Source of the DNA: Hirudo medicinalis
Lineage: Eukaryota > Annelida > Clitellata > Hirudinida > Hirudinidae
Reading direction: 5' to 3'
Length of the DNA stretch: 64,000 nucleotides
Assembly: GCA_011800805.1 (NCBI GenBank)
Contig: MPNW01000019.1
Location: 1-64,000, forward strand
A program made the position numbers and the translations under genes. The notes under the pieces were generated by a model. It had not been told where the DNA came from and did not search any database. It worked only from the letters and a program-made list of their open reading frames with translations. Of this stretch, positions 1 to 64,000 are shown piece by piece. Each line of letters opens with the position of its first letter. The stretch's first letter is position 1.

Positions 1-120
1 TCATTCATTCATTCATTCATTCATTCACTCATTCATTCATTCATTCATTCATTCATTCATTCATTCATTCATTCATTCATTCATTCATTCATTCATTCAT
101 TCATTCATTCATTCATTCAT
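1..120. repeat. (TCAT)n tetranucleotide microsatellite
   Basis: About thirty near-perfect TCAT units with one C substitution near position 28. The array begins at the window edge, so its true length is unknown. Confidence 0.97.
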
Positions 121-498
121 CAGTTAATATAAATAAATTATTATTAGTTAATATAAATCCTTAACAACCCTTCTAGCGACTTCTGAGATGGTAAGTAGTT
201 CATCACTTTAAGAATCGCTGCTCCAAATTAATGTCAGTTGTAATGTCAGTTGTAATGTCAGTTTGAAATTTCAATTGTATTAATGATTGAGATTGAAATA
301 TTACAAATACTATCCATATTATTTGACTTCGACAACCCTAGGTTTGTTTTGTTTTAGAAAATTTCAAGTTTATGGTCGCTTGCTTATTCACGTTCAATAA
401 TTTAATATATAATATTATAATATAGTATAAAAGTATAATTTAATGTTATGAATTTGAAGACACGAAAAATGCTCATGATTCACATCTCAAATCTTGAG

Positions 499-952
499 CA
501 GTCCCAGATTTAGGCATGGTCTGGGTGTGCCAGAGCACAGGGGCCCCCACAAACCAAATTTTAAAATGTCGACTTGCAATTCAGAGTGATTAATAAGGAT
601 TTATTGCGCTCGCAAATGTCGCATGCACGATCTGACAGTACAAAGCTTTACATGTAAAGTAGGATTGTGATACATTTGATCCATCCTGTAACTCAGTAAA
701 GTCTTCTCTTGTGTCGAACGTGTGGTGTTCAAATAATGAAACTATCCACGCTTTCCAGGTTCACAAAGTTGATCTCAATTAAGAACTCTACTCATCAGAT
801 CTACAGATGAAACCATCGATGTCCGAAGTGTGTTCTACACTTCTTTCATCTTTGAGAATGACCTTTTCGCACTATGATGGGACCGGGGAAGTGGCTTCTG
901 GGCCTCCAGCACCACACTACACCGGGGCCTCCACCTGGCTAAATCCGCGCTG
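499..952. mobile_element. hAT-like non-autonomous DNA transposon (MITE)
   Basis: The left end reads CAGTCCCAGATTTAGGCA. The reverse complement of the right end reads CAGCGCGGATTTAGCCA, so the two ends form imperfect terminal inverted repeats starting with CAG. The flanks ATCTTGAG (491-498) and TTCTTGAG (953-960) match at 7 of 8 positions, as expected for the 8-base target duplication of hAT elements. No transposase reading frame is present. The inner part carries GGGGCCCC-type stretches. The hAT assignment is inference from end sequence and duplication length. Confidence 0.7.
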
Positions 953-2961
953 TTCTTGAGGGTGATACAGGGCAACATTTAAAATTCTAAATAAAAAGAA
1001 GACATTTGCAAAATAAAGGACATCCTTTTGGTTGCATTTATATTATTAATAGAAATCAAAACAAAATGGAAGGACTCGTGGATTCGTATATTATTTTTTT
1101 TTTATTGGAGATTCGGTCAGGTAATCGGTGAATTTTTGTAAGCGAATTTCAAGAATTAGTTTTAATCGACACTTTACTGATCATTTTGACATTACTTAAC
1201 ATGTTTATTAAATTAACATTTACAATTGTTAATAAAACATTTACAAATTATCACTCTTCCTATTTTTTAAAGTCATTATATTAATAACATAGCAACAAAT
1301 AATAATATGTATCTTATAATAAGATATTACTATTTATGATCTAGTAATAATTACATTAATTCTTAATAACTATTTTGAAATGTTATTATTTTCAATATTT
1401 AGTTGCATCTTGTTGGTTGTCAACAATTCATGATTGATCATTCATAATTCATAATTTATCATTCATAATTCATCATTTATCATTTATTGCCAAACATTTT
1501 AGATTATTTTATAAATCTCAGAAATGAACTTTGAAATATTAATAAATTCAGGAAAATTCAGGAAATTGTTGAGTTTATTGTAATTTGATGGAAAAAACAC
1601 AATAAAAATAAAATTATTTGTGAAAATTAAGTTAAATCTTGAATTAAGTGAATATTAAATTGAATTAATTTCACAGAGGTTTAATTTTGATTCTTTTGAT
1701 AATTTTGAAATATGTCTGTTTATATTTCGTGTGTGTGAGCAATTTGTTAGAAAAACATGAAACAATTGCGATTTTCAATCCGATGAAATGAAATATTTTC
1801 CTGTGTTCTTCGAAATCATCATTTCTCGGATCCCTCGGGATGCTGGAAATTATTGAAATGTTTCCACTTTTTGTTCTTAAACTGGAAAAGATGAAGTGAT
1901 AGAGAGAAAAATGACAAGAAGGTGGATTCACTCAAATCCAGTATTTGGAAACATCCAATTACAACTCACAATTTCAATACAACATTTCACTCTTTTAAGA
2001 CTTCAAACTAAGCATAATTTTCAAATGAATGAACGTCCTGAGTATTGTTTCACAAGTAATTAATTACACTTCATGTTAATCAAAGTTAATGTGTGCATGC
2101 ATGACTCCATTCATTTCTATAATGCATTTATTCATTCACTCCTTCATTCAACCGCTCTCGCATTAGAGACAGCATTGATCAGAGACCATGCACAATTGAG
2201 AAGCTCGGTTCATACGCATAAATCTCTGACGACTCAAAATGCTTGCGACAGAAATGATCGCAGTCGGAGTAGGAAAATGTGTGAAAGACGAATATTAAAT
2301 TAACTCTGTTTGTTGGAATCATTGAGGATCATCTTGTGTTCTGCTTGTGTTTCTTAAGGATGGAAAGATCACTTGAAAAAAGAAAGAAATGTTTGCATCA
2401 ATTCAATTCCAAAAAGTCCCCAATGGGAGCGATAATTGAAAATGAGTAAACAAAAGATCACTTTAATTCGAGCGGCGATATTGAGCTCCTGTGAGTCCAT
2501 TGTCATTCGTCACGGTGGTCAGTCTTATTAAGGACGATCCTATTCTGACCTCAGATGAGTATTTTTCAACAAAGCAATCGAAATTGTCCACAATAACATC
2601 CTCATTATTCTGAATTTCTTAAATTGTTAATCATTAAATTTATTTCATTAAAAATTAATTATTTCAATTACTTCGATCGCTCAATTTAAAGTTTAAAAAT
2701 ACATTTATTCGAGTTAAATATAATTTAGCTTCAACAACACCACTCTTGGTGCTGGCAAACTATGATCGCATCAGCAACAATATTATTAAGTAATAAACAG
2801 GGTGTGGGATTCAAAAACTCGAGCAGGTATAATTATTTTGAGGATGTAATTATTTTGAGTAGATAATTATGTGTAAGATAATTATGTGTAATAATGGTTT
2901 TGTGGCTTTGAAATTACGTTTTCTGGATTCACGCGCAGAGTGAACAATAGGCGTGCAGGGA

Positions 2962-3093
2962 TATAAAAGCCTTGCAAGGACCATTCGAGTTTGGCGCTTC
3001 GAGTTGAGGGAATTGTTCTTGGATTTTTTTTTGGTCACAAACGCTTTACATTTTACTGATTCCATCTTCTTCAACACTTCCACATGAACGCAG
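2962..3093 (+). promoter_or_regulatory. Candidate promoter and first exon of the nuclear receptor gene
   Basis: A TATAAAA box lies at 2962-2968. An ATG at 3084 follows, opening MNA plus one base (3084-3093), and a consensus donor GTGAGT begins at 3094. This phase-1 end fits an acceptor at 6526 (TTGTAG), which would join into the receptor frame and give an N terminus MNADTTYY. The rival model uses the stronger pyrimidine-rich acceptor ending at 6441 with the ATG at 6457. In that case this exon is 5' untranslated or unrelated. Confidence 0.45.
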
Positions 3094-3174
3094 GTGAGTC
3101 ATTAATTAAATTGGAATTAATCAAATAATCAACTTTATTAAATAGATTCATCTAACTCGGAAATGTCTTTAATT

Positions 3175-3177
3175 TAA

Positions 3178-3214
<37 letters not shown>

Positions 3215-4080
3215 GTGTTAGCAATTCAGCTAATTGTAACAAGAACCATTCGAAAGAGGAATAGATGACATTAAACGAGTGACGAATTGGATCGCACTGA
3301 TGATGGTGTTTGGGTGGCCTGAAATGATGATAGTGGTGGTGATGATGGTGATGTTGATGGTGATGATGGTGATGGTGGTGATGATGGTGATGGTGGTGAT
3401 GACGATGACGACGATGATGATAACGTTGATGACGATGACCCGTGCCATTTAATAAATTGACAAATTACTATAATCACTATTTGTAATTTAATTTTCATGT
3501 AAAATCGTCAATTAAGCAATATCATGTTAGTTATAAATTAATTATCATTAATTAAGTAACAATGATTTTTAATGTTTTTATTATTAATTATTATTAATCA
3601 ACTCAAGTTCGCTATTATATGTTACCAATATTTTCAATGATATCGATGAATAATTTTATGAAATATTTCCTAAGAAAATATACATCTTTCTCCTGCTCTT
3701 GTGAACAAATTGATTCATTATTATTATTAATATTATTATTATTATTATTATTATTATATCATTGTTATTGTTATTATCATCATCATCATCATCATTATCA
3801 TTATTTTTATTATTGTCGATTATTATTATTGNTATTATTATTATTATTATTATTATTATATCATTGTTATTGTTATTATCATCATCATCATCATCATTAT
3901 CATTATTTTTATTATTGCGATTTTTATTATTGTTGTTGGTGTTGTTGTTGTTGTTAATATTAACATTAATATTATGTTAATATCATCATTATTATTATCG
4001 TTATTATTATTATTACCGTTGTTGTTAATTAACATAATTTATTATTAGAGTATATTTGGCAACCAGGTTAAAATAAATTC
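3175..4080. repeat. Microsatellite cluster with a single-N junction
   Basis: (AAT)n lies at about 3176-3211 and a GATGGT/GATGAC-type array at about 3305-3435. A TTA/CAT compound array at about 3716-4020 contains an N at 3832. The blocks on the two sides of the N are near-identical copies 102 bases apart. The long Leu/Ile/His reading frames here are repeat translations. Confidence 0.9.
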
Positions 4081-4471
4081 ATGTTAATATAAAAGATAAA
4101 ATATTCATTTTAAATATATTAATGTTGATATTATTATTATCATTATTAATACTAAAATATTATTTTGGTGTGTTATTAATAATAACGGTTAATAAGAAGA
4201 TTGATAATTAATTGGCCATACATTCATAATATTCAAATATCTTTGTGCTTCATCAAACATTTGTTTACTTCCTTTTAATTCATTACAAAACTTTAATGGA
4301 CCTTCAACATTGCAAAGTCAATGTAGGATTTCTCGAATATTAATTATTAATAATTAATAATAATATTTATAATTAATACTTTATTAATACTTAATTTATT
4401 TATTAATAATTTATATAATTTATTAGTAATATTTTATAATTAATACTACTATTAAAAATCATTTGTTTTGT

Positions 4472-4745
4472 ACTTAGCTGGTATTTCTAGTACCTCATGT
4501 GTCTGAATGTGATGCTAGAAACTCCAATGACTTTTGTATCAGTATTTTATTAATGACCTTAGCTTAACTTGATGAGGAGGACAATTCCATTTCAATCACT
4601 TAATCGTTCCATCATTTATATAGCGCCCCTTCCCGAGGGCGATCCCTGGCTGTGCAGGCTGGGTTAAGACCACGACGCAATACTCGCTGTTGCCTTAACC
4701 ATCGCATGAAGAAATGCAACCCATCGAGCCAACCTCCCCTATAAT
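4472..4745 (+). repeat. Interspersed repeat family, copy 1
   Basis: The core ATTTATATAGCGCCCC is followed by CCGAGGGCG, GTGCAGGCTGGGTT, an ACGACGCAATAC segment, and CAACCCAT..GCCAACCT. Copies lie at 11202-11485 and, inverted, at 51395-51545. No reading frame spans it, so it is a non-autonomous element (MITE or SINE; class undecided). Confidence 0.75.
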
Positions 4746-6456
4746 AATATTTCCGTTACGTTGTTACCACTTTATTAATGGATTATAATTAAAAAATAAT
4801 AATTAGTTATTAAACATAAATCATTAAACTAAATTTGTTTAAAGTGACACCAACCTTCGTTTGTATGCAGTTGTAAAGAAGTATTCATTCTTAAATATTC
4901 ATTACAACCTGCAACTTTTACAAGATGTTTCTAGAGGAAAGGTTATAAGAAATAATAATCATATAATAAAAATAATAATAATAATAATAACTATAATAAT
5001 AATAACAGTAACAATAATTTTAAGGATATCACTGTAATGATGATAACCTATTAGTTACAACTTAACAGTGATGATGTCAGATGCTAATTGAACTCGTAAT
5101 GGGCTCCATGAAGGCAAGTAATCACAGGAAATCAGCCAGTTTTAGTGACTTACAATAATGTTAAGCGATGACGTCATGCGTAAATTATAATAAGTTATTA
5201 TAATGATATTATAATCAACAACACATGAGGATGAAAAGTCATCCAGTTGTTTACGTCACGTGACTAAGCCATGCGTGTTGGGAGTGCATGAATTACCTAA
5301 GGCGTGTGAATTAATTTTTACTGCGCAGTTTGAAGTCGTCCATTTCTTGTGATTTCTGAATTATACCTTTGCACTCCATCAACTTGGAGTTTCAGCCAAA
5401 TTCTCATTGTTAAAGTTACATTTATTTTACTTCTCAAACCTCATTGGACACCCGGGCTTCTGTGGGCGGAGTCGAGTGTCTCGAAACAGTCCTACCGACC
5501 AATGGCAACGTCAACATTTATTGCAATATTGCAGTTCATTTTGTTTATATTAATTATTTTTCGACACAATTTTCGATAAATAATAAATAATAATATTCCG
5601 ATGGAAATGACGACCTTTTCTACTTGTCCTTACGTCGAAATGATCGACACTTTCCACATTTTTTGATGATTTCTTAAGATTTCAAAAGACCTCAAAAGCA
5701 GAAAGAAACCGCTAAAATGTTGTCTTAAACTTAAAATATTTAAAACGACGAATTCTCTAAAATTAAAAAGCTTGCAAATAAAGCATTTTATTCTAAGATA
5801 AAAACCTTGGTCGAGCACGATTTGGTGAGAGAAAGTAATGTGGAGTTTCCGAGTATGCACCACAATTAACAGGTGCAGTGCCAACCAGAGTCATTTTCTC
5901 GTCGGTGCAAATTCAACTCCAAAACGTCGATGTTGTCCAACGTCCAAACTTTTCATTTCTCGATGTGCTTCTTGTTGCTTGATTTTGATTGGCTTGATTG
6001 GTTGCTTCGAACGTGCAATGTTTTGTCGAAATGCTCGTGACATTACATTACAATAACGTTGTTAAAATAAATGAATAATTTAGCGATTAATCGGACATTT
6101 AATAACCGAGCTCTGAAAATAACTTTCTTCCGAGAGAGGTGGCAGTCGAGCGTTGCCGTGCAAAATGAAAATTATTTTCGACTTGTAAATAATCCAAGTT
6201 ATATTTCATAAGTTCGTGATTTAAGTCCTTCCTTAAATTCGTAATCCTGTTGTGGCATTGGAGTTGAGTGCGAAGACATTAATAACTGCCTGCATGTGTT
6301 CCTCCACCTTTCATGTTCGATGAAGCTGTGTGGTTGAATGAAAATTGAGGAAGGCATTAACTTGTAATGGAACAAGTCAATTGTTTCAATGAATCCAACT
6401 ACTTCAACAATACCTCATCATCACTTTTTTTCTAACAAACAGTATTAGGAACGTGA

Positions 6457-9400
6457 ATGATATTACTGATGATAATCAATTTACGAACGTATGTTTGTAC
6501 GTTGAGCGCACGATGTGACATTGTAGATACGACGTATTACTCAGGCAATGGGTACCATCCTCCTCCGTCCTACTCGAACATCTCTGAATCGTACTACCAC
6601 CCTTATCCGTATCCTCATCCTGGCTTTCAAATCCACTCGGGCACTCATTCTTCGGAGCAACAAGGAGCCACTCACCCGTACAAATCGGAATTATTTGAAC
6701 AGGCGAGTCAGTACAACGCACGAAGAGATTCTTTATTCAACCAGTTTGACATGATGAGGCTTACCAGGCACCACCAACCCTACCATCCTTCCTTTTCCTT
6801 CACGCAAAACTCCCGTCAAAACCACTACAACTTTTACCCTTACCCGTCATCCACACCGTTTTACCTCAACCAGGCAGGACTCTGTGGTGGTCAGTCCTTC
6901 GATCCGGCAACGTTTTCGAGCAGAGACTCCGGTGACGTGGGGAATGCTGCTTCAGGCAAGAGTTCGAGGAAGGAAAAGAATGACAAGATATGTGGAGTTT
7001 GTGGAGACAGGGCTCTCAGTTACAACTTTGATGCCATTTCCTGTGAATCCTGCAAAGCATTCTTCAGGAGGAATGCACCAAAAAATCTTGTAAGTTCAAT
7101 CAAGTTCAATCAGGTTAGGTTTTCCTTGTCGATTCTTCATTGTTAATCGTTGATTTCTGTCTTTTTGTTATTTTATCTTGTTTTAGGCAGGTATCTGTCC
7201 AAACATCTCCCAAGCATTAAAGTCATTTCAAAATGAAAATTGCTTAAATCTTAACCGGAATCCGATATTATACTGAATTAAACATCGTGCAACGAAAATA
7301 AAATCACGGGAAGAATTGAAATTCATCACTTACTGCATTGTGTAATTGTTGGTATTTGTGTAATTGTCGGTATTCCAATTAAAACAACCAGGCGTGCTCC
7401 TTGTAAGTGTTCACAAAAACTGGATGATAAGCATTTTCCTTGTCGATGATTCGATTGATTCGTTTCATTTTTTGAATAAATAATAGGCTGACTAATAATG
7501 AAAATAATAACGGCGATCATACTAGATTTAATATTTACTAAAAAAAAAAATTTATATTTAGTCACCGTGAGGTCACCAAGTTGGAAGCTATTTGAAATGA
7601 TTTGAAGTAAACAAAGCACATCCATTCTCCTGCCAAAAACTAGGAAATATCTACAAATGTAAAACTCAGAAAAATTAAAACATATTTTCAAACGACTTTT
7701 TAAAACCGTCAGTAACTTCCGTTAGCAACTAAAAATAACTGGTCACATGTCTTCCTCTGGCGTAACAACGTGGTTCAATCTGTTTTTAATTCATTTTGCT
7801 CCTTCGCAGTACTTTGCGAGTATTTTATTTTCTTCTCTTTTATTGTGTTTCTTTAAATTCGATTCGAATTTCAAATAATATCAACGAAAAATAATAGAAT
7901 AATAATTTACTTAGACTGAGGAGTTAAATATTTCATAATATAACTTATAAATAACTTTTCAGTTAACTTGAAGAGATCACTGGAATTCCAGTTCCTGCAG
8001 CTTACGTGAACCACATCCTATTGACATGTTGGATGCAATAAGAACATAAATTATACTTTAAATTGGGATTTAATCTCAAATATTAATCCAAACCAAAATG
8101 TGACGAAGGATTTGAAGCTATTAAATAATAGCGTTATTAGGTTTCAATTTGACGGGGGGCTGTGGTATGTTTGAATAACTTCAGAATTAATTATTTTTTC
8201 AAACCCAAGTTTGGAATTTTATTGTTAATTTCATTATTGACGATGATAAATTCTAGAGATAAAAGCTTTGAAAGAGTCTTCTTTTCATTCGTCGTATCTC
8301 TGACTTTCTTCTAACATAAGACGACAGTAGGGATTCCACATCATTCTATTAATTGGAACAAAACGTAAATTTAATGTAATATGGGACCCTTATTTTCTGT
8401 CATCTGAAAACATTCTCATTTCATTTAAGCCACCAATTTCTCCAGGTACTTTTCCGCGGGTTTTCCCTGGGTTCAGTTATGGTAAACCTGCTTCGTCAGA
8501 ATCCCCCAACTATTTTATAGGATATATATATTTTATAGGATATAGGATGCAGGCCAATCAATGACGCTTCTTTATCCTCTTGGACAAATGCCATCGTTCA
8601 CTTTGAGGTTTGAATTGTGCTGTTGAAAACAAAGTTCTCTCTGCGAAGTTTCTTAGCAAAAAGATTACGAAAACTGGAAGCAGTCTTGATGAGGTCTCAT
8701 GGGAGTGTCTCAAAATGTCCTGAAATAAAACAAATTTCATCCGCATGCTTGAAACCGTCAAAATTTCCTTGGAATTTCTGCTGCAATATACTTTTTAATA
8801 CTTCTCTCAATCATGTCATTGAAAGCATGTTAATAGGAAAACAAATACCATGCATTTTGTCCATTCCATGCGATGCTCCTTCTTGGGGGGTGAGATCCTT
8901 TGGCGGAGTTGATGTTTCAATATTTAGATTTTTCTTTCCTGTACATCTTAACATGGTGTAATGTAATGTAATAAGGCTTTCTTTCAAATTTAATGAACGA
9001 ACTTAAATATCATCTATTGCCATATTTATTAATAAGTTAAGCATTATTATCATCCGTTACGTGATTTATTTAAATGCTTCCGCGCGTGAATAAATAATTA
9101 AAACGTAAGCAATTAAAATTCCATGCCATCATTTTGGATGATTCATGGTTTTGGTAATTTTAAAGCACACGACAGCAATTTTATTTTACTTTGTCAGAGC
9201 AAAGATGAAAAACCAAAACCACAAAAACAAAGTGCAGTTTTAAGTTATATTATTTATTACTAATATTATTACTATTATTAATTAATATACTTTTTATTCC
9301 TATACCCCCCACGTCGAGGGTTTCAACGGTTGATGTTTACCCTGAAATCGAGCCCACAAACGCAGAGACTTTTCAGAAACGCAGAAACTGTCATTACTGC

Positions 9401-12400
9401 AAATTATTTGCAGCAATTACTATCTATTGATATTAATAATATTTTGTGCAGTAATTAGTATCAAAATCACGTGCAATAACCATAATAATTATTAACATTA
9501 ATACTAAGAATATTATTTATCAACTACTGTCAGCTATGCAGAACCAATGCCTGGTGCTGATTCACCGCGCTCAGCGCACTTTGCGAGTTAAATTTATTCA
9601 CATTTTTTGAAACTCAGCCAAACTTTAGAGTGACTTTAATTCTTTATCATTTTAAATTTGTGCATTTTACTTCTTCAACTCGTTTTTAAAATTAATCTCC
9701 AAATCAATATATTTCAGGGAAATGAGAAACATTATAAAGCTATCGCAATATTTGCAAACCAGTTATTGAATATTTCCTTGCCAATGATTTTGAATAGCAA
9801 GAGAGTATTTGGTTAAAATTGAAGTAATATGCTAATTAAAATGTCATAAATATTCGTGTTGCTAATTAAATTTACTTGTGAAATTATTTTCTGAGATTGT
9901 ACAAGCTTTCTTCAAAACATATTCTTTCTTTTCTTCTCTAATTAATTAAAAGGTATCCATTTACATTCTCTTTCATTAAATTCTGACTTACCTGAGGAAA
10001 GCAATCCCGATGACATGTCAACTGTTGTTATTTTAAGGATTATTTCAAGTGTCCCTACGATGAAAGGTGTCGCATGGATGTTTCCAACAGGAGGTTCTGC
10101 AAAAGATGTCGACTCAAAAAGTGCTTCGAAATCGGGATGAGGAGGGAATACATTCTCACTGATGAAGAAAAGGCCCTCAAGAGGCAGAAGATTGAAGCCA
10201 ACAGATACAAAATGTATTCAATGTTCATTTATTTTTCTCCTTTCAATACCAATCACTTTAAATGTTAACGTTCGTAAATTTATAATTATTGTTATTAATT
10301 CTTAAATAATGAATAATCGTAAGTCGATAAATATTAATCTTAAGAGACGTGTTGGGTCTTTTGGTCGATTTCTGAGCCCCCGAAGTAACGCATCGTCAGA
10401 AAAGGTCGACCCTTTGAAGACATTTTCGATGTTTTGAGGGCCTCAGAAGCCATTGGTGACCTCGTTCTTCTGACTTCACATTGAACTCATTTCTGAATCC
10501 TCACAGTTGGTCGGGTCATTGAGGTCACTGGATGTTTTTTATGGAAGCTAATGTTATTATTATCATCATCGTCATCGTCATCGCCATCGCCATCGTCATC
10601 GTCATCATCATCATCATCATTATCATTACTACTATTATTATTGTATGGCTAAATGACTGGCTTGCCTCGAATTTCAACGACAAAATGATTGAACCTTAGA
10701 ATCAGACCACACTTGTGTACCTCGTTAAATATCCGAAATGAATATTATTTAATAGTGTTATTTTAATTATTTATTATTATTACTTATTATTATTTGTATT
10801 ATTTATTAATGTTACTTAATAACATTACTTGTTAATGTTGTTATCATTTTTATTAAGTATCTTTACTTATTTTTATTAAGTTTTGTTAAGTAATAACTTC
10901 CATTGAATGAAGTTCATCGCATTAAACTTGCACATCAAATAAGTTTCACATAGAATTGAAACACCTTTCATATTGACTGCATATTTCACATGCACGCACG
11001 CAACATACATCGTATACGTACACGTGAACAAACACGTCTGTGTGCGAACAACGGAAGAAATATCGATCCATCGGCAAAAGGTGCAACGTGCCTCACCTTC
11101 CAGTCCAAGCATGAAGAGGCAGCAGCAATAAGTTTGAGAAGAACATTCAAAGTTCATTAATTGCAATTAAATCAGCTTTATTTCTTTTTTTACTTCTTTT
11201 GTATTTAGCCGATATTTTGAGTGCCTTTTGTATCCGAATGGGATGTGAAGGCACTTTTTAATCGATCTACCATTATATAGCGCCCCTACCCGAGGGCGCT
11301 CCCTAAGTCCAAATCATCTTAGTTATGCAACGGACTTTAATCAAATAAATAAATAAATAATAATAAATGGGCGCTCCCTAGCGGTGCAGGCTGGGTTGCG
11401 AACACGACACATTACGACTGTTGCTATTACGACCGCAGGCAGGAACGCAACCCATTTGGCCAACCTGCACTTCCCTTCATTTGTTGTGATTTATAAATAA
11501 AACAATATATCATTTCAATAACTATTCATTCTATAAAATTGAGTGAACCTTCGAATCTATTTTCTTTGTGATTCACCATCGTTAACTCACCTTAACATTC
11601 ATTTATAGGAGTTTAGGGAGAACAATTTCTATGCAATAACCTATCACTTTCAAATTGATTATTTAGAGTCAGTTAATTGCGAAATATTTAGAATATAAAA
11701 TTGAATATGAAGCTGAATATAAAGTCCTGTGCTTATTTTTTTATACTTTAATGAAATGAATTTGAGAGCTTCAAACCCTCAACTGAGATCCATGCGTGAC
11801 TCAATCAGCCGCTCATTACACAATTACAGTGATTATAATACTATTAATAATTGAATTACAAACGAAAAGATAATCTTCACAAAACTTCCTCATGTGGCAC
11901 GTTGCAGGCTCATGCGCCAATCAGACAGCAGCCTCTCCTCCTTAAACTTGGGCGATGTGACGTCACAAACAAGTGCCCTCAGAGGAGAGGATTCGAACGC
12001 CATCGATGAACTCCTCGCTGCCTACAAGATGTCTCTCGACACAAATTGCTGTGATGACGTCATCGAGGGCTGGTCACGTGATCAAGCCGATATGGCTGAT
12101 CTCGTAAGTTAAAGGCTTAGCAGCTTTCATGCAATTCCTTAATTCAGTTTTTAATGATTTTAATCTTTCAACGATTGATGGTTGAAACTGAATCACGTGG
12201 ATGATATTCCAGGTGAACATAGCAGAGCTGAGTATGAGACGCGTCATTTCGATGACGAAACAAGTTGCAGCTTTCAGAGCACTGCCTCAGGAAGATCAAA
12301 TTCAACTTCTTAAAACAGGAAGTATCGAATTGCTCATTCTACGATCTGTGATCACCTTTGATAAGGTGATATCATTAAATCACCTCATTCAGACTTTTGT

Positions 12401-15400
12401 ACTTGCTTTGCTTCATTCCCTTGAGCGAGGGAATTCATTAAGCGAGACGTATTAAAAACGCAATTAAACAACCATTTAAATATTTTGCAGATCATTTCTA
12501 ATGTTAAAAAATGTTAAATGTTAAAAAAAATTTAATCTATTCAATCATTTGCCCCAGGAAAAGAAACACTTTCTTGACCCCCTTGATCCAGAAGAGAGCA
12601 GAGCCATGAAGTTGGATCAACTGCAACAAGCCGAGAATGGCACGGGGCTCTTTGAGGATCACATGAAATTTATTTGGTCACTTGTTTTTGATCTGAAAGC
12701 TGATGAAACTGTTCTCATCATCCTCCTTATGATGACACTCTTCTCTTCTGACCGAGAAAACATTCAAAATAGAGACTACGTGGCCACCCAGCAAGAAAGG
12801 TGAGGTTCAACTTTATTGACCTATTTTTTATTCAATTGACCTCACTGGAGCTTGGAGAGGAGTCTTTTGTTTAAATTGATACGAAAATCATTTTCTTACT
12901 TAAAAATATTTTAAGACATTTCAATTCATCTCACAACGAGATCTTCGGAAGACTTTCTACTAAGTTTCGAGTTTGGTTGCATCTCGTGCAATTTACAAAT
13001 AAAAGCTGAACTTAAGAGACACATCTGATCAATGACACATATTTTCGATTAACACAGGAATCAATGAATAAACTTTAAGTAAAGTTATCCCGCGATAATG
13101 TACAATAACACAATAACATAATAATAAAATAATAACATAAATAATAATAACATAATAACATAAATAATAATAACACAATAATATAAATAATAATTAATCA
13201 GCTAACAACATCGTTCAATCAAAACAGCCAAATATTACAACTCACTTTAGATTTGGGAACTAAACAGACATACGAAACTGGCATCAAATAACAAATTAAA
13301 AACTTGTATCATCGACGTCATCATCATCATCATCGTCATCATCATCGTCATCATCATCGTCATCGTCATCATCATCATCACATTATTAATCTTACTTTGA
13401 GAAACATCTTTACTGAAAACTGCATCAATGTCTTCTTTTCATCTGGGTTCTGAATTTTTATTTTAATTGTATTTTATTGTGATTTTAATTCTATTACAAT
13501 AATAATAACAATTATAATAACAGTATTAATATAAAATATATAACATACTTTCACACAGCCAAATAACACATTCTGCAAATTATGAAGTCATTCATTGAAA
13601 TGTTTGAGATTGGTGGAAGTAATAACAGACTACTTAGGGTTATTTATATTCATAAGCATTTATGTAGCGCGGAATAAGAATGGGATGTTATGAGAGTTGA
13701 CTCAGTTTTTCAAGCAAGGAACGAAACCGTAATGATGCACTTGTTAACCTGCCATGAAATTGCAGTGAAATATCTCAGTAGACATTGTCAGATGTCACTT
13801 CAAAACTTCAAAACTCTACTGAAGATGATAAGCACATAAAACAATGTAACTACTAAAGACTTTAACGTGTCCACTTTATCGTTATCAACAACAACAACGT
13901 TGCTCAATCAACCCTCAGAATCTAAAGAACAACAAGGCCTGATAACTTTAGCTCAGTTCTTAAGAAGGAGAACGTGATGGTTGGTCTATTTATTTGATAA
14001 CTACATGCAGATGACGTGATGGGAAGCTCAATTTATGCCAAAGCCAGCCTTTGTGCTGCCAACTCTCTTTCGGTTCCACGAAGTTATCGAGACATTCAAG
14101 GATATTTATGAATTTTTACGTTAAAAGATAGTTATTCCACTTCACTCCTCATTTATTTTTTCACCTAAATCTGACAGATGTAAATTGACAACTGGCACTT
14201 CTTGAAGGTAAATGTTAATGTGGTTCTTAAATGTAAGTATTTGATCTTTTAAGAGATTTGAGTTAAAATATTCGAATGTGTTTTATGTTCTTCTGATGTA
14301 AAATTATTCAACAAATTGTTTAGAATTTCAACTGCAAATCAAATTATCTTAATCCTTACACAAAAAATCTCCATGACAATTTCAACTTTAACGCCATATC
14401 ACAATTTAGTTTTTTCGTTTAGTTTATTATTATTATCTTTTTTTATTTACTTTTCGTTTCTCATGGAAGGAATGTCTAAAATTGTTAATGATTTTAAGAA
14501 TTCAAATAATTTTGCGTAGACTGAATTTAGATGACTTTAATGTAAACAAAGCATATTTTTATTCTCCATGTAAATTTCTTCCAAATGTTTTCAATTGGGT
14601 TCTTTAAAAGCCCATTAAGATGCACTGAGCGGCCTTTACGTTTTGCAGTGTAATGAGTTATTTTGAATAATAATTATTATAGTTATTAATATTTATTTAA
14701 TATTCTATAGTCCCATTATTATGTTGTGCAATATACCAACATTATGTTAGCGTGAACATCATTTTTAAAAATTCTATGAAAATGGAGAATAATTTGTTTA
14801 TTCAAATAATTACGAAATAAAGGAGGTTTTGATTTTCCACTTCTACGTTACATTTTTATACGAAAACGATGTTGAAATGTCATCTTAAATCGTCAATACG
14901 TCAAATATCCTCAATTGTTATGTAAGAATAACACGAGAGTAACAGAAACCACATTTTCAATTATTTTGCAGCACTTCGTGTGATGATGACGATGACGACG
15001 ACGACGGCGACGTGATGATGCAAAGAGTAACGCGACGGTTTAGAACATTTCCATTTTGTAACTTCATTGCAAGCATCTTGCACAACCTTATTGAGTCGAT
15101 ACAAACGAAAAATGGAAAATTCATCTAGCTAATTAGTTAGACTGACATGGCGATGACGATGGCGATGTTGATGAAGGGATAACTTTGCATATGAATTGGA
15201 TGATTGAAGAATCCTTGGTTTCATTGTGCACAGTAATTTCGATCATGTGATCATTTTTGGCAGAAAAAAAGAAACAATAATTCTTTTCCGAAAAAAAAAT
15301 AACATTTACTGATAAAATCGAACATTTTTTAGGATGGACTTCACATTAGTTTAAGTAACGGTAATCAATAACATTCTGTCAATCTGGTAATTTTCATTTC

Positions 15401-16859
15401 TTAGATACCAACAATTTATCACCCAAAATATAAATCGCTATAATTTTGTATTACCAAAATAATGTTCACGTGAAGAGAATGAGTGGGGCATTGTGTAATC
15501 CTTATCACAAAAAAGAACTTAGTTGAACTTATCTGCCTTCTTACCTGTGGAAAAAATGTGACATAAGCACAAGTCACCACAGCCATGAATGATATTTTAA
15601 CGACGGTTTTAATTTATTTATCCACATTATTTTGTAAAAAGATGTCACTTAAGTTATTGGGCAATTACTGTCAACTTACCATCTTACATCTGCATATTTT
15701 CGATTATAAAATATTGTTTAATATTGTATTTATATTCTTCATTAAGAGTTTCACCAATCATAAATTATGTTATCAGTCTCCATATCTGTGCTAAGTAGTA
15801 TATAATTTTTGACCGAACAGAATACTTTCTGAACAGGATTGCTGTAATATGCCATTTCTTTTCAGTTTCAAAAAGTCACCTTTGTTGGAAACTGATTAAT
15901 TGGCTCCCTAAGTTCCCTTTCATGCTGAATCATACTGAGCATGAGAAACAATCTTAAAAACGTTCGCTTGTCTCAATGACTTTAGCTAGTTTTTATACTT
16001 TGATCCTCTTATTCACTTGTTCATATTCATCTAAAATATGCGTTGGCAGAAAATTAAACGCAATTTCAATTTATGAAACGCAAAATTAGTCACGTCTAAC
16101 TCACCATTCTGCGATTTATTTACTCACATTTTACATTTAACAAAGTTAAATCAATAATGCAATCCCACGTCCTGAGTATTAAGTAATGAGGTCTTGCTTA
16201 AATAAATGAATTGTAGTCAATGAACATGCGACCAAATTCAATCTTTCCTGTTAAGTTTACAAATTCAACCTTGACAAGTCTAACAGCGCCAATTAAGAAT
16301 GGGGAATATTTATCTTGTACAACCATCATCGAATCGGCATTTTCCATGCAATTGATTATCTCTTTACTTGATTTGTTTATCGACACAAATAAATACTACA
16401 ACCAATTAAGTACAACCTGTTACCTCAACCATTACTGTACCCGAACACGACTTAACAATTTCAATAAAACAACCTCGATTCATAACTGATAGGGAATTGG
16501 CCAGCATTTCACCTCCCAAAAGCATGAGTTTGTACCTCAATGTCGAGCTTCTTCATAGCATCACAGAAATTCCCCACAGGCGCCCGCTATTCGCCGCGAT
16601 CACGAAAATGACAAAAATATCTAGCTTGTCTTCTGACGTAGTAATTATTAACGTGAAATTTTTCAGGTACTGCACGCTGCTTAGGAAATACCTGAATTCC
16701 AGATACTCTCCTAATCTGGCCAAACAGCTCTACCCCAAACTCATTTTGAAGCTCACAGATATTAGAAGCCTCAATGAAGAACACACACATGTACTGCTCA
16801 AACTCAACCCTCAAGGCATCCAACCTCTGATGAAGGAAGTTCTTGACCTCTGCCACTGA
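6457..16859 (+). CDS. Nuclear receptor, NR1I/NR1J (VDR/PXR/HR96-like) group
   Basis: Ligand-regulated transcription factor expected to act in the nucleus. Coding exons: 6457(or 6527)-7089, 10038-10213, 11908-12103, 12213-12365, 12558-12799, 16667-16859. All junctions are GT-AG and in phase, giving about 530 aa. Residues 1-170 are rich in Tyr, Pro, His and Ser. Zinc finger 1 (about 179-199) is C-x2-C-x13-C-x2-C with P-box ESCKAFF. Finger 2 is C-x5-C-x9-C-x2-C and is followed by a basic extension. The ligand-binding domain shows the LPQEDQIQLLK signature (helices 3-5) and ends with helix 12, PLMKEVLDL. The ESCKAFF P-box is typical of HR96/DAF-12-type receptors, whereas vertebrate VDR and PXR have EGCKGFF; a divergent invertebrate VDR/PXR orthologue is the alternative. 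The start is uncertain: residues encoded by 6457-6526 look non-coding, and the exon at 3084-3093 may supply the real N terminus. The stop lies 191 bases from the stop of the convergent DDX56 gene. Confidence 0.88.
7090..10037. other. Receptor intron between the two zinc-finger exons
   Basis: About 2.9 kb of AT-rich DNA. The reading frames on either strand (for example 7326-7691 and 8617-8961) show no recognisable domain. Nothing functional was seen. Confidence 0.7.
10555..10645. repeat. (CAT/CGT)n microsatellite
   Basis: Run of ATC, GTC and GCC triplets inside a receptor intron. Similar CAT/CGT arrays occur at about 13316-13380, 29690-29790, 31505-31570 and 32740-32930. Confidence 0.9.
11202..11485 (+). 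repeat. Interspersed repeat family, copy 2
   Basis: Shares with copy 1 the TATTTAGC..GATATTT left part, the ATTATATAGCGCCCC core, the GTGCAGGCTGGGTTGCG block and the CAACCCAT..GGCCAACCT right end. It holds a perfect hairpin AGTGCCTT/AAGGCACT and an internal AATAAATAAATAA insertion. It lies in a receptor intron. Confidence 0.75.
12800..16666. other. Last receptor intron (3.9 kb)
   Basis: Separates the helix 7-9 exon from the final exon. Contains a CAT/CGT microsatellite near 13316-13380 and (ATAATAAC)-type repeats near 13100-13190. Otherwise AT-rich with no recognisable coding sequence. Confidence 0.7.
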
Positions 16860-17050
16860 TCTTTCAGTAGCACAAAATTGCACAACACCTTAACCATTAT
16901 TCTAATTTTGTTGTAATACAATACAATGAACGATTTGTTGCCAGTATTCTGCTTACATAACCAACAAATAATCATTTAAAGATGCCAGTTCTTCAAATTA
17001 CAAAGTTGTTGAAACAATATTTTCCAAAAAGATAACATTTTGTAGAAAAA

Positions 17051-20000
17051 TTATTTTGCGATCTTCCTCTTTTTATTCTTTGGCTCAAACTTGAAACTCA
17101 TCAATGGGTCTGCTTGTTTCCTCTGAAAATAAAATGAAATTTTGCATAAGGAGTCGAGCCATGGAGAGATACAATTGCAAAGGCAGAATTTACCTTGTGT
17201 CTGAGGTGACCCTTTGAACTGAAGTTCTTTTTCGAACTATTCCAAGAATTGTCTCTCTTTATTGTACCAGGACGATATTTTGCACAACTTTGGAGGGAAG
17301 GTGGAACTATTGGAGACGACAAGTTAGTTAATAGTTGAAGATGATAAGTTAGTTGATGAAAAATGAAAAAGTTAGTTAACAATCTTCTCAATGACAAAAA
17401 ATAATATACATACCAAGGTAATCAGGAACATTCTTTAGGTGTGAGTGTATTTTCACAACTCTCAGTGTTTTGTCATGCTTTAATACTTGCAGGTCTCTTG
17501 GATTATCTTCAAAATAAGCCTTAAATAAAAAAAATTAGTTAATAACAAAGAATCAATCCATTATTTAATTAAAATAAGAAATCATTAACCCGTACACGAC
17601 AAAAATCTGGCACAATGCATAATTTATCAATTTGAATGTTAGGCTGAGACAGCAAATGTACAAGGTCTGATTTTTCATGCCAGTTGAATAAATTCTGACA
17701 GAATTCAGTACAACCTTGATTGCTCTTGGAAAAATTGCAATAGCAACAAGGAATTGTTGTTGCTGCAGTGATAGCAAGTAGTCCAGCATTTCATAAGTTA
17801 AATTTAATGATAGTAAAATAATGACTTTAGTTGGACTAAAATGTTCAAAGTATGATTTTTCAAGCCAGTTGAAAGCAAATCTGACAGAATTCAGTACAAC
17901 TTTGAATGTTCTTGGACAGATTGTGATGCAACATAAACAAGTTAGTTGCTATTTAAACAACTTTTGCCCAAAAATACCATTTTAATAAATGCAGAAAATG
18001 TGCAGGCTCTGATTTTTCATGTCAGTGAAGACAAAGTCTGACAGAATTCAGTACAACCTCGAATTTTCTTGGACAAGAAAAAATAGCAAGTAATAAAAAT
18101 AATAACCAGCTATAATTCGGTCCAGCTGTGCACATGCTTAAGTCAATCAAAAGCAGAATCTAAGCTTCTATTAAAACTGTACAAAGTTCAATTTTTCATG
18201 CTGCAACTATTTGCAGCAGAATATTGATATAAAATTGGAATTACATTTAAAACCATTGTGACATTTGCCACCCAATCAATTCTGTGATATTCACATTGAT
18301 ATTTATAACATTATCGCATCTTAAACACCGTTAATCGACTCCTTTAATCATTCAATTCACCTTGAGCTTCTTCGAGTTTAACATCTCCTCTTTAATTTCT
18401 TTCCTTCGAGCCTCCCTTATTATGTCTCTGGTGATTGACCTACGAGCTGTCTGTGAAATAAAGTTAATACATGACGTTGTTTTTAACGGCAACGTAATCA
18501 CTCACATCTGATCGGTATCTTAGAGACGAGGCCTCCTCCATGTCGAACTTGAAATTTGCAAGACCCTCGGCTGAAAAGAGTTACTGTTGCAATGCCGTGC
18601 CGAATGAAATCACGTGCGAAAGACTTACGATGACTATCTTTGAAAAACGATTCGACCTCGTTGAGGCGATCCATTTCCTTGCCACACACTAAACTCAATG
18701 CCATGCCCTTGCTATCTGCTCTAGCAGTTCTGTGAAAATGCATTAACATTCAATCTGCCCTCGCCAATGAGCATCACAAATGTTAAAACCAACCTCCCCA
18801 CTCTGTGAATGTACGACTCGACGGTCAACGGGAAATCAAAGTTTATAATCGTGGTGACGTTTCTGAAATCGATGCCTCGAGAAACTCCAGATTCGCTGTC
18901 CTTTATTAGGTTGAACCTAAATGTTGTCCCCCTTACTTACTTACTTCATCATATATTTACTTATATATCATATTTAACACCTCAACTCGATGTTTTATGA
19001 TAATCAAGTAATTAATCTCTCTACGTAAACATAAACAATCATACGTTTAAAAATTTGAGGAGAAATGAAACAAACTTTTTCTTTGCGAGTTGCTTCCCGG
19101 ATTTTGTGTTGCTCGTCATAAATTTCTCGTCCGCAGCAATGATGATGTCGTATCTGCCTTCATTGAATTTTCCAACAATGTTACACCTGGGGATAAAAAG
19201 AAAGCCTTGCAACCCAAAACTACTCAATATTAATAATCTAATTTATTAGAATAACCCCTTAATTCATTCAGCCTATCATAAGACTTACCTTGAGGCCACT
19301 GGGAGCTCAGAGTTCAAGACACAGGCTGGAATACTAAACTGCTCAAAGTACAATTTTAACCTGTTGTCCAACATTTAAGTTATTCAATTATCCATTTCTT
19401 CTCAAACCAAATGTATCAACATTCTCACTTGTAGCATCTGTCCACAGAATTAACAAATATGATCATTTTCCCATGCAACAAGTGCAATTTTAATAAGGCA
19501 TACAACACAAGAAACTTGTCATCTTCATCACTCCTGCATTTGAATATAAGGAAGGCATTGTATGTGTATTGAACAGAAATACCACTGAAGCAACAAACTG
19601 ACATGATTTTAAATTGTTTCAATCTGTCAGAAGAAGGCAACTGTGACTGTTCAAGCTTCAAAATAACCTAGAAATGATTTTGAAAAGCATGCATTTATAA
19701 ATGAATAAGGACAAACAAGAAGTACATAAATCTAAAAGCCCAAAAATTAATAAAAAACTTAATGTGACTATAAATGTAATAGAAATGTATCAACATACTG
19801 GATTATTTAAAACCATTGTCTTAAGAGCCTTTGCATCTTCAGATAATGTTGCTGACATCAAAATGGCTTGATATACCTCTGGAAGGTGCCTGAAATAACA
19901 AATGTCCTCTCTGACTCCACCTCAAAGAGTCATAAAATTCATGAAACCTTACAATAGCAATTCTTTCATGTCTTTTTCGTGACCAAACGAGAACAGAAGA

Positions 20001-22158
20001 TCTGCCTCGTCCACAGCAACCATTTCGACCGATGATTTCAGATCGATGTTCCCTGCCTTGATGTGAGCGAGTATCTTGCTCGGAGTTCCAACTATAATAT
20101 CCGGCTTCTCCATCAGCAAAGGTCTGCAAATATATTCATCACTTCAGATACTTAATGCAAATTAATGTTTTACAATGAAAGTAATAGTCAACAATTGTCT
20201 TAAATTCAAATTTCATATATTTTAAATTTTTCAGCAAACTAATCATGCTTTGAATTAAGACGAACGAAAGTCAAGAATAACATGAGCAAGTTGATGCAAA
20301 AGATGTACAAGGTCTGATTTTTCATGTTGTTTCACAGCAAATCCAACAGAATTCAGTACAACCTCAGTTGCTCTTCGACAAGTTGCCACGACAACAAAGA
20401 ATTATCTTTGCTGATTAATAACTTGTCCAAATTTAGTTTAAATGTGAGATAAAAAAATATAAAATGAACTTTAAATGTACAAAGTCTGATTTTTCAAGCC
20501 AGTTGAATATAAATCTGTCAGAATTCAGTACAACTTTGCTTTTTCTTGGGCAAATTGTGATCGCAACATAAAACATTAGTTTCTGGCTCAACAACTCTTG
20601 CCCAAGTTCTTTATTTTAATGCTACAAATGTGCAGGTTCTGATTTTTCGTGTCAGTGGAATCAAATTCTGACAGAATTCAGTACAACCTGGAATGTTCTT
20701 GGACATGCAAAAATAGCAAGTAATAATATTAATAACCAGCTACAGTTTGGTCCAGTTCTTCAAAAAGAATCAACACAATTCTTAATTATTTATAAACATA
20801 ATCCCTTCGAATGTAGAAGGTTTGATTTTTCATGCTGCAAATGTTTTGCAACATAATCGAGTTATCCTCAATTAATCTTGGGAATACATTGGAAAACAAT
20901 GACAAAGATGTCAATGCTTAAAGCAAAGTAATCCCATTAACAGATTAAATAAAATAACAAACCATGTAAAACATTTTACTTACATTAGATGGGTATTAGG
21001 GGTACAAAGTATTATTATTAATATTTACTATATCGTTTAAAATTACGTAAAAAAAACTGGAGCATCACTAACTTATGTGAATCCAAAGATGCCTGACCGC
21101 TCACATCCACAGATCTCACTTCCCGAGAACAACTCATGCACATCTCCTGCAGAATTATGTGAATTCATTATTAATGTTGCAAGAATTGAATCAAGATGTC
21201 TTACTCTGATGTTTCTATGAGCCTGGTTGCACAATTCCTTTGTTGGAGCCAATATTATGGCTTTGGTGCACTGTTCTTTTGCTGTCTGTGAATATTTTTT
21301 ATTGCCTTTAATTGCTTGAAAATTTAAATTAATAATCAAATTAAGTCAAGAACTGTTCAATTTGAATTGATAAAACCAAAATAATCAGGCATTTCCAAGT
21401 TGTGAATGTAATTACAAATCATAACTTCTGAGTGTATTTTATTTTGCAATAACTAAGCATAAATTTAATCGTGTCAGTACAAAAATAGTGTCACATCAAA
21501 ATTTTGATATATTTAATCACCCACTCTCCTTACATTCATTGAAAAATATAACATTCAAGCTATAAAGCTGGTCAGCCAATGCTTTTTCCATAATTTCAAT
21601 TTCATAACAAACCTGCTTGCTCTTTAGAATTTTCTGCACAATCGGAATGACATATGCACCAGTTTTTCCAGAACCGGTTCTTGCTCTCGCTAAGACGTCT
21701 TTGCCTTCTAACGCTAATGTTATGGCCTTGTCTTGAATTAAAGTAGGTTTAACCCATCCTAGCTTTGCAATTGCCTGATAAAGTTATATGACAATCTACT
21801 TTAATTTCATGTACTAAACACAGCATATGTTGTGAATACAGGTCTAATATTAACGAAAATGACAACCAAAGGCCCTGTCAAACAAAATCAGGCAGCCCAC
21901 GCTGAATCATGTTAGCACGTCTAGACCCGCAATTTATGTCGTCAACAGTAATTCCTTATTCTTTATTTGGATTTTTATTCCAATAAATTAGTGCACAATT
22001 TCGAAGCTTCGTAATGTCTCGCAAGACAGTTGTTGAAATGTTGAAATGTTTTCGATTGAAATCAAATTACATAGAAATAAGTCACACGAAACCTTCAAAA
22101 TTCTGTCATCTAAGCCCAAATCCTCGAACGAACCAACATCTTCTTGTTCCTCGTGCAT
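17051..22158 (-). CDS. DDX56: ATP-dependent RNA helicase DDX56 (DEAD box, nucleolar)
   Basis: DEAD-box helicase; the family is nucleolar and acts in assembly of the large ribosomal subunit. Seventeen exons, transcription order: 22093-22158, 21613-21774, 21205-21285, 21073-21146, 19953-20123, 19799-19889, 19603-19667, 19429-19533, 19289-19360, 19076-19186, 18794-18916, 18629-18729, 18506-18570, 18361-18450, 17414-17519, 17194-17306, 17051-17122. All phases agree, giving 555 aa (human about 547). Motifs in order: Q-motif region [12 protein letters not shown] at the start, Walker A ARTGSGKT (about 53-60), PTKEL, VDEAD (about 165-169), SAT, then GVSRGIDF and HRVGRTAR in the second RecA domain. 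The C terminus is basic (KNKKRKIAK). The segment [14 protein letters not shown], followed by [13 protein letters not shown], is specific to DDX56. The start ATG at 22158 is the only one in frame with the Q-motif exon. Most introns are 60-330 bases, but two of about 840 and 950 bases hold the snoRNA cassettes. Confidence 0.95.
17654..17785 (-). ncRNA. Box H/ACA snoRNA, cassette A unit 1
   Basis: Lies in DDX56 intron 14, sense strand. The 5' hairpin is closed by TGGA/TCCA and has an inner stem GCAACAA/TTGTTGC. H box AGAGCA at 17721-17726. The 3' hairpin has lower stem CAAGGT/ACCTTG and upper stem GTCAG/CTGGC. An ACA lies one base after the stem, with three bases to the end. The pocket strands are TGTACTGAATTCT and ATGAAAAATCAG. 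Length about 132 nt, normal for the class. Counterpart of cassette B unit 1 at 20301-20430. Confidence 0.85.
17839..17970 (-). ncRNA. Box H/ACA snoRNA, cassette A unit 2
   Basis: Same intron and strand. The 5' hairpin is closed by GGGCA/TGTCC. H box AGAACA at 17907-17912. The lower stem of the 3' hairpin is TTCAAAGT/ACTTTGAA (8 pairs), a compensatory change from unit 1, and the upper stem is GTCAG/CTGGC. ACA box in GAACATTT. Same pocket as unit 1. About 132 nt. Counterpart of 20473-20605. Confidence 0.85.
17996..18124 (-). ncRNA. Box H/ACA snoRNA, cassette A unit 3
   Basis: The 5' hairpin is closed by TGGAC/GTCCA. H box AGAAAA at 18064-18069. Upper stem GTCAG/CTGAC replaces a G-U with an A-U pair relative to unit 1. 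The lower stem is weaker (AGGT/GCCT). ACA box in GCACATTT. Pocket strands as in unit 1. About 129 nt. Counterpart of 20626-20754, with which it also shares the 5' half (AGCAAGTAATAA and ATAACCAGCTA on the plus strand). Confidence 0.8.
18175..18275 (-). ncRNA. Degenerate H/ACA-like unit, cassette A unit 4
   Basis: Retains the strong upper stem TGCTGCAA/TTGCAGCA, the ATGAAAAAT right pocket strand and a TACA 3' end, and matches 20809-20936. It lacks a clear H box and lower stem and is only about 101 nt. It is probably a decayed copy. Confidence 0.45.
20301..20430 (-). ncRNA. Box H/ACA snoRNA, cassette B unit 1
   Basis: Lies in DDX56 intron 4, sense strand. The 5' stem GACAAG/CTTGTC sits within TTGGACAAG. 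H box AGAGCA at 20369-20374. The lower 3' stem is TGAGGT/ACCTTG (two wobbles). The upper stem TGTTG/CAACA differs from cassette A unit 1 by paired substitutions that keep pairing. ACA box in GTACATCT. About 130 nt. Confidence 0.85.
20473..20605 (-). ncRNA. Box H/ACA snoRNA, cassette B unit 2
   Basis: The 5' hairpin is closed by the perfect 8-pair stem TTGGGCAA/TTGCCCAA. H box AGAAAA at 20541-20546. Lower 3' stem GCAAAGT/ACTTTGT. ACA box in GTACATTT. Pocket strands are the same as unit 1, but the upper stem has one mismatch (GACAG/CTGGC). About 133 nt. Confidence 0.85.
20626..20754 (-). ncRNA. Box H/ACA snoRNA, cassette B unit 3
   Basis: The 5' hairpin is closed by TGGAC/GTCCA. H box AGAACA at 20694-20699. 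Lower 3' stem CAGGT/ACCTG covaries with AAGGT/ACCTT of cassette A unit 1. Upper stem GTCAG/CTGAC. ACA box in GCACATTT. About 129 nt. Confidence 0.85.
20809..20936 (-). ncRNA. Box H/ACA snoRNA, cassette B unit 4 (divergent type)
   Basis: The 5' hairpin is closed by TGGGA/TCCCA with inner stem TGACA/TGTCA. H box AGATTA at 20873-20878. The 3' hairpin has upper stem TGTTGCAA/TTGCAGCA and lower stem GAGG/CCTT. ACA box in CTACATTC. The left pocket strand differs from units 1-3, so the target should differ, while the right strand ATGAAAAATCA is kept. About 128 nt. Confidence 0.75.
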
Positions 22159-25100
22159 TCTGCACAAATTTATTTTCTAATCCAACCCCGCTCACGACAG
22201 AGTCTTTATTTTCGTCCAAGATACAATTATCTATAAATGGAAAGTGTTTTATAAAAAATTAAAATTAAAATATTTTAAATAAAAAACATTTCTTATTCCT
22301 TCTCAAATCATGTTTTTATTAATTTTTCCTTCAGAAAAAGTTCAAATGAAAAAAACCCATTATAATATTTTTTCGAACACCTGAAAACGATCTAATTCAA
22401 ATAAATTATTGAAATAATTAAACAAAAATGTAATTAATTTTATTATTAATATATAATAATTTTATTATTACGTGCAATTAATTTATTATTAATATACCGT
22501 GCGATTCATAAGTCTCCGTCTCTAAAACTAAAATTAAAACTAAAATTTTAGTTTTTTGAATCGCACGGTATAATTAATTAACAATTATGTCATGACGAAT
22601 CTTGTTGCATGTTATATTTGTTAATCTTGCTATTTTTTAACATACAGTTTTTAGTAAATGTTTTGTTGCAGTTTTGGAAATTCGCTTTGTGGCAAACGCA
22701 AACTTCAACATAAGCGCATTTAAAATATCTTTAGAATTACTAAAGTTAACATTAAGTCTCCCAATTATAATAATCACAATTTTATTTCTACCCGCAATCT
22801 GTTCACAACATGGCTAGAGTTTAACAATTGAATTCTATTCATTCTTTGCAATCGGTTCATCAGAGATTTTAAAGACGGTGATTCATGCTATTAAAATAAT
22901 ATCTTTCTGTCAAGTGTATGTCATAGTTTTAATATAATTAATCTCATTTCGACATTCATTTTCAAGGCTTGTTTATAATTTGTTATTTAACTTAACAAAA
23001 TAAATGGCAGCAGGATTTATTTAAAACAATTGCGAAACTTTTATCTGTACATTGCAGCCGTTTATCGTCAATGGAAACGAGCCACAGCGAGACATTTCAC
23101 CTGGAATACTAACCCCATCTATCATACAGCTTCATTCATCTGGAACGATCACTTCCACAAACTGCACGCTACAATGATTCCATTTACATGGGTTGCTGAT
23201 GCCGACGACATTGGGGCAGCAGGAGTGTTTGTAGTGTCGAGATAATGACAACCATCGTTCGAACTCAACCACGGCGAAATGGACATTTTGTTTATATTCT
23301 GAAATACATTCGAAGATTTTCAGATTGTTACGAATGTAAATTAATTGTAATGGTTACGATTGCATTGGATGAGAAGGGTGAAAATGGGTGGAAATAAGTG
23401 GTGAAATGTGGTGGGCTGATGATGCAGATGCGCTGAAGAGATAAGTTGGGGTCTCGACTCTCCCCTAGCGAGCAATAATTATTTCATCGCTTGTCAACCC
23501 GCATGGAGCTTTTGGAGTTTCATATTCCCTTGTTAGACCTGCTTATAAACTTGATATAATTTCTTTTTGTTACCAAAATTATGTATTTGATTTTGATTTT
23601 AATCATTACTTGATAAGTTCATTCGAGATTTTTTTTCTTTCCCACACAGTAATTGTCTGGAAATAAAATTTTGATAAAACTGGAAGCCTCAGGGCAACAT
23701 CTCCAAAAGTACTCTTGTGCAGACAAGTAAGGTTCGATGGCTGATATCGTCACCTCAAAGCAAGGAAGGTCAAAAGTTTGAGTGTGAAAGTGATGGATCC
23801 CCTTTTCTCAGATGATGATTGGTTGAGGAGGATCCAATTTAATTCTGAAGACATTTGCGATGATAAGATGATATTATCACCTGAATAGTCCTATTAACCT
23901 TAACTAAAGTGTGCCTACCTTTCTTCTCACCTGAAAAGATTAGCAGGGTAATTGGTTCGTTAACTTTAGCAGGTGCCCCTGGGAGTTGACATGGAATGAT
24001 GAGCTTGAAGCGCTTGTTGCTTGGTTGATGTGTTGTTGTTAGAATCAAGTGAACGTCCAAAAAAAGACAACAGCTGCATTTTGTAAACTATTTGTTTATT
24101 TATTTATTATCTATTTATTACATCCTGATTCTTTAAGAGATCAGAATACTAATTAGATGCATGTTACTCGAATTTATTTATTCAATTTAATGAATTTTAA
24201 AGTTTAGCTGTTTTTGTTTAAAAATTTGTAAATGCACAAATTAAGTGCATATCAATCGCAAAGTCGTTAAGGCTTTGTCAGATCAAAGGACAACAAATAC
24301 AAATATTTTGTAAAGAATAAAATTTTTATTGTATAAATAAATCTTTAAAAAAATCATTCATTCATTCATTGACTCACTCAAGCGTTCATTTTGGTTGCTC
24401 TTCATGGCAACAGCCTGATTACGGAGGACAAGAAACGTGTGTTTAAACTTAATCAATCCGACCTTCTGACATGCGTTCCAGTAATTGTGTGGAAGTTCAC
24501 TCTAAGCTGGAAAACCCACGGAAACACATAATTTGTCACGTGTCATCTCTCGGAATGTGTGGATTATTTACAGGTGATATCCACTTCAGGTGTAACTATC
24601 GGTTAGCCACAGTAATCGGCAGTATCGACATTAACTTTGTACAAACATTTCTAACGTTGCAAAGTCTCCCATTGAATGCTACAATGTTCACAGTAATAAA
24701 ATTCTTTCTTGCAATTGATTACAAAATAATAATAATAATAATAATAATTGTGCTTCAAAAAGTTCACTCGAAACATCATTTCTCTTTTAAGACCTTCAGT
24801 GGCAGGAGGCTAATGGCATGGCGGGTTTCAAAGCTTCCGGTCACGTGACACGTCAATGGAAGATGATTGGTTAATTACTCCGCAGAGGGGCTCCATGATT
24901 AGAACAGTGGTTTGCTAATTAAGTGCTTGTTTGACTGGAAGACTGCTTCCTTTGAGGCTGTCCATCCCGGGAGTTGTTATTTTTGATTTATGGACACCAG
25001 CTATGCTAATGTCTCCTCCAGTCACTGTCCCCAAATTTTCTTGGCGCTTGAGAGAACAGGGTTTCAACATTTACATGAGTGACAGATGCGTGGATGGATG

Positions 25101-27190
25101 TGTGGATCAATAACTGCGTCTTTAATACGACCTCCAACAAGTCATAAAGTGATAACAGCAGCGTTAATAACATCATAAATCCTACATTAATTAACAACAA
25201 CAACAACAACAGCAACAACGGCAGGGACATAAAAGTGGCTCGTAAAGAAGTAAAGCAGTAGCTTTGATGAAAGTGAGACTCGGTTGATTTTCATTGATTG
25301 AGTCCATTTATCCGAAGATTGAAAACTCATTAACGGATTCGTGGTTCTTTGAAGACTCTTAAAACCTCGGTCGGACTCTCTCTGCCACACAATGAGCTCA
25401 TTTCGTTTGCTCAGAGAATTAAAGCTCTTCTGTCCAAAGCCAGCTTTCATGTTCACTTCTTCTCAATAGAGGATCCCTCATAATCCCATCACAGACGGCC
25501 AATTGAATATTCCGCACCTCACAATCGCCTTGATTGTGCGTTATTATAATTATTAATTGCTTAATAATAATAGTAATAACAATAAATTCACATTTTATTT
25601 GCTTTTTATTGAGCTTTTCGTATTGAAATGCCAGGGCAAATGATTGCATTTATCAAAAACTTCTTTTACTCCTTGTGGATAAATACTTTATAATTCACAA
25701 TCGTTCTCCTGAAGTTATATCATGGTTACGTAATAAAATATTACAGCTGATATTACTATCAACTGATTCATAACTTTCATCACAAACGACGAAACATGCA
25801 TCACAAGCATCGACATAATTACAGATAATAATGCCAATAGATGACGATGACAATAATAATAATAGTAATCTTAATTACAATAATTACTCGACAAATGCAT
25901 TGATTTAATAGCAGTTTAAAAAAAATTTAATTTCAAATAATTATTTATTCATTAAATTCCATTAAATGTAATTATTAAAAACTTCTTAATTACAATTGTT
26001 CAAAACAACGTACACTTCGTCAATTAAAAGGGACGACAATTACCTGATTTCCCTGATTTCCAACCAACAAACACGGTTTGAGTGAAAGCACCACTCGTGA
26101 AGCACTCAAATAAATGTTCAAGTTCGTGTCTCTTGTTTGTTCATGGTCTCAGAATAAACTTCTTCGAGTTCTTCTGCTAATGTCCTAATGTTGAGAGTTT
26201 CATTGTCTGATCTCTGACATGTTCACTGGACATTCAATTCAGTTGAACAAGTTTTTCAAGTTGAGACAGCTTTAACGTCCCTAACAGTGAATCATGTATT
26301 AATGGATCGTTTCTCAAGAAGTACAAGTGACTTTGTGTTTTAATTAAACAGATTATGTAATGTCATTTCATGACTAATTACGGTGTTAGAAAATATATAT
26401 TATTTCTTTACCGGGATGAATATTTTTGGTATTATTCAGGAAAGGCTAAAAGTTAGAGTGAAGGTCTGATGTGATAGTGATCATGATGGAGTTGGTACTA
26501 ATAATGACATAATTAATGGCCATGATGATGACGATGATGATGACAAAAAGGTGATGACTAATAGAATCGATCGAAAATTCGCAGCAAAAGCAGGATCATC
26601 GCCGCATGTAATCTGTAAACATCTCATCAAATGACTTTGTTGTCCATCAATAAACCTCCTCTCACCTCCAACTCAGCATCTCTCCCGTGATGTGTGCACA
26701 CTTTATAATCACTTTATTATCGTCTCATTGATTTCGTGTATCGATGTCAAGTTGACCACGTTTAATGTTTACGCTCGAACGAAGCCATTCATTTCTCGTC
26801 TTCTTTGAAGACAGCATTGTGACCCATAATCGAATTAATTGATAATTACTGATTTATGAAGTAGTGCCGAGGTGGAAGAACATCCATCTGGATGACGGAG
26901 TGAGGGAGTGAGGGATGTAACTTATTTCAGGCTTCAATTATTCCGATTGAAAACTCACTTGAATTTGCAGGAAACACTGAAATGGAAGGCACGTTCTACA
27001 AACACGGCAACTCAAATGATCACCAATTTCTTTTGGATTGCGAGAACCAATGATTGGCTGAGCCGTTCGATGACGACCGCCCACTACGCTACGATTCGTC
27101 ATTTCAAAAGAAAGCTCCTCCTACTCGATTTGAAAAATGAAAAGACAAAGTAGTGGCTCAAATTACCGAGCAATTTCTGAACAATTTGTG
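22159..27190. other. Intergenic region between DDX56 and EMX
   Basis: Divergent intergenic region of about 5 kb. It holds the 76-bp palindrome, short TAA microsatellites (about 24730-24750) and an (AAC)n run near 25195-25215. Reading frames at 23030-23245 and 24471-24848 show no recognisable domain. It could hold regulatory DNA for EMX, but no specific site is supported. Confidence 0.5.
22495..22570. mobile_element. 76-bp palindromic MITE
   Basis: TACCGTGCGATTCA at 22495-22508 is the exact inverted complement of TGAATCGCACGGTA at 22557-22570. The inside is also self-complementary (AAAACTAAAATTTTAGTTTT). TA dinucleotides at both ends suggest Tc1/mariner-type insertion, which is inference. It lies about 340 bases upstream of the DDX56 start codon. 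Confidence 0.75.
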
Positions 27191-27405
27191 TCTTGATTGG
27201 GGTATAAAAACCTCAAACCTTGCATCTACGGATTTGTTCTTCTATGACGTCATGCTGTGTTACGATTTCTTTCACGAATTATCACCGTTAGTTTTACCAA
27301 ATTGCTCTTCAACCTTTTCCAACCGTTTCTGAAAGGTACATTTTAAACATTTTCATATTTAAAAGATTTGTCTGCTATAAAATAATTTAGGTTTTTATTT
27401 TTCAG
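27046..27405 (+). promoter_or_regulatory. EMX core promoter and 5' untranslated exon with small intron
   Basis: A CCAAT motif with adjoining ATTGGC lies near 27046-27058 and a TATAAAAA box at 27203-27210. A short leader exon could end at GAAAG (27335), followed by a 70-base intron 27336-27405 ending TTTTTCAG. The homeobox gene ATG comes 78 bases later at 27484. Confidence 0.6.
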
Positions 27406-27483
27406 AATCGAATATTCGTGAATTATTTGGAAACACCAAATATTGAAATTGATTAAGAACTCTTTAGAAGTTATTTCGACAGC

Positions 27484-30400
27484 ATGCTTCCTCTGCCCAC
27501 TAAAAGATCATCCACCTTCAGCATTGATTCCCTCCTCGACAAAAAATCCACAAAAATATTCGCCTCCAGGAGACCGAGCGAACATCCATCCATAGCAGTC
27601 AACGATTCTTCAACGAAAACTTCGGCGTCCAATTTGGAAGAAATCCATGGATCTCCGCTGAAGTTGTCTGAAGGATTTTCGAGGTGCACGATTCTAAAGA
27701 CTGAGGATAAAAGGCACGCCATCGAAACGAAACTCAATCTCTCCGTGAGTCCTTCAAAGCAGACCTTCAGATCGGCTTCCAGCAAAACAAATCTCGACCC
27801 TTCCAAGTTTCAAAACCTCTGCAAGCGCAGGACTCCCGAACCTCAAACTTTTCAAAGTGTTTCCTCTGCCAAGCCTCATTCCCCCACGGCAATCTTCCTC
27901 AGCAATCATCATCACAATCCGCTCATTCTATCCCAACCGTGCGATCACAAAATCGATTCCTTCCCGACAAAAAGGGCAGACCAGTTTCCGATGGGACATA
28001 AAGTCGAATTCGTCGATCACGGTCCAGAGAGGCAAGCTCTTCCACGTCTTCCCAACAGCAGGCATCATCCGGGCAGCTTCCCACCGAATTACTTCAATCC
28101 ACACCACGTTCCACCCTTCCACCACATCGGTGGAATCGTAGGACCTTTTGTTCCTCATGCATCCTGCAGACCTGATGTTTCCTACTTCACGTGCTCCTGT
28201 CAAGACACGGCTCCTTCCTCAACACTCGCATCCCAAACTCAGGTGCAGTTTCTGAATCATATTTAATATTTAACCGCCCCCTTACTTTTCTCAGGTCATT
28301 CATTTCACTAAATCAATTCCAAGAGGCATTATTATTTATTTCAAGTATGCAACGATAAAAACATGTGTTTGTTAAAAAACAAAGTAACGCCGAATAATTC
28401 TCGGACGAACGGAGATAAATATTGAGAAATTCAATGCAATCGATGAGAGACCATCAAGACAAATAATTATTCTTATTAGCGTCTCATCTCCTGAGACAAG
28501 CGAAGTATTTTAAATGCTGGGAATCAATGCATTGATGGATGAAACATGTGGGCATTGGTCGGAATAATAATAATAATAATAATAACAGTAATAACAACAA
28601 TAGTAATAATCATAATAATCATCATCGTTATCATCACTGCACTGATCAATTTTATCAAACAAGAGCCGAGTTGTTGTCAAACGGGAGACAAGAAGAAGAA
28701 GAAATTATTTGAAGCCAACAATGCTTTGCTTTGTTCAACCCCCTTTAATGAATGCTTCACAACCGATAAGTAATTACTCGGATATTAATTAATTGAAAGT
28801 AAAAATGAATAAATATTTTACTAATTATTTAAAATTAACCAAAAAAATAAAGCATTAACTTAGTGAAAGTGTGCAGGCATCACTGATCTGCTTCCCTCAC
28901 TGGCTTGACGAGTTCTCAACCTGGTTTGCCACAATGAACAATAAGATTACAAATATTGGGTAGTGTTAATAAAGTATTGGCCATTACTATTACGACATGT
29001 AATATGACGCAACATATAATAATTATTAAGTATTATTATTAAGTATTATTAATTATTAAGTATTATTAATAATTACAATTATTATTGTATTATTACAATA
29101 ATTACATTATTAAGTATTATTAATAATTAATAATTAATAAGTATTAAGTATTATTACTAACACTTATAGTAATAATTAATAACATTTAATAGTGCTATTT
29201 ATTATTTATATTTATTTTAATATTTGTTACTATTAATAATTAATGGCAGGTATATAAAGATAACAGTATTTCTAGGGCCTCCTGTAACGCTGAATAATTC
29301 AATATGTATCCATTCGAGGTGTGATTTACCTGAGCATGAATCATCAACAAACATTAGCAGGTGATTGATTGATTGAAGAAAAAATGAATGGACGATGTCA
29401 TTTGGCGAATGTCACGGTTGAATTGATGCAGGAGAAGAGCTCTAATGAGATTTCAATTGAGATCTTGTGACGGTGAAAGTGCCATGCAATGAAAGATCAC
29501 AAACATAATGGGACAGCCACTCTAACACGACACTTTCACCAGTCCAATGTCTTATCAGACACGTTAGACGACGAATGTTACCCGCTTATTATGTCATCAT
29601 TATTACCATCGTCACAACAAGTATATAGCCATCACCATCACCATCGCCGTCGTCATCTTGTCCTGAGCGTCAAGACGTTACCGTCATTGTCATCATCATC
29701 GTCATCATCGTCGTCGTCGTCGTAATCATCATCATCATCATCGTCATCATCGTCATCGTCGTCGTCATCATCATCATCCTCACCATCATCAAGACGTGAT
29801 TAAGCTGATTGAGTGGAAGCGGTCATTGCAAGTTCATCACACCAGCTGATAAGCGATGATGACATTTTACAACCTTCTTCGTTTAAACGATTTAATCATG
29901 GATTGCATGAGTCAATTCCATCTTTCTTCAACAAACATAAACTTCATTTGTAATCGTGCCGAACCTTCCATGAAACCCAAGTGTCCTCAGTCATCCTCAG
30001 GTAATTCGAACGTAATGCAGGTGATAAATTATGAGTGTTATTAAAAAATTAAGATTGTCATTAAGAGGACAACTCAAGTGAACTCTGCCATAAAACAAAC
30101 ACAAACAATAATGAAACAACTTACACAAACATCGATACAAGATATACTATTTTAATAACAACATGGACTTTTTCAAACAACACTCATTTGGCTCGGAAAT
30201 AGTCATCAAGTCATGACATGACATGATGATGGTGATGATAAGAGTGATGATGGTGATGAGGAAAGATCATGTTAATGAATAGAGATCGTATCTGACCAGT
30301 GCTTGGTGTAAACCAAACACCATTTGTTAGCAATGGCATGACACGTGAAAAGGCAACACATGCATCTGATGATTGAACGAATGGATGAGTGAATAAATTA

Positions 30401-31978
30401 ATGAATCAAGCATCTGATGAATGAATGATGCATTTAATGGAAGAATGATGAATTGAAGTTTAAATTGAAGTTTAATTTAATTAGTAATTAATTAATTCAT
30501 TCATATTTAATTGATTAATATTAATTTTCTAGTATTTAATAATTACTAATAATTTCCAATAACTATTAATAATTAAATAACTAACAATAATAATTAATAT
30601 TATTATTTTACTTATTATTATTATTATTATATATATATTTATATATTATACAATATTATTATAAATTTTATATTATTATTATATTTATTATAATAATAAA
30701 TAATAATAATTATTATTATTAATAGTAGTAGTACATTATTAGAGCCAATTGAAATCAATTGATATTTCGTTTGATATTTCATTATTAATTTAGTAATTAA
30801 TAAATAATTACTTTAAGACAAAAAATAAAAGCTACTTGAATTGGAAAGTAATTTTCAAAGTTGTCAAAACAATCTTTCTTAAGACAGTTAATTTAAAAAT
30901 TAATATTTTTAACGAGCAATGACGAAATTGAAATTCTACCTCATTCTCTTCTTCATCATCTTCTCCGTCATTTATCATCATTATCGTCATGGTCATGATA
31001 TCGGCATCATCATCATGACCACCACGACCTCATCCATTCCACTTTCCACGTCAGCAGAGCAGCTAAGAGGCTCAGATGATTTCCGATTCGATACAATTTA
31101 CTCCTCATTTTGCACCTACACTGACGTTTTAATGACGTCATCAACGTAAACTCTCACATTCATTCATAAATACGTGTCTATAAATCTTCATTCATGAAAT
31201 TCACAAATTATTCTGGAGATACAACTCGTACAATATTTGTCCTGTCGTTCTTCAGAAAGTTAGTTTTTATTGGAAATATTAAATTTCATTTAATTAAATT
31301 TCATATTAAAAGTCAACAATGAATTCTCTTCCAGGAGCAGAAAGCTCGTTTATTTTTCCATTTCGAAAGCCTAAGCGCATTCGAACGGCATTTTCTCCTT
31401 CACAACTTCTCCAGTTGGAAGAAGCATTCGGGAAGAACCACTACGTTGTCGGTCAGGAGAGGAAGGACCTGGCTGCATCGCTTAACCTCACCGAGACGCA
31501 GGTTTGTCGTCATCATCATCATCATCGTCGTCGTTGTCGTCATCATCATCATCACCATCGTCGTCGTCATGGTTATCATCTTTAACAGCCGCAGTTGTCG
31601 CGGCATTGTAGTCCTCGCATTTTAATAAAAAATATTATGATTCCACTCCATTAATGTTAATGAAACAATTAAGTACACATGTATGTTAACATTTGCAAAT
31701 CTGTTTTGAAACTTTCTTTGCAATCAAATCAATTCTATTTTAAATGTGTTTATTATTGCGTTGTCTTGACAACAAGACATTTGCAAATCCAACCCTGTTA
31801 ATTATTTTTTGACTAATGATAAATGAAGTTATATTTTCATTCACGAAACAAGTTCATTTTCAAAATTAATTTAACTTACTCTTCTTCGAAAATTGAAGTG
31901 GAATGTACCTTATCACCTCTACGTTATTTGTAATAACAACAGCTACAACATTAAGACATCAGTTAGTCTTATGGATGA

Positions 31979-32051
<73 letters not shown>

Positions 32052-32122
32052 GTTATTATTATTATTATTATTATTATTGTTATTATTANGTCTTATGGAT
32101 GATGTTATTATTATTATTATTA

Positions 32123-32160
<38 letters not shown>

Positions 32161-32443
32161 GTTATTATTATTATTATTATTACTATTATTATTTTTTCAC
32201 CAGGTGAAAGTATGGTTTCAAAACAGAAGGACGAAACACAAGCGAGTTCAGCCGGGTGAAGAGGGAACTAACGAACACACTGATGACCTCATGACCTCAG
32301 ATGATGAAGAAGACAACGACGAGGAAGAAGAGTACGTTGACGTCGACAGCCCCCTTTCCTATTCGCCAATCAATGACAGAGATTCTAATCACGTGAGCGA
32401 TGCCAATTCTCGATCAGCCAATGAAAGCGAGAGCCGTACTTAA
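27484..32443 (+). CDS. EMX: EMX (empty spiracles) family homeobox transcription factor
   Basis: DNA-binding transcription factor of the EMX/empty spiracles class, which patterns anterior neural tissue in animals. Exon 1 opens at 27484. Its [16 protein letters not shown] segment corresponds to the conserved EMX N terminus, and His-, Pro- and Ser-rich sequence follows. Exon 2 (31335-31501) and exon 3 (32204-32443) encode the homeodomain. It starts [19 protein letters not shown], continues [23 protein letters not shown], is interrupted by the usual intron after ETQ, and ends [14 protein letters not shown] with Gln50. A GEEG tail follows, as in EMX proteins, then an acidic stretch ([11 protein letters not shown]) and the stop. 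One boundary is unresolved: the best donor after exon 1 (CAG|GTGCAG at 28243) is phase 0 while exon 2 needs phase 1. Either the true donor is earlier (a weak G|GTGGAA at 28130 has the right phase) or a small exon was missed. No FYPW-type hexapeptide was found. Confidence 0.88.
28267..31334. other. EMX intron, microsatellite-rich
   Basis: Contains (AAT/AAC)n near 28565-28635, TAT/TTA-rich sequence at about 29025-29250 and 30600-30740, and a CATCGTCGTC array near 29690-29790. A perfect CRE-like TGACGTCA lies near 31133. A missed small EMX exon could lie here. Confidence 0.5.
31976..32196. repeat. (TTA)n microsatellite with single-N junction in the homeobox intron
   Basis: Two blocks, each starting GTCTTATGGATGATG and running into TTATTATTATTG-type repeats, begin at 31966 and 32090 on either side of an N at 32089. 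The right block ends in the EMX exon 3 acceptor. Poly-Ile and poly-Leu reading frames here are repeat translations. Confidence 0.92.
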
Positions 32444-35400
32444 CAACTGTTTTTGTGTTTATTGATATGCATTATTGATAGCCCATCACCACTACCATCA
32501 TCGTCGTCGTCGTCATAATCATGAACGTAGCTTCATCACCTTCATCTTCTTAATCTCATTATAAGTAGAGGTGATAATGATGATGATGAAATTAAAATAA
32601 ACGAGACTGCGACGTTCGTTGTGTGTTTAAGAATTGTTGCTGTTGTACTTGTTGAGAATTGATTGTCGTTGTTTGGTTTTCAAGGGAACTCGTCATTCCT
32701 AGCAAATGCTGCAATCGACATTTCGTTCAACAAACCAACACCACCGTCGTCATCATCATCATCACCATCGTATTCGTCGTCGATGTCGTCATCAACATCA
32801 TCATTGCAGTCCCGATCACCATCATCATCACTATCATCAGCGCTGTTCACCATCACCACTCTCATTGACCTCATCAAATAATCGTAAAGATGATGATGAT
32901 GATGATGACGATGACGATGATGTGACAAAAATCATTAATTACATTCCATGACATCAACCCACGTTATCGTGATGACCAAACCTTTGTTTGAAAATTCGAT
33001 AAACGTTCAATTCCTTGTGTGGTCATCTTGAAATTTGTTCATTTATGAGAATTTATAAGAATTTCTTCAATCGGCTCATGTTTCCTTGCAAATGTTTCAA
33101 ACAATTTCAGAGCAGTTTTTGAACATTTCCACCATAAAAACGATTCTTTTTACGTAATTAGGAATGTAATAAACTGTGAAAATATTCTCCAGCACATCGA
33201 GAAAGTGTTGTTGCAGGGAAGTGTTGTTGGAATGGTCACGTGATGTCGTCGTGAAGAGATAATCTCCGCCCATCGATTTGCAGCCACCTGAGTTCTTGGA
33301 TGAATCCTTCTCTTTATTAACGTCATGAGATGAAAACAAGTCGCACCCAAATGCGCTCAAAGTACGAATCAGTCATTAAAACCAAACTAATAACCAAACT
33401 AAACCGCAAAAATCATCGTTGACGTCACAGGACATCTTGAATTTACAACGACAAACAAAACTGACAACGACTCTTTTGTCTTCTTCAAGGCCACGAAACA
33501 AACTCCGTTTATTCTCCGTGATTGGCTGCTAATTCGACAGCAAATAAATTTCCAATCACGGTTTATTTGTTCATCATGTTCGTCGTGTCCTGTGTCCATT
33601 TTGTTGTTGATGTTTTTGTAGTTGTGTCCAGTCTGTTGCTGTTGTCCTTTCTGCTGTTGTTGGGTGACTCGACACGACACGTCACAATCAACAACGCACT
33701 TTTTGGAACAAAAATTCCATTTTTTTGTCATCAATCCTTATAGACTGACGACGACGACGATGATGACGACAGTCATAAGCTGATTCTTAAATGAGAAATC
33801 CTAAAAGCGGGTCATACAATCTGTCCACGTTGAAATCTGTTTGTTTTCCTTCCAACTGCAAATCTTCTTTCAATCACCATCCGAATTAAGAGGCACAAGA
33901 GCGCTGTTGGCTGACATAATATTAACTCGTTGTCATGGCAACCAGCAGTGCAAACACGTGCTCGTATGCGGTTGGCAGAACTAATTAGTGGATTATTGAA
34001 TAACAAACCAATTCTTCGAGTAACAGCACCTCTAACCACCCACCCATATTTTTAACCACCCACACTCTCAACTATCCATTGCCCACAATTTAATCACCCA
34101 AACTGTAACCTACCCGCATTCTAACCCACCCTACATTTCGACCAACCCAAAGCTGGGTTGCTTAATCCGTCCTTTGATACGAAATAAAAATGGTCACTCT
34201 GCGTAATTAAGCTTCTAATTTCTGATAGCAGACAGATTGGGTAAGTGTTGCAATTGCTTGGATTGCTTCAATTATCCTCATTATCGGCTGATGTCTTTAT
34301 TGCTGATCGTGTTTCCAGTTTAGTGCAAGTTATCGAATCACAATCAGCAGCCTACTTTTTCGACATTAAAACATGAATTCATGTTTAAACCATTGAATTA
34401 TTTAAACTAGATTCCATTCATAAAATGCTTTTGTTTCATTTATTCGATATTAAAATGATTATTTAAAATTAAAACCTGTTAATTTATTAGGAAATCAGGA
34501 TTTGTTATTTCAGTCGTCCAAGAATCCTGGCAGAGAAAATGGAGAGGAGTCAATTAAGTTTGTACTGAGGAGATTATAATCTGCTACGGAGACCCCATAA
34601 TTCTGAGCAAATAAAACATTCCCTTCATGTTGCCTCACATTCATTATTTTCAGTGGTTTTTATATTTTAAACATTTATTAATAATTTTGTTAATTTTACT
34701 TATTAGATATTTAATTTTATTTATGCTCGTTTGATTCTATTAAACTCCTTAATTTTGTTTATAAAATCACTTTCAGAAATAAACAAGTTCCATCATCAGG
34801 AATTCAGAACTAAATACTAAATCTGACTTGAATTTTCAATTAATTTAATAATTAATGTCACTGTGAAGGTGTCTTCAAATTCCCTCAAAATTCCATTAAG
34901 TGTTACTGAAGTTTTGAAAGCTAATGCCTCTTTATCTTATAATAATACCACACATCAACATCAACAAGTTCTTTGCATGAAATTATAACTTTGCGTGAAC
35001 TTACGTAGAATATTCGTTCTTCATGTGTGTTTGTGCTTTTGTGTGTTTGTGCTCGGATTATCACGATCAAGGTGAACCTGCGAAGACAAACTTGATATTG
35101 AACCTCATATGTTTATGTTTATGTGAGGTTATGTATATGTATGTGTGAGGTTATGTAAAAGTGTGTGCGTATATTGACTCAACCTCGTTTTGCTTGGAAC
35201 AAGACTTCATGAAAGGCTCTCTGATTCTTCAGATTCAACAACTGAATGATAAGAACCCAAGAATTCTCTCATTTTAAATATTCATCCTTGTGCAGCAAGT
35301 ATTTTGCTAGAGATTAGACATAATCGTACTTACCATAAAAATGCCACCCGTGAAATATTACATTGTAATAACATTAACAAATTTTAATCCATTTTTACTT

Positions 35401-36960
35401 CATTTACTTGAAGTCCAAAGTTAAAAGCAGCATCTCAATGTTCAATTTGCATAAACAAAACAGAGTTCTTGTTTTATTTAATCTGTTGTTTTATTTACGA
35501 ATGTTCTTAACTTTAACCACTTGTGCCTAAGATCATCGCTTTGTTGTCACTAAATAATTGAATTAATTATTCGTTCTTATTAAAAAAAAACAAAAAAAAC
35601 AATTTAAATGGATTTCCATCCAATTTTGAGAAATGCAACTGGAAAATGGATGAGTCAATCAAAATGCCACTCATCCACCTCGTGGGAAAAGAGGACCTCA
35701 AAGGATGTTTCCACCCAGCTCCAAGAAAACATGCCAACAAAAGCACCATCGACAGGACTAATTGCTACTTAAGGATACTTTAATGATCTAAATGCTGTTT
35801 CTTTGTTCCAATTTTACAAACTTTTTCTCATCTTAAATCTCTTCCTTTGTAGTGCTTTCAACCTAAAAAACTCTCCTCATCTCACAGGAACTTTCAATCG
35901 ATGAACATCGTTTATTCGGCCAGCTTTTAATTTCAGTCACTCTCTTCGGCCTTTTAAACCCTCCCTAAATGCAAATGATTTTTCACTAATTAAATTTATA
36001 TTACTTTTATAACTGAGGTAGATGCATTTTATGAACTTAATTGTTTCTATTTCGGAGTTTCCTGTCAATAAATGTTTCTTCCTGAGAATGGAAGAGAAAC
36101 AACCTTATTTACGACTGCAGCACGTCATGCCACTCCATGAGTCTATCATTTGCCCTTTCTCTTCTCTGCAACATAAATGCCTTCAATCGGTCACTCCACT
36201 CCTAAATCAAATGTACTTCCTCAATACGGTCGCACAAACGGCTCCTCCAGCCGTAATTTGCAGAAACATAAATCTTCGTGAATAGACATAAATGTAATTC
36301 ATAATCGTTTGTAAATTAAAAATGATGAATCCATCTTTTAAACCTTTGCTCCAAATTCTTTAACCAATTTCATGTCGGCGTTTTAGCTGCTGTCCCGATC
36401 CACCTGGCGATTGAAATTGAAATTTAGTCCAAATTCTCCAGTGTTAACTTATGTTACTTTTTGTTGCAAAAAATCACGATTCATTTATTTTTTAGTTTAT
36501 TGTAGAATTTAATTTTCACATTATCATAGCTTACAAATACAGTTATTTCTTAAAAAAGTTATTTATTAAATAATAATAAAAAATAATTCAGATAAAAACC
36601 TTTGGTACTATTCCATTAGTGTCTAAAAATAGTTTCGAGGCCAAGCCATTATTGGTGGAATAAAATTAGTTGACCTCTTATTTTAGATTTGCGTAATTTT
36701 TTTACCCATGTAAATATTTCAATACGCCTTTGCAATTTGCGTCTAATACCTAAAACTGTCCGAAAGTGATTTCATCAAACATTTTTGCAACTTACAGCTA
36801 ATTCTCAGTTTTCTTTAAACTAACTTAATATTAGAGCTTAGATATAACAATTAGGAACTTTAAGCACAAGCAAACTTAATTATTCATCATATTTACTAAA
36901 TTCTTTATTGGGTAAACCACGCCCCTCGACTTATCATTGGCTAGCAGTGTGTAAAAAACT
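32444..36960. other. EMX 3' region and intergenic DNA
   Basis: Begins with the EMX 3' untranslated region (AATAAA-like AAAATAAA near 32594) and CAT/CGT microsatellites at about 32740-32930. The rest is AT-rich without recognisable genes. Reading frames at 33399-33734 and 36022-36285 have no domain signature. Confidence 0.55.
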
Positions 36961-37338
36961 AGATATGTGGTCACGTGATTGATTCCAGTTTTGGCGACCC
37001 AGTTCATACAGCTGATGTAATACATTGAGAACAAAGGAGAAGTGACGGTCCTGGTTTGCTCTCATCTGAGATTTCTTTGCTGGGTTTTTTACATTTTGCA
37101 AGTTCAAGATAAATATCGTTTCTTGCAGATCCGAAGGGTAAGGCTATCGTTATTCTTGCTACGTTTCAATATGAGTTGAGATTTCTATAAGTTTCGGATT
37201 AATATGCAATTGCTTAATATTATTAATTATGTTTTTGCTTAAAATTTAAGTAATGCTGAATATTATCCGCGATTTCCTCGCAATCAAAATGCTTTCGGAT
37301 ATCATACGGTTGCAACAGTAACATTGGTTTTTCTCAGA

Positions 37339-38520
37339 ATGAAATTATTTGAATCTCCTCTCTATAGAAGAGCTGAAGACATCTACTGTAAAGCTGGTGA
37401 TAATCCTTTTGCTCAGGTGAAATATGTTTCGAGTTCGGTGTCGTCAGCACTTGAAGATCAAGATGATACAACGAATGCATTTCCATTTCAATATCTCCCA
37501 GTGATTTGCAAGTTGGAGGTGTTTTCATATTTGAAAACTTGTGAAAAGGGAGTTAGTGCATCTGTATGCAAAGAATGGAATTCACTTTTAAATTTTCCAA
37601 GTTTCTGGAAAACTGTAGATCTAGGATTTTTGAGATGCAATCCTCATCTTCAAAATGAGCACTCTGATAATCCAGAAACATCTTCTGCCCGTCTCAAGGA
37701 AAAGTTATTGTCTTTTACTAGTTTTATGGAAAACCTTGGTGTAAAAATCAAACATTTCACATTTGACTTAGAGATTTGTTTTGATGTGGATGCTATTGAC
37801 AGCTTGTTAGAGTCCCATACTTCTTCTGAATTAAACTCTGTCACGATCACATGGAATAACCTCATACCGGCCACTTTTCATGAACTTCAAGAGACTCCCA
37901 AACCTGACTTTGACTACAATAGGAGGAGGCAGCAAAGACAGAAAGTGGTCTTTTTAAAGAAGTTTGTGAAGCTTGTTCCAAAAATTGAAAGTCTCACTAC
38001 ACCATTTGATTGGTCTGTGGGAGCAACATCTGCAATTTCTATGCTCACCTCCCTAAGGAAGCTTGTTCTCCTGAAACATTCAGAACTACAATCTCTCCAC
38101 CAATCTAGTTTTGATATCGTCCTCAACTCGCTAATAAATCTCGAGTCACTTGAAGTGGAAGTGTGCACTCCGAGCCTAAGTGGTCTGCAAGATTTTAGCT
38201 TAAAATCCTCATCATTGAAACATCTCAAAATGTCCGGGTCGAAAGGGATCTGCTTTTCCTGCCTTAAATTTCCGAAACTAACTCATCTCGAGGTACGTAT
38301 GGAATTCTACAAATGCCCACTGAATGTTAAGATAACACAAGAGTCAGCCAAAATGCCATGCCTCTATTCTCTTCTCAGAAGTGGTGCACCAGCTTTGAAA
38401 AGCATCAATAACCATGTACTGAGCAAAATGTGGCAACACTGCCGTTGTGCGGAACTCGAAAGTGTTTTGGTCGACGTGTGTCCTTGCGTGGCACATTGCA
38501 AGACCTTAAACCAGCCGTAA
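37339..38520 (+). CDS. F-box protein with leucine-rich-repeat-like region
   Basis: Probable substrate-recognition subunit of an SCF (Skp1-cullin-F-box) ubiquitin ligase, 393 aa in one coding exon. The F-box lies at about residues 47-96: LPVICKLEVFSYLKTC, then VCKEWNSLLNFPSFWKTVDL. Residues 100-390 contain loosely spaced leucine-rich segments (SLRKLVLLKHSELQSL, LINLESLEVEV, SLKHLKMSG, FPKLTHLEVRM), as in F-box/LRR proteins. The ATG at 37339 directly follows an acceptor-like TTTTTCTCAG, so a 5' untranslated exon probably lies near 37127-37136. An upstream TCACGTGA E-box is at about 36970. A second open frame from 38430 to 38729 overlaps the end; no evidence joins the two. The exact family member was not identified. 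Confidence 0.75.
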   Translation: MKLFESPLYRRAEDIYCKAGDNPFAQVKYVSSSVSSALEDQDDTTNAFPFQYLPVICKLEVFSYLKTCEKGVSASVCKEWNSLLNFPSFWKTVDLGFLRCNPHLQNEHSDNPETSSARLKEKLLSFTSFMENLGVKIKHFTFDLEICFDVDAIDSLLESHTSSELNSVTITWNNLIPATFHELQETPKPDFDYNRRRQQRQKVVFLKKFVKLVPKIESLTTPFDWSVGATSAISMLTSLRKLVLLKHSELQSLHQSSFDIVLNSLINLESLEVEVCTPSLSGLQDFSLKSSSLKHLKMSGSKGICFSCLKFPKLTHLEVRMEFYKCPLNVKITQESAKMPCLYSLLRSGAPALKSINNHVLSKMWQHCRCAELESVLVDVCPCVAHCKTLNQP

Positions 38521-39193
38521 ACCTACAGTCGATCTTGGGACATTTTCACTATTTTGTCTGTAAATGTTTGGACCCATCGAAGGCATTACCTGTTGGTCTT
38601 TCCAAAGTTGTTGAATTGTTGTCGATAAGTGTCGTCCTGCCGACTGCTAGACGAAGCGTGACCAGGAACGTAGTAATTTGGCCACAACGATTAAGCATGC
38701 CATCTTTCATTCGTGACATGGAAATGTGATAAACCTTGGTATTTTACGCCGTGTTCCGGTAAACATGTTCATTTTTGGACTTGATTTTTCCATTTTCTCA
38801 GATTTACACTTTTTTACTTAACGTTTGTACCATCCCAGACTAGTTAAGAATTTTTACAAAAATGCAGAATGTTGATAGTCTTATATAGCGTCATACATGT
38901 TGATACTCGTCAAAATATTGAAGAATTGAACTAAACATTTGCATCGTATTTATTTGTTTAGTTGCATATGTAGAATTCCTAACAAAAAAGTTCTAAGAGG
39001 CACTTAACTTTCATGATTTCATTTGCAGGGCCATAGATTTTAGTAAAAGTGATGAGAAAAATCAAATTCTAAAGCTAAAAGCTTGTCTTTGAGTAAAGCG
39101 TCAGACAAAGTTATGATGCACTGCACAAAGTTTTGGGTGGTGTCGTGAAGTCGTTTGTTTCTTAACGGCGATTCAGAACATAGTCGGATGTCA

Positions 39194-40066
39194 TCAAGCG
39201 AATCCAATTTTCACGAGAAATGATTCCAAAGTCCTGGTGTATTTAATTGGATGGCTTGAGTAATTATCTTCATTAGTAGATTTTTTCCAGCTGCTGATGC
39301 AGACATCCAACTTTTTCTTCCTCCAGTTATCAATCAATGCTTCTGCTGAGGGAGATAATGCATTATCAAATGAATGGTAGACCAGTGTCTCGGTTCTCAA
39401 GGGAGAGTTAGCAAAATCCAGAGCAATGTCTTCAAAGGAATCATTTTTGCTGGCAAACATCCTTGGTATTGAGGATCTGTAGGTGCTGAGGGCTGTTGAA
39501 GGATCACCTAACACCAGTCCATCGAATATTTGCCCCTTAATTCTACTTGCATTGAAAGTGCCAGTCCATGAAGACAAACAATTTGACAATAGGGCATATA
39601 AAAATGCCCCAGAGAGAACTGCATGCACAAGGAATTTATCAACATTGAGAGGTAAATTGTTACCAGAAAGTTTATTAACGAGCTCTGAAATAACTGCTCG
39701 TCCATTTTCCGTGACATTTAAATGACTTTTCTTCGGGATTACCGTCACAACATCAATTCCAAAATCATGATAGACCGAGCAAATTTTCTCAACAATTTCG
39801 GGAGGAGAATTGAGATGAGGAAAGAACAAAACACAATTCTTAGGTCTAATTGAAAGATCTCTTTCGCTTCCATAGCTAACAGTACGAAAAACTATGTTCG
39901 AGGAAAGACTTTCCTTGTTTACCATTAGAGGCTTCTTTATGTTGAGCCTTTTCTGTATTGGAATGACTCGGTCTTTAATGGCATCCTCAATTTTAGAAGT
40001 GACATGAAAACGAAAATATGATCTGACGCTCTGTTTAAGTGGCTTGTAAAGATATCGAAAACTCAT
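39194..40066 (-). CDS. DUF829 / TMEM53-like alpha/beta-hydrolase-fold protein
   Basis: 290 aa from ATG 40066, single exon. The frame stays open further upstream, but only with non-ATG starts. The C-terminal block LVYHSFDNALSPSAEALIDN, followed by W-R-K-K-K and HPIKYTRTLESFL, is the hallmark of DUF829/TMEM53. The position of the nucleophile elbow reads VLSGAFL rather than a clean G-x-S-x-G, so hydrolase activity is doubtful. Residues 1-50 are basic with few acidic residues, so an organelle-targeting role is possible. TMEM53 proteins are nuclear-envelope proteins in vertebrates; location here is unknown. Confidence 0.78.
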   Translation of the reverse strand: MSFRYLYKPLKQSVRSYFRFHVTSKIEDAIKDRVIPIQKRLNIKKPLMVNKESLSSNIVFRTVSYGSERDLSIRPKNCVLFFPHLNSPPEIVEKICSVYHDFGIDVVTVIPKKSHLNVTENGRAVISELVNKLSGNNLPLNVDKFLVHAVLSGAFLYALLSNCLSSWTGTFNASRIKGQIFDGLVLGDPSTALSTYRSSIPRMFASKNDSFEDIALDFANSPLRTETLVYHSFDNALSPSAEALIDNWRKKKLDVCISSWKKSTNEDNYSSHPIKYTRTLESFLVKIGFA

Positions 40067-40998
40067 CCTTTTTAGAGCTGCAGATCGAACTCTAGTACGA
40101 ACATTAAATAGCAATAAGTTTAAAAGTAACTGTCTTACAGAAACATCATAAATAGTTCTTAAAAATTGGAAAAAGGTTCAAAAGTGTTAAGATTTTATTA
40201 AATCAACAGGCCGTCATTTCTTAAATTTATACTTAATATGTATTTCGATTGAGAGTGATGGACGGTAACCTGCGGCAATTATCTAGGTTCTTGTCAGAAA
40301 TGTCTCGTTTTTTTTTTTTGGGTTTTTTTTAGAAATATTTGTATATCTATGGCTACGGCAGATAATAATAATAAATGTTCTAAATTATTTTGTCTAATAG
40401 CCGCTAGTCTCAGGAACAGCGTATCTTGTTTGCAGTTCGTCATTAAATGACGGTCATTTATACCAAAAATTCTGAATAGATTAAAGATTTTAAAAACCTG
40501 TAGGCCATAAATATTATTAAAAATATTTGCACAACTTACTTATTTCGTGAACAAGCCGAACATGGTTAACATAACCTCTGACTCAACTAAAGTATTACAT
40601 AAATTATAATTACCTTAATTTGGTTATTATGCTGTTATAGATACAGTGTAAGTTGTAACACCTTCATCGGAACATATAGAGCCTAAGTCTTTCTTAGAAT
40701 TTAAATTTAAAACCAATTAGTAATCGTAGTAAATAAAATGTTGCACCCCCGGAACATTTTCTGTGTACGCCTATGGTAAGATCTTCTAAAATGGAGGCAG
40801 AGTAACATTCCAAATCCAAAACTTGATTTAATTATCAATATCTGGAACACTTTCCCTCAGTCTCCTCTATGAAGAACAGGTCATCGAAGAATCCCAAAAG
40901 TTTTGACAGCAAAGGATTTCGATGACAAAACCCATATGTATAAAATATTTCTTCTAGAACACTTTACAACAAGTTATCAAAAACATTATAAAAAAAAG

Positions 40999-41303
40999 TT
41001 AAACATACCATATCGTCAGAAGCAATGAATGCACATAAATTGAAAATTCATTTTTCTTACAAATATTGCTTTGGTATTCAGTTAAACTATTTTCAACTAA
41101 GACGTCTTCTAACCATGGTATATCAGATTTATAAGCTCGTTCAGAGAGCTCTTTATAAACGTCAAAATTATTGCAAAGACTAGATTTGCAAACGGCATAA
41201 GTTACCAAGCCAACATTTAATCTGTCTTTATATAAATAAAATTCTTCTTTTCCGAAAATAAACCCGGTACATCCCTGGTAAGATACTCTCGACTTTGGAT
41301 CAT
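40999..41303 (-). CDS. Probable last exon of a Ly6/uPAR-type (three-finger) surface protein
   Basis: Open from an acceptor TTTCAATTCTCAG (ending at 41304) to TAA at 40999. It encodes about 101 residues with C-T-G-F, then VTYAVCKSSLCN, close to the C-terminal C..(D/S)LCN signature of Ly6/uPAR domains. The end is hydrophobic (YVHSLLLTIWYV), like a GPI-anchor signal or membrane tail. No earlier exon with a signal peptide was found, so the gene is partial here. This is inference from a short motif; an unrelated cysteine-containing protein is possible. Confidence 0.4.
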
Positions 41304-43943
41304 CTGAGAATTGAAATATTATTGTCTTTGAATGAGTGAATATTAATTAAAATATTAATTCTGATTTCTGTACATCCATATGCTAGAGAACTTTAAAACC
41401 TTTTCAACTTTTGCTCGATTTTGCATCGAAATAATACAATTAACTTAAACCTATTTTAAATCTTGATATGTATAGGAAACTGCAAAATTTATAAGAGAGG
41501 AAGTTGAAAAGGTATCAATCAAAAAACGCTCTGTACAAAAAGGTATCGAGACGTTCCATCCTGCAGTCTTTGAGCATACGTCGCCCTGGTCGCATGGCAA
41601 CGCTACAAGGTCTTAAAGTGGTGGAAGCGTCCAAACGGTATTAGCTAAGATCGTGACATGCTGCAAGCGAGATGGCTTCTTTTTTTCTTATTTTTTGCTT
41701 CTCATTAAAAGTAAAGTCCACCAATGACTTTTCCGATTCAGGTGGAGCAAAGTGATGAGCAAAGAAAGTCAGGATCGACTGCAGCAAAGAGCTAAAAGCT
41801 AAACACTGATCGAATGATGGATTTGGAGTAAAAAAGGAAACTGTCTCCCGCAGAGGTTCATACGAGAGACCTGGTAGATAAGACCCATGCCTTCTTTATG
41901 CAAATCTGTTTGGGGTCTCATCATGTTGGAATTAGATTATTTGAATAACTTCAAAACGGGAGGCCGGCAGTAAGAAACCATCTTAGAATTATCGAGAGAA
42001 AATGCGGTAGGGACATCGCGACCCTTTTCCAGAAGTTTTACACGCCCACAAGAGAAACGCCCCCTTGGTTCAGGTAAATTTGATGAGGGTTGCCATGGGT
42101 TACAATGCGCCTAGAGGAATTCGAGACCAAGACGTCAGATCCAGATATTTATCAAACTATCGCTAACTCATAACCACATAGATGTCTCGAATTACAAATA
42201 AATAATAATAAGGATCCATAAGGACTATTTTGAAGATACTTCGTAACTAAAATAGTAGGGAACACCCCTAACGGATGAAAATTGCGATCCAGATGTTGAA
42301 GATCGAATTGACAAACATGCATTCATCTACAAATGTAATTCTCTTAGTCAACAAACTTTAACTACGATTTCAGATTCCATCAAGTGGAATTTAGTCTCCC
42401 TTAAGCAAATCGGCTTAACATGAACCTTAATGTCTAAATACCATTGATACGATACGAGACGTGGAATGTCGAGACACACGAATGAATGATTTTGAATTTC
42501 AATCGAACGTTAAGGAAGGAAGCTGTGCATTCCTAAGCCTTCTTGCGACATCAATCAACGACGTATTCGAAAAGTTCATCATTCTATGCAAAAGATAGAC
42601 TAACGAGGAATGGCTACGAAGCACATTTGAGACTTTCTGTCACAATTTGTGATGTTTAAACTCTGACTCAACACGTAATCACCAGAGTAACATTGCAAAC
42701 TGCCGAAAATTCCGGCAATATTGATCGGAACTAAAATGAACACGGGAATTAAAGTCTTCATTGGCGAAAGAAAGCATTGCCAACTTCAATATTATCGCTA
42801 AACATTCATTTGTTTTTATCGGTGCCGCACGTGGTAAACAAACATGACGCAATGAAATCTGATCGTAGTTGAAAGAAATAGCAGCAGCATATTTTATTAC
42901 TTCTAATTCTTGGAGCCTATGAGAAACAGGAATAACTTAAAAACACATTTTATAAAGATAACCACAATCTCAATCGAAGACATTACGAACAACTTTCCAG
43001 ATAAAGACTTCATCAAGAATCTCCGCAGACTGAAAAAACAGCATGCAAATTATTCTATCATGAATTACTATAAATAGCATCTAAAGAACATCCTAGAAAA
43101 TTGGGGAAATGAAACATCAACGAATGTCTACATTTGAACTCTCGTGATTAAAAAGACACGAATTAGGATTCAAGTTTTTCAAATTTTCCCTCAAATCTGG
43201 TAACAAAATAAATTTTCGATCCCTGGCACTGATATTAAGTCGACAACGTGAGCAAATAAATTAAAATCATTTTTTTTTAGTTCAAAATTGACCCCACTGC
43301 GTGCTCAAATGTCCAGGTCTGTAGATGCCTGAAAATAATAAACTAACTTGATAATGAAATTAGAAACTTTTACGCGAGACCCTTTTGGAGGTCACTTTAA
43401 GTAACCAGGTCACGTCATACGAACAACAACAAAGAGAAGTGTTTCACGTGATCTTAATTATTTCCTTAAAAATGTTAGGACAGCAAGTCATTAGCAAAGT
43501 AATTGATTTTACCTCGTTCATTAAACCGCACAACCTTTAAAAATGCTAAACTCATGGGTTTTAAAATTTAAATTTTCTTTCTCATAAAACTGTCCTTTTG
43601 AGACGAATTCAGAAATACGAGTCAATTCAATGTGCGAAATGTTGAACATTTTATGAAACACAAACGCCTCGTTAGCGACATGTTTTTTTCTTCAAGATTT
43701 CTTTCAGTCTATTTTTATCTTTGAATCAACTCAAATTAGTTCCTCACGTTATCCTCCACATTTTAATCTCCAAATTAGAATTTATTTGTGACTGAAATAG
43801 TTTTATCTGTATCGGGATAACAACAGATAGTCTGTTTCATTTGGGCATTTATGGTGCAATTAACTCTCACAATTAAAGTTGTTTTGAAAAGATTCTCTTT
43901 GAGATAATACTTGGCCAGCATTTCCTTGCAAACGTGATTGAAA
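41304..43943. other. Stretch without a recognised gene
   Basis: Less AT-rich between about 41520 and 42800 than the neighbours, but both strands are broken by stops. It may hold upstream exons of the Ly6-like gene or a decayed repeat; neither is supported. Confidence 0.4.
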
Positions 43944-46900
43944 CTAACCATCTGACACTCTCTGAGGATCCTGAGGGTAAGAAGGAATGTAAGCAGTTGT
44001 TTCTTGATTCTCAGCGGGAGGAATGTTGCTCGAATATTGTTGTTGTTGTGGATACTGTTGCAATAGGTACTGCTGTTGTTGTTGGTACTGTTGTTGTTGG
44101 TATTGTTGTTGTTGGTCCAGTCCAACTGCAATAAGTTGATGATTTAGTAGTACACAAATAATAAGCGAAGCCTATGGTTGAATTTCAAGTTTCCCATTAA
44201 AAACCTTTGTCAAGTTTATTCGAGGATCCACTTTTAGAGACGGCACTCCCCGGTACTCCATGGGGTGTGAGGTAAGATGAGTCATCATGGAATTCGTTGG
44301 TCATGGGTGGAGCCCCAACGATGGGTGGAAGTTTGGAGATGAAGAAAAAGTTGAGGGCAAAGTAACCGATGGCAACTATCAGACAAGTTATGCCATAACC
44401 CCTAAAAACTGACTGCGTTCCTAAATGTTATTAGGTTATCGAGTTAAGCAGAGGCAACACAAATCACTTGAAATCATCTGCTGACCGTAACTTGAGATAA
44501 AAATTCCTCCGATGAGCGTCCCGCATCCTCGTCCAACTGCCAGGTGGAGCGACTGGAGAATCATTTGGGCGGTTGGTTTATTTTCCTCTGGAATGGCTTG
44601 AGTCATGTAAGAGACTCCTGCGGCCCACACAGCAGCGTGAGTAAGACCTGTTCAGTAATTGTATATAGGTTGTCAACCTAATTCAAATTTAAAAGAAGTA
44701 ATGATATATTTAGTTCCTCGATGTGACTCAATGTCATCAAATAATAATTATAGTATTATTATTTTAATAATTTTACAATTAACAAAACCAATTAAATGAT
44801 TATTTGTTATTACTTAAGTCTGTTCTATTATTAATTGATCAGGCATTATTTTCATCGAGTGCCACTACAGTTTCAACTTAAGGTATCGCTTTACACCAAA
44901 TTCCTCTGCAGACAAAAATTGAAATTTTCAGCATGAGTTACATTCTATTCATGTAAACAAACTTCTCATAGCGCCACTTGTGTCTGAAGAAATTATTTTT
45001 ATACTTTTCATTTGATAATGAAATGCTAAAAGAAATAAAAATACCTTGTAGAAGTTCAAAGGGCAGGACACCCCAGGGACTGCTCAGGTATGAAATGGTT
45101 ATGAAACGAACGACGTTGGCAATCAATCCAGCATAAACAACATTTAGATGTCCTGCGTCAAATTGAAACATCACGACTCTGTCCCTTTTCAATTACATAA
45201 TTATTACAACAATCAGGGGCGCACCCTGTGTGCACCCCTGAGAATAATTGTGTTATTATAATAGTACAATAACAGAATCAGGAGTTATCTCAAAATTTTA
45301 TCCTCACGACTTACACCTGATTTTGAGGGTCATCACTCGGATGTAGGAGTGAATTTTGTGTTAAATAATCTAATAAGATATCGTCCGACCACACAAGATA
45401 TCGTATTTTATAGGTTAAAAAATTATTAAACATGAACAATGCATTTCTTCGCATTAAACTTAATTCGGCATTAGTTAACCATCTACCAATTACAAGCAAA
45501 CACACCAATTTTAGCGACCAGCTTTTTGATGAATAGGAACGCTCCAAGTTCTGACAAGTGATTGATGACGGAAGCTATGCCAAAGAGGGTAGGAGATCCT
45601 CCCAAGTCTTGAAGGTGCCAGAAAAGAAAAGCAAACACAAGTCCAACTCCGAAGCCCACGAACCAGAGAACGAAGAACATGGAGCTGAACTGGATCGGTG
45701 CAAACATTTTCAGCACAGCAACCCAATGAGGTAAAGTGCCTGCCTGGCCAGGTTTGCCCCGAGGAATGTAAGTGATTGGATGGGATCGCAGTCCTGATTC
45801 GTTGGTCGAGGGATGCGATTTCAAGGATTCCTGTTGATCTGAGATGCTGACCACCCCATCAACGACTCCATTTTCAACTTTACCCTGATCTTGCTTGCTT
45901 CCAATTTTTTGATGAACTTTGTCAAAAACCTGATATCGAAAGCGAATATTAATCTCAAAGTTTAAAAGAAAAAAAATCGAATAATATTTATGGAAGAGAA
46001 CATAATCTGTCGGAGAGACCTTATCCTTGAATTGTTGCAGTGGAACTGATTGAAGAGGGGCGTCAGCTTCCTTGAAACGGAATTTTAATGCACTGAGTAG
46101 TGCACAGAACATGAGCACACCAAATACAGCATAACAGGTCATGTAATTTCTATCGACTAAATGTTCAGTTCCGCACGGATGGTTTGAGAAAACGTTGGAA
46201 TGGTCGAGAGCAATTCCAACAAAAAACATGGCTACGGCCCAACCCAGCGAGCCATAAATTCTTTGTTTGCCGTAATTTTCAGTTTGGTCATTGAGGTAGC
46301 CCAAAGTGGCGGTATCAGCCAATGTCAGGGAAGGCGTGCTGAGAAATTCTCCCAATATTTGAAGAATTAACAAGATGAGGAATACGTTGCGGACATCCTG
46401 GTAAAAATGATAAATAAATAACAACATTAGTTTAATTTCATTGTTATGATTGACAATTATCGAAATATATTACTTTCTAAAACTTTAACTACCTGAATTC
46501 GGTAGACCACAGCACTGAGAGGAGGAGAGACGAGATCCTTGACATCTTCTTTCTCAAGGTTCATGATGTGTTCGTGGTTCAGTGGAAGTGGAGAAAGGCC
46601 TGGAATTTCTATGGCAGGATAAGGAAACTCTTTGAACTGATAGAATCTGAGGGGATTTTCCACCTTAGTAGCATCAAATGGTTCGTCCTCTTCAATCTCG
46701 TAATACACGTAATCTTCCTCCTCTTCTTCTACGCTTTCATTTTTGCCCTTGTCACCTTTTCCGTCTTCTACGCTTTCTTTTTTGCCCTTCTCAACTTTTC
46801 CTTCTTCTATGGTTTCTTTTTTGTCTTTGTCATCTTTTGCTTCATTGTTTTTCCCCTCATTGCTATCGACTTCATCCTCTTTCTTCTCAGTGTCTCTCTC

Positions 46901-47962
46901 TTCTTCGTCATTTCCCCCTTCCTCTTCATCTTCCTCGCCTTCCCCAACATCTTCAGGTTCAGCAACGGTTGTTGTTGTGATGAGTTTCTTCTTCTTTTTC
47001 TTCGGGGTATTACTTCTTTTAGACCTCACTAACCCATCAATAACTTTCCGCACTTCTCCACCTTTCAGCAAAACATCGTTCGTTGATGGGGTATTCTTTT
47101 TTTCTGTTGATGCTTCTCTCGAACACTTTTTCATTGAATGACCACGAGCTCCGCTTGATCTCGTAATCATGCCATCATTTGGAGCTTCCATAATCATATC
47201 AGGATTATTTTCAGAGCATATTTCAGCAGTGTTTCGTGTTGGCATTTGCTTTTTATGAAGTCCAAGAAACTCTCCAACGAGTGATCGCTTTCGCCTGGTC
47301 TCGAGGTTTTCAGGAGGTTTCATATTTTCAAAAGTCAGTCCGCCAATTGTGTAAGGCTGTGCAACAAAAATATTTGTACCGTTGTGAATCAAACAGGAAT
47401 TGGCTGGAGGCTGAACGAATGCGAGAGACACAGTGAAAATGATCCAGCAAGCCAAAGACCCAATCAAAATCATTTTCCACTTTTTCCAACGTTCGGCCAA
47501 ATCCCCCCAAAACGGCCCAGCAGCTAGCTCTACAAAAGGACGTAGGCCAATCAGGAAACCAGTTTGCAGGGGACTCATGCCCAGTTGCTTAAAATAAATT
47601 CCAATCAATGGAAACAATGAACCAAAAGCCGCAAAGAAAAAAAAGTAAAAGGACTTCGTAAAAAGCAGGTCTCTCTTCGTATCTGGAAAAGCAGAATTGA
47701 ATGTTTCCAGAATTTTCTTGCTTCCCTGTTGTGCTCCACTGAACGTTCCATGATCTTGTGCTAGTTGAGGTTGACTAGACTGTTGTTGTTGCTGCTGCCG
47801 CTGACCATCATTCACTTGTTGTTCCGGTTGTTGAGGGTAGGCTTGATGTTGAGACTGAGGGGGCTGTGGATACTGGGTTTGTCCGGGAAAGGTGTACTTG
47901 GAAAACGCACTATCCAGATTATCCGAGCCGTAGCCATATCCATCCATTGCGATTGGATCCAT
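43944..47962 (-). CDS. MFSD6: MFSD6-like major facilitator superfamily transporter
   Basis: Multi-pass membrane protein of the major facilitator superfamily. Exons: 46493-47962, 45506-46397, 45045-45152, 44486-44647, 44205-44420, 43944-44125, all in phase, about 1009 aa. The N-terminal 85 residues are Gln/Pro/Tyr-rich and cytosolic by prediction. The first membrane helices follow (FYFFFFAAFGSLFPLIGIYF, MILIGSLACWIIFTVSLAFV). A long loop (about residues 225-470) is Lys/Glu-rich with KKKKKK and EEEEED runs. The family core follows: EFLSTPSLTLADTATL, YGKQRIYGSLGWAVAMFFVG, and in later exons WGVLPFELLQG, HAAVWAAGVSY, LGRGCG-like AVGRGCGTLIGG. The C terminus is built of QQQQY repeats. Within exon 2, 45930-46019 (30 codons) begins GTCTCT and ends TATCAG and is T-rich, so it may be a 90-base in-frame intron, making the protein 979 aa. 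A CRE (TGACGTCA, 48136-48143) lies upstream. Confidence 0.9.
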
Positions 47963-49836
47963 GCTCTGGGAAGATGTTATTCTTGAAGATCCTGTTCAGA
48001 GTTTAGTAGTTCGTTGTATGCATCACGAAGACATGCAATACCTAACTCTCGCAATGAAGGAGGACCGTTCACCATCGTCTCCCTATTGCGCAGCTCCAGG
48101 AAATCAATAATAATTCTGCAGTAGGCACATCGCTCTGACGTCACCACCCAGCTGTAAGTCTAAAAATACCTCGAATAAACTCAATGTCTGCAATGGAATA
48201 TTTCCCAGGAATGCGTGTGAAAGCATACCTTAATAATTATTCCCATTCTTTAAGAAAAAAATTTCGCTGTACAAACATGTTTACAAATATTTTCTTCTCA
48301 ATACAAAACACGCCCCTTTCGTTTCTAGCTTCGCGTGGCTGGGATGAAACAGTCCTATTCTATGTATAACGTGCAACCGCATAAAGTACATAACTGAAAT
48401 AATTGGGCCTATGATTCTTTATTGATAGAAGTTCGCACCGCCGTTAACATAAACATCACGTGACTACCTCCAGAGTTAAAAAGTTAATTTGGCAGTCTTA
48501 TTAATGGGTGGACTGGCGTTTGCAGCAGAAGAATGTAAACACATTTTGCACTCGGAGGCATGGAATCCAACTTGTTGCAGGATAATTTTAACTTCCTCGT
48601 TTTGGCGTTTCTTTCTCACAACAAATATTTGTTATGGACATAATGTTGTGGACAGAAACTTCGTTCTGCCATCTCAAAAAAAAAACCCAGTTATAATCCT
48701 AGGTAATTCCTCTTCCTCACTGAATTAGAATTTCCATGTGAGCTGTTTTCATCCATCCTCATTAGGGACCTCTCTTCCTAGTTTTAACTGCGCAAAAAGC
48801 AAGCCTTTAATAATAATGCTAAAAATAGTAATAATGTTACTAAGAATAATCATAATAGTTAATTGACGTCATGGGGAACACACCCTCTTGCGTGACACAT
48901 GGTCTAATGATTCCCTCAACCCACAACTAGGACGACCAATTAATGCAGTTGTCAAATAATTTATGTCTTGACCTTGCCAGTACTCCAAAGGTTAATCACT
49001 CGTGGCAGGAATTTTCTTATTCAAGAATTTTCTTTCGATGAACACAGTCTGTTTCAAATAAATCTTAATTTAAACCAGAACACCAAAACAATGTAACCCG
49101 ACTTGCTCCAATAATCTTGGTAAAATAGAATTAAAGCTAATCTAATTACGCTTAATGGAATTTTATTTCTTCTTAAATTTAACTCAGTTTTTAAACCTTG
49201 AGAATCAGCAGGGCAATTGCGTTGAAATTACTCAACAAATTGCCACCCTGCAAATAGTTTTGCAATGACGTCTCATGAAAATGCAGTTAAAAAAGCTTTT
49301 TTTTAGTAAACAAATGCAAATACCTCCCAGATGAGGCTGTGCTGATGTTGTCTTCTGGAATTGGTGATGATTAATGTCGTTAGATTGAAAACTCAAAAGT
49401 CATCGGCTTTGATTCTCAAGTGTTTTTTATTCAACGAATGTCGGGCATGATAGGAATGTCACTAACGAACTTCTCACATAAAGTCTCTTGTGTGAGAAGT
49501 GCAAGTTATTCTTAATTATTTTAAATTCTAGTCCTTCCTAGTACAGAAATCTTGAATTTCCATCTTAAGGAGGAAAAATAATAAACATCAACTTAGTGAC
49601 TGATTGCTTTCACTCATTTAATTGTCCTCTCACTCCTCCATCATCATCTCACTTTTCTCAAACAACTTACAATGCGTTGGTTGCAACCTCCGACATTACT
49701 TAAAATGGATCAGCATTCAATTGCATGCAGTCAATAAAGTCCTGCTTTCAAAAAACATAGGTGCCTGGGTAAATTTGAATAAATACAAAGGCGAAGTTCT
49801 CTTGAATCGTTTGAAGAGCGAACAACTACGAAAGAA
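47963..49836. other. Divergent intergenic region, MFSD6 to Ig-domain gene
   Basis: Holds the CRE and a TCACGTGA E-box near 48459. An acceptor-like CTTCCCAG sits just before the MFSD6 ATG, suggesting a 5' untranslated exon further out. No coding region recognised. Confidence 0.5.
48136..48143. promoter_or_regulatory. Consensus CRE palindrome upstream of MFSD6
   Basis: Perfect TGACGTCA, 174 bases upstream of the MFSD6 ATG. CREB/ATF binding is known for this sequence; use here is inference. Confidence 0.4.
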
Positions 49837-50860
49837 ATGAAATCGATTGTTTTTGCCTTCCTGGTGATGCTGCTTCAGCACCACAAATTTGAAGCTGAAG
49901 GCGCTCCGAAGATCATGAACTTTGATTTTTATGTTCCTCAAAGATCACCTCAGCAGACAAAGAACAACGACTTTTCGCAATTCTTGGTCGTGGAAACATC
50001 AAAGAAGGTCGACATGAAATGCCGCGAAGGAGACACTCAAAGTTATTGGACCGCGAAGAAGACCCAGGAAAAAGTCGTTGCGCCTTTCATCGCCCAACAA
50101 TCGAGTGCTGGTGAGTACGAATGTCCTGTCAGAAGGTACCAGCTGATTGTTGCGGAGCCGATGCAGTTTTTTGTCACTTCAAGCACTGACATCGACGACA
50201 ACATTAAACTTTACTGCGGTATGACTGTGTACACCGATCAGAAGAACCTCCTCTTGAGCATGGAAATCCTTGACTACGAGAATCAAGTCATTGGAAAGCT
50301 GTCCCTCTTCACACAAGAAGAATCTTCCAAAGTTCGATTGGACATCGACACTAAAAAAAAACAGAAAGAAATTTTATTTGCCTCACCTCAGACCAACTCC
50401 TTCTCATGCGTTCTCAAAATTTCCGATCCCCGTCAGGTCCGACCAATTTCTGAAACTCGAAAATCCCTGGCTGTCAAACTCTACTCCCCCCTCAAAAACG
50501 TTCGTCCAAATGTCACAAGGGTGTCAATTGGTCAGACGGTTCAATGCCTTTCCGACAGCGTGCCTCCTGCCCACCGCTACGAATGGAAGATTTACGATGG
50601 TCACAAGGAAAATAAATTTCAGAAAGAATTCTACATCTCTTCAGGTCACATTTTGAAAGTCTTCGAACAGGGGAATCACACTTCGTTTGTACGGCCTCAA
50701 TCTTATGGGCGGAAAAGAATACAGCCTCTCGTGGGTGGGTAGTTTGCAGGTTGTTGGGGAGAGAAAAGTCGAAGCGAGGAGCATCGGGAAGTGGGTGGTA
50801 GGAGGAACAGTTGTTACTGTCGTCATGCTGGTGGCAGTCGTTTCCTATGCCAGAAGATGA
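49837..50860 (+). pseudogene. Immunoglobulin-domain type I membrane protein, frame broken twice
   Basis: Single exon. A signal peptide (MKSIVFAFLVMLLQ...) is followed by three Ig-like regions. Region 1 has KCREGD, W and GEYEC; region 2 has KLYCG and FSCVL; region 3 has VQCLSD and YEWKIYDG. The first frame stops at 50742, where region 3 should supply its second cysteine. Reading on, the next frame gives VCTAS and the third gives NLMGGKEYSLSW, then a 20-residue membrane segment (VVGGTVVTVVMLVAVVSYA) and a short basic tail ending at 50860. The shifts fit single-base losses near 50684 and near 50701, about 20 bases apart. Because domain logic continues past both, this is either a very recent pseudogene, an allele, or two consensus errors. 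Likely an adhesion or recognition protein; family not identified. Confidence 0.7.
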
Positions 50861-53706
50861 ACACGGTTGAAGTCTCACGTGTACAGTGATATGTTCGAAT
50901 ATTTTATTTAAATTATTTAATTTATATCTGCCGCTTAACAAATTTATTTAGAGAACAAATACAATTTTTCGAGAGTATTCGCGCATGAAAGATTTGATTT
51001 TTATAGAACAACTTGAGACTTCTATGACAATGGATTGAATGACTTCATTTTAAGTCGCATAAATTTCAAGTTTTCATTTTCCATGTTTTCCGGTGTTCGT
51101 GTTTGTTCAGCTCAGAATAAATTGTCTTTATTTTAACACGAATAACCGACTGTTATTCAAGATTTAGTCAGAATAAAGTTCTTCTTAAATTTGGAAATTT
51201 TGGTTTTTTCAAGGCGCATGCTTATTATCTGCTGTGAAGCTGCAGAATGTACTAAAAAATGCTAAGTTGATGAGAGCCTGGGGTGTTTAATCGCCCAGAA
51301 ATAAATGCCCAATGATTATCGGTATCCCACGGTTGAAATTTTTAAACTATTTTTATGTTGCAAATATTATTATGCGGTCATTAATGCATGTTGGCTGACT
51401 TACGTTCCTGCATGCGGCGGTAATAGCAACGGTCGTAAGTGCGTAATCCAGTCTGCACCGCCAGGGGGCGCCATCGATGAGTGGGGCTATATAAATGGTA
51501 GAGCGATTAAAAAGTGCTCTTTTCCGATTCTTCAAGTTATGCTGAGGATACTAATAAAATACTACTACAAAAAGTGATTTCATATCCTATTCGATTACAC
51601 GCAAAAAAATTGGCTAAATACAAATACAAGTAAACAATATAAATTAAAAACATTAAAAATATTAAATTCAATACAAGCATTAAATCTTATTGTCAACTGA
51701 AATGATAAAAATATTTTAATATTATTATTATAAAATTCTTACGTCCCAGAAAAATTCATGCAGTTGCTTTTCTTAATTTGCAGAAAAATATGTTACAAAA
51801 TGTGGACTTGACCAAATATTTTCGTGTGAAAGTGTTAAGATTGAATGGCCGATACACGAAAGGTCGCTTTTTTTTTTAATTGCATACCATCAGAACAGCG
51901 ACTCTCCCAATGACGTTGCACACTTGTTATTGATCACAGGTTCGACTTTGACATCTTGAACGTTGGACATTGCAGAAATTGTAAAACTCATGTTTTTAAA
52001 CAAAATGATTTCTTTATAAATATTGAGTGAGGTTGTCTATATGTATCAATAATTTTCGTAAGAATGCTCGAAAATATTCCCTGAAGTCTTTGAGTGGTTA
52101 ACTGAAAATCGTGAGAAAGTCAACACGTTCGTAATAATTTTGTTGTTGTTCTCTGACAACCAACAACATTTTTTACTTTTACCAAGAACCGATCTTTAAA
52201 AAGTACTTTGTGCACAATACCTTCGTAATCATTGATGATCCTCAAATATTACAAAGTAATGTTGAGTATCGGGTGATATTAACTTGCTTGAAAAAGTTCC
52301 AGGGGCTCAACATCACAACAAAATTCATAGCATTGACCTATGGCGAGTTCAAAGGATTAATGATGACTTTAAAAATGTACACATTAGAGGAGACCAATGA
52401 CTGTTACGTCACAATGACTTTAGAGACTTACATTTTTACTCCTCAGCCTGGTCAAAGACGAGGGTTCGAGATGGCTCTAGTACAAATTCTTCAAGTGGCC
52501 AATACAAAGCCGGAAACAAATATTTTATGGTAATGGTAATAAATGACCATCAATCAGCTAAATTAAAAAACTGAGCTCATTTAAAACAGCAGAAGAGGTC
52601 ATTAAGAGTTGTGCAAAAGATTTAAATTCAACTTTATTAAGTTTAAAAAGCGAGAGGAATATTTGAATTAATCAGAAAAAGAAAGTGGTTCATCGGTTTT
52701 TTAAGCATAATTGTCATATTGACGTTGGAATTTCATAGCGAAAGATAATTTAAAAAGAATATCATCAGCAAATAATCTTAGGTAATAAGGCTACTTTTAA
52801 AGAAAATCATAATAAACAAGACTATTGATTATTTATAATTCATGCTTAAATCAATTGAGATTAACTCGTATTTTAAATTAATCCCATGAAATTGACGGGA
52901 ACCATTACAAAGTGGAAGTGAGAATTAGGACATGATCGATAGGAGGAACGATCATGGTGCTGGTATGACAAACGTTTGGCACATGTAATCTGCACTTTCA
53001 CAGGATCATGAGCTCATAAATCAGTCTCACGAAGTTTTAATTCGATTCTCTTAGTCTGGTTATTAAGTGGATGCTATCAAATAAATTAACCCTTAATTCG
53101 AACTGGATAACTTTCAAGTTCCCGCTGTCGATGTCGGCAGTAGTCGAATGGTGTCATCAAAGTGACCTCTTGAGGCTGCAATTTGTATTGATTCCAACCG
53201 TTTGAAGCATTATTGCAAAACCGAACTCGGTCCGAGACGTTATATTAATTATTTCGTACTTTTTGTAGCTCACTTATTCATCAGTTAAGCTGCCACCCTG
53301 TTTACAAAAATTATTAAGCTTATTTCAGTACATAAATCACAGAGTATATAGGTATATTTCAATCCAATTATTTAGAAGCAGTCCTAATCTAATCCGACTA
53401 CTGTAGTTGCGCAAATATTCCCCACTGTCAACAGACTTGACGTATTAGTCTCGGTTGCAAATTATGTAGCTATTGAAGCAAAACTCCACAAAATGTTCCA
53501 GCTGAGATATCACTCGCCTTCTTAAACAATTAAACAAACACCTTTCATTAGCTGAGAGATAGAGCTGAAACTCAGTCAATGTTCTATATTCCATATTCTT
53601 ACCTTATCCTAACAGGTTGATTTTTATGTCTCAAAACTCTCAGACAATTTTCAGAACATTATTTCGAAAACCCTTGTGTTGTTTCAATTGCCAAAATCGA
53701 TTTAAT
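50861..53706. other. Intergenic region between Ig-domain gene and KTI12
   Basis: Contains the inverted repeat copy and AT-rich sequence. A 107-codon frame at 52210-52533 lacks an ATG start and any family signature, so it is not called. Confidence 0.5.
51395..51545 (-). repeat. Interspersed repeat family, copy 3 (inverted)
   Basis: The reverse complement reads GCACTTTTTAATCGCTCTACC, then ATTTATATAGC, GGCGGTGCAGACTGGATTACG and GTCAGCCAACATGC, matching copy 2 closely. AATAAA signals of the Ig gene lie before it at about 51116 and 51170. Confidence 0.7.
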
Positions 53707-55635
53707 TCACATTCTGTTAATGTAGTCAACAAACATATCAGCAATCTTTGATGATTCATTCAAGGTTCTTGATCTTGTAAAAGTAACAAACTGTCTTCTC
53801 AGCTTCTGCAATTCCAGTGAACTAAATGGCTTCAAATAATTGACCTGCTCAGAATCAATTAAGAATATTTCATAACAGGTCATTGTGATGTAAAACAAGA
53901 TTTAAAATAACTTTTTCATTTGATAGGGAAATTGTTAGCTTGTCACCAGGGATGCTATTCTTTTGAGCCTCCATGATTTCCTTTAAAATAATTCCAACAT
54001 TACATAACATAACATAATATTACATAACATTAATTTGTAGTGGTTTAAGTAGATTAATGTCCGTACGATAAACCTATTTAATCCAAATTTCAATAGTCCT
54101 ATTTTAAATAGTTCCATCAAATCTGAATATTTTGTCTCCTCATCAAGCTTGTTCCACAGATTAACTACTCTCTTGCTGAAGTAATTATTCTTCAGAGCAC
54201 TCGCTGTTTTCCTGTATAATTTATATCCATGTCCTTTTGGTGGCATCAAAGAAATGTTCAGGCAGTAAATCTTCTCTTCCTGTTAATATCTTGAACATTT
54301 CTATGAGATCACTTCTGCTTCTCATTATTTCTAGGTTTGTTAAGTTGCACCTTCTTAATCTCTCCTCATAACTCAAACCTCGCAGACCTTGATGATTGCG
54401 TCCGAAGTTTTGATATCCTTGTTTAAGCGGGTGCCCATACTTGTATGTAGTACTCCAGATGGGGAGTAGATGCTCAAGTTGATGTAACATTTTCCTTAAT
54501 TTATCAATGACCATGCATCTCAACATCTACAGCTCTTAACTAAAATTAATATTAAATTAATAGTGATTGTCTAAAATCAAGAAAATTATATCAAATATAA
54601 ATTGACCTTCACGACTGATTGAGTTATCCTATCCAACTCATGAAGAAAATTAGTGGCTGCAAGTGGTTGCTGAAAAATGTAATCAATTTAATGAAAGTCA
54701 CAAACACGAAGCATGAGAAGATCTTACTGGCAAAGTAGAATTATTTGGTGGAGGTGGTTTTTTGAGCATCAGAGAGTCATGAATAGAATCAAGAGGCAGC
54801 TCATCCTCGGGATGAACAACAAATAGAGGACTGTCCCATCGATTGCGAGAGTCAGGGGATTCAAATCTCATCACAAGTCCATCAAATCTACCAGCCAATA
54901 AGTCGGCTTATGCAAATGAATTTGTCATATTACAATAATAACTTACACACTGTCTTCATATCTCTCCAAACTTAACCTTGCTAAATTCATATCCTTTGCT
55001 TTATCAACATTAATATCACAATGAACCTAGAACAGTTTCGTAATTAATTAGTTTATATTCAAACTTCTTGTTTAAAATTCAATCTTACCACACATTGGGT
55101 TGTCTGGGCAGATTTGCTAATGCAATACAATTCATACCTATAACCTTAATTTTTATTTAATACTGCTATTAGTATTTCAAGAAATTGTGGTCAATAATTT
55201 TGTTCATGAATTTATTACTGAAAAATAATTAATACTAACCTTTAATGTAATTTGGTGAGTCAATTATCAAAACCTCATTTTTGTTAATGTGCCTATTATT
55301 AATGTGCAATTATTTTTATATCCATATTAAGCAAAATTACTCTCTAAAGTAAATGTATTGTAAAACCTCTGTACTTCTGATTTCAAAAAACTCCTAACTT
55401 CTTTCTCCTTGGTAGAATCTTATAATGAAATATTGTTAAGCTTTAAAATATTTATAGCATAAAAATAAACAGTGACCTTACTGTTAAAAATCTCATTCTT
55501 TTGAAATGATGGTAGTTTATGCTCGGAAACAACACATGTTTTGATATTTTTGCAGTTCTCAAAGAAATCAACCAAGCTATTGGTACGACTCGTTTTTCCT
55601 GAGGAAGGTAAGCCACAAATTATTATGAGTGGCAT
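53707..55635 (-). CDS. KTI12: KTI12, Elongator-associated P-loop protein
   Basis: P-loop ATPase/kinase-like protein that works with Elongator in tRNA wobble-uridine modification. Exons: 55482-55635, 55367-55418, 55240-55292, 55089-55144, 54947-55026, 54728-54887, 54607-54669, 53912-53980, 53707-53844, all in phase, 274 aa. Walker A GLPSSGKT is at residues 8-15. Later family blocks are DSPNYIKG, YRYELYC, RFESPDSRNRWDSPLF, FLHELDRIT, MEAQKNSIPGD and LRRQFVTFTR. It is shorter than human KTI12 (about 354) because the acidic middle linker is nearly absent. Intron 7 (53981-54606) carries a LINE fragment in the same orientation. Divergence from the next gene leaves about 2 kb on the 5' side. Confidence 0.93.
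53983..54530 (-). mobile_element. Truncated LINE, 3' end of reverse-transcriptase ORF
   Basis: Two frames, 54221-54526 and 53983-54249, carry GLSYEERLRRCNLTNLE, then RSRSDLIEMFKILTG, and GHGYKLYRKT followed by FSKRVVNLWNKL. These blocks are typical of the C-terminal region of jockey/CR1/L2-type ORF2 proteins. A frameshift separates them near 54240. The 3' side ends in an ACATTACATAAC-type repeat (about 53998-54035), as LINE tails often do. It is a 5'-truncated insertion in KTI12 intron 7. Confidence 0.8.
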
Positions 55636-57700
55636 ATCTCTCGAAGGTTACAACTTCGCTTGATCCTCGCACCGCACGCCGAAAAACTTTGTTTATATTT
55701 ATGTTTAGTGTAAGATTAGCTGAAAATATCTAAAAGTTTCACTTTAAATGATTTTTAATTTATATTTTGACTTTGAAATAATAAAAATTTGATAAATATT
55801 AATTTGTTTAATTTATAGGTGAAAAAAAATTAATTTAAAAGTTTTAAAAGAATATGATCTAGGCAAGCGATTGTTCCAATTTAAGCAGCGAAAAAAGATT
55901 AATTCAAATTAATTAGGTGAGTGAATAAATTTATTTTTTTGTGCATTAATAACATACCCTTAGAGATATGGCTAGGTTCAGATCAATTATCCTATAGATC
56001 TGGCTACCATCACATAGCGTCCGTTTTGCTATGTCCCCCGGCGGAGAATATTGGTGTAAAACTAATTTTTTGGCAATAGGGTTAGTCTCGGCTGGTCTGG
56101 GATCCAGGAACACACGCATTCTCGTCTTGTGTGGCCTGCCATTGCCAGGCTATTGTATCGTTACTTGCCACGTTTGATACACCAGTTGTTCTCTGATAGG
56201 CAAATTAAATTCTCGATTAAATTACTCCAGGCTTTCAACTTAAGCTGCCCTGCTGGACCTAAGAATCCGCGTTACATATTGTTTATGGTATGTTCACCAC
56301 AAAGCGTTATTGATAACCAAAAAGTTATTGATAGCGATGTAATATTCTCCACAATCCTATCTAGAATGGACTTATACAAGCCCTTTTGTATAGGTTAACT
56401 TGGGACCAGAAAGAAATCAATAATTCTCAAACTATCATTTGAAACCTCAAACCAAAAGTGCTGTCAGCATCAGTGATTTAACTTTATCACATAAAACGAT
56501 ATTTAATGCCGTCAGTAAACATTTACTGGACTCACAAGACCAATGTAACATAAATCTTAGATATCTCAAATAATTAAGTTTCCTGTTTGAAAATTTAAAA
56601 ATTGCAATTACTTCAAGAAACCTGTCTTAAAATTACTTCAGAATAACATATCTTATAACACATGAGTCTAAATGACATCTCAGCCCACTAAGGTGTTCAA
56701 GAAAGGCAATGGAACTCTTAATGCCAGATCCAACACTTTGACCAGGCATCCATGAATTAATGTGCAATGTTTATAATAACACTATCTAAGAAATTGGTTA
56801 TTGTTTGAGTCTGCCTTAGCCAAAGGTAGAAACTATTGAATGAAAACAGTTAGGTGAGAAAACACAAATCTTGTAATGAAATATTGCTCATTTATGAGAC
56901 AAAGTTCATCATTCTTTGATTCATAACTCCCTAATTTCATCATCACCACACAGCAAACAACATTAACATCTGTCCATTGGTTTGAGCTGAAATAATTAAA
57001 ACAATAAAATGTAAATAAGATGGAATATACTCCAGGAAATCAATCAATTAATGGAATATACTCCAGGTAATCACCCAATTATCATACACTGAGATTTCCA
57101 GTTGTGAACCAACTGTTAGTGAGTAGTTATATATATATATATATACATATACATACACTTATTCATTATAAGCATCTGATCTTTTTTATCACAGCTTTGA
57201 TAACAAAATCATATTATATTTAATAATCATTATACAACAAATTTAGAACATCAATAACTATTGTTGATATCTAATCTTTTAACAATCCCCCGTTAACAAC
57301 ATCCTTTCAAGCGTTCATCTAGACAATTATAAAAAGAATATTTTCAATGAATGCTTAAAAATTCTAGTTCAGCTCTAATTCTATTCCATCAGAATATACA
57401 TTAATAAACATTAACGTTACAAAAAACATTAGAATTTAACACCTGGTTTACAAATTACAAATTATTTAATGGTTAAACAGGAAAGCAAAGGTTAGATGTT
57501 CAAATAATTTTATTGAAAAATAAGGTTGTTATGTCCATGTCATGCTTCTGCATTGCATTTAATTTTAGTCCTAAAAGTGTAATTGTGCAATATTTACAAA
57601 CTGTCAAATCATGAAACAACCTATAAATACAATTAAATTGAAACATAACAATTTAATCATCCACTTATAAATTCAGTAAATTATAATTACTTAAAGCACT
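55636..57700. other. Intergenic region, KTI12 to UBE2G1
   Basis: AT-rich, with an (AT)n microsatellite at about 57130-57157. The 89-codon frame at 56129-56398 is not recognisable. No gene supported. Confidence 0.6.
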
Positions 57701-58803
57701 TTAATCCCAGGCAGCTTCTTGACTCTTCTTCACACAGTTTGCCACTTTTTTCCTAAATTCTTCCCGAGAATCCCTCCATTCTTTCTGAAGAATGTGAAAC
57801 AATTTCCAGTTTATATAAAGTTGGATTGAGCAGTTTGCTTAGTATATATTGAGTGATGTTGAAACAGATCATCTGATTATGGTAAATCTATAAGAGCTTA
57901 ATTTAAAAAAACAATATTGGTGATGCCATAAAGCATATAATAGCCTATCATCGTAAAAGTTCCATCCGTGTATTACATCAAGTTCAAGAAAACAATACTT
58001 ACGGCCGCATCAAGGTTGGCAGGAGACTCTTCATTTGGATCAGCCAGCATGGAGATAACACTAACCATGATGGTTTCAACAGTATGGATAGGCAACCACC
58101 TCTCCTCCGGCCTCTCATAACCAAATTTGTCCTCACCAGGATCATGAAGGATTGATATACAAACATCTCCATTTTTTGCAACTGTTAAGTAAAAATTAAA
58201 TTGCTTTAACTCTATTAGTTTAACAATTAATAAACTTAAATATTGTATAACTTTGCAAGTGATGTAACACAAATTATTAATTATATACATACTGTTGGGA
58301 TGCCAAATGTCTGAAATGAACTTCATGGTAGGAGGTTTCTGTGGATAATCTGCTGGGAAGGTGAGATGAGCTTTGAAGAAACCTCCTTCACTGAAATAAG
58401 TGAGAACTTAAGTGTTAGTTTGCTGTCAGTGGGCAGGTATTTCCTTAAAAAAAAAGACATACTAATATGTGTCTGGAGGACCAATTATTAAAACTTCCCA
58501 TTTGTAGATATCATTGTCATCGATTAAACCAGCCGAAAACCCTTCTACTGGATGTTTATTCAACTCTGGAAATCAAGCAACATACAGTCTCGAGTTAATT
58601 TCAAATTAATTAATGCCTAGTAAAGTTCATATGCATATGCAAATAGAATATAATCTTGCCATAATAATTTCCCAAAAATAATTTGCCAACATCCAAATTA
58701 TATGTGCACGCTCGAGACAAAGTTCAACTATTTGTTTAAATCGCATTCAAAACTAACCAGTAAGCTGACGACGCAAAAGGAGAGCACTTTGTGATATACT
58801 CAT
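57701..58803 (-). CDS. UBE2G1: Ubiquitin-conjugating enzyme E2 G1
   Basis: E2 enzyme that carries ubiquitin as a thioester and passes it to substrates with an E3. Exons: 58758-58803, 58463-58565, 58293-58390, 58003-58181, 57701-57784, in phase, 169 aa (human about 170). The catalytic segment is HPN (80-82) and NGDVC with Cys90, followed by ISILHDPGEDKFGYERPEERW. This is the G-type acidic insertion after the active site that marks UBE2G/CDC34-related E2s. WLPIHTVETIMVSVISMLA and SPANLDAA match UBE2G1 nearly residue for residue. The N terminus MSISQSALLLRRQL is family-like. No oddities. Confidence 0.96.
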
Positions 58804-59629
58804 GTTGTTTCGTATCAAATGTTGCGCAATTTTAAAACTTTGCTGTTTTTAGTTTTAAACCCGATCCCTCGCCGCACCAACGATAAGATTTTAAGAACAA
58901 TCGCGCATGCGACATGAAAAAAGATTTAAAAGTGCATTTATGAGTTTTAAAAAAGATATAATTTTAAGAAAAATATATTTTTACAACAAATATTTCAAAT
59001 GTATACTATTGATTACAATGTATTTAAGCTATGTATTTAAACAGAAATCAGAATAATTTTTACGTAAGTTTATAATTTGAGATAAAGTTTATTCAACACT
59101 CTGAAAATCGCTATTTTATCACAAGTTTTTAGATTTGTCATTAGTTGATTGTCTTAAGTTCACTTATTAAACAAATTCATCTAAAATATAGATAGTGTTT
59201 GAAAAACTTTGACTTTATTTATTTGGTTAAAACATTGCAATGTATTAATTATTTTCACGACTCCAAGACTTAAGATTATATTTAGAGCTCCAACAGGACC
59301 TTAACGTTTAACGTTTCAACTGGGAAGTCGAGTATACCCTGCGAACGACAGGATTGAGGACACATTTTGTCTCCTTGGTGCTGGGTAAACGCACTGAGCA
59401 TGTGCAATTACTTTGAGATTTGCTGCTCACCAAAATCAGGAGTGCAACAATATACTCAAAAAAAGGGGGTGGGGGTAAGCAGAGGCTTAGGGAGAAAACG
59501 GAGAAAACCAACAATAACGCTAACGATTCAGAGTTTGATTAGAGTGGCATACATTCAAACAAAACTTCAAGACCACTTAATAAAGAGGATGGCTTTTTCT
59601 GAAGAGGAAAGTTTGAGCACGAGTTGAAA

Positions 59630-60630
59630 CCTTGCTGGCTTTCAATTGGAGACGACTGCTGAACATCCAGTCATTGATGGCGTCCATGCAGTTTGAAATC
59701 CTGACAGCCATTCGATATGGTCTGGCAGGTAGTGATCATAGACCTGCGTGTCATCAGCGTACATATTGCATTGGAGTCCATGCGCCCGAAAGACGCTCTC
59801 AAGTTCAGACGTGTACATCATGAAAAGGTGTGGGCCCAGAACGGATCCTTGGGGGTACTCTGCATGTTATAGAGGTAGAGGACGATGCTAGTTCACCATA
59901 ACCGACCGAGAAGGAACGGTCGGCTAGGTACGACCGAAACCATGCAAGGGCATAACCCATGAAGCCGAACGACGTTTCTAGTTGTCCTAGAAAAATGCCA
60001 CGATCGCACGTGTCCAAAAGCTGCAGATAAGTCGAGAAGAACAAGCAGCGACATCTGACCGGCACCAGCGGCTCTTAGGAGATCCGACGACGCACGTAGA
60101 ACAGCAGTTTCGGTGGAATGATGTTGATGGTAGGCGGACTGATATCCAGGAAGGAGGTTATGAAGATTCGGATGACCCATAACCCTACCGAGCACGTTCC
60201 ATAGACTTTGAGAAGACAGAGAAATTGTTGTGGGTGCACTGGACTATCTATGCTAATGTAGGAGCTAGGAGCGGCAACTTCCCTTTTGTTCGTTCTAGTC
60301 CTAGTTGTGTGTTAGGTAGTGTGGATTCGTTGGCGAATAAAGTAGTGTCTTGGTTTAATCGACTAACTGCGAGTTACAACAGAAATTAGAGATTGGTTGG
60401 TAGGAACAAACACCGGATGGATCGAGGGTGGATTTCTTGATTAAATGAATGACATAGCATGATTTGAAGACTTCTTTTTTGAAGACTACTTTTCCGAGGA
60501 GGATTGACTTGCTGAAGACAAGAATTCTTTGCAAGAATAGCTGCTATGAGGGAGGACATTTTCTTGAGGAGCCAGGTTAGCATAGGGTTAAACAAGCACT
60601 ATTTGCTTGGAAGAGATTGAATCAGTTTCA
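59630..60630 (-). mobile_element. LINE reverse-transcriptase relic (CR1/L2-like)
   Basis: Antisense blocks in order from 60630 down: LIQSLPSK(stop)C, TWLLKKMSS, SYQPISNF, then a solo LTR (60226-60381), GYQSAYHQHHSTETAVL, LLVLLDLSAAF, FRSYLADRSFSV, and the catalytic YADDTQVYD (near 59750). Several frameshifts and an in-frame stop show it is dead. The block order is that of a reverse-transcriptase palm. Only part of ORF2 remains. Confidence 0.88.
60226..60381. mobile_element. Solo LTR (156 bp) with 5-bp target duplication
   Basis: Begins TGTTGTGG and ends TTACAACA, giving 6-bp terminal inverted repeats TGTTGT/ACAACA. It is flanked by GAAAT at 60221-60225 and again at 60382-60386. An AATAAA lies near 60338, as expected at the R/U5 part of an LTR. 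It interrupts the LINE between SYQPISNF and the next conserved block, so it landed after the LINE. It is very short for an LTR; a TRIM-type element is possible. Confidence 0.82.
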
Positions 60631-61593
60631 CCAATAAATAGTTACGAATGCTACTAAGAATCCTAACTTATATTTTATTTAAACATTTATACTGGTCATA
60701 AAAATGTATCAAAATTGTATAACGTTATTAATTTGGCATCCAATTTTGGCGTCCCCTATGCATACTTGTATTCCGCCAGCAGACACTTATATAATGGTAA
60801 AAGGTTAGTCTTTAAGCTAGGTGAAGTTATCAGCAAACTCAAATTTAATCAGCATTGCAAACTTTGAAATTATAATGTTTCCGCTTGTCTTGAGATGTTT
60901 AAGGGACCTATGTTGTTCCATAACTCAATATGTTGGTAAAACATATTTTGCACATTTTTACATATTTTAAAAGTAGAAATCATAATGAACATTTTGATGT
61001 ATATTTGATCAGCCATATCCGTGTACTTAATGAATAAGATCAACTCGGGAATTCAAAATAGTTTTTAACAGACTTAAAATGTTAATACAGTTGATATAAG
61101 AACTTTTTTGAAAAGCATTTGAAACGTACTTTCCAAATATTTCTGGAATACAAGTCTATGCATGGCGCCCCCCCCGCCCATCTACGCCAATGGGGGCTCA
61201 ACGTTTGAGTGAACAATCGTATGTACATTATTTTGACTTCGACAACAATGACTAAACATTGGAACGTTACATTGCATTTATAGTTATTTTTGCTCATTTT
61301 CATCAATAATCTAATTAATCTGCCATATCTAAGCAATGCTTGATAACTTCAGTTAATGTTTCTTACCTATGTAATGGTAATGCAATTTTTATAAAAATCT
61401 AAAAACGTTTTAGTATCATACAAACTTGCTTAATAAATTTTTAAAATCTTAATAAAATTATATTAACAAAACCAAACGACATAAAACTTTGGTTTGTCTA
61501 CTCAATTCTGGGTATTCTAATATCATATAAATTCGCTCATTGTTGCCAACTTTATTTGATCATTTTTCTTCGATCACCAAGTATACTTCCACG

Positions 61594-63690
61594 ATGACGG
61601 CGGTCATAAAAAGCGTTGACCTCTTAAAAAATGAAATTGAAAAAACGAGACAAAATCTCCAACAAACGGATTTAACTATTAGAAGATTTACCGGCAGAGA
61701 CGATTCCACCAGGTTGTTTGAGTTGTACTTCAAGTTATGTACATAACATAGAAAAGCTTAATCTAGCAAATATATCTATGTGCATTTTTGCATTACTTAA
61801 ATTACAATCGTATCGCGTCAACAGAAATAGCCAAACATGCAGGAATGTCATTTGACAGTCTATCGGTCTAGCCATAACTGTTTAAACTAAGGGCATAACT
61901 TTTAATTGAAGCATGCTTTTCAGCTGATTGCTTATGTGCACTGACACTCCATTACTTTATTTACTATGGGATTTTGGCTTAGTAACTGTAATTCACACAA
62001 TGACAATTTGACACTTCTGAAAATGTTTATGATGTAGTATTCATGTTGGAAAATAACTTTACAAATACTTGATTAATTTTGCCAAAAATTCAGTCGTTTC
62101 ATAACTATCCAATTTTACACATGAAGAATTAATTCTTACTTTTTTTATAGGACATTTCAAACTAGAAATAACAATTATGAAGTAAACAGGAGGGGAACAA
62201 ATTCAAGTTATGTAAGACATGATGTGCAGACTGGTATAAAAAGAAGGTGTGTTTCCTTTTTATAGATTCTTCTCATACTTGTCACCTATGACTCTTGAAT
62301 ATTAATATTCATTTTATCAATGTAGACATTCTGGAACGGCTCCGGGGTTTAGAAATCGTGATATGAACAAAGACAGTGGGGACGATGATGATGATGACAA
62401 AGTCAACGTAAGTAAATGCTATATATAAAAGAATTAGGCAGGATTCTTTGTCACTTTTAATTATTAATTAGAAAACTTATTATATCTATACTAATTTATA
62501 TGTAATATATAAATATTATACATTTTCATATATTTACTATAGATTTCACTTCATTCTGCTGTTGTGGCAACCAACAAAGAAGCCAAATCGAGGGATGATG
62601 CCATACAAGAACAGAGCAAAGATAGAGAAGGGACCGCAAGGAATCGCAGGATGTTCAGCCTTTTGATGGGCACCTTGAACCAGTTTCGAGAAGATGAGAA
62701 GAAGAAGGAAAGACAAGAAAGAAAGAGGAAGGACGTTGAGAAAAAACTGGAAGAGAAGCAAAAAGAGGAGACTGAAAAGATGAAGAAGGAAAAACAACAA
62801 CTCTTTCAGGCAAAGAAGCAACAGCAGTTCAAGCTGAGGCAGCTTGAAGTTAAGATGGAAGTGGTCCAACTGGTTGGTTAAGATGCTTTTTTTTGTGCCA
62901 ATTTAACTGATAATTACCAATCCATAATTACAAATTAACACTAATGATTTTAATTCAGCATGAGGAATGGGAGGAACAATCTAAGCAACTGATGCATTTC
63001 ATTAGGACCGATGCCAAGCCACACATTTACTACTTGCCAAAGATTCACAATGACGTGACCTTCAAGAAGCTGGAACAATCCAAGAAGCTCATAGAAGGTA
63101 AGCAACTCCCAAATACTGTGCACAAACACTCTTTGTAAAAGATTTTCATCAGTTAATATAAATTTCTGTTAACAGCTGTTGTTTCCAAGAGAAGGGGTAT
63201 GCTGGACGAAGAAATTAACAGTATTTTGAGGGCTGAAGAGGAGAACTTCCATGCTGAAGATGAAAATGAACATGCCGAGGAAGGTGATGAGCCTCCCCAA
63301 AAGAAAGTGAGAGTGGACAAAGAGAATAGTGAACTCCCCGTAAACAAGGGCAAGATGTTACGAAGTGGACATCGCAAGTTGTCTCAAGATCAGGGAGAGC
63401 AGGATGACAGCGACCTAGAATTCAACCGGCACGAAAGCATTGGATTTGATTATCAGACTGAAGGAAATGAACAAGACAAGAACAATTATGTTTATGGATT
63501 CCAACAGTCTGAACTTGCCAAGGGTGATGTAACGAATGAAAACAAAGAATCGGACAAAGGTACAGATGATGTGCAAAAGGAGAAAGGTGAATTGCATGTT
63601 GAGAATAGCGGCGAAGACATGAGTTCGTCAGCTGTTGAAGACACTTCTCACGGCGCTGTGGAGTTAGATGGTGCAGAGATGGCCGAATGA
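61594..63690 (+). CDS. PNN: Pinin
   Basis: Nuclear-speckle protein linked to exon-junction complexes and splicing, also described at desmosomes in vertebrates. Exons: 61594-61712, 62151-62246, 62326-62407, 62543-62872, 62959-63097, 63176-63690, in phase, 426 aa. The N terminus has a short coiled coil (MTAVIKSVDLLKNEIEKTRQ) and the family block IRRFTGRD. The pinin/SDK domain core follows: VVATNKEAKSRDDAIQEQ, RNRRMFSLLMGTLNQF, a long Lys/Glu coiled coil, EEWEEQSKQLMHFIRT, and KPHIYYLPKI. The C terminus is acidic (AEEENFHAEDENEHAEEGDE) with a basic KKVRV. It lacks the Ser/Arg-rich tail of vertebrate pinin (about 717 aa). Polyadenylation signals AATAAA occur at 63843 and again near 63960. Confidence 0.93.
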
Positions 63691-64000
63691 TGAGATCGCG
63701 TCTGAAATGGTTTTCAATATTAGAATAATTTCTGCATTGTTTAATCATTTGATAATCCAAACTTTGGTCGTGAGCGGTTTTATGGATTTGATATGCACCT
63801 TGCAAACGAGTGACCGATTAAATGACTGAGATGTTATGATATAATAAATTCTTTTACTATTTTTTCTCTTGCAAATGTTATTAGCTCCATTTTTAAAAAT
63901 TCGACATATGCTCTTCCCATGTTTTGAGGGACAATAACCTAAACTGATAAATGCTTTGAATAAAAGCCATGCAACTGTTAAAGTGCTCTTAGTTTTTTGA
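63691..64000 (+). other. Pinin 3' untranslated region
   Basis: AT-rich sequence with AATAAA at 63843-63848 and a second near 63960. No other gene is seen to the window edge. Confidence 0.6.

Follow-up and report, generated by a model that had tools for sequence, protein, structure and literature searches.

Two introns of the DDX56 gene of the leech Hirudo medicinalis each carry a row of four units which, read from the sequence, are very likely intronic box H/ACA snoRNA genes, with 28S rRNA at CUUGAUUUUCAGUACGA as their likely target and a probable history of tandem duplication and block copying between the two introns. Box H/ACA snoRNAs are stable RNAs bound by dyskerin, NHP2, NOP10 and GAR1. 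The intronic cluster is real and probably functional, and the guiding of one rRNA modification is the most likely role of the four-unit rows.

The host gene occupies positions 17051-22158, on the minus strand, of the window, by which we mean the whole 64,000-nt stretch of DNA that was analysed. DDX56 is a ribosome-assembly (large-subunit) helicase. Our splice model comprises 17 coding exons encoding 555 amino acids, with GT-AG borders at 16/16 introns, and takes its name from matches to named DDX56 proteins. Among the best 120 protein matches listed, the closest named one is from Helobdella robusta (64% identity), and DDX56-labelled proteins of molluscs and other animals lie at 54-60% (Ruditapes, for example, at 59%). 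Introns 4 (20124-21072, minus strand, 949 nt) and 14 (17520-18360, minus strand, 841 nt) are the only long ones, the remaining 14 of the 16 measuring 55-327 nt, and under this model the limits originally predicted for both are exact. A literature search found no paper on DDX56 as a snoRNA host.

Each long intron houses four units of about 130 nt on the sense strand of the gene, separated by gaps of 20-53 nt, so that the eight units of the original prediction are all present. A 37-nt 3' core occurs eight times in the two introns and a 75-nt core six times. Intron 4 contains units A1 (20809-20936; H box AGATTA at 20878-20873, ACA at 20814-20812), A2 (20626-20755; AGAACA at 20699-20694, ACA at 20631-20629), A3 (20473-20605; AGAAAA at 20546-20541, ACA at 20478-20476) and A4 (20301-20428; AGAGCA at 20374-20369, ACA at 20306-20304). 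Intron 14 contains units B1 (18175-18320), B2 (17996-18125; AGAAAA at 18069-18064, ACA at 18001-17999), B3 (17839-17972; AGAACA at 17912-17907, ACA at 17844-17842) and B4 (17654-17786; AGAGCA at 17726-17721, ACA at 17659-17657), and all eight lie on the minus strand. The six core units, A2-A4 and B2-B4, were recovered by a de novo descriptor, and A1 was assigned to the H/ACA class by its box and hairpin, its left guide being altered and its right guide retained. Unit B1 keeps its ACA (18180-18178) and the upper 3' stem; no ANANNA was found 48-80 nt before that ACA, and because it lacks an H box and has the longest branch in the unit tree, it looks decayed.

The succession of hairpin, ANANNA, hairpin and ACA within about 120-140 nt is thus found in seven of eight units, in six of the eight de novo. 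In those seven, the number of units for which a 5' hairpin, H box, 3' hairpin and ACA had been predicted, the boxes are in register: the H box lies 58-62 nt upstream of the ACA, and always 61-62 nt in the intact core units. The stem variants cited earlier all occur in the sequence. If an intronic cluster is taken as two or more sense-strand snoRNA genes sharing a single intron of a gene transcribed by Pol II, DDX56 introns 4 and 14 both qualify on the evidence of their sequence.

The descriptor used no sequence family; it called for two single hairpins with ANANNA between them and ACA after the second. On the sense strand of the two introns it returned A2, A3, A4, B2, B3 and B4 exactly, with energies between -22.4 and -33.9 kcal/mol. 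After shuffling (60 times per intron) the mean was 0.017 and 0.05 matches at -20 kcal/mol or better, with a maximum of one, and the antisense strand of intron 14 gave one match (-25.0). Over both strands of the whole window, in a scan that additionally demanded -7 for the 3' half, there were 24 matches at -18 or better, of which six were the core units; as the other 18 lay elsewhere, a single descriptor match proves little. For the matches outside the core units, inspection found neither a repeat nor a second line of evidence. Two neighbouring descriptor matches (-25.2 and -29.0) lie at 60319-60592 on the plus strand, without other support. Folding z scores ranged from -1.4 to -5.9 for whole units and from -1.36 to -5.43 for seven 5' hairpins folded singly. 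Run without guidance, RNAalifold gave the upper part of the 3' stem and no more, and there are weak spots in individual units: a mismatch in the upper stem of A3, a weak lower stem in B2, and a 3' half of A1 that folds differently in its minimum free energy (MFE) structure.

Support of a different kind comes from paired changes in the stems. Across the 3' hairpins of all eight units, paralogs from one genome, 88.9% of the alignment cells pair, compared with 32-50% when slid. Two-sided changes affect nine cells, where shuffles have 3.6, and neither this count nor the covariation score was equalled in any of 500 shuffles (0/500 each), which bears out the covariation of the 3' stems that had been predicted and which box H/ACA snoRNAs should display. 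Two further measures of the same hairpins add no support: the number of pairs with a two-sided change (four) was reached by 128/500 shuffles, and the number of further pair types by 498/500. When a covariance model was made from these 3' hairpins, the eight scored 55-89 bits and the next match in the window 17.7 bits; as the eight match their own model by construction, this shows just that the window holds no ninth copy. With the descriptor, the covariation and the boxes in agreement, and seven of the eight units intact, the original reading of the units as H/ACA snoRNAs, sense to DDX56 and forming a cassette that two of its introns share, is supported.

While the 3' stems covary, the 3' pocket they enclose (UGUACUGAA / AAAUCAG) is nearly invariant. 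In the six core units all nine scored columns of the left pocket (UUGUACUGAA) are invariant and the right pocket (AAAUCAG) has an identity of 0.95, while the apical loop reaches 0.66 and the stems 0.64-0.83, in regions whose limits were the analyst's choice. The pocket is complementary to CUUGAUUUUCAGUACGA, a stretch conserved in 28S that lies within 1-3 bases of human Psi4269; the rRNA letters used here, those of this stretch included, are human. When 873 uridines of the human rRNAs were ranked, the CUUGAUUUUCAGUACGA site came top for five of the eight units (A4, A2, B4, B3 and B2) and second for A1, and was not among the matches of B1. Unit A3 does not have it as its best site because its mismatched upper stem fails the fold filter. 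For single units the same 28S score was reached by 4/150 and 1/150 shuffled rRNA sets, and joint scores of the paralog pairs were as high in 1/60, 3/60 and 0/60 shuffled sets (units 2, 3 and 4).

The bipartite pairing around the pocket amounts to 14 bp on human 28S, at 12-14 nt from the ACA, and target uridines usually lie 14-16 nt from the box. The usual 14-nt spacing would point to U4272 and the best energy to 4270; positions 4270 and 4271, at which pairing is best, are at 12-13 nt, and 4269 is at 11 nt. The run UUUU is placed at human 28S 4269-4272 by the numbering of the published U4390/U4393 substrate (PMC4092089). In a chicken study, 28S-3754 is assigned to the 3' hairpin of an ACA34 homolog and chicken 3875 is equated with human 4390 (PMC2653536), so that by constant offset chicken 3754 would correspond to human 4269. 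In MFE folds the pocket partly pairs with itself (CUGA/UCAG), a self-complementarity that follows from the near-palindromic target and may keep the pocket closed when no substrate is present.

For the 5' hairpins, a scan of the human rRNAs gave no target beyond chance, the joint best sites being reached by 24/60, 24/60 and 59/60 shuffles. The CUUGAUUUUCAGUACGA stretch is absent, at up to three mismatches, from the fragmentary rDNA of the leech's own genome, and scans of viral and genome collections with the 28S motif returned no match. Our searches of the assembly found no complete rRNA genes. Fragments of the leech's 28S rDNA (L017-L020) lie on contigs C521 and C710, and several of them begin near AAGGTAGC.

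At gathering score, Rfam has no match in the whole window. Relaxing the threshold to E <= 10 on 17400-21200 gave three matches (SNORD59, SNORD56 and mir-553), all far under their cut-offs. The SNORD59-like match (20291-20226, minus strand) lies towards the 3' end of intron 4, outside the units, and scores 21 bits (gathering 45, E 0.82); it agrees over 11-13 nt at the guide element and has poor C and D' boxes. Since better SNORD59 copies exist elsewhere in the genome, we took it as probably a chance match. Beyond this chance-level C/D match, Rfam gave none for snoRNA families in the two introns. Identity with U17/snR30 was rejected on inspection, as the motifs of that RNA were not seen. In the 133-Mb assembly (1557 contigs), a search with the 22-base guide motif at up to three mismatches gave at least six matches and a search with the unit at least six core matches, all of them at the DDX56 locus, and within the reach of these searches a dispersed repeat was rejected on this ground. 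A search of the genome for SNORA57 (RF00191) found no match and is uninformative, as its control matched nowhere either. A literature search on leech and annelid snoRNAs found nothing on the subject.

The same genome contains a second putative cluster, in a FUBP-like KH gene (L037, 5588-5757 and 6799-7182; C693:91001-101000), with two C/D and three H/ACA RNAs. The two C/D RNAs, which score 39.9 and 35.2 bits against a gathering score of 45, are SNORD59-like. Two SNORA62/SNORA6-like H/ACA RNAs, at 52.8 and 44.5 bits (gathering 80), follow a later exon, together with a third copy recognised through the repeat alone; the spacings are 153 and 141 nt. Like the DDX56 units, then, these are tandem intronic H/ACA units, here at a spacing of 141-153 nt. 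Unlike them, they belong to known Rfam families (below gathering), lie in another host gene and, as far as we looked, have no copy in a second intron. This cluster lends independent support to tandem intronic H/ACA genes in this genome, and the two clusters together suggest that several snoRNAs per intron are ordinary in it.

The original prediction held that each unit is nearest its counterpart in the other intron and that the whole row was copied as a block. By identity the first claim stands for unit 2 (A2-B2, 86%) and unit 3 (A3-B3, 82%), which stand out. For unit 1 it holds in the tree only, A1 and B1 being 58% identical and not mutual best, and for unit 4 in the 5' halves only, A4-B4 (74%) being tied with B3-B4 (74%). 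The tree joins A1+B1, A2+B2 and A3+B3 with supports of 99/98, 93/99 and 97/96, and leaves the pairing of A4 and B4 unsettled. Between the introns, the spacers 2-3 and 3-4 are alike (3/300 and 1/300 shuffles as high), spacer 1-2 is less clearly so (21/300), and the outer flanks show no resemblance (300/300 and 219/300). The spacing of units is similar in the two rows (172/153/183 and 185/157/179). That the rows instead grew independently in each intron, arriving at the same order by chance or through gene conversion, would accord with the unpaired unit 4, with A1 and B1 not being mutual best and with the unrelated outer flanks; it sits poorly with the three supported pairs, the two similar spacers and the similar unit spacing, and we consider it quite unlikely. 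Since unit 4 is not paired and just two of three spacers are clearly alike, a copy of the whole row is likely rather than demonstrated, and the likely history is that the row grew in tandem and was then copied as a block into the second intron.

Other readings concern the function of the units. If they were a decaying local tandem repeat or a mobile-element fragment that folds by chance and has no RNA function, one could understand the AT-rich tandem copies, the lack of an Rfam family and the clear degeneration of B1. The confinement of the genome matches to one locus, the stems that change in pairs around a constant pocket and the boxes in register are at odds with it, and we hold it to be very improbable. 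It is unlikely, though less so, that the units are H/ACA RNAs acting on snRNA or mRNA, or in the folding or processing of rRNA, instead of modifying 28S. The pairing on 28S allows more than one register, the vertebrate Psi is 1-3 nt from the best registers, the target scan covered rRNA only, and the 5' hairpins are without a target, all of which would suit such a role; the 14-bp bipartite pairing at 12-14 nt from the ACA, with 0-3/60 shuffled rRNA sets as high, argues for 28S as the target.

In animals one snoRNA per intron predominates, according to one published account (PMC11028025), and intronic snoRNA gene clusters were reported in rice and then in Drosophila according to another (PMC2780460). 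The rice and Drosophila clusters resemble the DDX56 rows in placing several snoRNA genes, often isoforms, in one intron (PMC2780460). The DDX56 rows differ from them in host gene, lineage and RNA family, all new, and in having one four-unit row in two introns. A functional parallel is ACA34 (SNORA34; GGgACA44 in chicken), an H/ACA RNA whose 3' hairpin guides 28S Psi4269 (chicken 3754) (PMC2653536). The pairing of the DDX56 units fits 4270-4272 better than 4269, the host gene is another one, and the units number eight whereas ACA34 has one or two genes. No H/ACA family in Rfam matches 17400-21200 (a SNORA34 model may be absent from it), and the resemblance is one of function only. The Drosophila mfl/Nop60B gene is likewise a ribosome-biogenesis host of duplicated intronic snoRNA isoforms, but these are mostly C/D isoforms and one per intron (PMC1821038).

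From these observations we infer a course of transcription, processing, dyskerin binding and modification, and a direction and mechanism of copying. The units would be transcribed within the DDX56 pre-mRNA, and each would emerge from its intron as an RNP of the H/ACA type, with dyskerin, NHP2, NOP10 and GAR1. The common 3' hairpin would pair with 28S CUUGAUUUUCAGUACGA and direct the pseudouridylation of one uridine of UUUU, the last of them (human 4272) if the usual 14-nt ACA spacing holds. The diverged 5' hairpins may be structural, or each may have a target peculiar to its unit. Tandem duplication would have given rise to the row of four, followed by the block copy to the second DDX56 intron and then by the decay of B1.

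A more speculative proposal, to which we give little weight, is that the locus is a cassette driven by dosage, duplicated within the helicase gene, in which seven intact genes supply one 28S guide hairpin while their 5' hairpins diverge freely, and the output of helicase and guide is locked together, with a role as chaperone or in placing a Psi at 4272 conceivable. Were this so, the common hairpin may chaperone its 28S segment and place a pseudouridine, at the equivalent of 4272, that vertebrates lack. The DDX56 units would form a new snoRNA family, given the lack of an Rfam match, of a kind of gene and in an arrangement already known. They would add such a family, read from genomic sequence, for an annelid lineage, and the two rows would amount to a small natural experiment, with one guide in eight copies across two introns, of which one copy is decaying, and with a checkable target site.
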